Notes under the pieces: model-generated | Databases searched by the model: none | Told to the model about the DNA's origin: nothing | What the model saw: the letters and a program-made list of their open reading frames with translations, nothing else | Virus record (IMG/VR): IMGVR_UViG_3300036851_000252 | Span: 1-53,777 of that record | Source: a virus | Length of the DNA: 53,777 nt | Reading direction: 5' to 3' (one strand) | Program-made: the position numbers and the translations under genes | In this document: one piece after another, positions 1 through 53,777 of the stretch | Position numbering within the stretch: position 1 is the first letter of the stretch | How the letters are laid out: every line of letters begins with the position of its first letter

Positions 1-1
1 C

Positions 2-334
2 GGCAACGGCAATGCAGGCGCCAATGGAAACACAGGTGCCGCAGGTAACACAGGCAACAATGGCTCAGGTGCAACTGCAGGTAATCCAGGCAACGCAGGT
101 GCTAATGGCAATGCAGGAGCAGCAGGAAACACAGGCGCCGCAGGCAATGCAGGCAACAATGGATCAGGTGCAACCGGTGGTAACCCAGGTGGATCTGGTG
201 GTAGTGGTAATGCTGGATCGTCCGGATCACCCGGAAACTCTCCAGCTACTGTGTTACCCTTTAGTGCACACACAATTACGATTGGTTCTGGTGCAGCATC
301 AGGATCAGTTACGGTCAGTTGGTCGAAGCAATAA
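2..334 (+). CDS. Gly-rich collagen-like fibre/adhesin, C-terminal part
   Basis: This is the 3' end of a gene that begins before the window; no start is present. The frame starting at base 2 reads as about 70 residues of Gly-X-X repeats (GNAGANGNTGAAGN type), then a non-repetitive beta-like tail ending VSWSKQ and TAA. Such repeats are typical of phage tail-fibre or tip adhesins, where they form trimeric or polyglycine II rods. A longer open frame one base over (from base 12) is a shadow of this repeat DNA. A late promoter overlaps the stop codon, which suggests a structural gene. The exact fibre component is not identifiable. Confidence 0.75.
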   Translation, partial: GNGNAGANGNTGAAGNTGNNGSGATAGNPGNAGANGNAGAAGNTGAAGNAGNNGSGATGGNPGGSGGSGNAGSSGSPGNSPATVLPFSAHTITIGSGAASGSVTVSWSKQ

Positions 335-340
335 TAAATA
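332..340 (+). promoter_or_regulatory. T4-type late promoter (TAATAAATA)
   Basis: TAATAAATA, followed by C as in the T4 late consensus TATAAATAC, lies 37 bases before the next start codon and overlaps the stop of the preceding fibre gene. Confidence 0.55.
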
Positions 341-377
341 CACGGCACAATAACATTTTTTTGGTTAGGAGTTTGAG

Positions 378-713
378 ATGGCAAATTTAGTAAGAGTGTT
401 TGATATTCATTTATATGTTGGATTAACAGAAGGCGCAGGCAAGTGCTATGAAATCGTTAAGTTCTTCAAAGAGAATAACATTCCATACACATTGTTAAAT
501 TATTCTGATCAGGTTGAGCATCACCAACATACTTTTAATGCACTTAGTTCTTGGAGATTTGGTCTAGATAATGAACAAACAGTGTTCACAGATTTTCCAA
601 TTGTAGTATGGAAGGAAGGATTTGATGATTTCACCTCATGTCCTCAATATTCGTTGTCATTGGAAGATTTGGTTACCCGTTCTGTAGTGACACGAAAAGA
701 CTTGATCAAATAA
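378..713 (+). CDS. Small protein with glutaredoxin-like pattern
   Basis: 111 residues, ATG start preceded by AGGAG at good spacing. The order of elements (beta strand with ...RVFDIHLY, helix GKCYEIVKFFKENN, strand IPYTLLNYSD, later DFPIVVW) resembles a glutaredoxin/thioredoxin fold, but the CXXC active site is missing, so redox activity is not supported. It follows a late promoter and precedes two other late-region genes. I do not recognise the family firmly; a structural or assembly role is only inferred from position. Confidence 0.7.
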   Translation: MANLVRVFDIHLYVGLTEGAGKCYEIVKFFKENNIPYTLLNYSDQVEHHQHTFNALSSWRFGLDNEQTVFTDFPIVVWKEGFDDFTSCPQYSLSLEDLVTRSVVTRKDLIK

Positions 714-756
714 TCGATTTGTTAGATACTGATAATACAATAACTATAAGGTCAAT

Positions 757-1494
757 ATGTTCAATAGATTGCGATCCGTTATCAAAACGGACGAAATAGA
801 GTTCCTTTGTGATCCAAAAGATCATGGTATCATTCCTGAACCTGTGCCGTCGAACAGACATATGCCCGAATGGTTCAAGTATCTACCAGCTAAGGTTAAC
901 AAAGAAGAAAAGTTGGAGAATAGCACAATTAAGAGATGTGCTCCATTCTTAGATGCTCTAACTATTGGTTGGATAATTCCACTTTGTGCTGATGTTCAAA
1001 TTGTTACAAACGAAGATGCATCTGGTGTAGATTACAAATGGCTGTTTGATAAACCAGTAATTGAAAATCATTCAATGGCTCAGGTAGGAACGGATGCTCA
1101 TCCTAACGATCAGTTTCCTAAGCCTCCTATGAAGTTTTTGAACTACTGGATGATCAAAGTTCCCAAAGGTTACAGCGTATTATTCACCCCACCTCTTAAT
1201 CGCGCTGACCCTCGTTTTACCTGTTTTTCTGGTATTGTAGATGATGGATATCTTGGAACAGATTGTTTAGAGTACATCAATTTTCCCTTCTTCTTCCATG
1301 AGAAAAACTTTACTGGTGTGTTGAAAGCTGGCACTCCTCTTGTTCAAGTCATTCCTTTCAAAACAGATGACATGATCAAGAAATATTCAGTCAAGAAAGC
1401 ATCAACTAAAGACCTTGAGTTACGAGAACATACACGACGCCGTAGGCTTGCTCGTGAAAGCATTTATCGTAATTCACTGTGGAGAAAGAAATGA
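757..1494 (+). CDS. DUF6065-like phage protein
   Basis: 245 residues, ATG start, weak AAGG upstream. The motifs MPEWFKYLP, RCAPFLDALTIGWIIP and the NYWMIKVPKGYSVLFTPPLN stretch look like a conserved family in T4-like phages that I remember as DUF6065; its function is unknown. Basic C-terminus (RRRRLA). Its last bases overlap the start of the oxygenase gene by four (ATGA), so the two are probably translated together. A link with the downstream 2OG oxygenase is inferred from the coupling only. Confidence 0.8.
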   Translation: MFNRLRSVIKTDEIEFLCDPKDHGIIPEPVPSNRHMPEWFKYLPAKVNKEEKLENSTIKRCAPFLDALTIGWIIPLCADVQIVTNEDASGVDYKWLFDKPVIENHSMAQVGTDAHPNDQFPKPPMKFLNYWMIKVPKGYSVLFTPPLNRADPRFTCFSGIVDDGYLGTDCLEYINFPFFFHEKNFTGVLKAGTPLVQVIPFKTDDMIKKYSVKKASTKDLELREHTRRRRLARESIYRNSLWRKK

Positions 1495-2105
1495 GTAATT
1501 ACGTATTTTGTCCAATGCCAGACGTTAATGGAAAAGAGGAAAGCTATGCTTGGTGGGACAATGGTTTTTCTGACGAAGAAATTCAAAAAATCATAGCATA
1601 CGGTGATGAGTTGATAGCAAAAGAGGGCAAGGATGCAACAGTTGCAGCTGGCGATGTAGTGACAGAGATCAGACGATCTAAAGTAGCTTGGATTTCAAAC
1701 TCGGATGAAACTCAATGGTTATACGATCGCTTGGCATTTATCACACGAATGATAAATGCACAATTTTTTGATTTCGATTTATATGGATTTTCGGAAGATT
1801 TCCAATACACAGTATATCATGATACGGATCACGGGCATTATAATTGGCACGTTGACCGTGGTGTGCTCTCACCTGGTAGTGTACCTCGAAAGCTCTCATT
1901 GGTGATCTTATTGACAGATGATACTGAGTACGAAGGTGGAGATTTAGAGCTACAGTACGGTGCTGGATTGGCCCCAACTAAGGTAGATAAAGTTAAGGGC
2001 CGCGTGCACGCTTTTCCTTCTTGGGTCCTCCATCGTGTGACACCCGTCACTAAAGGCATTAGAAAGTCATTGGTTGTGTGGACAACCGGGCCAAAATTCA
2101 AGTAA
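1491..2105 (+). CDS. 2OG-Fe(II) dioxygenase (prolyl hydroxylase type)
   Basis: 204 residues from the ATG at 1491, chosen over an upstream GTG because GGAG at 1481-1484 is well placed and the start overlaps the previous stop. Shows the Fe(II)/2-oxoglutarate signature: HVD (HxD) after a YHDTDHGHYNW segment, the EGGDLELQY strand, and the distal His in SWVLHRVTPV followed by the Arg of RKSLVVW that binds 2-oxoglutarate. Length and layout fit the PKHD/PiuC-like and phage tail-tube-associated oxygenases. The substrate is unknown. Its place between late genes suggests a structural protein or host surface target. Confidence 0.88.
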   Translation: MSNYVFCPMPDVNGKEESYAWWDNGFSDEEIQKIIAYGDELIAKEGKDATVAAGDVVTEIRRSKVAWISNSDETQWLYDRLAFITRMINAQFFDFDLYGFSEDFQYTVYHDTDHGHYNWHVDRGVLSPGSVPRKLSLVILLTDDTEYEGGDLELQYGAGLAPTKVDKVKGRVHAFPSWVLHRVTPVTKGIRKSLVVWTTGPKFK

Positions 2106-2122
2106 GACCATACGTCGTCTAG

Positions 2123-2137
2123 TGATAAATACTATAT
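2123..2137 (+). promoter_or_regulatory. T4-type late promoter (GATAAATACTATAT)
   Basis: GATAAATACTAT closely matches the extended T4 late consensus TATAAATACTATT and lies about 30 bases before the tail fibre start. Confidence 0.75.
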
Positions 2138-2165
2138 CCCGATTAGGGTAATATAGGATTTCACC

Positions 2166-4253
2166 ATGACACGACAGATTGATGCGAATACGCAGATTGA
2201 CTTTACTTCATTCAACTTCCCAGGTCTAACGGTTAAGGAACCAGCAGTTGCAGCTACGACTGGTCCAATTACTCTTGCCAACTCACAATCAATTGATGGT
2301 GAAGCAGTAGTAAATCCTAATCGCGTTCTGGTTAAGGATCAGGCAGATGCATCAGAGAATGGTGTTTATGTTGTTGTGGATGCAGGAGCATGGACAAGAG
2401 CCACAGACTTTGATGGTTCACCTTCAAATGAAGTTGTAAAGGACACGTTCGTATCTGTTACAGAAGGTACTGTTAACGGCGGGTCTGGTTGGATTGTAAC
2501 TTCACCAAATCCTATTGTTGTCGGCGTAGATGACATCAACTTTCAATTGTTCGTTTCTGGTGGTGGCGGTGGAAGCGGCTCTGTTACGTCTGTCGCAGCT
2601 TCTGGATCAACAGGCCTAAGTGTTGGTGGTTCACCAATCACAAGTACAGGTACGTTGACATTCACCTTGAGTAATGATCTTCAAGGTATGGCATCAGGAT
2701 TGACATCAGGTACTGGGTTTGTAAGACGAACAGGTCCAGCAACATATTCAGCATCGGCATTAATCTCAGGTGATGTAACAGGCGCTCTCGGATATACTCC
2801 ATACAACGCATCAAATCCTTCAGGATTCATTACAACCAACCAGACAATTACACTATCTGGGGATGCAACAGGCTCAGGTACAACATCTATTGCTGTTACA
2901 GTCGTAGATGACAGCCACCTTCATACAGTAACAACAATTTCAGCAACAGGTACACCAAACTCATCCACATTCTTACGTGGTGATGGCACATGGGCAACAC
3001 CAGCTGGTGGTGGAGGTGGTACTGTCACATCTGTTGCTGCATCACAGCCTGCCGCAGGTATTACGATTTCAGGCAGTCCAATTACAACATCTGGAACCCT
3101 AACATTTGCTCTTGCAAACGACCTTGCAGCTCTCGAAGCTCTTTCAGGCACAGGATACGTCCGTCGTACAGGCACAGATGCATTTACCACTGATGTATCA
3201 GTTCCAGCCGCATCAGTGTCAGGACTTGCTGCATCAGCAACAACAGATACAACAAACGCAGGTAACATTACATCAGGCACTCTTCCATCGGGAAGATTAT
3301 CAGGTACTTACAGTATCAGTATTTCTGGCAATGCTGCGACAGCAACATCAGCAACATCAGCTTCAAATGCAACTACAGCAGGTGGGTTTACACCGTCTGC
3401 AACTGCCGGCGTAGCAAGCCGTATTGTTGTTGCTGATGGTAGCGGGTACATTAACAATAGCTACTTTAACTCAACTGATAATAGCCAGGCTTCTGGTGTT
3501 ACAGCTGTCATGGTTAAGGCAGGTGATAATTATATCCGTTCAGGAACCGCTCAAGCAGTTGCAACATTCTTGAGCGGTTCAACAATGAATATTGCAGGTA
3601 ACGCCTCAACATCAAGTGATTCTTCAGCCTTGAATGGTCAGGCAGGTTCATTCTATCGAAACGCAAGCAACATTAACGCCGGCACAGTTCCAACAGCAAA
3701 TCTTGGTTCAGGCATAGCAAATAGCACCACGTTCCTGCGTGGTGATAATACTTGGCAGACAATTTCATCCGGTGGTGTAACATCCGTAACTGGTACAGCT
3801 AACCGTGTAACAGCATCACCAACAACTGGTGCTGTAGTTCTTACAACACCACAGGACATTCACTCAAGTGCATTGGTTCAATTCTCCGGCATCGGTCTTG
3901 GAACATCAGCCGCAGCTGGTGAAGTACGTGCAACAAACAACATTACAGCATTCTTCTCAGATATGAACTTGAAAACTGTGAAGGCTCCAATTACAAATGC
4001 TCTCGAGAAAGTTTGCAGCTTGGATGGTTTCTACTTCACGGCCAATGAAAAGGCTCAGGAATTGGGATATGACGGCAAAGAGGTGCACGTTGGTGTATCT
4101 GCTCAGGCAGTTCAAAAGATTCTTCCTGAAGTTATTAAGAGAGCACCAATCGACGATAAGTATATGACATTGGATTATGCGAAGTTGGTTCCATTGTTGA
4201 TTGAAGCTATCAAGGACCTTGAGAAGCAAGTTGCTGAATTGAGAAACAAGTGA
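2166..4253 (+). CDS. Tail fibre with S74 intramolecular chaperone
   Basis: 695 residues. Residues about 30-130 form a common fibre N-terminal domain (RVLVKDQADASENGVYVVV, AWTRATDFDG). Then come repeated SVTSVAASG..ITSTGTLTF modules and two STFLRGDGTW / TTFLRGDNTW segments, typical of trimeric fibre shafts. The last about 105 residues are a peptidase S74/endosialidase chaperone domain beginning FFSDMNLKTVKAPI, with the Ser-Asp used in autocleavage, and ending in a helical tail DLEKQVAELRNK. The S74 domain drives trimerisation and is normally cut off. Preceded by a strong late promoter. Codon-poor, Ala/Thr/Ser-rich repeats explain several long shadow frames on both strands. It is a host-recognition fibre or an appendage. 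Confidence 0.92.
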   Translation: MTRQIDANTQIDFTSFNFPGLTVKEPAVAATTGPITLANSQSIDGEAVVNPNRVLVKDQADASENGVYVVVDAGAWTRATDFDGSPSNEVVKDTFVSVTEGTVNGGSGWIVTSPNPIVVGVDDINFQLFVSGGGGGSGSVTSVAASGSTGLSVGGSPITSTGTLTFTLSNDLQGMASGLTSGTGFVRRTGPATYSASALISGDVTGALGYTPYNASNPSGFITTNQTITLSGDATGSGTTSIAVTVVDDSHLHTVTTISATGTPNSSTFLRGDGTWATPAGGGGGTVTSVAASQPAAGITISGSPITTSGTLTFALANDLAALEALSGTGYVRRTGTDAFTTDVSVPAASVSGLAASATTDTTNAGNITSGTLPSGRLSGTYSISISGNAATATSATSASNATTAGGFTPSATAGVASRIVVADGSGYINNSYFNSTDNSQASGVTAVMVKAGDNYIRSGTAQAVATFLSGSTMNIAGNASTSSDSSALNGQAGSFYRNASNINAGTVPTANLGSGIANSTTFLRGDNTWQTISSGGVTSVTGTANRVTASPTTGAVVLTTPQDIHSSALVQFSGIGLGTSAAAGEVRATNNITAFFSDMNLKTVKAPITNALEKVCSLDGFYFTANEKAQELGYDGKEVHVGVSAQAVQKILPEVIKRAPIDDKYMTLDYAKLVPLLIEAIKDLEKQVAELRNK

Positions 4254-4254
4254 G

Positions 4255-4890
4255 ATGACATTACCAGCATCCGGTACAATTTCATGGTTAGATATTGCTA
4301 GAGAACTCGGTTCAGGCAATGCTATCAGTTTGTCTGGCGGCCCAATAGCCATTAACACACTGTATCGTGGTGGTACTAATATTCCAGCTCAAGTTACCAG
4401 CTATCCAACAATCCCATCAACTGGTGCAATTTCGGCTGATGACTTTTACAGCATGGGATACAATTTATCATTAGCAGGCAGTTACAATAGCTCCAGATCG
4501 GGAAGCTCAGCTACGATGATTACTGGTATCTGTTTGTATACCACAAACGGACCATCAACACCATCAGCAGGCTCAATTTTTAATTGTTCAACATCTGGCA
4601 CACAAAGTGATTCTACTTCACTTGGCGTATTCACTTCACCAACTGGTATCTTATTGAATGGTGGTCTTGAAGTAAACTTAACCAGTAGAACAGGCGTCAG
4701 TATTATTGGTGCGAATGATGGTGTCTGGCAGCGCATCGGTAGCAATGCTGTTACATCGTCAGTCATCTGGTATATTTCACGCAACACTTCAGGCACAAGT
4801 GTTGCTAGTGGCACTCTTCAGTTTCGACGTTCATATGACAACGTTCTCGTTGGTAGTACGACAATCAATTTCTCTGTTACAAAGACGTAA
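4255..4890 (+). CDS. Virion appendage protein with fibre-type N-terminus
   Basis: 211 residues, start one base after the fibre stop. The N-terminus TLPASGTISWLDIARELG is a motif found at the start of many phage tail and fibre-associated proteins. The rest is Ser/Thr/Gly-rich, beta-type, with an Ig-like feel (SVIWYISRNTSGTSVASGTLQF) and no Cys-rich or catalytic motif. Being co-transcribed with the fibre from the same late promoter, it is probably a fibre tip, connector or decoration protein. The family could not be named. Confidence 0.78.
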   Translation: MTLPASGTISWLDIARELGSGNAISLSGGPIAINTLYRGGTNIPAQVTSYPTIPSTGAISADDFYSMGYNLSLAGSYNSSRSGSSATMITGICLYTTNGPSTPSAGSIFNCSTSGTQSDSTSLGVFTSPTGILLNGGLEVNLTSRTGVSIIGANDGVWQRIGSNAVTSSVIWYISRNTSGTSVASGTLQFRRSYDNVLVGSTTINFSVTKT

Positions 4891-4913
4891 TTGATGTAGT
4901 ATAGTCCTGTAGT

Positions 4914-5486
4914 ATGGACGTAGATATAGACCTCAAAACAAACTTCGACCCACTTGATTATTTCAAGACAGCAATTCGTGCGTCGATGATCAAAACTGAC
5001 GAACTCGTAAAGCATCCAGCTGGCGTCTACTTTCAAGACGTCCCTGTTGATGCTATCACAGGGTTATGCGCTATTCCTTATGCTGAAGCAGAAGAATTGG
5101 GGTTATTGAAGATAGATTTCCTGCACTTATCTCTACTTGATAATTTCGATAGCAAGGATGAAATACGAACCCTACTCAAAACAGAACCCGATTGGTTTCT
5201 ACTTGAGAGTGCGTCGAATGTATCCAAGCTATTCCAGATTAGCAAGCACTACGATTTGGTCCAGAGGATCAAACCACGTAGTGTTCAGGATCTTGCGGAC
5301 CTCCTCGCATTAATGCGCCCAGGCAAGAGAAAGCTGCTTGATGCATACGTTAGAGATCGTGAGAACGTCAGGCATGCTCTCTATATGAAAGAAGAGGGTC
5401 AGTATTCATTCAAACGATCTCACGCTTTGGCATATGCACTCACGATCGTTCTGCAGTTACACCTAATTAGGGGTGGAATACTGTAA
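4914..5486 (+). CDS. DNA polymerase III alpha (DnaE)-like fragment protein
   Basis: 190 residues, ATG start, poor ribosome site. The sequence matches internal landmarks of bacterial DnaE in order: GLLKIDFLHLSLLD (DnaE GLLKFDFLGLRTL), then KLFQISKHYDLVQRIKP..VQDLADLLALMRPGK (DnaE VFQLES.GM..L...LKP..FEDLIALVALYRPGP), then YSFKRSHALAYAL (DnaE YGFNKSHAAAYAL). The PHP domain, the palm with the catalytic Asp residues, and the C-terminal beta-clamp region are absent, so it cannot be a polymerase. It may be a stand-alone finger/clamp-interaction mimic or a regulator; the role is unknown. The homology call is by eye but covers three separate blocks. Confidence 0.65.
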   Translation: MDVDIDLKTNFDPLDYFKTAIRASMIKTDELVKHPAGVYFQDVPVDAITGLCAIPYAEAEELGLLKIDFLHLSLLDNFDSKDEIRTLLKTEPDWFLLESASNVSKLFQISKHYDLVQRIKPRSVQDLADLLALMRPGKRKLLDAYVRDRENVRHALYMKEEGQYSFKRSHALAYALTIVLQLHLIRGGIL

Positions 5487-5492
5487 GGTACT

Positions 5493-5500
5493 GATAAATA
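5493..5500 (+). promoter_or_regulatory. T4-type late promoter (GATAAATA), leaderless spacing
   Basis: GATAAATA ends five bases before an ATG. With T4 late spacing, transcription would start at or next to the A of the ATG. Confidence 0.65.
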
Positions 5501-5505
5501 GGTCC

Positions 5506-6213
5506 ATGAAAGCAAAAGATCTTTGGACACAGTCCGATACAGACAAAATTAAGAATGCATTGAAGGTCCGCAAGGGAGCTTCATCCATGGTTCGTACCGC
5601 CGCTGCTCACGAAGACAAGAGCAAGTTTAATCCAAAGAAGGATCGTCGTAGTTTCAAAGATCAGTTCCGTAAAGGTATGTTTGAAACACAAGTCTTAACG
5701 AACGTCCGTCTAACAGATCATCAGAAATCTGTCATGGCAAATGTCATCGCTCGTGGCAATCAAAACACCACATTGATTGATTTAACAGCTAATGTTGATG
5801 ACATCAACAAGCAGAACATGTCTGGTGCTGTAAACACACTTGCAAAGATTGGCCTTATGGCAATCGATCCAAATAAGACCGTGACTGTTACGGATGAAGG
5901 CAATAACATCATGGCTCAAGAGAATCTTGTAGATGATGGCGGCCAACTAACACCTGATGGCCAGAAGTATCAGTTCATGTTTACCCGTGGCGAAGAAGGT
6001 AAAGATCAGCAAGATGTCGATCAGGAAATGGCACAGACAGATATGTCACAAGGTGCCGACGCTCTTGGAATGGGTGGCGATGCTGCTGGCGCAGCACCTG
6101 CTATGGATTCTATGGGCGGAGGTGGTTTCGGTGAATCATTCTCACTGATCAAGAACATGATTGATCAGCAAAATCTTGAAGTCTTAAAGAAGAAATTTAC
6201 TTCTCAGGCTTAA
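5506..6213 (+). CDS. Late head-associated protein with winged-helix-like domain
   Basis: 235 residues from ATG 5506; an upstream GTG (5473) would place the late promoter inside the gene, so it is rejected. N-terminus MKAKDLW then Lys/Arg-rich. Residues about 70-130 (LTDHQKSVMANVIAR, DDINKQNMSGAVNTLAKIGLM, KTVTVTDEG) look like a MarR-type winged helix with a wing. Then Gly/Ala/Met-rich linker and a short helix at the C-terminus. The late promoter and the MK start suggest packaging in the head. Its last 17 bases overlap the 3' end of a convergent gene. Confidence 0.8.
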   Translation: MKAKDLWTQSDTDKIKNALKVRKGASSMVRTAAAHEDKSKFNPKKDRRSFKDQFRKGMFETQVLTNVRLTDHQKSVMANVIARGNQNTTLIDLTANVDDINKQNMSGAVNTLAKIGLMAIDPNKTVTVTDEGNNIMAQENLVDDGGQLTPDGQKYQFMFTRGEEGKDQQDVDQEMAQTDMSQGADALGMGGDAAGAAPAMDSMGGGGFGESFSLIKNMIDQQNLEVLKKKFTSQA

Positions 6214-6661
6214 TTGTCTTTTTGTGGATTTCAACACCTGGTGGAAGTGCCTTGCGACGTCTGCGTCGAATACTTGCTACTTCTTCCATCTCATACTTTG
6301 GCAGTGGTCCAATAACTCTTGTCACAAATTCCGTATTATACGTTCTGTAGATTTTGCTTGTCTCTGGTGTCATGCCAAGACGTGAGAATTCAATTGATAA
6401 AGGATAGCGTTGTTTGTGAACATAGTACCACGTAGCTGCTGTTGTGATAATCTTCTCTTCGTCGACGTGCTCAGGCCCACAAAGATCAAGAACGAATGCC
6501 TTAATTGTCTTGTCGTCAGCATTATCAACGATAGTGAGAATGTGTTGGTTGCGGTGTTGAATCAGCGTAATAAAGGGGTGACCTTCTTCGAGATATGACG
6601 CTGGATGATCTTCAATGATCAAAGGACTTGGATTTCCGCGAACTCTTTTCTTCTGGGGCAT
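6197..6661 (-). CDS. Unknown protein on minus strand
   Basis: 154 residues. ATG at 6661 with AGAGGAAT upstream on the minus strand, and a late-type promoter 27 bases upstream, support it as real. Basic C-terminus with an Arg run (IRRRRRKALPPG) and Lys-rich tail. Aromatic/hydrophobic core (TTAATWYYVHKQRYPLSIEF) suggests a compact alpha/beta fold. I do not recognise the family. It converges on the preceding gene with a 17-base overlap, so antisense effects between the two are possible. Confidence 0.8.
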   Translation of the reverse strand: MPQKKRVRGNPSPLIIEDHPASYLEEGHPFITLIQHRNQHILTIVDNADDKTIKAFVLDLCGPEHVDEEKIITTAATWYYVHKQRYPLSIEFSRLGMTPETSKIYRTYNTEFVTRVIGPLPKYEMEEVASIRRRRRKALPPGVEIHKKTIKPEK

Positions 6662-6687
6662 GTGATTCCTCTTGTTCTCACAGGCTA

Positions 6688-6695
6688 TATTTACA
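6688..6695 (-). promoter_or_regulatory. Late-type promoter, minus strand (TGTAAATA)
   Basis: On the minus strand TGTAAATA precedes the gene starting at 6661, followed by AGAGGA ribosome site. One mismatch from the TATAAATA consensus. Confidence 0.45.
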
Positions 6696-6749
6696 GTCAG
6701 GTTTACAAGTGGAACTCCATAAATATTGGTCTGTTAAAAGGGTACTGGG

Positions 6750-6756
6750 CTAAATA
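6750..6756 (+). promoter_or_regulatory. Late-type promoter (CTAAATA)
   Basis: CTAAATA followed by GAGG and an ATG nine bases downstream; weaker match to the late consensus. Confidence 0.45.
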
Positions 6757-6765
6757 GAGGCACGT

Positions 6766-7602
6766 ATGGATAAAATGTCGTTAAAGGATTTCTTCACGAA
6801 AGCAAATGTGATGCCTGTTTCAGAGAAACTGGGCACAGGTGCATTGCTGAAGGAAATGTCAAACTTTGCTGTGCCAAGTACTTCTTCATCGTCAGCTATG
6901 CTTCAGTCTGTCAGAGCAAATCAAGGCCAGGGTCGATTCATGAAGATGCATCGCGTTGGTGGAGCTCCTGCAGAAGTTGAAGAAGAACAGGAATTGAAGA
7001 TTGATCAAGCCCGCAACATCTTTAATTCAATGGCTCGTAATCCAAACGTTGAACGACAACAGATCATTGACAAGATGATGCAGCATGCGGGAGTAACACA
7101 CTCTACGGCTGTTTCATATTACGAACGTCTTGCAAAAGAAGCTGGCTTAACAAATCAAGGCGGCGATGATGAGGATGACAATCCTATGCAAGCTGCAGTT
7201 TCAGATGACACGGCAGGTATGCCTACTGCAGATGTAGGTGAAGTTCCAGCTCAGAATGCAATGGACTTTGCAGCTGACGGTGGATCAGTGGAGCAAGGTC
7301 CTCAGGTACAACCTGAAGTACAGAATACAATCCCAGATGATGCTAACAAACAAGGTATCATTCGTCACGTGGATAAAGCACATCTGGTGTTCAAGCGTCA
7401 GACACCAGATGGAACATTTGAAGAGCTTTGGTCATACAATATTTCAACAGACATGAAGGATGAACTTTCAATCCGTAGAAAGATTCTAGCAGGTACTGAT
7501 ATCCCTTCACAAAAAACAACATCACCTGATGGGTCTCAAGCGTACACGCTTACCACAATGGGTAATGGCCAATTATTGCACATCACGGGACTGTCGCAGT
7601 AA
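6766..7602 (+). CDS. Late virion-type protein with HTH-like domain
   Basis: 278 residues (ATG 6766 or 6775; AGAGG supports the first). N-terminus MDKMSLKDFF resembles short targeting-type leaders of other late genes here. Residues about 85-130 (KIDQARNIFNSMAR...QQIIDKMMQHAGVTHSTAVSYYERL) form a helix-turn-helix-like unit also present in the gene at 35731. A Gln/Ala/Asp-rich linker follows, then a C-terminal beta domain (HLVFKRQTPDGTFEELWSYN). Probably a DNA-contacting internal head protein; this is inference from the promoter and domain. Confidence 0.8.
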   Translation: MDKMSLKDFFTKANVMPVSEKLGTGALLKEMSNFAVPSTSSSSAMLQSVRANQGQGRFMKMHRVGGAPAEVEEEQELKIDQARNIFNSMARNPNVERQQIIDKMMQHAGVTHSTAVSYYERLAKEAGLTNQGGDDEDDNPMQAAVSDDTAGMPTADVGEVPAQNAMDFAADGGSVEQGPQVQPEVQNTIPDDANKQGIIRHVDKAHLVFKRQTPDGTFEELWSYNISTDMKDELSIRRKILAGTDIPSQKTTSPDGSQAYTLTTMGNGQLLHITGLSQ

Positions 7603-7605
7603 CTG

Positions 7606-7635
7606 TTGACACTAATGCTAGTTTAGTGTTAGACT
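7606..7635 (+). promoter_or_regulatory. Sigma70-type promoter with overlapping hairpin
   Basis: TTGACA (7606-7611), 18-bp spacer, TAGACT (7630-7635). The inverted repeat ACACTAA-7-TTAGTGT (7609-7629) fills the spacer and could be an operator or a terminator stem for the gene before; there is no T run. Confidence 0.5.
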
Positions 7636-7654
7636 TGGTCTCGTAGGAGCTATA

Positions 7655-7927
7655 ATGAATAACAACAATAATATACCTAACGGTCCTATGGACGTTGCGG
7701 GTGAATATACCCCAATCACGAAACAGAAGGTCCCTCAAGTTGAATCCAATCGATGGAATCAGATGAGCACCGCTGAACTATATGACCAGAAAGCTATCTT
7801 AGACTCAAGATACATTATGGCTGCTCAAATTGGTAATGCATCTTTGATGCAACAAATACAAATTGGTGTATCGCATTTAACTGCTCTCATCAATTCCAAA
7901 GCAGATAAGGATATAAGTCTAATATGA
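7655..7927 (+). CDS. Small unknown protein
   Basis: 90 residues. ATG with TAGGAG eight bases upstream. Asn-rich start, then a helical second half (TAELYDQKAILDSRYIMAAQIGNASLMQQIQ). First gene after a sigma70-type promoter and coupled by an ATGA overlap to the next gene. No motif recognised. Confidence 0.75.
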   Translation: MNNNNNIPNGPMDVAGEYTPITKQKVPQVESNRWNQMSTAELYDQKAILDSRYIMAAQIGNASLMQQIQIGVSHLTALINSKADKDISLI

Positions 7928-8244
7928 GTCATCAATTCCAAGATGGTACAATGGCAGATGGATCAGAACCATCATTGATCAATACCCCAGTCAAGAATCT
8001 CGACGAACTAAAGAAGAAGCGTCGTAATATTTTGATGAGAGAAGCTCTGAAGCAAGAGATTCAAGAGTTGGCCGATAAATCAGTCGAATTCAAACGAACG
8101 ATTGATACAGCAAAGACAGAACTCAAGAAAGAAATCTTCCGCAAGAAGCTTCGTCGAAACAATAATAAAGTGTTCGAAATGATTGACGCTCTTAACAAGA
8201 TTCCAGCTGAGCAAGTTGAAGCTGCAAATGATAGCCAAGTCTAA
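7924..8244 (+). CDS. Small coiled-coil protein
   Basis: 106 residues, ATGA overlap with the previous gene. From residue 30 it is a strongly charged helix (LKKKRRNILMREALKQEIQELADKS...), consistent with a coiled coil and rich in Lys/Arg/Glu. No enzyme motif. Possibly a scaffold, DNA-binding or assembly helper; not recognised. Confidence 0.75.
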   Translation: MSHQFQDGTMADGSEPSLINTPVKNLDELKKKRRNILMREALKQEIQELADKSVEFKRTIDTAKTELKKEIFRKKLRRNNNKVFEMIDALNKIPAEQVEAANDSQV

Positions 8245-8611
8245 ACTGTCTGAAGATACGCTAACTGGTGCATATCTCTTAGCTGAGGCCGAGCAACAAG
8301 ACTTTACCGATCTTGAGGTCATCACAACAGAACAGTATCGGTACGAACAAGCAATCGAGCTAGCATTCTCACGCGGATCCACGGTTGATTCGATAATGGA
8401 AGATGCAGGAACCCTGTTTCAAACCATCCCACATTGTGAGTTCATAGAGGTATTTGCCTCAAAAGTACGTGTTGTCATTAATGCAGACCGTATTGATGAT
8501 GATGTAATCCAACAATCAATTAGAATATTGACCCACGTAGAAGAATTCGTGCCTGGTAAAAGGATTACATTTGATGAACTCGAATATCAACTCGCTCACA
8601 AAAGCACATGA
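8228..8611 (+). CDS. Small unknown protein
   Basis: 127 residues from ATG 8228, preferred over an upstream TTG inside the previous gene. Acidic, mixed alpha/beta, with no recognised motif. Overlaps the genes on both sides (17 bases before, 38 after), so translation is likely coupled through this cluster. Confidence 0.7.
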   Translation: MIAKSKLSEDTLTGAYLLAEAEQQDFTDLEVITTEQYRYEQAIELAFSRGSTVDSIMEDAGTLFQTIPHCEFIEVFASKVRVVINADRIDDDVIQQSIRILTHVEEFVPGKRITFDELEYQLAHKST

Positions 8612-9245
8612 CGCAATTCGATTACTGACCAAGATCCAGAATGCTGGATTTAAATCAGCAATCCTTGCTGGTGGTGCAATTCGAGATATGTACCATGGAG
8701 TTGCTGTCAGCGATTACGATATCTTTTTGTGGTGTCCTGATCTTAGCAATGAATGGGGTGGCTTCAAAACAATGCCACCATATGATGATATTGACTATCT
8801 AGCGAAGTTGGTAGGCATCAAACGGAACAGAAGTCCGTATATGTCAGCATTCACAGGTATCATCTCACAATACAAACCCACCACAAAGGGTGACTACACA
8901 ATTAATGAACACATTAGTTCTGTGTGGGACATCACAATGCCAAACGCTGATTATCAGTTGATATTTGTCAATGAACGCCCTGTTGATTACGTGTTAAAGT
9001 ACTTCGACATCGGCATCTGTAAGACATACTGTGACGGAAAGAAGATTCACTTCTCGGAAGATTTCACAACAGACGTCACTAACAACACACTAACAATTTG
9101 TGCACAGGATATGTCTAAAGCAATGTTCAATTACATTATTCGGCATCACTTGCCTCGCATAAAGAGAAAGTATCCTGGATATCGAGTAGTGGTAGCACCA
9201 CACAACCTAGTGTTTGTCAATCAACACAATAAGAAATACCTGTAA
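8574..9245 (+). CDS. Nucleotidyltransferase-fold protein (poly(A)/CCA type)
   Basis: 223 residues, ATG 8574 with AAAAGG upstream. The N-terminus carries the class II nucleotidyltransferase signature: LAGGAIRDMYHG followed by SDYDIFLW, matching the GG..RD and DxD elements that bind the nucleotide and metal in CCA-adding and poly(A) enzymes. The rest (DYQLIFVNERP, VLKYFDIGICKTYCDG) fits phage nucleotidyltransferase-like proteins. A substrate such as tRNA 3' ends is an attractive inference, since many tRNAs here encode CCA but a few do not. Next to a P-loop kinase and upstream of other RNA enzymes. Confidence 0.8.
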   Translation: MNSNINSLTKAHDAIRLLTKIQNAGFKSAILAGGAIRDMYHGVAVSDYDIFLWCPDLSNEWGGFKTMPPYDDIDYLAKLVGIKRNRSPYMSAFTGIISQYKPTTKGDYTINEHISSVWDITMPNADYQLIFVNERPVDYVLKYFDIGICKTYCDGKKIHFSEDFTTDVTNNTLTICAQDMSKAMFNYIIRHHLPRIKRKYPGYRVVVAPHNLVFVNQHNKKYL

Positions 9246-9252
9246 GGAATTC

Positions 9253-9870
9253 ATGCTTTTTGCAATCGCCGGCAGTCAAGGGACTGGAAAATCAACTCTT
9301 TTAAAAGCTCTAGCAGATGCTGGACATAACGTGATCGACCGTAAAGTTTCAAGATCAATCTTAGTAGATTGGGGCAAGACTTTGGATGAAGTGTACAAAG
9401 ATCTTCCATTGTGTCAACAGTTTCATAAAGAGATAGCATCTCGTAAGTGGAAAGATGAAGTTCATGCTATGGATTCAAAGGAAATTTGGTTCACAGAACG
9501 TACATATGCAGATTCATACACATATGCATTGTTCTCGCTTGGTAGATACAATGAATACTCAAATTGGTTAAACGACTACTGGACACTTTCCCTAGCCAAT
9601 AATCAGCTAGCGTACGCCCACATCTTCTTCCTACCAGCAGGCAAATTCGAGATTGAGAAAGATGGTGTCCGCGCACATAATACCCGCTATGGCCATATTG
9701 TGGATCAGGTCATGACAGACATAACTGTTGAAATGGCTAACATTTACACTGATAATTTGAACAATCATGCTATAACCTTTGTCAATGCTGTAGAAATGCA
9801 AACACGAGTGGGGTTAGTTAACCTCGTAGTGGACATGTATAAGAAACATGGCAAGTACAAAGCACAATAA
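9253..9870 (+). CDS. P-loop kinase/ATPase (NadR/AAA_28-like)
   Basis: 205 residues from ATG 9253 with AAGGA just upstream. Walker A AIAGSQGTGKSTLLKAL at the extreme N-terminus, then NVIDRKVSRSIL, and ERTYADSYTYAL, a pattern of the AAA_28 family that includes NadR-type kinases and phage nucleotide kinases. Substrate not evident. Seven bases after the nucleotidyltransferase stop, so the two probably form one unit. Confidence 0.8.
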   Translation: MLFAIAGSQGTGKSTLLKALADAGHNVIDRKVSRSILVDWGKTLDEVYKDLPLCQQFHKEIASRKWKDEVHAMDSKEIWFTERTYADSYTYALFSLGRYNEYSNWLNDYWTLSLANNQLAYAHIFFLPAGKFEIEKDGVRAHNTRYGHIVDQVMTDITVEMANIYTDNLNNHAITFVNAVEMQTRVGLVNLVVDMYKKHGKYKAQ

Positions 9871-9888
9871 GAATAACGGAGCCAGATA

Positions 9889-10965
9889 ATGAAGTTTAGA
9901 CACAACGATTACTCAAAGCACATGCCTCACTTGGATTTCAAGTATGACGGGGAATACTATCCTGAAGACGGTGCACTTCCAGATCCACAGATTGATCCAT
10001 TCATTCCTGGATCTAGAGTTGCTTTGAATAAGGTTGGTGTCTCAGGCGTTGATCTTCCAGTTCAGTTGAAGCGTCGTGACGGTGAAATTCAAACATTGCA
10101 CGCTCGCGTATCACTGTACGGTTCACTTGATAATCCAGAAGCAAAGGGATTGAACCTTAGTCGCTTCCCAATCCTGATGACAGAGACAATTGCAAATCAT
10201 TTGTCAATTGAGGGATTGAAGGATGTGTTGGTAGGATTGCGTGAGAAGCAGGGGTCTAACGATGTTTATTGCAAACTGGCGTTTAAGTATCCTTGGACAC
10301 AAGAAGCACTTCGCACACGCAAAGAGCTTCCAACTGATGCAGATCCAAAAGACATCTTTAAGACTGTAGAAGGTGTCAACTTGAGCCACGACAAGATGGT
10401 CGGACACATTTTCTACGATTGTATTCTTGAAGGTCAATTACATAAAGTACCAAAAACCTTCCGCAAGGTTGTACAATCAGATCAGGCTTCATATCAAACA
10501 CCTGTTACAGTAGAAGTAGATGAATTCAGATTCTTCTTGACAGTCAATTATGTTTACAGTAGCACTTGCCCATGCAGTTTTGAGCTCGCTCAAGACGCAA
10601 CACAGAAGCGTGGTGTGGCGGCAAATGGACACTCACAGCGCAGCATCGCCAAGCTGACTGTCCAGTTTGATCCCGATAAAGAGATTGTATGGATTGAGGA
10701 CGTTGTTGAAATGGCTCGTCGCCAAGTTCCAACAGAAGTTGTTATTATCTGCAAGCGTAGAGATGAACAGGCTTTTGCTGAATTGAACGGCAGCAACCTA
10801 CTTTTTACGGAAGATGCTGCTCGTCTTCTTTATCAGGGCTTTGACGAGTGGTTTAAAGCTGGGAAAATCTCAGATTTCTCAATCGTGACTGACCACATTG
10901 AATCATTACACCCATGGAATGCTACGGCGGTAGTTTCAAAAGGTGTTGCAGGTGGGTTGAGATAA
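9889..10965 (+). CDS. folE2: GTP cyclohydrolase FolE2 (GCYH-IB)
   Basis: 358 residues. Hallmarks of type IB GTP cyclohydrolase: VNYVYSSTCPCSFELA with the CPC cysteines, GHSQRSIAKLTV, CKRRDEQAFAELN.SNLLFTEDAARLL, and SLHPWNATAVV near the C-terminus. The enzyme turns GTP into dihydroneopterin triphosphate, the first step to folate and to 7-deazaguanines (queuosine, preQ0). With a QueD-like gene (51612) and a DpdA-like gene (52613) in the same window, a role in 7-deazaguanine DNA modification is a reasonable inference. The remaining enzymes (QueE, QueC) are not in this window. ATG start, weak ribosome site ACGGAG. Confidence 0.9.
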   Translation: MKFRHNDYSKHMPHLDFKYDGEYYPEDGALPDPQIDPFIPGSRVALNKVGVSGVDLPVQLKRRDGEIQTLHARVSLYGSLDNPEAKGLNLSRFPILMTETIANHLSIEGLKDVLVGLREKQGSNDVYCKLAFKYPWTQEALRTRKELPTDADPKDIFKTVEGVNLSHDKMVGHIFYDCILEGQLHKVPKTFRKVVQSDQASYQTPVTVEVDEFRFFLTVNYVYSSTCPCSFELAQDATQKRGVAANGHSQRSIAKLTVQFDPDKEIVWIEDVVEMARRQVPTEVVIICKRRDEQAFAELNGSNLLFTEDAARLLYQGFDEWFKAGKISDFSIVTDHIESLHPWNATAVVSKGVAGGLR

Positions 10966-10985
10966 GCAGTATACTCGTTCCACAA

Positions 10986-11321
10986 ATGGGTAATTGGGCA
11001 ACACAACATATTGAAAGGCTACAGAAGGGCGAAACCGTAAAGTTTCGCCCTCTTGGCCATTCTATGAAGCCAGTAATTGAATCAGGTCAATTGGTAACTG
11101 TTGAACCAGTTAATCCCACTACGCTGAAAGAAGGCGACATTGTTCTTTGTCGTGTGCGTGGTAACTCATACCTCCATTTTATCAAACAGATCTTAACGAT
11201 CAAAGATCCAAAAACAGGTGATCCATACACAGATTTCCAGATTGGAAACAATCGTGGTGGTCTTAATGGTTGGATATCGTCTGATATGATTTATGGTAAG
11301 TGTACTAAGGTGGAAGCATGA
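10986..11321 (+). CDS. S24/S26 (LexA/signal-peptidase)-like protein
   Basis: 111 residues from ATG 10986; a longer frame from 10914 would run inside folE2. It contains FRPLGHSMKPVIESGQLVTVEPV, the S24/S26 nucleophile Ser box, and later KEGDIVLCRVRG, followed by YLHFIKQI where the general-base Lys would lie. There is no DNA-binding domain and no transmembrane segment, so it may be a small protease fold or a decoy. Such short proteins are seen in cyanobacteria and phages; targets are unknown. ATGA overlap with the next gene. Confidence 0.72.
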   Translation: MGNWATQHIERLQKGETVKFRPLGHSMKPVIESGQLVTVEPVNPTTLKEGDIVLCRVRGNSYLHFIKQILTIKDPKTGDPYTDFQIGNNRGGLNGWISSDMIYGKCTKVEA

Positions 11322-12241
11322 AAGATAAGTTACTAGGTGGGTTGTATGGATTGTTGATTGGTGACGCTGCAGGCGTTCCATATGAATTTAAATCACCTGA
11401 CAAAATTCCTTCGTATGCTCCCATGTTCGATCTTGGCGTTCCATTAGATTACCAACGTTCGTTTGCTGATGTACCGATTGGTACGTGGAGTGACGATGGT
11501 GCACAAGCACTATGCTTGTTAGAATCATTGCTTGAAGCTGGAAAATATGATTACAACTCGTTTCTACAGAAGCTGCTGTTGTGGAGATCTATTGGTTACC
11601 TGACACCAGATAATGTTGTATTCGACATCGGAAACCAGACAAATCGTTATTTGAACGCCCGCCAGTTCAACGCTCATCTTGGTGATGAACGCGAAAGTGA
11701 TCGATGTGGTAACGGTTCCCTAATGCGTTGCTTGCCAATTGCATTGTTCTTCAGTGACATCAAACAAGCTAGTAACGCAGCTTACGATCAGTCAGAAGTA
11801 ACACATCCACAATTTGTTGGTACAATCTCTTGTGTATTGTACACACATATTGCTCTGAATCTTTTGAATGGGTTGGAGAAAGAAGATTCTATTGCTAAGG
11901 CGATTCAGTCCACAATGCATGTTTGTGCTGAACCTGATATCGCCCGACATCTACAAACTGTACTGGATGGTGATTTTATAGAACCTATTGGTTCTGGATA
12001 TGTCGTAGACTCATTGTGGTCTGCCATATACGCCTTTTCAAGAGGTGAGTCATACGAACAAGTAATTGGCGAAGCTATTAGGCTTGGCAATGATACAGAT
12101 ACTACAGCATGCATTGCTGGTGGATTGGCTGGAATCTACTACGGATACTCTAAGATTCCACAGTCGTATATTGATGCACTGCGTGGCAAACAAATCGTTG
12201 AACCACTAGCAGTTGAACTGTTGAAGCACAGAGGAGTTTAA
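11318..12241 (+). CDS. ADP-ribosylglycohydrolase (DraG/ARH family)
   Basis: 307 residues. Family motifs with the metal-binding acids: LLGGLYGLLIGDAAGVPYEF at the start, GTWSDDGAQAL (residues 55-65) and RLGNDTDTTACIAGGLAG near residue 255, together forming the dinuclear Mg site. NGSLMRCLPIA is also typical. It removes ADP-ribose from proteins or nucleic acids. For a phage, plausible roles are reversing host ADP-ribosylation defences (such as DarT-type toxins) or resetting the phage's own ADP-ribosylation. Coupled to the S24-like gene by ATGA. Confidence 0.88.
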   Translation: MKDKLLGGLYGLLIGDAAGVPYEFKSPDKIPSYAPMFDLGVPLDYQRSFADVPIGTWSDDGAQALCLLESLLEAGKYDYNSFLQKLLLWRSIGYLTPDNVVFDIGNQTNRYLNARQFNAHLGDERESDRCGNGSLMRCLPIALFFSDIKQASNAAYDQSEVTHPQFVGTISCVLYTHIALNLLNGLEKEDSIAKAIQSTMHVCAEPDIARHLQTVLDGDFIEPIGSGYVVDSLWSAIYAFSRGESYEQVIGEAIRLGNDTDTTACIAGGLAGIYYGYSKIPQSYIDALRGKQIVEPLAVELLKHRGV

Positions 12242-12242
12242 G

Positions 12243-12473
12243 ATGGGACACTACTCAGATTCATATGAAGCAGATGCAGATCGTTTGAACAAACAACAGG
12301 CAGCAACCAACAAAGCTGTTTTAACACGCATCAAGAAACACACGTCTAATATCCGAAAGGACATGTTCAGAGAATGTGATATCAGTCAGAGTGATGACCA
12401 AGAGAAGTTCTTCATCTACGCTGAAAAGAGTCTGACAGAATTCGAGTTCTGGATCGAGAAGGCACTCAAATAG
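12243..12473 (+). CDS. Small charged protein
   Basis: 76 residues, AGAGGAG upstream of ATG. Charged, mostly helical (QAATNKAVLTRIKKHTSNIRKD), two Cys-poor halves, no motif recognised. Starts two bases after the ADP-ribosylglycohydrolase stop; ends before a strong promoter, so it closes this operon. Confidence 0.75.
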   Translation: MGHYSDSYEADADRLNKQQAATNKAVLTRIKKHTSNIRKDMFRECDISQSDDQEKFFIYAEKSLTEFEFWIEKALK

Positions 12474-12482
12474 TAACCAACG

Positions 12483-12511
12483 TTGACATTTACCCTATAA
12501 AAGGGTAACAT
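12483..12511 (+). promoter_or_regulatory. Sigma70-type promoter with TTACCC/GGGTAA palindrome
   Basis: TTGACA (12483-12488), 17-bp spacer, TAACAT (12506-12511). The inverted repeat TTACCC (12490-12495) and GGGTAA (12503-12508) overlaps the -10 region and looks like an operator. It drives the RNA ligase gene. Confidence 0.65.
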
Positions 12512-12537
12512 TTAAGCACAATATCAATAGGTGTTTT

Positions 12538-13731
12538 ATGTCTCCCTTTGCGCACAAACTTTTCAACGAACTCTCGGCTCTTGTTGCATCTGAAAACGAT
12601 GCATTCTACAAGCGCGACTACGAACGTGATGGTCGTCACTATCGCGTATTTGCGTACCGTCTAGCTTCGTACACTGAATTCTTGTTGCCATCAGCAATCG
12701 AATGTCGTGGTACGATGTTCGAGATCACCGATCCTGCTTATGAACCAGTCGGAATGAAGCGTCTGGTCTCTCTTCCAATGGAGAAGTTCTGGAATCTTCA
12801 CGAGAATCCAGCAACGATGAACTTGGATCTATCAACGATCATTTCTGTTGAAACGAAAGCTGACGGTTCGTTGATTTCAACGTACTTGCATATCAATTCG
12901 ATCAATGGCAACAACGACGCACCTCTTGGTGTGAAGTCGAAGACTTCGATCGATTCGGATCAGGTGCATGCTGTTTATGCATTCTTGAAGCTTCCAGAGA
13001 ACGCCAAGTTTGCTCAGGAACTTCATCGTCTTGCAGAGCGTAACTACACGGTGAACATGGAGTGGTGTGCTCCTGAGAATCGTATCGTTCTTGCATATCA
13101 GGAATCTTCGTTGACGGTGCTCAATATTCGTGACAATCTCACGGGTTTGTACATTCCGAAGCAAAGTGAAGAGCTGTTAGAATTCAACGAAGTCAAAAAT
13201 CGTTGGATCGAGTCCATTCCTTTTGAAAATCCTGTGCAGTTCATCAAGTCGATCAATCAAATGACTGATGTGGAAGGCTTTGTGGCGCTTCTGTCATCTG
13301 GTCAGCGTGTGAAGATCAAGACGGACTGGTACGCAGCTCTTCACAAGACGAAGGATTCTGTGAATTCAGATCGTCGTCTATACGAAGTGGTGCTTGCTGA
13401 GGGTGCGGATGATCTTCGTGCAATGTTCTTCAACGATCCATGGGTGCTCAATCGCATCACTTGGATGCAGGAGTACGTTGCCGAGAAGTACAACGCACTG
13501 TCCAAGCAGGTGGAGACGTTCTACGATGCAAACAAGGGCCTTGCTCGCAAGGACTTTGCAATTCTCGGTCAGAAGCTGCTCGACCGTCATGCATTCAAGC
13601 TTTGCATGGAGCGATATGTTGGCCGTGAAGTGTCTGTCAAAGATTACATGGCAGCAAAATGGAAAGAGTTCGGGATCAAGGATGATCCCGAGCCATCCAC
13701 CGACGATGTGCAGGTGGCTGTTAACGAGTGA
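12538..13731 (+). CDS. rnlA: RNA ligase 1 (T4 Rnl1 family)
   Basis: 397 residues, close to T4 Rnl1 (374). IECRGTMFE precedes the nucleotidyl-Lys motif I KADGS (Lys107), which receives AMP. TVNMEWCAPENRIVLAY fits motif III and KIKTDWY motif V; the C-terminal helical domain that recognises tRNA is also long enough. Rnl1 joins 5'-phosphate to 3'-OH RNA ends and in T4 repairs tRNA anticodon loops cut by host defence nucleases such as PrrC. Own sigma70-type promoter, so probably early. It heads a cluster of envelope-type genes. Confidence 0.92.
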   Translation: MSPFAHKLFNELSALVASENDAFYKRDYERDGRHYRVFAYRLASYTEFLLPSAIECRGTMFEITDPAYEPVGMKRLVSLPMEKFWNLHENPATMNLDLSTIISVETKADGSLISTYLHINSINGNNDAPLGVKSKTSIDSDQVHAVYAFLKLPENAKFAQELHRLAERNYTVNMEWCAPENRIVLAYQESSLTVLNIRDNLTGLYIPKQSEELLEFNEVKNRWIESIPFENPVQFIKSINQMTDVEGFVALLSSGQRVKIKTDWYAALHKTKDSVNSDRRLYEVVLAEGADDLRAMFFNDPWVLNRITWMQEYVAEKYNALSKQVETFYDANKGLARKDFAILGQKLLDRHAFKLCMERYVGREVSVKDYMAAKWKEFGIKDDPEPSTDDVQVAVNE

Positions 13732-13737
13732 GGATGT

Positions 13738-14148
13738 ATGGATTTTAAGAGATTGACCATGATAAGTATAATTGTAGTTGGAGCGACGTTGTTAACGTAC
13801 AATGCACTGGATGCAGTTGTACCAACACCCAAGCCAAAAACAGCCGCACAAATTTGGATCGATGAAGCAACGATAGCGATCGATTCCATGCGACGATGTG
13901 TGTTCGAAGTCAACATAGACATCATGATGGCCGACGGTAGAGCTTGCCATCTCGCATACAAACAGTTTGATTATCTGGCAAAACGTAGTGAAGAGGTGTC
14001 ACTACAAGCCACAGCTGAAGAATACAAGATCATGCTTGGTCAAATCCAAACGTTAACAGGTGGTATGGTGGCAATTAACACCATTCTCGATATCGAGAAT
14101 GATCTGAAGAGATTGGATGAGAAGGAATTTCCTGGAGAAGTGAAATGA
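13738..14148 (+). CDS. Membrane-anchored small protein
   Basis: 136 residues. A single N-terminal transmembrane segment (MISIIVVGATLLTYNAL) is followed by a soluble helical domain with two Cys in the middle (RRCVFEV, GRACHLAY). Likely anchored in the inner membrane with a periplasmic body. No family recognised. ATGA overlap with the next gene. Confidence 0.72.
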   Translation: MDFKRLTMISIIVVGATLLTYNALDAVVPTPKPKTAAQIWIDEATIAIDSMRRCVFEVNIDIMMADGRACHLAYKQFDYLAKRSEEVSLQATAEEYKIMLGQIQTLTGGMVAINTILDIENDLKRLDEKEFPGEVK

Positions 14149-14543
14149 CCAAATTCATTACCCGTGAGGAGCTGCTGAAACTCGATATTGACTATCTCAA
14201 TGAGGTTTTTGCTGTTGAAGATCACGATCATCCAATTATTGTAACGCCAAGTGATCGTGGAAGATCGTATCGATGGCAGTCAGATCCGTTGATTGACGAA
14301 ATGTTCAATCGTGGTATGATTGATCTGAACACCATCATGTCAGGCCAGTCAAACGCAGCTGTTGGTATTCATCCCAAAGTGAAACCAACTCGCATCATCA
14401 AGAATGATCCTCTCATTCGAGAGCTGTATCGTCGTCTTGGTTACAGTTTGTTCGGCTATTGGGAAGTGTTTTACTGGGAAGTAAACAACGACAATGCTGA
14501 CAAGTATGTCGATCAGAAACCAATCTATCAATATCCAAAGTAA
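14145..14543 (+). CDS. Unknown soluble protein
   Basis: 132 residues, ATGA coupling to the previous gene. Contains a repeat-like RIIKNDPLIRELYRRLGY and aromatic FGYWEVFYWEV. No signal peptide or membrane segment. Not recognised. Co-transcribed with the membrane cluster from the promoter before rnlA. Confidence 0.72.
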   Translation: MTKFITREELLKLDIDYLNEVFAVEDHDHPIIVTPSDRGRSYRWQSDPLIDEMFNRGMIDLNTIMSGQSNAAVGIHPKVKPTRIIKNDPLIRELYRRLGYSLFGYWEVFYWEVNNDNADKYVDQKPIYQYPK

Positions 14544-14559
14544 TAGTTCGAGGTGATTT

Positions 14560-15033
14560 GTGAAGTATTTGATTGCAATTTGTCTTCTTGCTCTGTCGTC
14601 TGTCAGTCAAGCTGATGATCGTGATTACTATGTGGACATGAACATCGCTTCCCGTCATTTCTGTGGTTGTCCAGATGTGAACAACGAACGCAATTTTGGA
14701 GCTGGTCTCACAGTTGACTTCAAGAACAACTGGGAAGTCAAAACTGGCTTCTACAAGAATAGTTACAGCAAACAGTCTGCGTATGTTCTAGCCAATCGCT
14801 ACTGGGAATCGGATCTGCTCAGTGGTGATTGGAACTTAAGAGCTGGAGTTGCTGCCGGTTTGGTATACGGCTACAAAGACACGGGTGGATATTCAGAATC
14901 TATTTCATTCATGGAACATAAAATCCAACCTGCTATTTTGCCAAATATAACACTTGGATACAAAAATGCCCGAATCATGTTGGGTTTTGTAGGAATTGCG
15001 TGTACCCTACAGGCCGAATATAGATTTGACTGA
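14560..15033 (+). CDS. Exported outer-membrane-type beta-barrel protein
   Basis: 157 residues, GTG start with AGGTGA seven bases before. Clear signal peptide (MKYLIAICLLALSSVSQA, cleavage after SQA) then alternating aromatic beta strands (NFGAGLTVDF, WEVKTGFYKN, WNLRAGVAAGLVYGY, RIMLGFVGIACTLQAEYRFD), ending in Phe-Asp. It resembles small outer-membrane barrels such as PagP- or PagL-like proteins, without an obvious catalytic triad. A phage gene for such a protein may alter the host surface and block superinfection; inferred only. Confidence 0.75.
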   Translation: MKYLIAICLLALSSVSQADDRDYYVDMNIASRHFCGCPDVNNERNFGAGLTVDFKNNWEVKTGFYKNSYSKQSAYVLANRYWESDLLSGDWNLRAGVAAGLVYGYKDTGGYSESISFMEHKIQPAILPNITLGYKNARIMLGFVGIACTLQAEYRFD

Positions 15034-15041
15034 GGACTGAA

Positions 15042-16109
15042 ATGACCACACTCTATCTGCTTTTGTTGTTTCCACTAATTTGGCCTTTCATCGGGAAGGC
15101 CATTTGGAAGCATGACATTTCTCTCCCAGAAATGGGAATCAACATTGTGGTAGTTGCTCTACTGACGTGGGGTATGTTTGCAATTGGTCAGTATTCCATG
15201 ACATCAGATACAGAGATCCTGAATGGTCAGATCACGTTGAAGAATCGTGACCATGGTTCGTACACTAGAACTTACGATTGTCATTGTCGGACTGATTCCA
15301 AAGGTAATCGCAAATGCCAGACATGCAGAGAAAAGCATTACACCGTAAAGTGGTACCTCAATAGTACTGTTGGCACTATTTCGATTGACAGTGCTGATAG
15401 CACGTCACGAAGTGTGTATGACAGACCAAATCCACGTCGCTATGAGATCGCGTTCATTGGCGAACCATGCTCTTTGGAGCACGGATACACGAACTATGTT
15501 CAGGCAGTTCCTGAGAGTTTGTTTCGTACAATCAAAAGTGCCTCGTATGACAAGTACGTTCCAAAGTACCCACGGGTATTTGACTTCTATCGCGTCAATC
15601 GTGTTGTGAATATTAGCTCTGGGCTACCAGCCAACACGATTAAAGATCTGCAAGATGGTGCTTCGGGCATGCTCCGCACACTTGGTGCACAGAAGCAGGT
15701 CAATATCATCTTTGTGGTGACAAACATTGAAGATCCAGCTCTCCGATATGCTTTCGAAGGCAGTTGGCTTGGTGGCAAGAAGAACGATGTTGTGATCTTC
15801 TTAGGTGTCAAAGGTACCAAGATTGTATGGGCTGACACAATGACATTCGCTTTGAACAAAGGCAATGAGCTATTCCAAGTGAAGATGCGTGATGGTTTGC
15901 AGGACATCGGCACAGTTGATCCTGTGAAGATCCTGAACTTCACTCAGGACACTATCAGATCCGATTTCAAGCGTGTTTCAATGAGTGAGTTCAAATATCT
16001 CGAAGATGAAATCAGTCCACCAACGTGGGCAATCATTCTGATGGTTCTGATTTCAATCCTCGCGAGTGTTGGATTGTCCATTTGGTTTGCACGTGAAGAA
16101 GTGTGTTGA
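15042..16109 (+). CDS. Membrane protein with TPM-like domain
   Basis: 355 residues. Two N-terminal membrane segments (LYLLLLFPLIWPFIG and INIVVVALLTWGMFAIG), a Cys-rich insert CHCRT..CQTCREK, then a domain like TPM/YgcG (SSGLPANTIKDLQDGASG..., VNIIFVVTNIEDPALRYAFE, KNDVVIFLGVKG), and a C-terminal membrane segment (WAIILMVLISILASVGLSI). TPM proteins are commonly paired with LemA proteins, and a LemA-like gene follows. Function in phages is unknown; an envelope effect is likely. Confidence 0.75.
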   Translation: MTTLYLLLLFPLIWPFIGKAIWKHDISLPEMGINIVVVALLTWGMFAIGQYSMTSDTEILNGQITLKNRDHGSYTRTYDCHCRTDSKGNRKCQTCREKHYTVKWYLNSTVGTISIDSADSTSRSVYDRPNPRRYEIAFIGEPCSLEHGYTNYVQAVPESLFRTIKSASYDKYVPKYPRVFDFYRVNRVVNISSGLPANTIKDLQDGASGMLRTLGAQKQVNIIFVVTNIEDPALRYAFEGSWLGGKKNDVVIFLGVKGTKIVWADTMTFALNKGNELFQVKMRDGLQDIGTVDPVKILNFTQDTIRSDFKRVSMSEFKYLEDEISPPTWAIILMVLISILASVGLSIWFAREEVC

Positions 16110-16134
16110 CATTTGGCTCAAGTTTTTGTACCCT
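16106..16134 (+). promoter_or_regulatory. Sigma70-type promoter
   Basis: TTGACA (16106-16111), 17-bp spacer, TACCCT (16129-16134). The -10 carries a TACCC half-site like those of other promoters here. Confidence 0.5.
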
Positions 16135-16164
16135 ATTCGTCCTCTTAATTAACAGGTGGAGTCT

Positions 16165-16722
16165 ATGAAGAATCAGAAAGGTTTTGCAGGTTGGGCTGTT
16201 CTTGGCATCGTTGCTGTTCTTGCTGTTGTTGGTATCGCCAACTACATCACTTATCGCAACAGTGGCGTCCGTATGGAGAACGACATCAAAGCTCGTTGGG
16301 AGAACAACGAGAACATTCTTGGTCAGTATTCACTCAAAGTGAAGGAAGCTGTTGGTGTCACGAAGCTCATGGCAACCGATCTCAAGGAAGTCATGCGCGG
16401 TGCTCTCGAAGGTCGCTATGGCGAAGACGGCAGCCAGGCTGTATTCCAGTTCATCAAGGAAGCGTATCCTGGTCAGGTTGACCCTGTCCTGTATCGTCAG
16501 GTTCAGCAGATCGTAGTTGCTGGTCGAACTGAATTTCAGAATAACCAGACAGCACTGGTTGACGCAAAGCGCGTCTATCAGAACCAGCTGGATTACTTCT
16601 GGAGTGGACTGTGGCTCGGCTTCGCTGGCTATCCAAAGATTGATCTGAGTAAGTACAAGATCATCACTTCGGAACATGCTCAGGAATCGTTCAAAACTGG
16701 TGTAGACAAAGGCGTCCTGTAA
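16165..16722 (+). CDS. LemA-like membrane protein
   Basis: 185 residues from ATG 16165 (GGTGGAG upstream; an earlier GTG is rejected). N-terminal transmembrane segment (GWAVLGIVAVLAVVGIANYI), then RMENDIKARWENNENIL, long helices, and YQNQLDYFWSGLWLGFAGYPKI, a pattern of LemA proteins (helical bundle ending Y.N.L..FP). Paired with the TPM-like gene as in bacteria. It has its own promoter and is followed by a terminator. Role in infection unknown. Confidence 0.8.
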   Translation: MKNQKGFAGWAVLGIVAVLAVVGIANYITYRNSGVRMENDIKARWENNENILGQYSLKVKEAVGVTKLMATDLKEVMRGALEGRYGEDGSQAVFQFIKEAYPGQVDPVLYRQVQQIVVAGRTEFQNNQTALVDAKRVYQNQLDYFWSGLWLGFAGYPKIDLSKYKIITSEHAQESFKTGVDKGVL

Positions 16723-16748
16723 TATCTAGACCAGATTCTGTCGATTAG

Positions 16749-16785
16749 AAAGGGGAAGTCCAAAAGACTTCCCCTTTCCCTTTTC
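16749..16785 (+). terminator. Intrinsic terminator
   Basis: AAAGGGGAAGTC (16749-16760), CAAAA loop, GACTTCCCCTTT (16766-16777), then CCCTTTT. Confidence 0.8.
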
Positions 16786-16789
16786 CCAC

Positions 16790-23023: not shown

Positions 23024-23061
23024 GCCGGATGATACGCGTGTTTATCCACGTGCCGGCTCCA
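23024..23061 (+). ncRNA. tRNA acceptor/T-arm minihelix-like fragment
   Basis: GCCGG pairs with CCGGC around a CGTG-6-CACG hairpin and ends T-CCA, like a tRNA reduced to acceptor and T arm. May be a tRNA remnant. Confidence 0.35.
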
Positions 23062-23067
23062 ATTTAT

Positions 23068-23145
23068 GTCCACGTAGTTCAGATGGATTAGAATGCAACG
23101 CTACGAACGTTGAGGTCGGGGGTTCAAGTCCCTCCGTGGATGCCA
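23068..23145 (+). tRNA. tRNA-Arg(ACG)
   Basis: Acceptor GTCCACG/CGTGGAT (G-T first pair), anticodon stem CAACG/CGTTG with loop CTACGAA, T loop TTCAAGT, CCA encoded. A34 would be edited to inosine by host TadA. Confidence 0.9.
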
Positions 23146-23148
23146 AAT

Positions 23149-23157
23149 AGTAAATAC
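23149..23157 (+). promoter_or_regulatory. Late-type promoter (AGTAAATAC)
   Basis: AGTAAATAC ends seven bases before the kinase ATG, which would give an almost leaderless mRNA. Confidence 0.4.
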
Positions 23158-23163
23158 TGTAAT

Positions 23164-23649
23164 ATGAAGCTCATGGAATTAGCCAATAACAAAGAAATCA
23201 TTCTAGTCTCAGGCAACCTTTGCTCTGGTAAGGGTCATTATTGTTCAACTGCATACCCAGAGTATAGCCAGATCGGCGTTTCGTCGATCGTTAGAGCATT
23301 GGCTAAGATGAACACCCGCAGTGAGCTTTCTACAACGAAAGATTTTGATACACGAATTGCTCAAAGATTGATTCAATTCATCGAGAAAGATTCCTACAAC
23401 AAGATCATTGTTGATGGTATTCGTCAGCTTTCAATCATGCAAGCTCTGCAGAACCATTTTGGTGACCAAATTAAAGACATCATTTGGTTAGATGTTCCTG
23501 ATGATGTTGCCAAAGAACGTTTCGCCAATCGTGCAGCAGCAAAAGACGATCAAACGTACGACGATGCTCGTGCGGGTGATAGAAACTTGGGTATTGAAGA
23601 TGTTGAGAGCTACATTCGTGCTAATCATAAGGTAGTTCCCAACAGTTGA
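23164..23649 (+). CDS. Nucleotide kinase-like P-loop protein
   Basis: 161 residues from ATG 23164; frames starting inside the tRNA are rejected. Walker A VSGNLCSGKG is near the N-terminus; IIVDGIRQLSIMQALQ and IIWLDVPDDVAKERFANRA fit adenylate-kinase/dephospho-CoA-kinase-like proteins that phosphorylate nucleotides. The substrate is not evident. No ribosome site; a late-type promoter lies just upstream. Next to the RlmN-like gene. Confidence 0.78.
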   Translation: MKLMELANNKEIILVSGNLCSGKGHYCSTAYPEYSQIGVSSIVRALAKMNTRSELSTTKDFDTRIAQRLIQFIEKDSYNKIIVDGIRQLSIMQALQNHFGDQIKDIIWLDVPDDVAKERFANRAAAKDDQTYDDARAGDRNLGIEDVESYIRANHKVVPNS

Positions 23650-23680
23650 TTATAGACCGGACCTTATTGATTATGGACCG

Positions 23681-24541
23681 ATGTATAATGCAGTATTAAA
23701 ATCACAAATAGATCAATCAGTCAATTTCGTAGAAGAGGAACTCGTAGGATTCATAGAATCACGATACGTTCGCAAGGTAGATGATTATTTCATTTGCTAC
23801 CTATCTTCACAAACCGGATGCAATCGTGGATGCAAGTTCTGTCACTTGACAGCAACCAAGCAAATGGCATTCATGGATTCAGATTACCAATCGTTTATTG
23901 GACAAGCATGTCAGGTGTTCCGCCATTACAAACGCGAGAAGCCAGCAAAGTATGTTCATTACAACTTCATGGCTCGTGGCGAAGCTTTAGCAAACAAATT
24001 CATCATCAATGAAGCAGACAAGATTTTGGGAACTCTTGGTGAGCTTGCAATCAAAGACAAGTTGTATCCAAAGTTCAACATCTCAACGATCATGCCAAAG
24101 ACATTGAAGGTATCTCTTACAGACATCTTCAAGATGGTCACACCAACGATGTACTATTCGTTGTATAGTGTTGACGATGCATTTAGAAAAGAATGGTTAC
24201 CAGCAGCAATGCCAGTAGACACAGCTCTGGATCTTTTGATGGATTATCAGTACATGTCAAAGAAGATCATTAAGATCCACTTTGCCTTCATCAAAGGCCA
24301 GAACGATTCAAAAGAAAGTTTGCTTGAAATGTGCAATGAACTCAATAAGAGAAAGTTGCTTTGTGAGTTCAACCTCGTTCGATACAATCCATTCTCACCA
24401 ATTCAAGGTGAAGAATCTGATGATCAAACGATCTATGAGAACTTGGAGTTGCTGAGAGAGCACTTCAAAGGCGATGTACAAATGATTCCACGTGTCGGAT
24501 TCGATGTAAAAGCATCGTGCGGCATGTTTGTTGATAAGTGA
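23681..24541 (+). CDS. RlmN-like radical SAM RNA methyltransferase
   Basis: 286 residues, about 90 shorter than bacterial RlmN, lacking the N-terminal domain. Cluster motif CNRGCKFC (Cys47, 51, 54) in SSQTGCNRGCKFCHLTATK; the preceding Cys39 and the C-terminal Cys280 (VKASCGMF) match the two Cys that RlmN uses for methyl transfer; MARGEALAN corresponds to the MGMGEPL motif. RlmN makes 2-methyladenosine at 23S A2503 and at A37 of some tRNAs. Lying inside the tRNA array, this enzyme may act on phage tRNAs or on ribosomes; target unproven. Confidence 0.88.
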   Translation: MYNAVLKSQIDQSVNFVEEELVGFIESRYVRKVDDYFICYLSSQTGCNRGCKFCHLTATKQMAFMDSDYQSFIGQACQVFRHYKREKPAKYVHYNFMARGEALANKFIINEADKILGTLGELAIKDKLYPKFNISTIMPKTLKVSLTDIFKMVTPTMYYSLYSVDDAFRKEWLPAAMPVDTALDLLMDYQYMSKKIIKIHFAFIKGQNDSKESLLEMCNELNKRKLLCEFNLVRYNPFSPIQGEESDDQTIYENLELLREHFKGDVQMIPRVGFDVKASCGMFVDK

Positions 24542-24544
24542 TAT

Positions 24545-24620
24545 GCAACCGTAGCTCAGCTGGTAGAGCACTGGCCTGAAGAGCCGGGTGTCACTGGTTC
24601 AATTCCAGTCGGTTGCACCA
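24545..24620 (+). tRNA. tRNA-Phe(GAA)
   Basis: Acceptor GCAACCG/CGGTTGC, anticodon loop CTGAAGA, T loop TTCAATT, A73 and CCA encoded. Starts three bases after the RlmN-like stop. Confidence 0.94.
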
Positions 24621-24627
24621 AGATTAT

Positions 24628-24703
24628 GCTGTCGTAGCTGAGATGGTATTAGCGCCACGCTGAAAACGTGGAGACGTTCGTTCGATACGACCCGACGGCA
24701 CCA
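24628..24703 (+). tRNA. tRNA-Phe(GAA), second copy
   Basis: Acceptor GCTGTCG/CGACGGC, anticodon stem CCACG/CGTGG with loop CTGAAAA, T loop TTCGATA, CCA encoded. The T stem has one mismatch. Body differs from the first Phe tRNA, so not a recent duplicate. Confidence 0.85.
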
Positions 24704-24885
24704 AGAATTGAGAGTAGGCCTACCGCTATATAAATTTTACGGCTGTGGTAAAGCGGTGTAATGGGTTCAAAGTCCAACCTCATGTTTTGTATTCACCGAA
24801 GCCACGTCTCGAATGAGAGTGACAAACGCGAAGCTAGAATCAACTAGTGATAGTATAGGACGCTATACAGTACGGTGTTAATTTT
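24704..24885 (+). other. Non-coding spacer with T-arm-like segment
   Basis: No gene seen. TGG-GTTCAAAG-TCCA near 24765 resembles a T arm, and CTCAT/ATGAG could close a stem, so a degenerate or unusual tRNA-like RNA is possible. Confidence 0.3.
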
Positions 24886-24960
24886 TGGTCCTTCGTCTAA
24901 TTGGTAGGACGCAACGCTCTGAACGTTGTAACCTAGGTTCGAACCCTAGAGGACCAGCCA
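24886..24960 (+). tRNA. tRNA-Gln(CTG)
   Basis: Acceptor TGGTCCT/AGGACCA, anticodon stem CAACG/CGTTG with loop CTCTGAA, T loop TTCGAAC, G73 and CCA encoded. Confidence 0.94.
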
Positions 24961-24963
24961 AAT

Positions 24964-25060
24964 TTGTCTCGTGTTGGCATAACGTGAGGAACTGGTATAC
25001 TTAGCACCGGCATCGAAAGATGGACGCGCGCCATGTGTGGGTTCGACTCCCATCGAGCAA
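24964..25060 (+). tRNA. Degenerate tRNA-like gene
   Basis: D arm of Leu type (GGAACTGGTATAC), T arm TGGG-TTCGACT-CCCA and acceptor TTG(T)CTCG/CGAGCAA with a bulge. The anticodon arm is replaced by CATC-GAAA-GATG, and CCA is not encoded. Probably a decayed tRNA. Confidence 0.4.
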
Positions 25061-25067
25061 ATGAATT

Positions 25068-25214
25068 TTGATTGTGGTTAGACAAGCTCGGCCGAGCGAG
25101 TGAGATGGGTTCGAAACCGGATCGCTTTAGTGAGTAAGCAGAAAGCTTGTGCAATTCAAGCACCTTACGTCGTCTAATACTTCAGGAACAAGGATGGGCT
25201 CTTGTCACAATCAA
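25068..25214 (+). ncRNA. Structured RNA candidate with long closing stem
   Basis: TTGATTGTG (25068-25076) pairs perfectly with CACAATCAA (25206-25214), and GACAAG (25081-25086) with CTTGTC (25201-25206, sharing one base). Inside are tRNA-like pieces (GGGTTCGAAACC, ACAAGCT/AGCTTGT). No Y-RNA core. Possibly another tRNA-mimic RNA. Confidence 0.4.
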
Positions 25215-25236
25215 TTAAATTGTGTATTGTAGGGTA

Positions 25237-25434
25237 ATGAGAACTCTACGGTATTTGATACTACACAAAGATACATCAGGATTCTGGTGGTTGTTTGGCA
25301 TCTATCGACCAACTTTCTTCATCCATCTAACACATGGATGGAACAATACACGAAAGGTTGGTTGTTATCGTGATGCACAAAGTTTAGTATTGAAGAAGTT
25401 TGATTTTGAATTTGTTGTCGGTTGGAAAGGATAA
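25237..25434 (+). CDS. Small aromatic basic protein
   Basis: 65 residues from ATG 25237 (AGGG close upstream; an in-frame GTG lies at 25222). Product MRTLRYLILHKDTSGFWWLF, then IYRPTFFIHLTHGW and a basic end. Rich in aromatics, possibly membrane-associating. Unknown. Follows a structured RNA and precedes another. Confidence 0.5.
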   Translation: MRTLRYLILHKDTSGFWWLFGIYRPTFFIHLTHGWNNTRKVGCYRDAQSLVLKKFDFEFVVGWKG

Positions 25435-25439
25435 AGGAC

Positions 25440-25641
25440 ACAGAAGCCAGCATTGGTGTCCGCTCACCAGAAATGGTCTCTCCCGGTGGGAGGTAAGCAG
25501 CACTGGACTGATTGATTATAGTGCACGATATGCCCTTGAGAAGTGTCGGGAGACACTGCGAGAGAACTGCACACCCGCCGCACGCGAAGCATTTGCGGTC
25601 CTCACCTAGAGTGGGATAAATGTAAGAGGGTAGGGTTTTGG
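25440..25641 (+). ncRNA. Structured RNA candidate before a strong terminator
   Basis: No good coding frame. Contains AGTGTC-4-GACACT and CCGCA...TGCGG hairpins and ends at a very strong terminator, so a stable small RNA is plausible. Two open frames across it have no ribosome sites and look random. Confidence 0.4.
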
Positions 25642-25669
25642 TGGGGGAGCTTGCTCCCCCATCGTTTTT
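25642..25669 (+). terminator. Strong intrinsic terminator
   Basis: TGGGGGAGC-TT-GCTCCCCCA followed by TCGTTTTTA. Confidence 0.85.
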
Positions 25670-25687
25670 ATAGGATAATCACTTTTT

Positions 25688-25766
25688 GGCTCACGGGACT
25701 GCTTAGTGTGGTCGCTCGCCTGTCACGCGAGATAACAGATGGGAGCATAACCCATGTGGGTCGCCA
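25688..25766 (+). tRNA. tRNA-Asp(GTC) with unusual T loop
   Basis: Acceptor GGCTCAC/GTGGGTC, anticodon stem CTCGC/GCGAG with loop CTGTCAC, G73 and CCA encoded. T stem ATGGG/CCCAT is intact but the T loop is AGCATAA instead of a TTC-type loop. Confidence 0.78.
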
Positions 25767-25781
25767 AATTTGTAAGGAATA

Positions 25782-26054
25782 ATGATGTCGGCACCAAAAG
25801 TTAGACCACCTTGGATTGAATATCTGTTGTACGATATTCGTACCGATTCCGATCCAGCAATCAACAAATACATTGCATTGTTCGAGAAGGTGTTCGAGAA
25901 GCGAAAAGCAAATCAGTTAACGGAAGATCAAATCCGTGGAATCCTCACACCAATTAGAGATTTCATTGTAGAAGATGCTCGGGCAAAGCATCACGCCTAC
26001 AAATTGATCACGGCGACGATCGAATATATCATCGATCCAGAGAAGAAAATTTAA
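25782..26054 (+). CDS. Small unknown protein
   Basis: 90 residues, AAGGA before ATGATG. Helical, APKVRPPWIEYLLYDIR at the start and EYIIDPEKK at the end. No motif recognised. Lies between tRNA-Asp and tRNA-Gly. Confidence 0.75.
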   Translation: MMSAPKVRPPWIEYLLYDIRTDSDPAINKYIALFEKVFEKRKANQLTEDQIRGILTPIRDFIVEDARAKHHAYKLITATIEYIIDPEKKI

Positions 26055-26058
26055 CCAA

Positions 26059-26133
26059 GCAGGTATAATTCAGTGGTAGAATGTCTCGTTGCCAACGAGA
26101 ATGTCGCGAGTTCGAGCCTCGCTACCTGCTCCA
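26059..26133 (+). tRNA. tRNA-Gly(GCC)
   Basis: Acceptor GCAGGTA/TACCTGC, anticodon stem TCTCG/CGAGA with loop TTGCCAA, T loop TTCGAGC, T73 and CCA encoded. Confidence 0.94.
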
Positions 26134-26148
26134 ATTGAGATATGTACA

Positions 26149-26652
26149 ATGAGCAACGTATACAGAGGAACTGGCTATATCCAGTATGATCCTCATCGTG
26201 GAAGCATGAAAAGCCGCACACAAGGATGGTGCATTGTCAATGTCGATCGCGAATTGACACGCTATTATCGTTGGTGGCTCGATAAGGAGATCTTGAATCC
26301 ACTTGGCCTTCCAAAGGGAGGTCTCGATCAACCAGCTTGGGATGCACACATCTCAATCGTTCGCGGTGAGAGATTATATCCTGACAAGGAACATCTATGG
26401 AAGAAGTATCAGGGTAAGAAGGTTGATTTCTGGTACGAGCACCCCTTTTGGTACGATATCGGCCGTGATAATAAGCAGCCTGGATATTTTTTTACAGTTG
26501 ACGTACAGTCAGCAGACTTAATGAATATTCGCCTCGAGTTGGGGTTGAAGGCTGATTGGAATTTCCACTTGACGTTCGGCAGAACGTATCAGTACGCAAA
26601 GGATCCTAACTACGGCGCGACTTGGATGCAAAAAGAGGCAATGATCACATGA
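26149..26652 (+). CDS. Acb1-like 2H phosphoesterase (anti-CBASS type)
   Basis: 167 residues from ATG 26149; upstream frames run through the tRNA. Two catalytic H-x-S/T motifs: HIS at residues 67-69 in QPAWDAHISIVRGE and HLT at 140-142 in DWNFHLTFGR, spaced as in 2H phosphoesterases. GYIQYDPHRG, RYYRWWLDKE and HLWKKYQGK resemble the T4 57B protein as I remember it, which is Acb1, an enzyme that destroys cyclic oligonucleotide signals of CBASS defence. The CBASS role is inferred from that similarity. ATGA overlap with the next gene. Confidence 0.8.
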   Translation: MSNVYRGTGYIQYDPHRGSMKSRTQGWCIVNVDRELTRYYRWWLDKEILNPLGLPKGGLDQPAWDAHISIVRGERLYPDKEHLWKKYQGKKVDFWYEHPFWYDIGRDNKQPGYFFTVDVQSADLMNIRLELGLKADWNFHLTFGRTYQYAKDPNYGATWMQKEAMIT

Positions 26653-27095
26653 GACATATTACCGCTGCTGAACAGATGGACCGCGAAAGACCAACCACAC
26701 TTGTTACTAACTTTGGTACGTATGATTGGAATGCAGGTACAAGACCTGCAACAAACATTAGCAGCGTAATGATTTACGAAGAAGCGATCCGCCGCTATGG
26801 GGATTCAGATCTTTATTTGGACCCAACACCAGCATGGCCAATGAAGGCAGGAACTGGTGGCTCCCTACACCACAAGCGCAAAAATGAAACTGGCTTCTTG
26901 TTGGACTTAAGCAAATTCTGGAAAATATTTGAGACAGTTCGTGCTGAAGCATATGCAGGTGCGGTCTTCCCACAGAAACCAACACCACAAGACATTTTGA
27001 ATAAGATTCGCGCTAATGTTACACCAAAAGTCCAATTGCAAGTTGAACAAATTTCAGCTTATGACGATGCAATGAAACTTGTATCGAAGGATTAA
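26649..27095 (+). CDS. Unknown protein with C-terminal YDxAM motif
   Basis: 148 residues from ATG 26649 (ATGA overlap, AGAGG upstream). Sequence includes DPTPAWPMKAGTGGSLHH and KNETGFLLDLSKFWKIFETV. It ends ISAYDDAMKLVSKD, a C-terminal motif that recurs in other small proteins of this window. Not recognised. Confidence 0.78.
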   Translation: MRHITAAEQMDRERPTTLVTNFGTYDWNAGTRPATNISSVMIYEEAIRRYGDSDLYLDPTPAWPMKAGTGGSLHHKRKNETGFLLDLSKFWKIFETVRAEAYAGAVFPQKPTPQDILNKIRANVTPKVQLQVEQISAYDDAMKLVSKD

Positions 27096-27096
27096 C

Positions 27097-27633
27097 ATGG
27101 CTCAGAAGAGAATGCTTGATGTGTTTCAAAAGAACCAAGCGTATGAAGAATTCAATGACGACCACCTTTACTATATTGTGAAGGCTGCTGGTAATGTTGA
27201 AGTTCGAGCTTGTAAGCGAACCGATATTGATCGTGTGTTGGGAATGTACAAGTACATTCGCACAGTAATGTCATCGTTTACGCCCTTGACTGCTAAGTGG
27301 GCATGGCCAAAGAAATATCCTCTTGTTGCTGACATAACCGGTGGTGAGCTAACACATCTCTTTCCTCACAATGAATGGGAACGTACTTCTTATTCATTAG
27401 GCGGAACTGCTTGTGCTTTCATTTCAGAAATGTCTTTTGATGAGTTGAAAGATTGGTTCAATTTTCTATTTTGGGACACATCAACTGAGTACATGGTAAA
27501 GCATGGTTTACCAACACGAGAAGATTGCAAGGTTTGGGAACGTTTCATTTGGGATGAAAAGCATCTTTCAACTGAGCAGAAAGAGTATCTGATTGAGATG
27601 ATTTCTGAATATATGGATCCAATACCACTATGA
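27097..27633 (+). CDS. Unknown protein
   Basis: 178 residues from ATG 27097 with GAAGGA upstream. Trp/Phe-rich, mixed alpha/beta: WAWPKKYPLVADITGGEL, HNEWERTSYSLGGTACAFI, DELKDWFNFLFWDTSTEY. No catalytic motif recognised. Starts one base after the previous stop and overlaps the next start by ATGA. Confidence 0.78.
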   Translation: MAQKRMLDVFQKNQAYEEFNDDHLYYIVKAAGNVEVRACKRTDIDRVLGMYKYIRTVMSSFTPLTAKWAWPKKYPLVADITGGELTHLFPHNEWERTSYSLGGTACAFISEMSFDELKDWFNFLFWDTSTEYMVKHGLPTREDCKVWERFIWDEKHLSTEQKEYLIEMISEYMDPIPL

Positions 27634-27890
27634 GCAGAGGATTTTCAAAACACTTTGCTAATCTGGCCAAACAGCCAGCTATTGTTCTGGAAACAGGTGC
27701 GCATCCTTCCAATGCAGTTGGAAAACACTGTGTTGCAGAGAAGATGGGATATGATTTTCATCACAATTTGTATTGGTCTGTTCGTACTAAACAAATGGAG
27801 CATCCACGCTCATGTGTGATGTGTGAGCACGAAAAGAAGAATTCACCAGAAGCACGATATGATCGCGCGATGTCAGTTATAGATGCGTAG
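27630..27890 (+). CDS. Small Cys/His-rich protein with C-terminal YDRAM motif
   Basis: 86 residues. His and Cys in GKHCVAEKMGYDFHHN and RSCVMCEHEKKN could bind zinc. Ends RYDRAMSVIDA, sharing the YDRAM tail with three other genes here. Its last codons and stop lie within the first ten bases of tRNA-Trp. Confidence 0.72.
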   Translation: MSRGFSKHFANLAKQPAIVLETGAHPSNAVGKHCVAEKMGYDFHHNLYWSVRTKQMEHPRSCVMCEHEKKNSPEARYDRAMSVIDA

Positions 27891-27956
27891 CTCAATTGGA
27901 AGAGTCACGGTCTCCAAAACCGTTGGTTGGGGGTTCGAGTCCCTCCGCATCTGCCA
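27881..27956 (+). tRNA. tRNA-Trp(CCA)
   Basis: Acceptor AGATGCG/CGCATCT, anticodon stem ACGGT/ACCGT with loop CTCCAAA, T loop TTCGAGT, G73 and CCA encoded. Overlaps the end of the upstream gene by ten bases. Confidence 0.95.
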
Positions 27957-27967
27957 AAAGGAAAGAT

Positions 27968-28228
27968 ATGAACATTAGAGAAGCATTAGAAAAATATCAT
28001 GCCTATTATGATCCAATCACACTTCGTGCCAAGAGGAAGATTTGGCCAGACTGTGGGGATTACTTATATCTCATCACCAGAGATCTTGAATATCGTGGTA
28101 GTAAATACCTCAACGTTGCTAGATTTGAGGATACGCCTACAGTCGTAGACTGGTTAGAAGAGAACTACGAATTTGAGGAAATGGCTCGAGATTCAATGAT
28201 TCCTATTCTTAAGTTGAGGAATACATGA
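27968..28228 (+). CDS. Small unknown protein
   Basis: 86 residues from ATG 27968; AAAAGGAAAG upstream. MNIREALEKYHAYYDP at the start, then RAKRKIWPDCGDYLYLI. ATGA overlap with the next gene, whose start MNIEEAF is similar, hinting at a distant pair. Unknown function. Confidence 0.72.
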   Translation: MNIREALEKYHAYYDPITLRAKRKIWPDCGDYLYLITRDLEYRGSKYLNVARFEDTPTVVDWLEENYEFEEMARDSMIPILKLRNT

Positions 28229-28485
28229 ACATTGAAGAAGCATTTAAACCACAGATTGCAGCACAGGACCAAAGAATGCGTCCATGGGTGCACAATCCGG
28301 ATGCATTTGAGGTAACAAGAATCTACCTCATGCTTCGTTATGAAATTGATGGTAGACCAACGTGCGATGTTGTATATGAACACAACACACCAGAAGGTTA
28401 TCAGAGATTGAAGGATAACTTTGAATTCATAACTGTAATCGATCTACTTCCAGTATTCAGACGAAAGATTTGCCCCATCAGCTGA
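28225..28485 (+). CDS. Small unknown protein
   Basis: 86 residues, coupled to the previous gene. RIYLMLRYEIDGRPTCDVVY and YQRLKDNFEFITVIDLLPVF suggest a small alpha/beta fold. The stop lies 14 bases inside the next tRNA. Not recognised. Confidence 0.7.
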   Translation: MNIEEAFKPQIAAQDQRMRPWVHNPDAFEVTRIYLMLRYEIDGRPTCDVVYEHNTPEGYQRLKDNFEFITVIDLLPVFRRKICPIS

Positions 28486-28548
28486 CGGGTACAGCGGCCT
28501 GCCTCCAAAGCAAGCGCTCAGGGAGTTCAATTCTCTCGTGGGGTGCCA
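28472..28548 (+). tRNA. tRNA-Trp(CCA), second copy
   Basis: Acceptor GCCCCAT/GTGGGGT, D stem GCTG/CAGC, anticodon stem CCTGC/GCAAG with one mismatch and loop CTCCAAA, T loop TTCAATT, G73 and CCA encoded. Overlaps the end of the upstream gene. Confidence 0.82.
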
Positions 28549-28566
28549 AATTTAATGGAGATTTAC

Positions 28567-28725
28567 ATGAAAACACTATATGATTCTATTGAGAACAAGG
28601 ATGCCTTCGTTGAGGTCATATATAATGCTGTAGCCAATCAACTTAGCAAGATGACCAATGAAGAGATTTACCAATTGACACAAGATTGGAAAAACAATCA
28701 TCCAGCTGAAAGTGAACTCGAATAA
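28567..28725 (+). CDS. Small acidic protein
   Basis: 52 residues from ATG 28567, with GGAG six bases upstream; an in-frame ATG lies at 28555. Helical MKTLYDSIENKDAFVEVIYN and acidic end HPAESELE. Unknown. Confidence 0.65.
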   Translation: MKTLYDSIENKDAFVEVIYNAVANQLSKMTNEEIYQLTQDWKNNHPAESELE

Positions 28726-28736
28726 AGAGGTATTAC

Positions 28737-29006
28737 ATGTCCGACGAAGATGACAAGAAAATCGTAATCAAATTTGCTCCAGGTGCTCTTGAAGCTCTGG
28801 AAGAGAATATGGATCCGCAAGAACTTCAAGAGTTCCTCAACACGTTGAAAGCCAAAGTTGAAGACGGTTCAATCTTTGAAGAATCAACTGAAGTGGATTG
28901 GGAAGAACTGGAGGAAGAAGATCCAGAGACATACGAACGTCTTACACAGTCGTTGGACGAAGTCGCTGATGAAACAGATGCACAGCGCAAGAAAAAGCTT
29001 AACTAA
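28737..29006 (+). CDS. Small very acidic protein
   Basis: 89 residues, AAAGAGG before ATG. Glu/Asp-rich, DPQELQEFLNTLKAKVEDG and VDWEELEEEDPETYERL. Could mimic DNA or bind a basic partner; no family recognised. Confidence 0.75.
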   Translation: MSDEDDKKIVIKFAPGALEALEENMDPQELQEFLNTLKAKVEDGSIFEESTEVDWEELEEEDPETYERLTQSLDEVADETDAQRKKKLN

Positions 29007-29099
29007 GCTCCCATGGTGTAACGGTTAGCACACTGCGCTTATATCGCAGCTTTGCCTCCAGATTAGAGGACAGTGTCGGTTCGAATCCGGCTGGGAGTA
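29007..29099 (+). tRNA. tRNA-Ile(TAT) with long variable region
   Basis: Acceptor GCTCCCA/TGGGAGT, anticodon stem CTGCG/CGCAG with loop CTTATAT, T stem GTCGG/CCGGC with TTCGAAT. The variable region is about 24 bases with a CCTC/GAGG hairpin, unusual for Ile. CCA is not encoded (ACA follows the acceptor). Begins right after the previous stop codon. Confidence 0.75.
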
Positions 29100-29110
29100 C
29101 AAAGGAATGT

Positions 29111-29365
29111 ATGAAAAAGTTTAACGTAGTCCCTTCAACGACATTAGAACTTGAGTCTGTCACATGTGACCGTTGTAAACGCGTGGATACGGACATATAT
29201 GATATACAGGAATATTTTAACCTCAATCAAGATGTTGGATATGCTGGCATACTTGGTGATGGAAACAAAATTCGTTTAGATTTATGTCAATATTGCTTCA
29301 AAGAAATCTTTGAAGGAGTATACCGAATCGAAGGTAATTACATTTGGAGGAGTTCAAATGAGTGA
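29111..29365 (+). CDS. Zinc-ribbon-type small protein
   Basis: 84 residues, AAAGGA upstream. CDRCKRVDTD and LCQYCFKEIF give two CXXC pairs that probably bind one zinc. Such proteins are frequent in phages, function unknown. Its end overlaps the ribosome site and start of pth2. Confidence 0.75.
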   Translation: MKKFNVVPSTTLELESVTCDRCKRVDTDIYDIQEYFNLNQDVGYAGILGDGNKIRLDLCQYCFKEIFEGVYRIEGNYIWRSSNE

Positions 29366-29777
29366 ACCAAAACAAGTTATCGTGATGCGCAAAGATCTGA
29401 ACATGCGTAAAGGCAAGATGGTTGCCCAAGGTGCACATGCTTCAATGAAAGTGTTGTTAGATCTAATGTATGAGATGAAGTCATCTGATATGTTAAACCA
29501 AGGGCCTGCTGTATCTCGAACATTTGCAACATTGCAAGATAGTCCGGTAAACCATTGGTTAACAGGTCGTTTCACCAAAATTTGTGTGTCTGTCGATAGT
29601 GAAGTACAATTACTAGAGATAGTTGGCAAAGCTAAAGATGCTGGCCTATTGCACGCATTGATTACCGATGCTGGTCTAACAGAATTCGATGGTGTACCAA
29701 CTAGAACGTGTGCTGCTATTGGTCCTGCTGATCCAGAAGACATCGATAAGATCACTGGTCATTTGAAATTATTGTAA
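29358..29777 (+). CDS. Peptidyl-tRNA hydrolase 2 (Pth2, archaeal/eukaryotic type)
   Basis: 139 residues from ATG 29358, GGAGG seven bases upstream. Pth2 motifs in order: KQVIVMRKDLNMRKGKMVAQ, GAHASM, HALITDAGLTEFDGVPT, CAAIGPADPEDIDKITG and the end HLKLL. The enzyme frees tRNA from peptidyl-tRNA dropped by stalled ribosomes. Most bacteria use the unrelated Pth1, so a phage Pth2 in a tRNA-rich genome suggests recycling of tRNAs during infection. Confidence 0.9.
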   Translation: MSEPKQVIVMRKDLNMRKGKMVAQGAHASMKVLLDLMYEMKSSDMLNQGPAVSRTFATLQDSPVNHWLTGRFTKICVSVDSEVQLLEIVGKAKDAGLLHALITDAGLTEFDGVPTRTCAAIGPADPEDIDKITGHLKLL

Positions 29778-29800
29778 TAGTTGATCTCAGAGGTCAACTA
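29778..29800 (+). other. Hairpin after pth2
   Basis: TAGTTGA-9-TCAACTA inverted repeat directly after the stop codon; no T run, so perhaps a processing site before tRNA-Arg. Confidence 0.4.
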
Positions 29801-29815
29801 TCGTCCATAAAATAT

Positions 29816-29892
29816 GCCTCTATAGCTCAGTGGACTAGAGCGGACGGTTTCTACCCGTCGGGTCGGGAGTTCGAATCTCTCTAGGGGTGCCA
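29816..29892 (+). tRNA. tRNA-Arg(TCT)
   Basis: Acceptor GCCTCTA/TAGGGGT, anticodon stem GACGG/CCGTC with loop TTTCTAC, T loop TTCGAAT, G73 and CCA encoded. Confidence 0.94.
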
Positions 29893-30101
29893 ATTACCCT
29901 TGATCCATTAATGGATTAAGGTATGCTAACTGAATGAGATTAGTTGCCCGTATTCCTCAATGGTTAAGACAGCTAGTCAATAGTCCAGTGGTACCTTGCC
30001 TGTAAGGGTGCAGTATCCAATCTGCTTAATTGTTAGACGACTGAACGGTGTCGGCGAACCTGGCAAGTGAGTGGAAAGCTCACATGAATTGAAGGAACAG
30101 G
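29893..30101 (+). other. Non-coding stretch with hairpin and tRNA-like pieces
   Basis: Hairpin CCTT-G-ATCCAT-TA-ATGGAT-T-AAGG (29898-29921). Further on, CTCAATGGTTAAGAC looks like a D arm and GCAG-TATCCAA-TCTGC like a T arm, but no full cloverleaf could be closed. Perhaps a decayed tRNA. Confidence 0.35.
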
Positions 30102-30380
30102 ATGAAGAAGTTTATTCACGTAAACCAGCAAGTGATTCGCCATAATAATAAGTATGGTAACTCGTTGCCTGCCTGTAGAGTGCAACAAGGTACGAAAGTA
30201 CGATATTGTTCAGAAGTTATCATCAACGGCACAAGCCAGATGGTGTACCGACCTGAAACTCCACTGCCATGTGGGGCTAAGCTCTGGATTGAAACAGAAG
30301 CTGATATTGTGCTGGTGAAAGAAGTTCCGTATAAACGAATTGCTGGTCGAATGAAGAAACTGGTAAAGGATAGCAAATGA
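30102..30380 (+). CDS. Small basic protein
   Basis: 92 residues, GAAGGAACAGG before ATG. Basic, beta-type: QQVIRHNNKYGNSLPACRV, KLWIETEADIVLVKEVPYKR. No family recognised. ATGA overlap with the next gene. Confidence 0.75.
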   Translation: MKKFIHVNQQVIRHNNKYGNSLPACRVQQGTKVRYCSEVIINGTSQMVYRPETPLPCGAKLWIETEADIVLVKEVPYKRIAGRMKKLVKDSK

Positions 30381-30634
30381 CACTTTCAAAGAAAGAGAAG
30401 CTTGTTCTTGTAGAGTTCTTAGAAGAACTCAGCTTGTATCAAGGTAACCAAGTTTGCAATGACTGGAACTTTCCTGATGACTGGTCAAGAGAAGAACAAA
30501 TTAAGCTCGTGAAGGAATTTCACGACTACAATGGCGATCCACAAGAGTTCAACGAAAAGTACTTGAACATACACGACTATGCAGTAGTTGGGTTGCTGGC
30601 TCACAAATTACGTGAAGAAATAGAAAAGGAATAA
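30377..30634 (+). CDS. Small acidic helical protein
   Basis: 85 residues, coupled by ATGA to the previous gene. KKEKLVLVEFLEELSLYQG and NIHDYAVVGLLAHKLREEI. Unknown. Confidence 0.75.
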   Translation: MTLSKKEKLVLVEFLEELSLYQGNQVCNDWNFPDDWSREEQIKLVKEFHDYNGDPQEFNEKYLNIHDYAVVGLLAHKLREEIEKE

Positions 30635-30638
30635 CAAT

Positions 30639-31085
30639 ATGACATTACTCGACACAATTAAGGCTGCACAGTTGCAGGCCCGTAAAGTTCGCAATCCAGT
30701 TGCAACAGCATTGCTCACAACTTTGATCGGCGAAGCAGTTAATGTCGGTAAAAGTAACGGCAATCGCGACACAACCGACAGTGAAGTGATGGCTGTCATC
30801 AAGAAGTTCATCGCAAACGCAACAGAGACGATGGCAGCCGTTAAGGACCTGCCTCAAGAAGTTACCAAAGCTATGACTGAAATTGCTATTCTGCAGTCAT
30901 TCCTTCCACAACAGTTGTCTGCTATGGATCTTGAAGCCGCAATTGATGCATCGATTGTACTCAACAGCGCGGTTTCAATCAAAGATATGGGCAAAGTCAT
31001 GAAGTCTCTGAAAGAGAAGTATGATGGTCAGTTCGATGGTGGCGCCGCTTCTGCAATCATCAAGAAGAAGCTTGGAGTTCAGTGA
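30639..31085 (+). CDS. YqeY/GatB-tail-like protein
   Basis: 148 residues, AAAAGGAA upstream. LLDTIKAAQLQARKVRNPVA, LLTTLIGEAVNVGK, ILQSFLPQQLS, IKDMGKVMKSLKEKYDGQ and SAIIKKKLG match YqeY, the family related to the C-terminal tRNA-binding part of GatB (tRNA-dependent amidotransferase). Function of YqeY is not well defined; a tRNA contact is suggested by homology. Fits the translation theme of the region. Confidence 0.88.
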   Translation: MTLLDTIKAAQLQARKVRNPVATALLTTLIGEAVNVGKSNGNRDTTDSEVMAVIKKFIANATETMAAVKDLPQEVTKAMTEIAILQSFLPQQLSAMDLEAAIDASIVLNSAVSIKDMGKVMKSLKEKYDGQFDGGAASAIIKKKLGVQ

Positions 31086-31414
31086 TGTCTGACGATGCAC
31101 CATTAGTTGTCACAACACCTGCAGATAGTTTGATACAGGTGTTGCCTGCGCCAGAACATGGCCGCCGCATGGAAACAGGTCCATTACAATTTGGTGATGA
31201 TTGGCCTGGTGTTTTCCTGCGTGGAGATCACGCATTGCCAGCCGCGTTCTATTTGAGTATGTTCCTTGAAGCACATCCCCCTAAGGAAGGTGACGATCCT
31301 ATCACCCGACACTATGTGGAGTCGCTGTTGAAAGATTTGATTAGCTGTGATGCGACAGGTGTCACAACTGATTTCGTGACTAAGGCTAAACCAGCAGGAA
31401 ATGGTGGATGGTAA
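31085..31414 (+). CDS. Small unknown protein
   Basis: 109 residues from ATG 31085 (TGATG overlap). HGRRMETGPLQFGDDWPGVF and HALPAAFYLSMFLEAHPPKE, ending GNGGW. No family recognised; similar short proteins are found next to each other in T4-like accessory regions. Confidence 0.72.
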   Translation: MSDDAPLVVTTPADSLIQVLPAPEHGRRMETGPLQFGDDWPGVFLRGDHALPAAFYLSMFLEAHPPKEGDDPITRHYVESLLKDLISCDATGVTTDFVTKAKPAGNGGW

Positions 31415-31415
31415 C

Positions 31416-31676
31416 ATGAAAATTGAAGAACTAAAAGCTATTAACAAGCTCGTCGAAGAACTTCGGGCATACCGACATGTCGGTGCATTAATGAAAGCAG
31501 GAACATTCATCACAATGTCATATTGGTTTGAACCAACTGGAAAAACAGTCAAGGAAGGCGGCGGTCAGACACACATAACATTGAATGCTGTTGATGCTGG
31601 TCAGATGAAGTTCATGTTTGAATCGCGTGTTGATGCTACGCTTGCAAAATTGAAGCAGTACGGAATTGAAGAATAG
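31416..31676 (+). CDS. Small unknown protein
   Basis: 86 residues from ATG 31416; an alternative in-frame ATG at 31401 exists. KIEELKAINKLVEELRAY, then GTFITMSYWFEPTGKTV and ITLNAVDAGQMKFMFESRVD. Unknown. Confidence 0.7.
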   Translation: MKIEELKAINKLVEELRAYRHVGALMKAGTFITMSYWFEPTGKTVKEGGGQTHITLNAVDAGQMKFMFESRVDATLAKLKQYGIEE

Positions 31677-32115
31677 TTGTAAGTTCTGTGATAGAACAAT
31701 TTTGAATAAGGGATCTCAGAAAGCTCACCAAATGAGCTGTAAGAAGAATCCTCGTAGAGTCAAACATTACCACAGTCCAGATAGTGGTGCACAGGAGGGA
31801 TGTGAGTCTTGGAGTAAAGGGAAGAAAGTAGGCACACATCCCAAATGGAAGAAGCTATTTCCGTTGGATAAGGTGTTAGTAGCGAACAGTACATATTCTC
31901 GGGTTTGTATTAGACGCAGAATCTTAGAAGAAAAACTGATTTCATACGAGTGTAAATTGTGTGGTCTGGGACCAAGTTGGCATGGAAAAACAATGCCGTT
32001 GATTTTGGATCATGAAAATGGTATAAATAACGACAATAGATTAGAGAATTTGAGATTTGTCTGTAGTAATTGTGATTCAACATTACCAACTTACAAGTCT
32101 CGAAATCGCAAATAG
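31666..32115 (+). CDS. HNH homing-type endonuclease
   Basis: 149 residues, probable TTG start overlapping the previous gene by 11 bases. N-terminal zinc finger CKFCDRTI..KAHQMSC, a GKKVGTHPKWKK DNA-binding-type stretch, then HNH: YECKLCGLG, MPLILDHENGINNDNRLENL and FVCSNCDSTLPTYKSRN. These are free-standing mobile endonucleases of phages that cut DNA to spread. Placed between small genes and tRNA-Ser, a likely recent insertion. Confidence 0.88.
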   Translation: MKNSCKFCDRTILNKGSQKAHQMSCKKNPRRVKHYHSPDSGAQEGCESWSKGKKVGTHPKWKKLFPLDKVLVANSTYSRVCIRRRILEEKLISYECKLCGLGPSWHGKTMPLILDHENGINNDNRLENLRFVCSNCDSTLPTYKSRNRK

Positions 32116-32120
32116 ACTAT

Positions 32121-32210
32121 GGAAGCGTACTCAAGTGGTTTACGAGACTGGTCTTGAAAACCAGCGGCCCCTCACGGGGCCCGTGAGTTCGAATCTCACC
32201 GCTTCCGCCA
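32121..32210 (+). tRNA. tRNA-Ser(TGA)
   Basis: Acceptor GGAAGCG/CGCTTCC, anticodon stem CTGGT/ACCAG with loop CTTGAAA, long variable arm, T loop TTCGAAT, G73 and CCA encoded. Confidence 0.95.
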
Positions 32211-32213
32211 AAT

Positions 32214-32326
32214 TTAAGCATATGATTAGCAATGGATTGTTAATCGCGTGAACAGAAGTCCGGGCTGAAATTATGGTATAGGCACTGGTGGAGTAACGGT
32301 GAGCATCGGTAACTCACTATGCTTAA
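32214..32326 (+). ncRNA. Structured RNA candidate
   Basis: TTAAGCATA (32214-32222) pairs with TATGCTTAA (32318-32326). Inside are GATTA...TAATC and GAGT...ACTC hairpins. Non-coding, between tRNA-Ser and a small gene. Lacks the Y-RNA core. Confidence 0.4.
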
Positions 32327-32348
32327 TTGATTTGTTGAGGCAGTAAGT

Positions 32349-32525
32349 ATGAATGACAAGATCGCAAAACGTAGGATCAAACCATCTCGGGCAACAGTTC
32401 TGAAATTACTTGCAGAAGCTCATCGTTTGCTTGATCGTGCAGGTGAGTTACTACTAGATGCTCGTGCTAAGCACGAAGCAGAAGTTGAGCGCCGAAAGAA
32501 AGCTGAATCGGATGCTGCTGATTGA
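32349..32525 (+). CDS. Small charged helical protein
   Basis: 58 residues, GAGG about ten bases before ATG. Basic start NDKIAKRRIKPSRATVLKLL, then RLLDRAGELLLDARAKHEAE, a coiled-coil-like helix. Unknown. Overlaps the next gene by 14 bases. Confidence 0.6.
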   Translation: MNDKIAKRRIKPSRATVLKLLAEAHRLLDRAGELLLDARAKHEAEVERRKKAESDAAD

Positions 32526-32757
32526 ACTTCACAAATCGAAAGCAACTGGTCAGATAACGCCTGAACTTTCATCCTTACTGCTTGCAGAAACGAATCAGAT
32601 TGTGCGTGAGCTCAAAAGCAACGATCCGCCGTCCTCTGTTGCAAGAGCTATGGCCAATCTCCATCGTGGATTGTTGTATAGCTTTGATCCTCAGTTGATT
32701 GTCAATACCCAACAGGCTAAACTACTGGTTCGTACTATCGTAATGAACTGTGTGTAA
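32512..32757 (+). CDS. Small helical protein
   Basis: 81 residues from ATG 32512, within the end of the previous gene. LLIELHKSKATGQITPELSS, then SSVARAMANLHRGLLYSFD. Unknown. Ends two bases before the RNA ligase start. Confidence 0.6.
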   Translation: MLLIELHKSKATGQITPELSSLLLAETNQIVRELKSNDPPSSVARAMANLHRGLLYSFDPQLIVNTQQAKLLVRTIVMNCV

Positions 32758-32759
32758 CC

Positions 32760-33380
32760 ATGTTGGCATATCCATCCATCCCACGTTGGCAAGAAGGTCG
32801 AGGTTTCGGCAAGCCTTGCATTGCCTTCTACAAATACGACGGATCGAATATTCGATTTGAATGGTCACCAAAGCGTATGTGGCATAAGTTTGGTTCCAGA
32901 ACTCAATTGCTCGACCGCAGCCATCCAATTCTTGGAGAGTCAGTTGACCTCTTCTTGGATGAGTATCGTGACATGTCAAAGATCATTCCTGAAGTGGTGT
33001 GTGAATACTACAAACAGAAAGTAGAGCGCATCGTTGCGTTTGCTGAGTTTTGGGGAGCAAATAGTTTTGCTGGAACCCACGAACCAACAGATCCTAAACT
33101 TCTAACACTGTTCGATGTGTCAGTGTACAAGAAGGGATTTCTTCCCGCACGAACATTCATGAAGCTGTTTCCTAAGAAAGAATACAACTGGGCTGCCCGA
33201 GTTGTTTATGAAGGAAATATGAATCAACCTTTTATTGACGCTGTTCGTCATGGACAATATGAGCTCGATGAGGGTGTCATTTGTAAGGGTCTAGATTGGT
33301 CAGCAAAGATCAAGACCTTTGATTACTTGAATAGGTTGAAGAATAAATATGGAGACGAGTGGGAAAAGTATGGAGAGTGA
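32760..33380 (+). CDS. Second RNA ligase (Rnl2-like family)
   Basis: 206 residues. Nucleotidyl-Lys motif KYDGS at residues 25-29 (AFYKYDGSNIRFEW), FGSRTQLL, AFAEFWGANSFAGTH (motif III), DEGVICKGLDW (motif IV) and SAKIKTFDYL (motif V). This is the catalytic core of an ATP-dependent RNA ligase without a large C-terminal domain. With Rnl1 at 12538 the phage has two ligases, suggesting repair or joining of different RNA ends. Substrate unknown. Confidence 0.85.
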   Translation: MLAYPSIPRWQEGRGFGKPCIAFYKYDGSNIRFEWSPKRMWHKFGSRTQLLDRSHPILGESVDLFLDEYRDMSKIIPEVVCEYYKQKVERIVAFAEFWGANSFAGTHEPTDPKLLTLFDVSVYKKGFLPARTFMKLFPKKEYNWAARVVYEGNMNQPFIDAVRHGQYELDEGVICKGLDWSAKIKTFDYLNRLKNKYGDEWEKYGE

Positions 33381-33585
33381 AATTCAATTCTGGACACCTA
33401 AAGAAGGTGAAGAGTTCACACTTCGTTTTGTAGATGTTCCTTCTCGGTGGAAAGCCAAGAATGGTCAGATGCAGTGTGGACTGTGTGGCAAATTCATGCG
33501 CAGAGAATCAGATTTTTGGGGCATCAGTTGGAGATGCATTGATATGTCCTTCGATGACTACTACGGAGCTTGGGAGCACCGATGA
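33370..33585 (+). CDS. Small zinc-binding-type protein
   Basis: 71 residues from ATG 33370 (an earlier ATG at 33349 lies deeper in the ligase). MQCGLCGKFMRRESDFWG and SWRCIDMSFDDYYGAW; one CXXC pair. Unknown; overlaps the genes on both sides. Confidence 0.65.
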   Translation: MESEIQFWTPKEGEEFTLRFVDVPSRWKAKNGQMQCGLCGKFMRRESDFWGISWRCIDMSFDDYYGAWEHR

Positions 33586-33842
33586 ACGCATTAGATGAAT
33601 TCGACAATAAGTATCCGATCACGGATATCCGTGAAGATGGTTCTGGCATGACAGTATGGACTGCACCAGGTATTGGCACACAGTATGATGTACGAGGACG
33701 TGTAATTGGTCGTATCATGTGTCCTTACATTCCAGTTAACATTGTACCTGTACCAAAAGGTCAGCAATGGTGGATACCAGCTGGTGTTCGAAGACAGGAA
33801 CAGATTTCTGATTACGATAGAGCGATGGAAATAGTTGAGTAA
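33582..33842 (+). CDS. Small protein with C-terminal YDRAM motif
   Basis: 86 residues from ATG 33582, GGGAG upstream, ATGA overlap. DNKYPITDIREDGSGMTVWT, YDVRGRVIGRIMCPYIPVN, ends ISDYDRAMEIVE, the recurring tail. Unknown function. Confidence 0.72.
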   Translation: MNALDEFDNKYPITDIREDGSGMTVWTAPGIGTQYDVRGRVIGRIMCPYIPVNIVPVPKGQQWWIPAGVRRQEQISDYDRAMEIVE

Positions 33843-33845
33843 AAT

Positions 33846-33933
33846 GGAAGGTTGCCGGAGAGGCTGAACGGCGCTGTCTCGAAAACAGATGGGTGTAAAA
33901 GCCACAAAGGTTCAAATCCTTTACCTTCCGCCA
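33846..33933 (+). tRNA. tRNA-Ser(CGA)
   Basis: Acceptor GGAAGGT/ACCTTCC, anticodon loop CTCGAAA, long variable arm, T loop TTCAAAT, G73 and CCA encoded. Confidence 0.93.
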
Positions 33934-33955
33934 CGATTGAATAAGAACAACGACA

Positions 33956-34117
33956 ATGGTAATGCAAGATGCGTTTGATGACTATCAAAGACTGTTAGAC
34001 GAAATAGCTGAAGAAATTCGCAAAGAGATCGACAAACAGATCATCGAAGAAATCATTGAGAATATGAAAAAGATCGATCACGATAATTACGACAGAGCAA
34101 TGAAAGGAATTTTATGA
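33956..34117 (+). CDS. Small acidic helical protein with YDRAM tail
   Basis: 53 residues (ATG 33956 or 33962). Long charged helix YQRLLDEIAEEIRKEIDKQI, ending HDNYDRAMKGIL, the fourth example of this tail. ATGA overlap with thioredoxin. No ribosome site of note. Unknown. Confidence 0.6.
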   Translation: MVMQDAFDDYQRLLDEIAEEIRKEIDKQIIEEIIENMKKIDHDNYDRAMKGIL

Positions 34118-34578
34118 TCCATGTAACGGATGAGACGTTTGAACAGTTATCAGAGGTTGGGTTTGTAGTTGTAGATTTTTGGGCTCCATGGTGTGGCCCT
34201 TGCAAATCACTGATGCCAGTGCTTGAAAAAGTAAGCGCAGATCGCAACTTGACCGTCCTATCTGTCAACATCGATGAAGTTGAAGGTGTAACAAAACAGT
34301 TCGGTGTTAGAAACATCCCAACTCTCGTTGTACTTCAAGACGGAAAAGAAGTAGCTCGTAAGATGGGCTCTCAAACAGTTAAAGCCTTAAATGACTGGTT
34401 GGATACATTCCCATCACAGGCTGAACGTGAAGTTGCAACAGACTTAGAATTCTTACAGTACTTCTTTTCAGCAGCAGATTTTGGTCCAGCAGATGGTGAT
34501 GTTCGTCTGATCATTGAAGAACAATTCACTATCGATACTGGTAAAGAAGTCCCAGCTGGTTACAAAACTGAGTCTTAA
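34114..34578 (+). CDS. Thioredoxin with C-terminal extension
   Basis: 154 residues. Active site WCGPC at residues 26-30, cis-Pro in VRNIPTLVV, and typical strand order. About 50 extra residues at the C-terminus (EFLQYFFSAADFGPADGDV...) are not part of thioredoxin. May supply electrons to phage ribonucleotide reductase or act in polymerase or assembly complexes; which one is unknown. Confidence 0.92.
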   Translation: MIHVTDETFEQLSEVGFVVVDFWAPWCGPCKSLMPVLEKVSADRNLTVLSVNIDEVEGVTKQFGVRNIPTLVVLQDGKEVARKMGSQTVKALNDWLDTFPSQAEREVATDLEFLQYFFSAADFGPADGDVRLIIEEQFTIDTGKEVPAGYKTES

Positions 34579-34619
34579 TTCGCACATACATATAGACTGA
34601 ACTAGTCTAGGAGAATTTA

Positions 34620-34811
34620 ATGGCCAAAGCCAAAAAAGCAAAGAAATCAAAGAATACAACTGTTGCACCAACAGTTATCACTTGTTCAAATTGTAAGGCC
34701 ATGGTAAACGTTGCAGTAGATGCAGTCGCCGAGGCAGGCGATACTGGGCATACAAAATGGAAGCTTGTCCGCCGCCGCGGAAGATTGAAACTGATTGCTG
34801 TTGCAGAATAA
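34620..34811 (+). CDS. Small basic zinc-binding-type protein
   Basis: 63 residues, AGGAG upstream. Lys-rich start AKAKKAKKSKN, one CXXC pair (ITCSNCKAMV), and basic end KLVRRRGRLKL. Probably binds nucleic acid. Unknown. Confidence 0.7.
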   Translation: MAKAKKAKKSKNTTVAPTVITCSNCKAMVNVAVDAVAEAGDTGHTKWKLVRRRGRLKLIAVAE

Positions 34812-34818
34812 TCTACTC

Positions 34819-34868
34819 GACACATGGATGTCGTCGTAGTGCAGGTGTAAAGCCTGTCGTGTGTCGCA
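34819..34868 (+). ncRNA. Short structured RNA before tRNA-Leu
   Basis: CGACACA (34819) pairs with TGTGTCG and encloses a CAGG-TGTAAAG-CCTG hairpin like an anticodon arm; a GCATC-TTATG-GGTGC hairpin follows. Perhaps a tRNA remnant. Confidence 0.35.
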
Positions 34869-34906
34869 TCTTATGGGTGCGTTAAGTCCGAGCGGTTTCG
34901 GCTATT

Positions 34907-34991
34907 CGGGATGTGGTGGAATTGGCAGACACACTTGCCTTAGGAGCAAGCGCCTAACAGCGTAGGGGTTCGAGTCCCCTTTTCCCGACCA
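34907..34991 (+). tRNA. tRNA-Leu(TAG)
   Basis: Acceptor CGGGATG/TTTCCCG with one mismatch, anticodon stem CTTGC/GCAAG with loop CTTAGGA, class II variable arm, T loop TTCGAGT, A73 and CCA encoded. Confidence 0.9.
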
Positions 34992-35024
34992 ATGTTGACT
35001 TTAACCCCAAATGTAGGAGAATGA

Positions 35025-35135
35025 ATGGACTTCATAGCTGGATTTGCTTTTGGTATTCTGACAACACTAGCTGTGGTTGGTTTCTTGATTTATCGAGTAG
35101 CCAAATTTGTTCTTAACTATCTTGGGGAAGAGTAG
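35025..35135 (+). CDS. Small membrane protein, 36 residues
   Basis: ATG 35025 with AGGAGA upstream. Almost all of it is one transmembrane helix (IAGFAFGILTTLAVVGFLIY) plus a short basic/acidic tail. Real small membrane genes of this size are common in phages. Unknown role. Confidence 0.6.
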   Translation: MDFIAGFAFGILTTLAVVGFLIYRVAKFVLNYLGEE

Positions 35136-35136
35136 T

Positions 35137-35355
35137 ATGCCAATTAAAGCCCAATCAGTATCGTGGACATTCACACCTGATGAAGTGAAAGAAATTCTGA
35201 AGGAACACTTCTACAAGCAAGAACCTTCCACACGAGAGAGTCGTTTTGAAATTTCCTTCAACATCGGCACAAGCTACGATCATTTTGAGCGTGCTGGTTC
35301 TGCAAATCTGACCAACGTAACTGTGACAGTTCGTCATACTAATGGTCCAGGCTAA
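35137..35355 (+). CDS. Small unknown protein
   Basis: 72 residues from ATG 35137, GGGGAAGAG upstream, one base after the small membrane gene. TFTPDEVKEILKEHFYKQEP and SRFEISFNIGTSYDHFERA. Unknown. TAATG overlap with the next gene. Confidence 0.68.
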   Translation: MPIKAQSVSWTFTPDEVKEILKEHFYKQEPSTRESRFEISFNIGTSYDHFERAGSANLTNVTVTVRHTNGPG

Positions 35356-35675
35356 TGACCATTGTTTCCAACATTTTGTGGTACTGCAAACAAGCAGATG
35401 ATCACCATCCAGAACGTACACAGTATTCGGTTCTTGCCGCCGCTGTGTCTGAAATGGGCGAACTCGCCGAAGAAGTTGCTATCGAACAGGGTGACTTGTC
35501 CAAACAGACAGGCCCAGATGGAGTCATCGGTGAAGCTGTGGACGTCATTGCAGCGGTTGTTGATTTGATTTACCTCACAAATCCGAACATCACTGAGAAA
35601 GAGTTGTCCGAGATGGTGAACGCAAAATGCTGCAAGTGGATTCGAAAAATCCAAGAGAGAAAGAAACCCGAATAA
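35355..35675 (+). CDS. MazG-like NTP pyrophosphohydrolase
   Basis: 106 residues. All-alpha NTP-PPase signature: SEMGELAEEVAIEQGD with the ExxEE acids and GEAVDVIAAVVDLIYL with the ExxD acids that hold Mg. Such enzymes cleave non-canonical NTPs or, in phages, may lower ppGpp or tune nucleotide pools. Specificity unknown. Confidence 0.82.
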   Translation: MTIVSNILWYCKQADDHHPERTQYSVLAAAVSEMGELAEEVAIEQGDLSKQTGPDGVIGEAVDVIAAVVDLIYLTNPNITEKELSEMVNAKCCKWIRKIQERKKPE

Positions 35676-35699
35676 TTCATTAGGGTCTCAATCCCAGAC

Positions 35700-35730
35700 C
35701 ATAAATAGTGTATCTTTACGAGGATACACT
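35700..35730 (+). promoter_or_regulatory. Late promoter overlapping a start-proximal hairpin
   Basis: CATAAATA (35700-35707). AGTGTATC (35707-35714) and GATACACT (35723-35730) form an inverted repeat ending right before the ATG, with GAGG in its loop edge. Confidence 0.6.
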
Positions 35731-36753
35731 ATGACCATTAAGTTCAACGATACATGGCCGCTTAAGGCTTTACAGGAAGCCAGCGTTAAGCTGGATGCAC
35801 TTTTCGAAGCAGCATCTGAATCAGAGCGAGCACCTATCAAAGCACAGCAACAGTATGTTCGTGCACTTATTGAAACCAAAGGTCCAAGACAGAGACCAGA
35901 CAACACAGTCGTACACGTACGTAAGCTTGCTGGTCTAACAGAACGTTTCGACGACGATGAACACGATCGTTTTGCTGATCCAGATTCAGCTTTTGGCGCA
36001 TCTGGTCGCAAAGACATTGATCCTGACAAGATTGTCGCTGGTGCCGAAGACGGTGTTACAAAATTCCCAGGCGTTCGTCCACCACATGTGGGCAGCGGTA
36101 AAGGTCCAGCACCAAAGCCAGCTATGTCCCGTCGACAAGCTGCAAAGAACATCGATCCAGAAATTGCTCGCCAGTTAGCGGGCGAAGACGGTGACGATGC
36201 AGATGATGAAGCTCTAGCAGCTCAGACAGCAGCTCCAGCAGGTGATGCAGGTTCTGTTGCAGATGCTCCACTTGACGGTGCAGCTCCAGTATTAGATCCA
36301 TCAGCAGCAGCTGCAGCTCCAACCAATGCAATGGCACGTGGCGAGAAGGCAAAGAAGGCAGCTGAATATTTGATTCTTAACAAGGGTGCATCACGCGGCG
36401 AATTCATGAAGTTTGCAGCTCGCGAACTTGGAATGTCAGGCGCATACGCAAACACATTCTTCTATGCTCTCAAGAAGAGATTGACAGGTAAGACACCTCC
36501 TGAAGCAGCAGCAACAGCTGATGCTGCAGTTGCACCAGATGCTCCTCCAATGGAGACATGGACAGTTCGCAACGATAAGAACCTGGCTCTTGCAGACGGT
36601 TCTGGATACGATATTCCTGTATGGACACCATACGATCGTGAGAGTGCATTCGAACCAAAGATTTTTGAAAACGAAAGATATGCTCAGAAGGCTGTTGAAG
36701 CCATTCAGAAGTATGGCTTTCACAAGGTGAAGGTTATCAAGGAAACATTCTAA
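35731..36753 (+). CDS. Late virion-type protein with HTH-like domain
   Basis: 340 residues. Helical N-terminus (KALQEASVKLDALFEAASES), Asp/Ala/Pro-rich middle, then residues about 205-255 KAKKAAEYLILNKGASRGEF and ARELGMSGAYANTFFYALKK, a helix-turn-helix-like unit like that at 6766. C-terminal beta domain (SGYDIPVWTPYDRESAFEP, KYGFHKVKVIKETF). Likely internal head protein that touches DNA. Late promoter directly upstream. Confidence 0.8.
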   Translation: MTIKFNDTWPLKALQEASVKLDALFEAASESERAPIKAQQQYVRALIETKGPRQRPDNTVVHVRKLAGLTERFDDDEHDRFADPDSAFGASGRKDIDPDKIVAGAEDGVTKFPGVRPPHVGSGKGPAPKPAMSRRQAAKNIDPEIARQLAGEDGDDADDEALAAQTAAPAGDAGSVADAPLDGAAPVLDPSAAAAAPTNAMARGEKAKKAAEYLILNKGASRGEFMKFAARELGMSGAYANTFFYALKKRLTGKTPPEAAATADAAVAPDAPPMETWTVRNDKNLALADGSGYDIPVWTPYDRESAFEPKIFENERYAQKAVEAIQKYGFHKVKVIKETF

Positions 36754-36968
36754 TGAAAATCAAGGACATTATCCCATTAACAGAAGCAAGAAATCGTGCA
36801 ACACTTATCCCTGGTAAAGGCATGGCACTTATGAGTGCTGGTCCTGGCCACGAGAAAGAGAATCCATTTGACTCAGACACCAAGCACTATGCCAAGAAGG
36901 CAGTGAAGGCTGTCAAGAAGGCATTTGGTGGTAAGAAGGAAGAGAAAGATGCTTCTCAACCAGCTTAA
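36753..36968 (+). CDS. Small Lys-rich protein with CTS-like leader
   Basis: 71 residues; the A of its ATG is the last base of the previous stop. N-terminus MKIKDIIPLTEA is nearly the same as MKVSDVILLTEA at 18855 and resembles T4 capsid-targeting leaders. Then Lys-rich helix (KHYAKKAVKAVKKAFGGKKE). Likely an internal head protein. Confidence 0.72.
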   Translation: MKIKDIIPLTEARNRATLIPGKGMALMSAGPGHEKENPFDSDTKHYAKKAVKAVKKAFGGKKEEKDASQPA

Positions 36969-37518
36969 GACTCCATCATACGTAGCCCTTAGTAGCTTGG
37001 AAGAAATGTATGTTGAACTTGCAACAGAGTTTAATGCATTTGTTGACCACGTGTCTCAGTTGAACGAAGCTGTAACAGCTCCGTACGATGATGATATTGA
37101 ACTTCAGATCGATGAGATTTCAAAGAGACTTGAAGCAGCTAAGTTAGGCTTGAAGATCGCAAAGAGACTTCAAGATCCGAAAGAAAAGAAGAAGCACACG
37201 CTTCGTATTCTTAGCAACATGAAACAGATCAAGCGTAGCATGAAGAGTGTTACAAACTTGATGGCACAGTTCTCAAGAGCCGAAGATGACTTTAGTGATG
37301 AAGTGTTTGGTCAGGAACCTAAGTTTGCAAATAACTCACCTGTCCAGCAACAGATGAAACCAGACTTTCGTGGAATGAGTGCAGAACAGGAAGAAGAATC
37401 AGGCCAGACCTGTGGTATTTGTGATCAGAAAGCAGATCATTTACACAAGACAAGAACAGCAGCTGGTGACGTCCAAGGATGTGACCACTGTGTATATGGT
37501 GGGTCCTGCAAAGGCTAG
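36949..37518 (+). CDS. Late helical protein with Cys-rich tail
   Basis: 189 residues from ATG 36949 (AAGGAAGAG upstream), overlapping the previous gene by 20 bases. Long basic helices (ISKRLEAAKLGLKIAKRLQD, MKQIKRSMKSVTNLMAQF), then a Cys/His-rich end: CGICDQKADHLHKTR and GCDHCVYGGSC, probably a zinc site. Third gene of the late unit that begins at 35731; probably a virion component. Confidence 0.75.
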   Translation: MLLNQLKTPSYVALSSLEEMYVELATEFNAFVDHVSQLNEAVTAPYDDDIELQIDEISKRLEAAKLGLKIAKRLQDPKEKKKHTLRILSNMKQIKRSMKSVTNLMAQFSRAEDDFSDEVFGQEPKFANNSPVQQQMKPDFRGMSAEQEEESGQTCGICDQKADHLHKTRTAAGDVQGCDHCVYGGSCKG

Positions 37519-37556
37519 AACGTAGTTGACTAATTAGGTTAAGTAATAGACGATAC

Positions 37557-37588
37557 GTAAAGCCCTACATAATAGGGCTTTACTTTTA
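37557..37588 (+). terminator. Intrinsic terminator
   Basis: GTAAAGCCCTA-CATAA-TAGGGCTTTAC then TTTTA; perfect 11-bp stem. Confidence 0.85.
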
Positions 37589-37589
37589 T

Positions 37590-37679
37590 GGATGGTTGGC
37601 AGAGTGGCCGATCGCACTTCTTTGCTAAAGAAGCGACTCCGAAAGGGGTCCGAAGGTTCGAATCCTTCACCATCCGCCA
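37590..37679 (+). tRNA. tRNA-Ser(GCT)
   Basis: Acceptor GGATGGT/ACCATCC, anticodon stem CTTCT/AGAAG with loop TTGCTAA, long variable arm, CCA encoded. Confidence 0.95.
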
Positions 37680-37688
37680 AGATTTAAT

Positions 37689-37764
37689 GACGACGTGGCT
37701 GAGAGGCTTAGGCGGCTCCCTGCAAAGGAGTTCCACGGGGGTTCGAATCCCTCCGTCGTCTCCA
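37689..37764 (+). tRNA. tRNA-Cys(GCA)
   Basis: Acceptor GACGACG/CGTCGTC, anticodon loop CTGCAAA, T loop TTCGAAT, T73 (Cys identity) and CCA encoded. Confidence 0.94.
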
Positions 37765-37771
37765 ATTCGAT

Positions 37772-37849
37772 GGTGGTATGGCGGAGAGGCCAATCGCGAC
37801 AGTTTCATAAGCTGTAAAGTCGCTGGTTCGAATCCAGCTACCACCACCA
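37772..37849 (+). tRNA. tRNA-Met(CAT), elongator or Ile2
   Basis: Acceptor GGTGGTA/TACCACC fully paired, anticodon stem ACAGT/GCTGT with loop TTCATAA, T loop TTCGAAT, A73 and CCA encoded. Sequence alone cannot separate Met from lysidine-modified Ile2. Confidence 0.92.
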
Positions 37850-37868
37850 GATTTATAAGGCATCCGAT

Positions 37869-38126
37869 ATGACAACAGAAATTGAATTTGCTCCGTTGCT
37901 AACGAAACATAACGCCACAATGGATGCTCTCCGGAAGCGCGAGAGCGAAACACTTCAAGAGTTTTGGAATCATGTTAACCCAGCTCTCACAGGCAAGCTA
38001 ACTGGTCCAGATGTGAACTGGACAGAGTTCCACTCTAAGCGAAATGTTCTATTCTCAAAATGGAAAGCTATCAAGGAATTGCAAGTATCAGAAATTCAAA
38101 TCCTGTTGGAGCTGGTTGCCAAATGA
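37869..38126 (+). CDS. Small unknown protein
   Basis: 85 residues, AAGG upstream. Helical: LLTKHNATMDALRKRESETL and FSKWKAIKELQVSEIQILL. Unknown. ATGA overlap with the next gene. Confidence 0.72.
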   Translation: MTTEIEFAPLLTKHNATMDALRKRESETLQEFWNHVNPALTGKLTGPDVNWTEFHSKRNVLFSKWKAIKELQVSEIQILLELVAK

Positions 38127-38518
38127 GCATAATGTCAAAACCAAGAAGTGATTCGCGTGTTCTTTCGTGGATGCTCCTAGAGGGTACCATAGCAATCGCT
38201 AATGATCCAAAGTGTCCTCAAAATGATCATCGTGAGATCTATTTGAACTCTACATATCGATTGATCGAGAGTATCAAGTACGATCAGTTTGCTAGAATGC
38301 ACTACACACAGCTCGACAGCGATGGTGATATGGATATTGAACCTGCCTTTGATAAATGCAAGGGTAAGTTGACACGAGAACAGTGTTGTGATAAGCTTCA
38401 GTCTGTGTTGAAAGACGTCTACAAGGAAACAGCAACCAAGACGGATAAGAAATGGTTAGTTTCAAAGTGCACCAGATTCATCAAAGAGCTGAAGAAGGCG
38501 AAGCAGCATGAAGGTTAA
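38123..38518 (+). CDS. Unknown helical protein
   Basis: 131 residues from ATG 38123 (ATGA overlap, GGAG upstream). SRVLSWMLLEGTIAIANDP, REIYLNSTYRLIESIKYDQF, then Lys-rich C-terminus. Four Cys spread along the chain. Not recognised. Confidence 0.74.
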   Translation: MSIMSKPRSDSRVLSWMLLEGTIAIANDPKCPQNDHREIYLNSTYRLIESIKYDQFARMHYTQLDSDGDMDIEPAFDKCKGKLTREQCCDKLQSVLKDVYKETATKTDKKWLVSKCTRFIKELKKAKQHEG

Positions 38519-38789
38519 ACAACTAATCGAAGCATTACTGAAAGCTGATCCTGAACTGGATGTTTGTACCTTTTCTGATCAAGGAGTCGTAAGATTATCA
38601 GCTCACGATCACGAGGTTGCTGTGTATGAGGGCGAATATGAAACGGATAACTATCCAAAGTTAAATGTTTTATATAGATGTGGACAATATGTTGGCCTTG
38701 GTAATCCAGCAAATTGGGATGATTTAGCCCCCTGCGACGTTGTGAATCCTGTTAAAGAGCTGGTAGATTTTGACGATCTGGAAGATTGA
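38508..38789 (+). CDS. Small acidic protein
   Basis: 93 residues; overlaps the previous gene by 11 bases. MKVKQLIEALLKADPELDVC is a common start in phage and bacterial small proteins of unknown function; then VAVYEGEYETDNYPKLNVLY and an acidic end DFDDLED. Unknown. Confidence 0.74.
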   Translation: MKVKQLIEALLKADPELDVCTFSDQGVVRLSAHDHEVAVYEGEYETDNYPKLNVLYRCGQYVGLGNPANWDDLAPCDVVNPVKELVDFDDLED

Positions 38790-38791
38790 TT

Positions 38792-38865
38792 GCGGAATTG
38801 GCCCATTGGTTGGGTTTCAGCCTTCCAAGCTGACCAAAGGAGTTCGATTCTCCTATTCCGCTCCA
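38792..38865 (+). tRNA. tRNA-Gly(TCC), second copy
   Basis: Acceptor GCGGAAT/ATTCCGC, anticodon stem TCAGC/GCTGA with loop CTTCCAA, T loop TTCGATT, T73 and CCA encoded. Starts two bases after the preceding stop. Confidence 0.93.
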
Positions 38866-38870
38866 AATAT

Positions 38871-38878
38871 CATAAATA
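38871..38878 (+). promoter_or_regulatory. T4-type late promoter (CATAAATA), leaderless spacing
   Basis: CATAAATA ends five bases before an ATG, the same spacing as at 5493 and on the minus strand at 41356. Confidence 0.65.
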
Positions 38879-38883
38879 GTTGT

Positions 38884-39075
38884 ATGAAAGTACTGCAATT
38901 GCTCGAAGGTAACAAAAGACCAAAGATCACATACCGTGAAAATGGTGATGGATCTTGGACAGCTCGCGTTGAAACAGAAGGTGGTGTAACCGCTTTTTCA
39001 CGCAAGAAAAGAGCAGATTTAGAGAAGTTCATCAACGGTCGGTACTTTAGCAAATCTACCAAGTACGACGACTAA
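38884..39075 (+). CDS. Small late protein with integrase-N-like fold
   Basis: 63 residues. N-terminus MKVLQLLEGNKRPK is leader-like, then ITYRENGDGSWTARVETEGG and RKKRADLEKFINGRYF, a beta-beta-beta-helix pattern like AP2/integrase N-terminal DNA-binding domains. Late promoter placed for a leaderless message. Perhaps a DNA-binding protein packaged in the head. Confidence 0.68.
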   Translation: MKVLQLLEGNKRPKITYRENGDGSWTARVETEGGVTAFSRKKRADLEKFINGRYFSKSTKYDD

Positions 39076-39082
39076 GATTTAT

Positions 39083-39167
39083 GGCCTCGTGGGGGAATTG
39101 GTAGACCCGTTGGTCTAAGAAGCCAATGACGAAAGTCGTCTCGGTTCGAGTCCGAGCGAGGCCACCA
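39083..39167 (+). tRNA. tRNA-Leu(AAG)
   Basis: Acceptor GGCCTCG/CGAGGCC, anticodon stem TTGGT/GCCAA with loop CTAAGAA, class II variable arm, A73 and CCA encoded. A34 implies inosine editing. An alternative with a nine-base loop is possible. Confidence 0.82.
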
Positions 39168-39188
39168 AATTCTTGTTGGAAGGTTTAC

Positions 39189-39359
39189 ATGTACGTTTGT
39201 GTATGCTATCGTGTATCAGACGAAGTTCTCAAAGAACACATTGCAAAAGGGTTTACAAAAGAACAATTAGCTGAAAAGCTTCATTGTATGACCAATTGTG
39301 CTTCGTGTGAAGGAACTATCGAAAGCATGATTGAGGAATACAAAGATGGCAATGGTTGA
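39189..39359 (+). CDS. Bfd-like [2Fe-2S] ferredoxin
   Basis: 56 residues from ATG 39189, GGAAGG upstream. MYVCVCYRVSDEVLKEHI and TNCASCEGTIESMI; Cys4, Cys6, Cys37 and Cys40 fit the Bfd (bacterioferritin-associated ferredoxin) ligand set CXC and CXXC. Bfd releases iron from bacterioferritin. A phage copy may free iron for metal enzymes such as the 2OG oxygenase or the radical SAM enzyme; inferred. Confidence 0.75.
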   Translation: MYVCVCYRVSDEVLKEHIAKGFTKEQLAEKLHCMTNCASCEGTIESMIEEYKDGNG

Positions 39360-39564
39360 ACGAATTGTACGTAACGCAATCGTATGCGTACTATGTAAGG
39401 AAGAGATTGAAAGCGTCCATAGGCACGATTTCAAGTGGTGCAAGTGCGGTAAGGTTGCCGTTGATGGTGGTAAGGACTATCGTCGTCGTTGTGGTGAGAG
39501 TTTCAACTATATTGATATTTCTGACGTCTACGAAGAAAACGTCAGAATGTCGTGGGAGGTATGA
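39346..39564 (+). CDS. Small zinc-ribbon protein
   Basis: 72 residues from ATG 39346 (GAGGAA upstream), overlapping the Bfd-like gene by 14 bases. VCVLCKEEIESVHRHDFKWC and KCGKVAVDGGKDYRRRC give CXXC and CXC ligands; a family common in large phages with no known role. Confidence 0.75.
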   Translation: MAMVERIVRNAIVCVLCKEEIESVHRHDFKWCKCGKVAVDGGKDYRRRCGESFNYIDISDVYEENVRMSWEV

Positions 39565-40250
39565 GTATGTTTGATGTTGTACTACCGCTGAAAGAACAAG
39601 CTATGCTGACAACACTGCTCACGCAGCCACATCGATATTACCACAATATCAATCATATCAATGATTTGTTGATTGAGTTGGACGATTGGGCTCCCCGCGC
39701 TGGTTACGCTGACAACGTCAAGAGACTTGTGACATACGGGATTTGGTATCATGATGCCATTTACAACACGTACAGTGCGCCAGGCTCAAACGAGCGGTTG
39801 AGTGCTCGTCTGTTTGAGCAACAGCATCCTGAGTTCGAACCATTCGAGCTCAATTGCGTAGTTGAGATGATTGAGGCTACTGCAAAACATACATCTCAAC
39901 AGGATATGCGCGAAGGCAGCAAAGATCGTTACATCGACATTCATAATGCTGTGATGCTGGATTGTGATCTTGCTGGATTTGGGCATTCGTGGGAAGTCTA
40001 CGAAATGAATGGTGAAAACATTCGCCAAGAGTACTACAAAACCTCCGATGCAGATTTCTACGCCGGCCGTTACCAGTTTTTGATGAAAATGCATCAACGA
40101 ATGAAGTTGTTCGGTTCGATTTACTACACTCGCCATTTCCAGGCGAGGTATGATGCTCAGTCGAAAGAGAATATTGAAAACGACATCATCATAATCGAAG
40201 ACATTTTAGAGATTCCTGCTGAGAAGTCGATTCTGACATGGAAACCGTAA
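39561..40250 (+). CDS. HD-domain phosphohydrolase-like protein
   Basis: 229 residues from ATG 39561, GGGAGG just before. HRYYHNINHI, GIWYHDAIYN and later NERLSARLFEQQHPEF match predicted metal-dependent HD phosphohydrolases (COG4339 type), with the HD at WYHD. DCDLAGFG supplies a further Asp. Substrates may be nucleotides; unknown in phages. Confidence 0.82.
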   Translation: MSMFDVVLPLKEQAMLTTLLTQPHRYYHNINHINDLLIELDDWAPRAGYADNVKRLVTYGIWYHDAIYNTYSAPGSNERLSARLFEQQHPEFEPFELNCVVEMIEATAKHTSQQDMREGSKDRYIDIHNAVMLDCDLAGFGHSWEVYEMNGENIRQEYYKTSDADFYAGRYQFLMKMHQRMKLFGSIYYTRHFQARYDAQSKENIENDIIIIEDILEIPAEKSILTWKP

Positions 40251-40438
40251 TCACAGTTTGGGAAAAGTGGTATGACGATACGTGGAATTTCAATCACATT
40301 TCCGACGGATATGATCCAACGCTGACAGCTCCTGTGCCAATGTGTGAAAACCAAAAGAAGAGTTGGAAACCCTGCAAGTGGCGTTCTAGGAAGGCATCCT
40401 TGATCGACAATGTTGTGATCGAAAACATTACAGGGTAA
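40238..40438 (+). CDS. Small unknown protein
   Basis: 66 residues, starting 13 bases inside the HD gene. Trp-rich start METVITVWEKWYDDTWNFNH and basic stretch KPCKWRSRKAS. No clear ribosome site. Plausible but not certain. Confidence 0.5.
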   Translation: METVITVWEKWYDDTWNFNHISDGYDPTLTAPVPMCENQKKSWKPCKWRSRKASLIDNVVIENITG

Positions 40439-40480
40439 GATGTTTATATCTTACTGACAAGATTTCAAATCGCATAATTT

Positions 40481-40565
40481 GGCCGAGTGGTGGAATTGGT
40501 AGACACACCTGACTCAAAATCAGACGCTTAATCGCGTGTGGGTTCGATTCCCACCTCGGCCACCA
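40481..40565 (+). tRNA. tRNA-Leu(CAA)
   Basis: Acceptor GGCCGAG/CTCGGCC, anticodon loop CTCAAAA, class II variable arm, A73 and CCA encoded. Confidence 0.95.
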
Positions 40566-40567
40566 AA

Positions 40568-41350
40568 TTAAATGAGCGGATCAGTAATTACCAACTGACC
40601 ACCACCAGGTCCATAACGAACCATCAGGTTTGAACCATGCATATCGATGTGGCCTTTTTCTTTAGCGAATATTGGATCTTGGCTCAATCTCTTAATCGCA
40701 TGAAGCGCATACTTCAACAACGGATCCTTGACGCGTGTCATGTCACCTTGCAATGATTGCTGAAGCAATCTAACAAGTGCTGATGTAACGGTGAATGATT
40801 TATCCAATGTTTTAAGCAATGGACCTTGTGGAATTGTGTCCAGTTTGAACATTGGACGACTCTTACGACCTTCAGGAGAAGCTTTGCCTTGTCGATGACC
40901 GAAGTGGTCTCTCAAGTCTGCGTTGACTTCAGATTCAAAATCGTGAAAGGCACGATTGCCTATTGCTAACATAACTTCTGGTTCAACTGCATCTGCTTTT
41001 GTTAGCTTTTCAATTTCAGCGACGTACATGTCTTTGTCATCGTCGTCACGGGTATTGTTGTAGATTCTGATATCGTATACGCGAGGGAAATAAGGATTTG
41101 AAGATGCTAGTTTGCCAACTGTTTTGATGTAGCGCAGATAGCCATCAGTCTCAGCATTGCCCACTACACCTGTTTTGATAACACTGTTAGGATGTTTCTT
41201 GCGTTGAGCTGCCATTCCGTACGAACCTTTGCCCAAGTATTGAAGATTGTCGCTACCTTTTATGCTCTTTTGAGCATGAGTAAGGCGCGCAGGACTTGCG
41301 TAGATGTTCTTCTGGCGAATTTGAGGGTCAATGAGTTCAAACAGCTTCAT
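40568..41350 (-). CDS. Protein-kinase-fold protein, probably packaged
   Basis: 260 residues on the minus strand. Glycine loop LGKGSYGMAAQ (residues 39-49), Lys59 in SVIKTG, catalytic loop HIDMHGSN (Asp236, Asn241) and a metal Asp in ITDPL (Asp257) at the very end. The chain stops right after that, so the C-lobe is circularly short. N-terminus MKLFELIDPQ is leader-like and a late promoter sits exactly five bases upstream, so it is probably injected with DNA to modify host proteins, as T4 Alt does by another chemistry. Confidence 0.8.
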   Translation of the reverse strand: MKLFELIDPQIRQKNIYASPARLTHAQKSIKGSDNLQYLGKGSYGMAAQRKKHPNSVIKTGVVGNAETDGYLRYIKTVGKLASSNPYFPRVYDIRIYNNTRDDDDKDMYVAEIEKLTKADAVEPEVMLAIGNRAFHDFESEVNADLRDHFGHRQGKASPEGRKSRPMFKLDTIPQGPLLKTLDKSFTVTSALVRLLQQSLQGDMTRVKDPLLKYALHAIKRLSQDPIFAKEKGHIDMHGSNLMVRYGPGGGQLVITDPLI

Positions 41351-41355
41351 ACAGT

Positions 41356-41363
41356 TATTTATC
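41356..41363 (-). promoter_or_regulatory. T4-type late promoter, minus strand (GATAAATA)
   Basis: GATAAATA on the minus strand, five bases before the kinase ATG; leaderless spacing. Confidence 0.65.
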
Positions 41364-41365
41364 TG

Positions 41366-41394
41366 TTGATTTCCCCTTTTGTAATGATTTATAT
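41366..41394 (+). promoter_or_regulatory. Sigma70-type promoter for hsp20
   Basis: TTGATT (41366-41371), 17-bp spacer, TTATAT (41389-41394); divergent from the late kinase promoter. Confidence 0.5.
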
Positions 41395-41402
41395 ATACCC
41401 GT

Positions 41403-41522
41403 GCAATGCCTTCGGGATTGCTGGTGGAGGAAGACCGGCGTCAAAACCGGTCGTCCCTTTTACTAAACGGACGCCTGTATAGGGTCCATTTTACAATTCT
41501 TGCTTGCTTAAGGAGATACGGT
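41403..41522 (+). promoter_or_regulatory. Structured 5' leader of the small heat-shock gene
   Basis: GCAATGCC-TTCG-GG-ATTGC hairpin (41403-41421), then GACCGG-8-CCGGTC (41433-41452) followed by GTCCCTTTT like a terminator; CGTCC and GGACG (41452-41472) can form an alternative stem. May be an attenuator or thermosensor. Confidence 0.4.
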
Positions 41523-42053
41523 ATGAGTAATGATGTTGAACGTTTATTCGCGCTTCTGTCGCGCAACACTATTGGTTTCGAAAATCTATTTTACGAGTTT
41601 CTAGCTCGTCCAACAGTAACCTTCCCACACTACAATGTGATTAATGAGAACGATTATTCCTACATTGTAGAAGTTGCAGTTGCTGGGTATGCCGCATCCG
41701 ATATAGATGTGTTCCTGGGATCTAATTATCAAGGTGGTGCCAGAAGGAACATGTTGACTATCAGTACAAAAACACAAGGATCCACTGAACAACAGGAAGA
41801 TCCTAAAACCAAATCACCTCATGCAAATCCGACGTTTGTTCATCGTGGTATTGCTAAAAGAGATTTTAATCTCACCTTTGCACTTCCTGAATACTTCGAA
41901 GTGAAAAGTGCTGAATTCCACAATGGGTTGCTCGTTGTTAGATTGCTGAGAAATACTCCAGCACCTGAGCAACCAAAAAGGATCCCTATCACTCACTGGA
42001 ATAATATCCCAGTGGGAGAATGTCGCCCCGTTGGCCCAGGTATTACAGTGTAG
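41523..42053 (+). CDS. Small heat-shock protein Hsp20 (IbpA-like)
   Basis: 176 residues from ATG 41523, AAGGAGA upstream. NTIGFENLFYEF start, YSYIVEVAVAGYAASDIDV, FVHRGIAKRDFNLTFALPEY and SAEFHNGLLVVRLLR are alpha-crystallin domain landmarks; ends with a PKRIPI (I-x-I type) motif. A holdase chaperone, seen in several T4-like phages, probably helping virion protein folding. Own promoter and structured leader; followed by a terminator. Confidence 0.93.
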   Translation: MSNDVERLFALLSRNTIGFENLFYEFLARPTVTFPHYNVINENDYSYIVEVAVAGYAASDIDVFLGSNYQGGARRNMLTISTKTQGSTEQQEDPKTKSPHANPTFVHRGIAKRDFNLTFALPEYFEVKSAEFHNGLLVVRLLRNTPAPEQPKRIPITHWNNIPVGECRPVGPGITV

Positions 42054-42055
42054 TA

Positions 42056-42087
42056 AAAAGGGCGCTGGAAACAGCGCCCTTTTCTTT
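42056..42087 (+). terminator. Intrinsic terminator
   Basis: AAAAGGGCGCTG-GAAA-CAGCGCCCTTTT then CTTT. Confidence 0.88.
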
Positions 42088-42090
42088 CGA

Positions 42091-42141
42091 TTGGTAACCA
42101 TGTAGAATTCTTGTATAAGTACCCAATATCTATAAGGGTAC
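42091..42141 (+). promoter_or_regulatory. Sigma70-type promoter with GTACCC/GGGTAC palindrome
   Basis: TTGGTA (42091-42096), 17-bp spacer, TATAAG (42114-42119). GTACCC (42119-42124) and GGGTAC (42136-42141) form an operator-like inverted repeat, related to that before rnlA. Confidence 0.55.
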
Positions 42142-42147
42142 ACTACA

Positions 42148-43347
42148 ATGAAGAAAACATACATGAATATCAAAAGCAAGCTAATTGCAAAAATCAACAA
42201 CCTCTATCTTGCAATTAGAAATTACTTCGAACAGCGTTGGGTCAAGCGTCTCGTTCAAGAGCTAACATCAGACATTACAGACGATGCTGCTCGCAGAATT
42301 TACATACAGCTGCTGAACAATAACATCGAACAATTGAGAATTGATAGTTATGGTTCGACCACACATATCATTTCAAACCGTCGTGATCGAATTGCATTTT
42401 TTGCAAAGACCATCAAGAAGGCAATTGAAGTTACACTCCCAATAAGAGGGCTTGTTGGTATTCAACCAATGTCTGGTCCGGTCGGTCTTGTATATGCATT
42501 GCGCTATCGTGAAACAGATCCAACCAACGAATCACCTGTTAAGCACATGACATTGGATGTTATGAGTGAAGCAGTGGCTGCTGATACCCGTAATCTTCAA
42601 GCCTCATATACGATTGAGGCGATGCAAGACATGAAAACACTTCATGGCATTGATGTTGAAAAGGAACTATCAGACGCTCTTGGTATCGAATTCGGTATTG
42701 AAGCTCAAAATGAAATTCTCAAAGATGTAGTACAGTTGGCGGAGAAATCAGGAAATGTAGTTGAGTTGAAACCAAACAGAGTATTGTTTTTAGCTGAAGA
42801 TGCATTGCATATTGCACTTGCAAGAGTCGCAAATGAAATCGCTCGTAAGACACGACGCGGTACTGGCAATTTCATTGTAACAAGTCCTTTGGGTGTTACC
42901 ATACTGCAAACAACACGAGGTCCATGGCAATTCAGACCTGTGAAACAATCTGGCACCTATGTTGGTGGTGTAACCTATGTTGGTGACATTATTGGTGTCA
43001 CACTGGCAGCTGAGCAGGTAATATACAAGGTATATTCGTCACTTTCATCATTGTCCCTGTTTCCTGATAATGCAGGTGTTGATTTCTTAGTTGGATTCAA
43101 AGGTAACAACGGTGAAGTTGATTCTGGTTACTTTTGGGCACCATACATCACTGCAATGACGCGTGGTGTTATGGTAAATCCTAATACATTCCAACCACAG
43201 GTTGGTTTCTACACAAGATATGGTAAAGTATTCACAAAGCCTACTGAAGACCCTGCTTCAAAGGTTTCAGCAAACTATTATGGATTAGTTAAAGTAATTT
43301 CAACCGAATCATCGCAGGCTGAAGAGACTACGGTCAACCCAGCTTGA
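42148..43347 (+). CDS. gp23-like major capsid protein paralogue
   Basis: 399 residues, shorter than T4 gp23 (521). Several gp23 blocks are clear: GIQPMSGPVGLVYALRYR, YTIEAMQDMKTLHGIDVEKEL, RVANEIARKTRRGTGNFIV, and NPNTFQPQVGFYTRYGKVF. The N-terminal about 65 residues are unrelated and basic; a proteolytic site of gp23 type is not obvious. It is driven by a sigma70-type promoter with an operator, beside hsp20, not by a late promoter, so it is perhaps a vertex or accessory capsid protein or an early decoy. The main capsid gene is outside the window. Confidence 0.85.
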   Translation: MKKTYMNIKSKLIAKINNLYLAIRNYFEQRWVKRLVQELTSDITDDAARRIYIQLLNNNIEQLRIDSYGSTTHIISNRRDRIAFFAKTIKKAIEVTLPIRGLVGIQPMSGPVGLVYALRYRETDPTNESPVKHMTLDVMSEAVAADTRNLQASYTIEAMQDMKTLHGIDVEKELSDALGIEFGIEAQNEILKDVVQLAEKSGNVVELKPNRVLFLAEDALHIALARVANEIARKTRRGTGNFIVTSPLGVTILQTTRGPWQFRPVKQSGTYVGGVTYVGDIIGVTLAAEQVIYKVYSSLSSLSLFPDNAGVDFLVGFKGNNGEVDSGYFWAPYITAMTRGVMVNPNTFQPQVGFYTRYGKVFTKPTEDPASKVSANYYGLVKVISTESSQAEETTVNPA

Positions 43348-43386
43348 GGAAGTTCGCGACATGCCGGAGACCTGTAGGAGACGATT

Positions 43387-43524
43387 GTGCAAGCATTCAT
43401 TGATTTTCTAAATCATGGTCTAACGAAAGACGAACGTTTTGCGTTAGGCGTATGTTGCTTCTTAGTGATATACGCTATACTGTGGCATTTAGATAACCAA
43501 ATGAATAAGCACAATCGTCGTTAG
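43387..43524 (+). CDS. Small membrane protein, GTG start
   Basis: 45 residues, TAGGAG eight bases before GTG. LTKDERFALGVCCFLVIYAI with a transmembrane segment and a basic tail NKHNRR. Unknown. Confidence 0.55.
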   Translation: MQAFIDFLNHGLTKDERFALGVCCFLVIYAILWHLDNQMNKHNRR

Positions 43525-43651
43525 TACTACTGATACGAGTAAGCGGCATGCAACACAAACAGACCATAGACGAAGTCTCAGTTAGATGGTCGGGTAGTGG
43601 CTTAGAGGAATGATGATTTAGAAACAGAATCGCGGCTATGAGTTGAATATT

Positions 43652-43984
43652 ATGGAAAGAAAATACAGAGGTTGTAAAATAGAGGCTTTGTTCGATCAGC
43701 CAAGAGGTTGGCGTGCTGCAAAGTGGTCTGAACTTGAATGTGGACAATCTATTGTTGTGGAATCTAAAGATGGATGTGTTCACACACATACGTGTTATCG
43801 AGCTCCCAAGCCAAAGAACATGTCACCGCTTCAGTACTACAAGAAGTACAAGGTAGTGCCTGATCGATATGAATATGTGCATAATGGACGGTATTACTGC
43901 AATCCAGCACATTGCTCGCAATCATGGAAGAACAAGAAGGAACGGGATAAGCATTTGAATGGTGCATACTCCCTGTTAGATTAA
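43652..43984 (+). CDS. Unknown Cys/His-containing protein
   Basis: 110 residues from ATG 43652. YRGCKIEALFDQPRGWRAAK, then SPLQYYKKYKVVPDRYEYVH and YYCNPAHCSQSWKNKKERDK; the CXXXXC with His may bind a metal. Ribosome site weak. Not recognised. Confidence 0.68.
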   Translation: MERKYRGCKIEALFDQPRGWRAAKWSELECGQSIVVESKDGCVHTHTCYRAPKPKNMSPLQYYKKYKVVPDRYEYVHNGRYYCNPAHCSQSWKNKKERDKHLNGAYSLLD

Positions 43985-43985
43985 T

Positions 43986-44222
43986 ATGAGAAAAATTGAA
44001 CTGGCAAGGGATGATCTGGGTGCAAAGGTGTTAGCCGATGGAAAGCCAATTACTATTGGTTGGACCAAAGAACTTATTGAAGATCTTGGTGGTGTGTGCA
44101 ACCTTGATGTTGGCTTAGAGATAGCTTCAGTAATGGAAGAAGTCATGAAGCAAAATACAGATCTCTCTGACGATGAACGGGCAGAAGTAATGCGCCAATT
44201 TTTGCATTTGGAGAAAGAGTAA
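43986..44222 (+). CDS. Small acidic protein
   Basis: 78 residues, ATG one base after the previous stop. KIELARDDLGAKVLADGKPI, then helical acidic end. Shares its stop bases with the next start (TAATG). Unknown. Confidence 0.74.
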   Translation: MRKIELARDDLGAKVLADGKPITIGWTKELIEDLGGVCNLDVGLEIASVMEEVMKQNTDLSDDERAEVMRQFLHLEKE

Positions 44223-44413
44223 TGTGTGCAATTAGCGTAATACACGACTATGGTCGCAGCATTCCAGATACTGAGTGGAATCGCGAGTCACTTGAAGCAT
44301 TCAAGAAGCTCGTGGATGAAGCAAAAAAGTTCGATGAAGCAACAAAGCAACCACATTGTGAAGATCCAGAAAAGTTGAAGTGGGTTGAAGTGGTAGAGAG
44401 CAAACTTGAATGA
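44222..44413 (+). CDS. Small acidic protein
   Basis: 63 residues. CAISVIHDYGRSIPDTEWNR, a pattern seen in short proteins of large phages, then a Lys/Glu helix. ATGA overlap with the next frame. Unknown. Confidence 0.7.
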   Translation: MCAISVIHDYGRSIPDTEWNRESLEAFKKLVDEAKKFDEATKQPHCEDPEKLKWVEVVESKLE

Positions 44414-44589
44414 ACAAGCCATGGATTGTGTTTGAAGTTCATCCATATGGAAAGGACAAAAACGACAAAGTCCATAGCAAGCATGAATTTGAAAGTGACG
44501 CTATTGATACAGCGTAGAAATTGAACAGCAACACTCAACCAGAAGGTCCGCAGTATATTGTTGCTCAACAACGCAACCGCGATAAATAA
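44410..44589 (+). CDS. Small ORF interrupted by in-frame amber (TAG)
   Basis: ATG 44410 gives 35 residues (NKPWIVFEVHPYGKDKNDK...DAIDTA), then TAG at 44515-44517. The same frame continues 23 codons (KLNSNTQPEGPQYIVAQQRN...) to TAA at 44587. The two parts read like one small protein of about 59 residues with a Leu-type codon changed to TAG. It may be a nonsense mutation, readthrough, or a regulatory stop ahead of the release-factor gene. Confidence 0.5.
44581..44588 (+). promoter_or_regulatory. T4-type late promoter (GATAAATA)
   Basis: GATAAATA 24 bases before the release-factor ATG, followed by AAGGAG. Confidence 0.6.
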
Positions 44590-44612
44590 CAGTTTAACAC
44601 AAGGAGACGACG

Positions 44613-45308
44613 ATGAAACTTAATATCGAAATCAGAGCCGCAGAAGGCGGAGACGATAGCAAGCTTTTCGTTGGCGACTTAGCAAGTGCGTACATCAGAA
44701 TGGCTAACAAAGCTGGCTGAAAGTGTACCGTTCTTGAGAAGAAGCCAAGCGAGAAAGGCTTCTTTCAAATAGTCCTTCAAATCGAAGGCAACAATCTACA
44801 ACAACTGCACCATGAAGCTGGTGGACACCGTATACAACGCGTGCCTCCAACAGAACGGCATGGACGTGTGCAAACAAGCACAGTTACTGTTGCTGTGATT
44901 GATCCAAACAAGAACGTAGAGCATCCAAGTTTGAAACGTGATGAAAACGATTTCAAACTTGAGTGGTACTCAGGTTCTGGTTCGGGTGGTCAACACAGAA
45001 ATAAACATCAGAACAGTTGTAGAATAACCCATATTCCAACAGGAGTAGTGAAAACCGCACAAACGAGAAATCGCCAGTCCAGTGAGAAAGAGGCAAGGCA
45101 ATCCTTGTTAACCCACTTGGATAGCATGTACCATCAAGCTAAGCGAACCACATTTGATTCAGACCGTAAGGGTCAAGTAGGGTCAGGCATGCGTGGAGAT
45201 AAGATCCGCACATACCGTTTCCAAGATGATCGTGTTGAAGACCATCAGACAGGAAGAGGAGCTTCGTGTAAGAAGGTAATGGGTGGCAATTTTGAGAATT
45301 TGTGGTAA
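44613..45308 (+). CDS. RF1-like release factor with in-frame UGA at codon 36
   Basis: ATG 44613 with AAGGAG upstream. The frame reads NIEIRAAEGGDDSKLFV...AYIRMANKAG, then TGA (44718-44720), then KCTVLEKKPSEKGFF, GGHRIQRVPPTERHGR, SGSGGQHRNKHQN (GGQ at 125-127 if the TGA counts as one codon). This is a release factor lacking domain 1, with a PxT-type (RF1) decoding tripeptide. In RF1 the residue at the TGA position is Trp, so TGG to TGA explains it. No frameshift is needed. Either readthrough regulation or a pseudogene; a start at 44841 would lose conserved N-terminal parts. Confidence 0.82.
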
Positions 45309-45328
45309 TCAATGACGAGGATAAAAAT

Positions 45329-45559
45329 ATGCCGCGCAAATACGTATACACAGATCAGAAATCAGGCAAACAGTTGTTTGAAACAATTGTTGCCAACTAC
45401 GTGTCATCAGAAGATGTAGACAAGCAGATGTTTGAAAAGACAAAGCGTGATCCACGTTTGGATCCGTTCATCGAACGTAAAATCACTGTCGTTGGTGAGA
45501 CAGAAGTTAAACAAGGCGGTCGGTTCGACAAGAACAAGAAGACTAAAGGATTTGTATGA
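45329..45559 (+). CDS. Small basic protein
   Basis: 76 residues from ATG 45329, GAGG nine bases upstream. PRKYVYTDQKSGKQLFETI, KTKRDPRLDPFIERKITVVG and a basic end. ATGA overlap with the next gene. Not recognised. Confidence 0.74.
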   Translation: MPRKYVYTDQKSGKQLFETIVANYVSSEDVDKQMFEKTKRDPRLDPFIERKITVVGETEVKQGGRFDKNKKTKGFV

Positions 45560-45759
45560 AAGAAATTCCAATTTCAGCTGCAAAAGATATTGCTCACAAA
45601 TATGGCTATGATCAAATTGTAGTTATTGGTCGCAAGACTGGTGACAATGGTGGTGAACATGTCACAACGTACGGTGTAGATAAAGAGCACTGTGGCGTTG
45701 CTGCTCAGATTGGTGATTTTCTGAAATACAAAGTCATGGGATGGAAAAAGGAAAGCTAA
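45556..45759 (+). CDS. Small conserved-type phage protein
   Basis: 67 residues. ISAAKDIAHKYGYDQIVVIG, then GEHVTTYGVDKEHCGVAAQI. A short family I have seen in many large phages and some bacteria, function unknown. TAATG overlap with the ASCH gene. Confidence 0.76.
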   Translation: MKEIPISAAKDIAHKYGYDQIVVIGRKTGDNGGEHVTTYGVDKEHCGVAAQIGDFLKYKVMGWKKES

Positions 45760-46121
45760 TGTATATTTCACGTGCTCTTATAATCAAAACTCCTTGGACA
45801 GATCTTATCCTGAAGGGTGAGAAGACATGGGAGATCCGTGGCAGCAAAACAAATATTCGTGGTACGATCGGTATTATTGAATCAGGTACTGGTACGATCG
45901 TTGGAGCAGTAGATCTGATCGATTGTATCGGTCCATTGTCTGTTGAAGAGATGAATAAACACGGAAAGAAACATCAGCTAATAACACCAATGTACGCTGA
46001 CGAGATGCCATATCCTAAAACATATGCTTGGGTTGTTGACGGTCCCGTTAAGTTTAAGAAGCCCGTCCCGTATAACCATCCCATGGGCGCGGTGATCTGG
46101 GTTAATTTGGATAACACATGA
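45759..46121 (+). CDS. ASCH-domain protein
   Basis: 120 residues from ATG 45759, AAAGGA upstream. ALIIKTPWTDLILKGEKTWE, then RGTIGIIESGTGTIVGAVDL and KPVPYNHPMGAVIWVNL form the ASCH beta barrel, a domain related to PUA that binds RNA; one relative hydrolyses N4-acetylcytidine. Probably acts on RNA or nucleosides. ATGA overlap with the next gene. Confidence 0.85.
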   Translation: MYISRALIIKTPWTDLILKGEKTWEIRGSKTNIRGTIGIIESGTGTIVGAVDLIDCIGPLSVEEMNKHGKKHQLITPMYADEMPYPKTYAWVVDGPVKFKKPVPYNHPMGAVIWVNLDNT

Positions 46122-46354
46122 CTGAACCATCACATGATCTTGTTGGCCTAATGTTCGGTGGCACTAGCGATGAAGCTGAAGTAGTTCGGTGGTGCCGCAA
46201 TTGCGGCGCTGTTGTAATCGACCTTGAATATGATGGTCGTACCGCAGCAGGTGCCATCATGAAGATGCGTGTACCAACACTGACACAGGATACACACTGT
46301 CGTAGTCCAGATAAGTTGGAACATTACAGACAAACTGGAAAGAACCGTAAATAA
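46118..46354 (+). CDS. Small Cys-containing protein
   Basis: 78 residues, coupled by ATGA. SDEAEVVRWCRNCGAVVIDL with one CXXC, DGRTAAGAIMKMRVPT and a basic end HYRQTGKNRK. Similar short proteins accompany ASCH or tRNA regions in phages. Unknown. Ends four bases before tRNA-Arg. Confidence 0.74.
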   Translation: MTEPSHDLVGLMFGGTSDEAEVVRWCRNCGAVVIDLEYDGRTAAGAIMKMRVPTLTQDTHCRSPDKLEHYRQTGKNRK

Positions 46355-46357
46355 TTT

Positions 46358-46430
46358 GCCCCTATAACTCAGTGGCCAGAGTACGTCGCTTCGAACGACG
46401 GAGTCGGGAGTTCAAGTCTCTCTAGGGGTG
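46358..46430 (+). tRNA. tRNA-Arg(TCG), second copy
   Basis: Acceptor GCCCCTA/TAGGGGT, anticodon stem CGTCG/CGACG with loop CTTCGAA, T loop TTCAAGT, G73. CCA is not encoded (CTA follows). Confidence 0.88.
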
Positions 46431-46449
46431 CTAACAAGGAGAATGATAG

Positions 46450-46767
46450 ATGGGTTGGATTGGTGTAGACTTAGATGGCACACTAGCTGTGTATGATAGT
46501 TGGAAAGGTGGAGAGATTGGTGAGCCAGTTCCTGCCATGGCGTTTCGAGTCAGAAAATGGTTAGCAGATGGAAAAGAGGTTCGCATCATGACAGCTCGTG
46601 CTTCAGTTCCTGAATTGATTCCGGCTATTGAAACATGGTGCGAGACGCACTTCGGCAAGAAGCTTCCTGTTACGAATGTCAAAGACTTTTCAATGATTGA
46701 ACTTTGGGACGATCGTGCTATCCAGGTTGAGCCAAATACTGGACGTAGGATGGATGGAAAAGACTAA
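46450..46767 (+). CDS. HAD-family phosphatase-like protein
   Basis: 105 residues, AAGGAG upstream. GVDLDGTLAVYDSWKGGEIG has the HAD DxDGT nucleophile; VRIMTARASV supplies motif II; NVKDFSMIELWDDRAIQVEP supplies the last acidic motif. Small HAD proteins of this type are common in phages; substrate unknown, possibly nucleotide or nucleic-acid 3' phosphate. Confidence 0.85.
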   Translation: MGWIGVDLDGTLAVYDSWKGGEIGEPVPAMAFRVRKWLADGKEVRIMTARASVPELIPAIETWCETHFGKKLPVTNVKDFSMIELWDDRAIQVEPNTGRRMDGKD

Positions 46768-46770
46768 ATA
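46764..46770 (+). promoter_or_regulatory. Late-type promoter (CTAAATA)
   Basis: CTAAATA overlaps the preceding stop. A CCAC-6-GTGG hairpin with a T run (about 46788-46812) follows in the leader of the next gene. Confidence 0.45.
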
Positions 46771-46823
46771 GTGATGAATAAGAGAAACCACGCATTTGTG
46801 GTGGCTTTTTGGGGAACATACTG

Positions 46824-47144
46824 ATGGCAACGAATATCAATCTTACATGGATTAACCCAACCAGCCGCATTAACAACGATCCGTTGAATCCATCAGAATT
46901 CACGACAACTATAGAACACATGGATCCAGGTGAAGGTAACTGGACTGTTATCGCATCAGATATCGACAGCAGTGTTACAGCATATGCATTTTTGAATGCT
47001 GCTACTGGACTTCACAAATTCCGCATATATGCGGTAGATATCAGTGATGTGCGTGTGAGTCATTTTGCTATGGTCAATGCTACAATTCATGAACCACGTC
47101 CATCATCAAGAGCCGCAGTAAGCGCGACAATTGTTACTACGTAA
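46824..47144 (+). CDS. Single Fn3/Ig-like virion decoration protein
   Basis: 106 residues from ATG 46824. INLTWINPTSRINNDPLNPS, EFTTTIEHMDPGEGNWTVI, SVTAYAFLNAATGLHKFRIY match a fibronectin type III repeat (conserved Trp and Tyr). Such single domains decorate heads or tails of T4-like phages. A late-type promoter lies upstream. Confidence 0.78.
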   Translation: MATNINLTWINPTSRINNDPLNPSEFTTTIEHMDPGEGNWTVIASDIDSSVTAYAFLNAATGLHKFRIYAVDISDVRVSHFAMVNATIHEPRPSSRAAVSATIVTT

Positions 47145-47191
47145 CCCTATTAAAATTGTTGCCATCTTAAACTAACCATATATACTATGGC

Positions 47192-47266
47192 TTGCTGTTG
47201 CGTAGGGAAGGGTTACTTCATACTTTTTGTATAAAACAAGCTCTCTTTTCGACTTTGACTCAGCAA
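47192..47266 (+). ncRNA. Y-RNA-like RNA 6, minimal form upstream of Ro60
   Basis: Outer stem TTGCT (47192-47196)/AGCAA (47262-47266), GTTG/CGAC, loop CGTAGGG, helix AAGGG (47208-47212)/CTCTT (47243-47247), bulge TTTGACTC. The apical part is only an ATAC-5-GTAT hairpin; no tRNA module. Confidence 0.8.
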
Positions 47267-47400
47267 CTTATTTTAGGCGCCGAAAGGCTAGGGAATTACA
47301 ACCCCGAATCAACCAAGTTGTAAGACTAGATGTGACGATCAACTGTGAAGTTCTGCAGTCAGAACGGAGTTGGTTACATCGAACGAATATACAAATATAC
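47267..47400 (+). other. Non-coding spacer between two Y-RNA-like RNAs
   Basis: No gene. Contains short inverted repeats (for example GTTC...GAAC). May hold promoters for the second RNA. Confidence 0.3.
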
Positions 47401-47482
47401 GTCCGTTGCGTAGTGAACAGATACTTCATATTAAAGCCTCACGGCTTTGCCAAAAAAGACTGTTTGCGAATTTGACTCGGCC
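47401..47482 (+). ncRNA. Y-RNA-like RNA 7, minimal form upstream of Ro60
   Basis: GTCC/GGCC outer stem (one mismatch, extended by ATATA/TATAT outside), GTTG/CGAA, loop CGTAGTG, perfect helix AACAG (47416-47420)/CTGTT (47460-47464), bulge TTTGACTC. Apical AAAGCC-4-GGCTTT hairpin. Ends 98 bases before the Ro60 start. Confidence 0.75.
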
Positions 47483-47580
47483 ATATATGAAAGAATTCTG
47501 TAGATGCACTCGCATCTCCGAACATGTCATATGCCTGTCATTGCATCGGTCGTAATAACCAAAGATGATAGGAGAACGAT

Positions 47581-49140
47581 ATGACAAAGTTGAATCAGAA
47601 GGGCGTATCGCGCCGCGCTACAGCACCAGTTGCAGTTAGCTACAATGGAAATCCACAGTTTGCACAGACAGAAGCTTTTGCTCTGTATGATCTTGTTGTG
47701 TCTCATTTCTTCGGAAAGGACACATTCTATGAATCAAACGATGAGCGCTTGAAGCGTCTTGAGACATTAGTTGCCGGCGTTGTTTCAACAGGCAACTTGC
47801 ACTTCATCGCAAACACAATTGTCAATGCTCGTCATGTGATGAACATGCGTTCTATGCCTCTTGTCCTTGCAGTACATTTTGCGAAGGCTCTTCGTGATCA
47901 GAACAAGCAGTACCCACACCTTCGTGAAGTCATTCGTGACGTAATCGGTCGTGCCGATCAGATCACTGATTTGTACGCTGTAGCTCTTGGTGTCTTCGGT
48001 TCGAAGAACAAGATTCCACTTGCTATCAAGCGTGGTGTTGCCGATGCGTTCAACAAGTTCAACGAGTACCAGTTCGCTAAGTACAACTCAAAGGCTGCTG
48101 TGAAGCTTAAGGACGTTCTTCGTATCGTCCACCCAAAGGGTTCAACTGAAGAGCAGGGTGCGTTGTTCAAGCGTATCATGACAGACACAATGGCTGTGGC
48201 TGACACGTGGGAAGCAAAGCTTTCACAGAACGGTCAGCTTGATGAGAAGGAAAAGAAGTCAAAGGCCGACCTTTGGGGCGATATGCTTGCAAAGGGCAAG
48301 GGGTTTGGTTACATGGCATTGCTTCGTAACCTTCGCAACATGTGGGAAGCTCCAATCACAGATGCAAACAAGGCAATCGTTTACGAGCGTCTTGCAGATC
48401 CAGCTGAAGTGAAGAAGAGCAAGCAGTTCCCATTCCGTTTCGTCAATGCAATGACAAACGTTGCTCAGTTTGGTGACTCGAAGTTGAAGCGTGCATTGTC
48501 TCGCGCCGTTGATGCCAGCCTTGGTAACTTGCCACAGCTTGGCAACGGTGTTTGGATCATCATCGACTGCTCAGGCAGCATGGGTGGTGAGCGTTTCGAG
48601 AACGCATCATTGTTTGCCGCAGCCCTTGCAAAGGCCAACGCTGATGCTAAGAACGTTGCAGTAACAATGTTCAGCGACAACGCTAAGCACGTTACGTTCA
48701 ATGGAGACAATCCTGTGTTGACGATTCAGGAAGGCTTCAAGAAGGAAATCTATGGTGGTGGCACCAACCTTCAGGCAGCTTTGGAATTGAAGAGCAAGCT
48801 TGGCTTTGAGCCAGACACTGTTATCGTGATCAGCGATATGCAGGTCAATGCATTGTCAGGCAGCCGCTATGGATCACGTGTAAACGTTGGTTCATTGTTC
48901 AAGTCAGGTACTGTCAAGGTTGCTATTAACGTAGCAGGCTATGCCAACACACCACTTACCGATCTTGATGGCTGGTATCAGTTGACGGGTTGGTCGGATC
49001 GTATCTTTGACTTCATCCCAGCAATGCGTGAGAAGCAGAGTGTCGTTCAGACATTGTCAACCCGTTATGAGGGTATCCCTAAGAGGGTAAAGACGGTTGA
49101 GGTCGAGGAAGTCGACGAAGTTGAAAAGGAAGCTGAATAA
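47581..49140 (+). CDS. rsr: Ro60/Rsr (TROVE plus vWA) RNA-binding protein
   Basis: 519 residues, TAGGAGA upstream. N-terminal about 320 residues are alpha-helical HEAT-like TROVE (LKRLETLVAGVVSTGNLHF, ARHVMNMRSMPLVLAVHFAK, REVIRDVIGRADQITDLYAV), then a vWA domain with MIDAS DCSGSM (Asp329, Ser331, Ser333), TMFSDNAKHV, GGGTNLQAAL and IVISDMQVN. Acidic tail. Ro60 rings hold Y RNAs and guide exonucleases or sort misfolded RNA. Two Y-RNA-like genes lie directly upstream and five in the tRNA array, the strongest context evidence for a phage Ro-Y RNA particle. Followed by a terminator. Confidence 0.95.
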   Translation: MTKLNQKGVSRRATAPVAVSYNGNPQFAQTEAFALYDLVVSHFFGKDTFYESNDERLKRLETLVAGVVSTGNLHFIANTIVNARHVMNMRSMPLVLAVHFAKALRDQNKQYPHLREVIRDVIGRADQITDLYAVALGVFGSKNKIPLAIKRGVADAFNKFNEYQFAKYNSKAAVKLKDVLRIVHPKGSTEEQGALFKRIMTDTMAVADTWEAKLSQNGQLDEKEKKSKADLWGDMLAKGKGFGYMALLRNLRNMWEAPITDANKAIVYERLADPAEVKKSKQFPFRFVNAMTNVAQFGDSKLKRALSRAVDASLGNLPQLGNGVWIIIDCSGSMGGERFENASLFAAALAKANADAKNVAVTMFSDNAKHVTFNGDNPVLTIQEGFKKEIYGGGTNLQAALELKSKLGFEPDTVIVISDMQVNALSGSRYGSRVNVGSLFKSGTVKVAINVAGYANTPLTDLDGWYQLTGWSDRIFDFIPAMREKQSVVQTLSTRYEGIPKRVKTVEVEEVDEVEKEAE

Positions 49141-49150
49141 GCTGTAAACT

Positions 49151-49177
49151 AGGGGCCTGAAAAGGCCCCTTTTTATT
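49151..49177 (+). terminator. Intrinsic terminator
   Basis: AGGGGCC-6-GGCCCCT then TTTTA, after rsr. Confidence 0.88.
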
Positions 49178-49187
49178 GGAGACGCTT

Positions 49188-49337
49188 ATGTCACTTACAG
49201 AGATCGTCGCTTGCATTCCAGCAGCATTTGGTGCTCTACTCTTCATTGGTTTCTTGTGTGCTGAATTTACACGGCCAGATGAAACAGAAATTTATGATGA
49301 GTATCGTCTGTGGGTCACAAAAGGGATCCACAAATGA
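49188..49337 (+). CDS. Small membrane protein, 49 residues
   Basis: ATG 49188 with TTGGAGA upstream. Transmembrane segment VACIPAAFGALLFIGFLC, then acidic FTRPDETEIYDEYR. ATGA overlap with the next gene. Unknown. Confidence 0.65.
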   Translation: MSLTEIVACIPAAFGALLFIGFLCAEFTRPDETEIYDEYRLWVTKGIHK

Positions 49338-49537
49338 AAAATCCAAAAACATTAACACCACAAGAACGTCTTGCTCGTATCGCAGAAATTATCGTCAATG
49401 TAGACGATCGCTGTATGGCATACGATGGTGCTGTCGGCGACACACTCGAAGAAATGACCAAAGATGAGATTCGTGAGATCTATCAAATGGCGATCGGCAA
49501 AAAGATCAAATATACTGTCGATTATAAGGAGCAATAA
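49334..49537 (+). CDS. Small acidic helical protein
   Basis: 67 residues from ATG 49334. TPQERLARIAEIIVNVDDRC and DEIREIYQMAIGKKIKY. Unknown, coupled to the small membrane gene. Confidence 0.72.
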   Translation: MKNPKTLTPQERLARIAEIIVNVDDRCMAYDGAVGDTLEEMTKDEIREIYQMAIGKKIKYTVDYKEQ

Positions 49538-49540
49538 GAA

Positions 49541-49810
49541 ATGAACATCATCGAGAAATTAGGAATTGATTTGCCGGCTGTGACTACTATGGTAGATGAG
49601 TACAACCAGTACTTGATTCAATACACCGTCAAGATGCAGGAATTGTTAGGAGATAAACTTCCATCAGTTGTAATTAACAATCTCACCGATGACGAACTTG
49701 CTGAATTGGTAGCCTTATTGCCACCTGATATGTTCTATCGAAATGAACTAAAGTTCATGTTGAAGATTCGCAAAGAGCGACAACAAAATGAATACAAGTT
49801 AGGTATCTAA
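49541..49810 (+). CDS. Small helical protein
   Basis: 89 residues, AAGGAGCAATAAGAA upstream. PAVTTMVDEYNQYLIQYTVK, then DELAELVALLPPDMFYRNEL. Unknown. Next gene starts on the following base. Confidence 0.74.
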   Translation: MNIIEKLGIDLPAVTTMVDEYNQYLIQYTVKMQELLGDKLPSVVINNLTDDELAELVALLPPDMFYRNELKFMLKIRKERQQNEYKLGI

Positions 49811-50296
49811 ATGGATATCATTAAGCCACCAAACAAGATTCGCATCTACGAAAATGAACCATCTGTTTTCTTGGCTGGTTCAATCGAGATGGGAGTAGCT
49901 AGACATTGGCAGGATGAGTTCACTGCTGAGCTTCAGATCCTTTTCCCTGATGAGGGGGTGATCTTGAATCCACGGCGCGTGGAGTGGGATTCATCGTGGG
50001 AGCAGAAAGAAGATAATCCAAAGTTTGCTGAGCAAGTAAACTGGGAATTAGATGCTCTAGATCGTTGTGGCCATATTGTAATGTATTTTGATCCTAACAC
50101 CAAGAGTCCAATTTCATTATTAGAACTTGGGCTGTATGCCAGCAGTGGTAAACTACTTGTTTGCTGTCCAGAAGGATTCTGGCGAAAGGGAAATGTGGAT
50201 ATTGTATGCACCCGATACAATATACCAAAGGTTTCATCATTGAAGGAAGCAGCAATTTACATTGCTACGAGAACATATCCGCACATCTATGCTTAA
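49811..50296 (+). CDS. Nucleoside 2-deoxyribosyltransferase-like protein
   Basis: 161 residues. VFLAGSIEMGVARHWQDEF, VILNPRRVEWDSSWEQ, FAEQVNWELDALDRCGHIV, SPISLLELGLYA and FWRKGNVDIVCTRYN fit the nucleoside 2-deoxyribosyltransferase-like fold of phages; the Glu in LLELG is the likely catalytic acid. It may salvage bases or act on modified nucleotides. Overlaps the next gene by eight bases. Confidence 0.85.
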   Translation: MDIIKPPNKIRIYENEPSVFLAGSIEMGVARHWQDEFTAELQILFPDEGVILNPRRVEWDSSWEQKEDNPKFAEQVNWELDALDRCGHIVMYFDPNTKSPISLLELGLYASSGKLLVCCPEGFWRKGNVDIVCTRYNIPKVSSLKEAAIYIATRTYPHIYA

Positions 50297-51071
50297 GTTG
50301 AACCAACACACAGATTTGATTTGGTCAATCACAAGCGAAAAGAAAGAAGTAATCGCACGTACATTCATTCGCTTTCAAGAATTCTATGAGAATCCTGTTT
50401 TCAAAGGTAAGAAAGGATTCACAGTAGCAGACATTGAACAGTGGTGGACTAAAAAGTGTGAAGATGAGAAAGAGGCAGAAGATTACTACTCATATTGGTC
50501 GGGTTTCAATATTCCCGGTTGGGTTATTTTTGAATTCCTGAAGACCAAGTCTTTTCATCCGTTAACAGAACTGGAACAAGAGATGATCGATTTGCTTGAA
50601 GTGATTCCAGCAAAAGATCTGGCTAACGGCATTATACTTGGCGTTGGCGACGACACCGATGATGTGTTCGATCATGAATTTGCTCATGGCCTGTATAGCA
50701 CCAACAAAGCGTACAACCATCGGCAGTTAGACAACTTGTGGGACCTTGAGAAGTACCACCCAAAAGTGTATGCCAAGTTCAAACAAGAACTATTGGATCT
50801 TGGATACCACGAATCTGTAATACAGGATGAAATTCATGCATACTGTTCAACATACGTATGGTATCTGACAAAGGAGTACTCAGAGATCTTTGGTTCAGAT
50901 GTAGATAAGATCACATCTGGCTTTGTACGAACTTTTGAGTTCTACAAGAGTCAGAATGTACCTACTCTGTTAAAGGAATCCTTAGCGAACCGAGTTAGCT
51001 TGGCCGATAGAGTACGCGCGATTTTTCCAACCCTTCTCAAATACCTTAAGAGATGGTTTGTTCGCAATTAG
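50289..51071 (+). CDS. Putative HEXXH metalloprotease-like protein
   Basis: 260 residues from ATG 50289. HEFAH at residues 129-133 (VFDHEFAHGLYSTN) is a HEXXH zinc site, and ESVIQDEIHAYCSTY further on offers a third ligand acid. Trp-rich N-terminal half. Similar proteins occur in large phages and bacteria; protease activity is inferred only. Its last 90 bases overlap the convergent endolysin gene. Confidence 0.72.
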   Translation: MLKLNQHTDLIWSITSEKKEVIARTFIRFQEFYENPVFKGKKGFTVADIEQWWTKKCEDEKEAEDYYSYWSGFNIPGWVIFEFLKTKSFHPLTELEQEMIDLLEVIPAKDLANGIILGVGDDTDDVFDHEFAHGLYSTNKAYNHRQLDNLWDLEKYHPKVYAKFKQELLDLGYHESVIQDEIHAYCSTYVWYLTKEYSEIFGSDVDKITSGFVRTFEFYKSQNVPTLLKESLANRVSLADRVRAIFPTLLKYLKRWFVRN

Positions 51072-51554
51072 TCTCTGATAGAAACCATAGGCTTCATTAC
51101 AGTAAGCAGTGATTAGTTTCTGCTCCTGATCACCATCGCCAATTGCATTTAGTGTTGCGAAAGAAGCATTACCGAGCATACCATCAACTGTTAAGCGCAA
51201 ACTAAATGCTTTGTTCATTGCTTCCTGAAGAAGAATATGTGCACGCTTTGCTCCCATGTTGACTGACAAGTCGAACACCTTTGTAGCAATCGTTTGATCG
51301 TTGATCATACCGTACTTGTACTTGTCCCACCAAGCTGTTTTGTATACTCTCTTAGCATCTTCGACGGACATGTTCTTGATGTCTTCACGATCGATATCAC
51401 CGTCGTGATCGAAGTCGCCTACTGTTAGTGGCATCTCCTGAAGGAAGCGGAGGCTGACACCATAATTAGTTGCACCACCTGGATCGTTAGGGTTGTTAAC
51501 GTAACCGCCTTCATGTTTAAGTAAAAGATTTATTGCTTTGTCAAAAGTGGACAT
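50982..51554 (-). CDS. Endolysin, GH108 N-acetylmuramidase family
   Basis: 190 residues, minus strand. KHEGGYVNNPNDPGGATNYG includes the catalytic Glu of GH108 lysozymes; WWDKYKYGMI, KVFDLSVNMGAKRAH and the C-terminal peptidoglycan-binding-3-type part (AYCNEAYGFYQRLI) follow. DFDHDGDIDREDI is an EF-hand-like calcium loop. It cuts peptidoglycan at lysis. AGGAGA ribosome site and a late promoter lie upstream. Confidence 0.93.
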   Translation of the reverse strand: MSTFDKAINLLLKHEGGYVNNPNDPGGATNYGVSLRFLQEMPLTVGDFDHDGDIDREDIKNMSVEDAKRVYKTAWWDKYKYGMINDQTIATKVFDLSVNMGAKRAHILLQEAMNKAFSLRLTVDGMLGNASFATLNAIGDGDQEQKLITAYCNEAYGFYQRLIANKPSLKVFEKGWKNRAYSIGQANSVR

Positions 51555-51583
51555 GGTAGGATATCTCCTATAGATTAGGTTAC

Positions 51584-51591
51584 TATTTACC
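51584..51591 (-). promoter_or_regulatory. Late-type promoter, minus strand (GGTAAATA)
   Basis: GGTAAATA followed by GTAACC and AGGAGA before the endolysin ATG. Confidence 0.5.
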
Positions 51592-51611
51592 AGAACACCA
51601 AGGAAACCCTC

Positions 51612-52007
51612 ATGTCAAGACCCAGAAAGACCATTTGGATCACACTCCAATTCGAAGGCATTCACAAATACCCAGCTGCTTTAGAGAATCCAGCTCTTAA
51701 AGACGTAGACTTCCTTGGTTATCCACATCGCCACCAATTCCACGTGAAAGCAGAACTTGAAGTGTTCCACGATGATCGTGACTTAGAATTCATTCTGGTG
51801 AAGAGAGATCTGCAGAAGTCAATCCTGTCAGGCATTCTTCAGCTAGATCACAAGAGTTGTGAGATGATCTCTGACGACATCGCCAACTACCTCAAAGCAA
51901 AATATCCAAAGCGTTGGATCTGCATTGATGTATCAGAAGATGGTGAAAATGGATGCCATTGCGAGTATCCAGTTCAGAAGTTCTTTGGTGATGGCGGTGC
52001 AATGTGA
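51612..52007 (+). CDS. QueD/PTPS-like protein
   Basis: 131 residues, AAGGAAACCC before ATG. FLGYPHRHQFHVKAELEV resembles the zinc-binding HxHxY/F motif of 6-pyruvoyl/6-carboxy-tetrahydropterin synthase; LQLDHKSCEMISDDIANYL and ICIDVSEDGENGCHCEY follow as LDH..(C)E..A.Y and the Glu strand of the family. QueD is the step after GTP cyclohydrolase in 7-deazaguanine synthesis. The catalytic Cys-rich motif is not clear, so the reaction is not certain. Confidence 0.62.
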   Translation: MSRPRKTIWITLQFEGIHKYPAALENPALKDVDFLGYPHRHQFHVKAELEVFHDDRDLEFILVKRDLQKSILSGILQLDHKSCEMISDDIANYLKAKYPKRWICIDVSEDGENGCHCEYPVQKFFGDGGAM

Positions 52008-52234
52008 GCTCAAGTTCAGGGTTCATTCGTTTTACTGATCCTCTCGATCGTGAACAGTTCCTCCTGCAGATCAATGCTGTATTGGGTGTCGATCATTTGT
52101 TCACTGAAGCCACAGACAAATGCATGTTGTTGTATCAAGATCTACATGACACATACATGCATGAGGTTCGTTGTATAGCACATAACTTTAGAGGTGAAAT
52201 TATTGACAATTTCACCTACGAACCTTTGGTATGA
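52004..52234 (+). CDS. Small acidic protein, GTG start
   Basis: 76 residues, GTGA overlap with the previous stop. SGFIRFTDPLDREQFLLQIN, then CMLLYQDLHDTYMHEVRC. Unknown. Confidence 0.66.
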   Translation: MSSSSGFIRFTDPLDREQFLLQINAVLGVDHLFTEATDKCMLLYQDLHDTYMHEVRCIAHNFRGEIIDNFTYEPLV

Positions 52235-52292
52235 CCGTATATCCCTAACTACGTTTGATGGATAGTCGAAGGGAAAGTCTTAAGGGGACACA

Positions 52293-52613
52293 ATGAAGAA
52301 GCAGAAAGTTCTAACACCTGAACAAGAAGAACAATTGGAATTCAAAAAGAATTTACGTCGATTAAACAATGGTTGGGAACTCCATTGTTGGCGAATGTCC
52401 TCGCCTCACAACTATTGGTTGACAGGCAAGCAATCAAATTCTGAACATCATCTTGATCGAAAAGCCGGTTTCAAGCTGGTACAGTATGTTGAAGGGAAGC
52501 AGTTTCGCAAGTATGAAAGCGAAGAGACAGTGCCATACTACAGTCTTAGACCAAGTCGCAAACCTGCGTTTGACTCTTATCAAGCACAAGAGACAATTTG
52601 GAGACGATATTAA
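52293..52613 (+). CDS. Small basic protein
   Basis: 106 residues, AAGGGGACAC upstream. TPEQEEQLEFKKNLRRLNNG, HCWRMSSPHNYWLTG and a basic, aromatic C-terminus. Not recognised. TAATG overlap with the DpdA-like gene. Confidence 0.74.
   Translation: MKKQKVLTPEQEEQLEFKKNLRRLNNGWELHCWRMSSPHNYWLTGKQSNSEHHLDRKAGFKLVQYVEGKQFRKYESEETVPYYSLRPSRKPAFDSYQAQETIWRRY

Positions 52614-53777: not shown

Follow-up and report, generated by a model that had tools for sequence, protein, structure and literature searches.

The virus record IMGVR_UViG_3300036851_000252 encodes an RF1-type class-I release factor (RF) that carries a conserved in-frame TGA at a tryptophan position, and synthesis of the full-length protein seems, judging from the sequence, to need a ribosome that reads through this stop. 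The window, meaning the whole stretch of DNA that was analysed, comprises positions 1 to 53,777 of the record (53,777 bases). We consider it likely that the gene is a phage-borne third RF1-type class-I factor that requires decoding of UGA at codon 36 under the control of RF2 and tRNA-Trp, and that the amber codon in the small open reading frame (ORF) beside it is an ordinary or decayed stop. On a wider reading, to which we give about an even chance, an RF1-type third-RF family found in jumbo phages, a few Proteobacteria and large plasmids would act as a UGA-readthrough switch, in which weak RF2 activity allows the full RF to be made and to take over termination at UAA and UAG. It is very unlikely that the upstream coupled ORF with its amber codon adds a second input to this control in the window phage.

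Table 1. Features of the window discussed in the text
Feature	Positions	Strand	Evidence or remark
tRNA-Trp(CCA) with ordinary 5-bp anticodon stem	27881..27956	+	candidate UGA reader
Second tRNA-Trp(CCA), C28-A42 mismatch in the anticodon stem	28472..28548	+	
T4-type Gp23 major capsid gene	42148-43347		PHROGs/Pfam searches
Upstream neighbour of the small ORF	44222-44413		its stop overlaps the small-ORF ATG at 44410 (ATGA)
Small ORF, 35 codons then TAG	44410..44517	+	without database relative
TAG (amber), codon 36 of the small ORF	44515..44517	+	
23 codons past the TAG in the same frame, then TAA at 44587-44589	44518..44589	+	
Shine-Dalgarno-like AAGGAG of the RF gene	44601..44606	+	sequence
RF1-type class-I release factor without domain 1	44613..45308	+	Pfam PCRF and RF-1
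In-frame TGA at the Trp position, codon 36 of the RF	44718..44720	+	

The window contains 31 tRNA genes and a T4-type capsid gene, and a search for close relatives of the phage with the capsid gene found none. The genes around the 44,410-45,308 region are small and closely packed; apart from the junction between the small ORF and the RF gene, the junctions from 43643 to 46354 are overlaps or gaps of at most 21 nt, depending on the start codons chosen. A mechanical list of the ORFs in the window has 34 of 98 ending in TGA. Because TGA otherwise acts as an ordinary stop codon here, a global change of the code is not the cause of the interruption in the RF gene, and no genome-wide UGA reassignment (code 4) was found there. 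A scan of the window gave no other convincing in-frame stops.

When the TGA is read as Trp, the RF protein has 231 residues and contains the PCRF and RF-1 domains and the GGQ motif. It scores 213 bits against prfA, 122 against prfB and 61 against prfH, and lies below the NCBIfam prfA equivalog cut-off (215 bits against 400 and 213 against 423), domain 1 being absent. The predicted structure has a pLDDT of 88 and a Foldseek TM score of 0.87 to ribosome-bound RF1. In an alignment of 20 members the reading motif is QRVPPTE...HTS or QTS with small variants. We take the PxT (PPT) motif together with the RF1-type flanking Q/T residues to predict reading of UAA and UAG.

A profile search of the pooled loci yielded 120 distinct full-length matches, of which 109 score above 200 bits (100 from viral contigs, six from bacterial genomes, two from plasmids and that of the window). 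All 109 have exactly one in-frame stop, which is always TGA. In the first 80 loci the TGA is at codon 36 without exception, always after a Gly codon and before a variable one. An overlapping set of 102 has TGA at codon 36 in 100 members and at a shifted place in two, while 101 of the 102 use TGG for the Trp of codon 118 and codon 231 is TGG in all 100 that could be read; the other Trp or stop codons comprise 215 TGG and two TGA, and these two are the shifted sites just mentioned. The base after the TGA is A in 78, G in 16, C in 6 and T in none (n = 100), whereas the remaining GGN codons in these genes are followed by A in 531 of 1879 (28%) and by T in 194 of 1879 (10%); the TGA and +4 counts come from related sequences and are not independent events. 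Left out of the 109 were 47 matches of partial length and 11 distinct proteins with lower scores; of these 11, five have one or two TGA codons elsewhere and six have none (four canonical RFs, the RF of locus L086 and the Lak RF). An earlier count of the family had left out 33 loci that match in the C-terminal half only and four that do not match.

The protein itself also points to a decoded codon. The canonical RF1 structures 2fvo and 1zbt have a Trp aligned at the TGA position, and invariant residues precede and follow it in the alignment, both sides being needed for the predicted fold. Thus the RF gene has a conserved in-frame stop with conserved coding sequence on either side, as expected for readthrough. 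The reading frame is unchanged across the TGA, and the prfB-type arrangement of CUU-stop-C with a +1 shift is not found at this site. Folding of the RNA 3' of the TGA gave no strong structure (z -1.2), which counts against readthrough. That the TGA is not decoded, the gene being a pseudogene or translated by restart past the stop, is hardly credible: gene finders do call only the post-stop part (155 aa in the window) and the annotated plasmids split the gene or call the opposite strand, but all 109 proteins retain the single TGA and no other stop, constraint is strong on either side of it, and a restart would leave domain 2 without its helix and conserved GG tip, the need for both sides in the fold arguing against it as well.

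In the mechanism that we propose, the UGA of codon 36 would be decoded, most likely as tryptophan, by the near-cognate tRNA-Trp(CCA), and RF2 and tRNA-Trp would compete at this codon. Strong UGA termination would hold the RF gene low, while weakened UGA termination would let the RF be made. Since its RF1-type motifs point to UAA and UAG, the phage RF is predicted to sense the RF2 of the host rather than itself. Stop-codon control of prfB and of the Mimivirus eRF1, as presented in parts of the published accounts (PMC12421855, PMC3521657), serves as the model for this competition. In E. coli, UGA-A has been described as prone to misreading by tRNA-Trp, with a U at +4 lowering readthrough (in passages of PMC5289835), and a tRNA-Trp with a shortened anticodon stem has been described to read UGA (in passages of PMC13092985).

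Many of the RF genes are located in or near tRNA arrays. No tRNA with a TCA anticodon, the perfect UGA suppressor, was found in the stretches scanned, which are partial contigs, and this counts against the proposed decoding. The anticodon stem is imperfect in 13 of 33 distinct tRNA-Trp genes and in 3 of 29 tRNA-Phe genes. The evidence for weakened-stem tRNA-Trp as UGA readers is only suggestive, because similar proportions hold for the tRNAs for Thr (31 of 81), Gly (21 of 67) and Met (20 of 76). We also noticed tRNA genes with a CTA anticodon, i.e., amber readers, near the RF gene in loci L013 (9851-9926), L060 (10139-10215) and L165 (4784-4859), the last being another stretch of the L013 contig, and tmRNA-like matches in L013, L036 and L060.

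Family members are also present outside phages. One scan revealed full-length members in seven bacterial genomes; the TGA is present in those of Thalassospira, Jiella, Gemmobacter, Rhodovibrio and two metagenome-assembled genomes (MAGs) and missing from that of a Hahella MAG. The six of these seven genomes that were examined also contain intact prfA- and prfB-like genes, indicating that the family member is a third factor. TGA-bearing members are found on plasmid pBSY19_1 of Bosea sp. RAC05 and plasmid pRlX5 of Rhizobium leguminosarum TP16. In Jiella (CGC), R. leguminosarum (CGT) and Bosea (GCT), a codon other than Gly precedes the TGA, which counts against the proposed reading. The family is rare in bacteria: a member occurs in one of 385 alphaproteobacterial genomes and in one of 369 genomes from the class of the Hahella MAG (G056), in both cases the seed genome itself.

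More divergent members place the stop differently. On the megaplasmid of Variovorax sp. WDL1 (NZ_LR594690.1; locus L303, 2971-3675) the TGA lies elsewhere in the gene, and the annotation breaks the gene into two CDS at this in-frame TGA. Four huge phages (L082-L085; LR756502, LR756501, LR745206 and LR756504) encode divergent RFs with one or two TGA codons, none of them at codon 36, and three of the four genes have an ATA-TGA site in common. The displaced TGA in the Variovorax and huge-phage members counts against the proposed reading. In stretches of two of these huge-phage genomes, reading TGA as sense barely alters the ORF coverage, and no global TGA reassignment is evident in them. The Trp site of the Hahella sp. 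MAG locus (L212, 4001-4664), which is among the partial matches, is TGG, and the TAG of an in-frame CTT-TAG-C follows six codons on, with the rest of the gene in the +1 frame. This locus is the sole member with CTT-TAG-C and counts against the proposed reading. This site is possibly a prfB-like frameshift site with an RF1-specific stop, or an assembly error, the latter being conceivable because the locus comes from one MAG only.

We then turn to the amber codon of the small ORF just upstream. The preliminary description had drawn attention to a frame of 35 codons, a TAG and 23 further codons to a TAA, which is confirmed at 44410-44589, and to a stop at codon 36 in both adjacent genes, which is literally true (Table 1). 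The two proteins are unrelated, so the shared codon number has no mechanism behind it. The argument that two adjacent internal stops go beyond chance stands for the TGA of the RF gene, but not for the TAG, whose signal is at chance level; as the TGA is a conserved site, the argument is reduced to one unexplained stop. Most likely, the TAG belongs to a fast-evolving orphan phage gene, which it either ends in the ordinary way or interrupts as a nonsense codon of recent origin.

The codon usage on either side of the TAG bears on this choice. With 27 long ORFs as the training set, the log-likelihood score (LLR) is +9.0 for the 35 codons 5' of the TAG, which is coding-like, and +2.2 for the 23 codons 3' of it, which is ambiguous: among 10,871 open windows in a wrong frame 6.9% score at least this high, and of 718 true coding windows 18.5% do not exceed it. 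The window contains 72 stops that close a coding-like stretch, and at least 20 open codons come after 27 of them, so that, at about 7% each, chance alone should produce one or two as good. On the plus strand, higher scores were obtained at 24539, where the frame enters a tRNA-Phe gene, and at 49535, where a neighbouring gene lies in frame. The post-TAG signal at chance level fits a plain 35-residue gene that ends at the TAG and is followed by a 95-nt leader of the RF gene, within which the Shine-Dalgarno-like site is found. This reading comes close to an even chance; the gap that it requires is unusually long for this gene run.

The spacing leads to a second reading. The RF start lies 95 nt from the TAG versus 23 nt from the TAA, and the unusual gap together with the ATGA-coupled start of the small ORF favours the 59-codon frame having been coding. 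A recent nonsense mutation would then have broken the gene, or an assembly error would have introduced the stop. This possibility is tenable, if somewhat on the unlikely side: the 59-codon frame suits the operon spacing, its first part is coding-like in codon use with a compatible second part, and it bears a weak resemblance to a small gene that lies upstream of the RF in other loci, but that resemblance is not significant.

The small gene of the other loci has about 75 codons and is conserved close upstream of the RF gene, often overlapping its start, in 32 of the 96 loci that have at least 250 nt upstream. Its consensus is MYKVIGKEE..AMNVAK.LNEFVTI.GPDFEIVG.FGVDSIKDG.CPDGVKYDWNKASRIG. The small ORF of the window gave a single-comparison E of about 0.03 in the HMM match and was not accepted as a member of this gene family.

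Relatives of the small ORF were sought widely. A pattern scan of IMG/VR (40 stretches) gave none, tblastn against INPHARED gave no match at E up to 1, and PHROGs, Pfam and NCBIfam gave no match. A local tblastn on the first 80 RF loci returned chance matches only, no credible relative was found in 50 whole family records, and 28 further records, two of them shared with the 50, gave none; the whole-record search thus covered 76 distinct records, and the local tblastn alone reached the other 30 of the first 80 loci. The single match in the 50 records (E 0.035, 33% over 34 residues) was rejected, as it sits in an open frame of 3105 residues. The DNA from 44200 to 44640 had no match in plasmids. 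Locus L229, which has the RF gene nearest to that of the window (71% identical), lacks the small ORF upstream of the RF, and a tRNA-like sequence, recognised by eye, precedes the gene there. With no homologue found, the amber stands alone.

The earlier proposal of amber readthrough caused by low RF1-like activity is therefore unsupported, as the searches gave no homologue of the ORF and it is absent from the closest relative. As a functional site sensing RF1-type activity, the amber would yield a 59-residue protein and bring ribosomes near the RF start. The 23 open codons with an acceptable codon score, the ATGA coupling where a 95-nt gap would otherwise remain, the conserved internal stop of the adjoining RF gene and the UAG-reading motifs of the phage RF are all compatible with such a site. 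It is nevertheless improbable, because no relative was found in the 76 family contigs or elsewhere searched, and because TAG is not enriched upstream of RF genes (the nearest upstream ORF of the relatives ends in TAA in 41, TGA in 37 and TAG in 4 of 82). In addition, the window contains no amber-reading tRNA, the RNA 3' of the TAG folds into nothing notable (z -0.43) that might stimulate readthrough, and chance predicts one or two cases as good.

The UGA-dependent RF, by contrast with the amber, has counterparts among known systems. Stop-codon control has precedents in RF2, where it works by frameshift, and in the giant-virus eRF1. If our reading is true, the conserved UGA in an RF1-type factor represents the same control logic arising by plain readthrough, spread over phages and bacteria including Bosea, Gemmobacter, Thalassospira, Rhodovibrio and Rhizobium, and it would give large phages a testable route to tune termination of host translation. 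Since gene callers split or miss these RF genes, the family is easily mis-annotated. In the portion of the open-licence PMC literature that was covered, we found no phage or RF1-type release factor described as having an in-frame UGA.

PrfH (RF-H) is, like the phage protein, a class-I RF without domain 1 (parts of PMC1586002), and the portion of that paper's text covered here has no mention of readthrough or an in-frame stop; the phage RF differs from it in scoring only 61 bits to prfH versus 213 to prfA. Phages of code 4 or 15 likewise carry RF1 or RF2 and tRNAs (parts of PMC10746230). Their code is altered across many genes, whereas TGA stays a normal stop elsewhere here, and they carry a suppressor tRNA, whereas the stretches scanned here have no tRNA with a TCA anticodon. 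The eRF1 of Mimivirus and Megavirus (R726/mg280) is also a virus-borne release factor with UGA readthrough, in which Trp is thought to be inserted with the help of a viral tRNA-Trp (parts of PMC3521657). It is of eukaryotic/archaeal type, also has a frameshift, belongs to an unrelated protein family and functions in an amoeba host. The bacterial prfB gene shares with the phage gene an early in-frame UGA in a class-I RF gene and an increase in synthesis when UGA termination is weak. In prfB, the frame changes at CUU-UGA-C and the product reads UGA, whereas in the phage gene the frame is kept, the UGA would be read as Trp and the product is of RF1 type.
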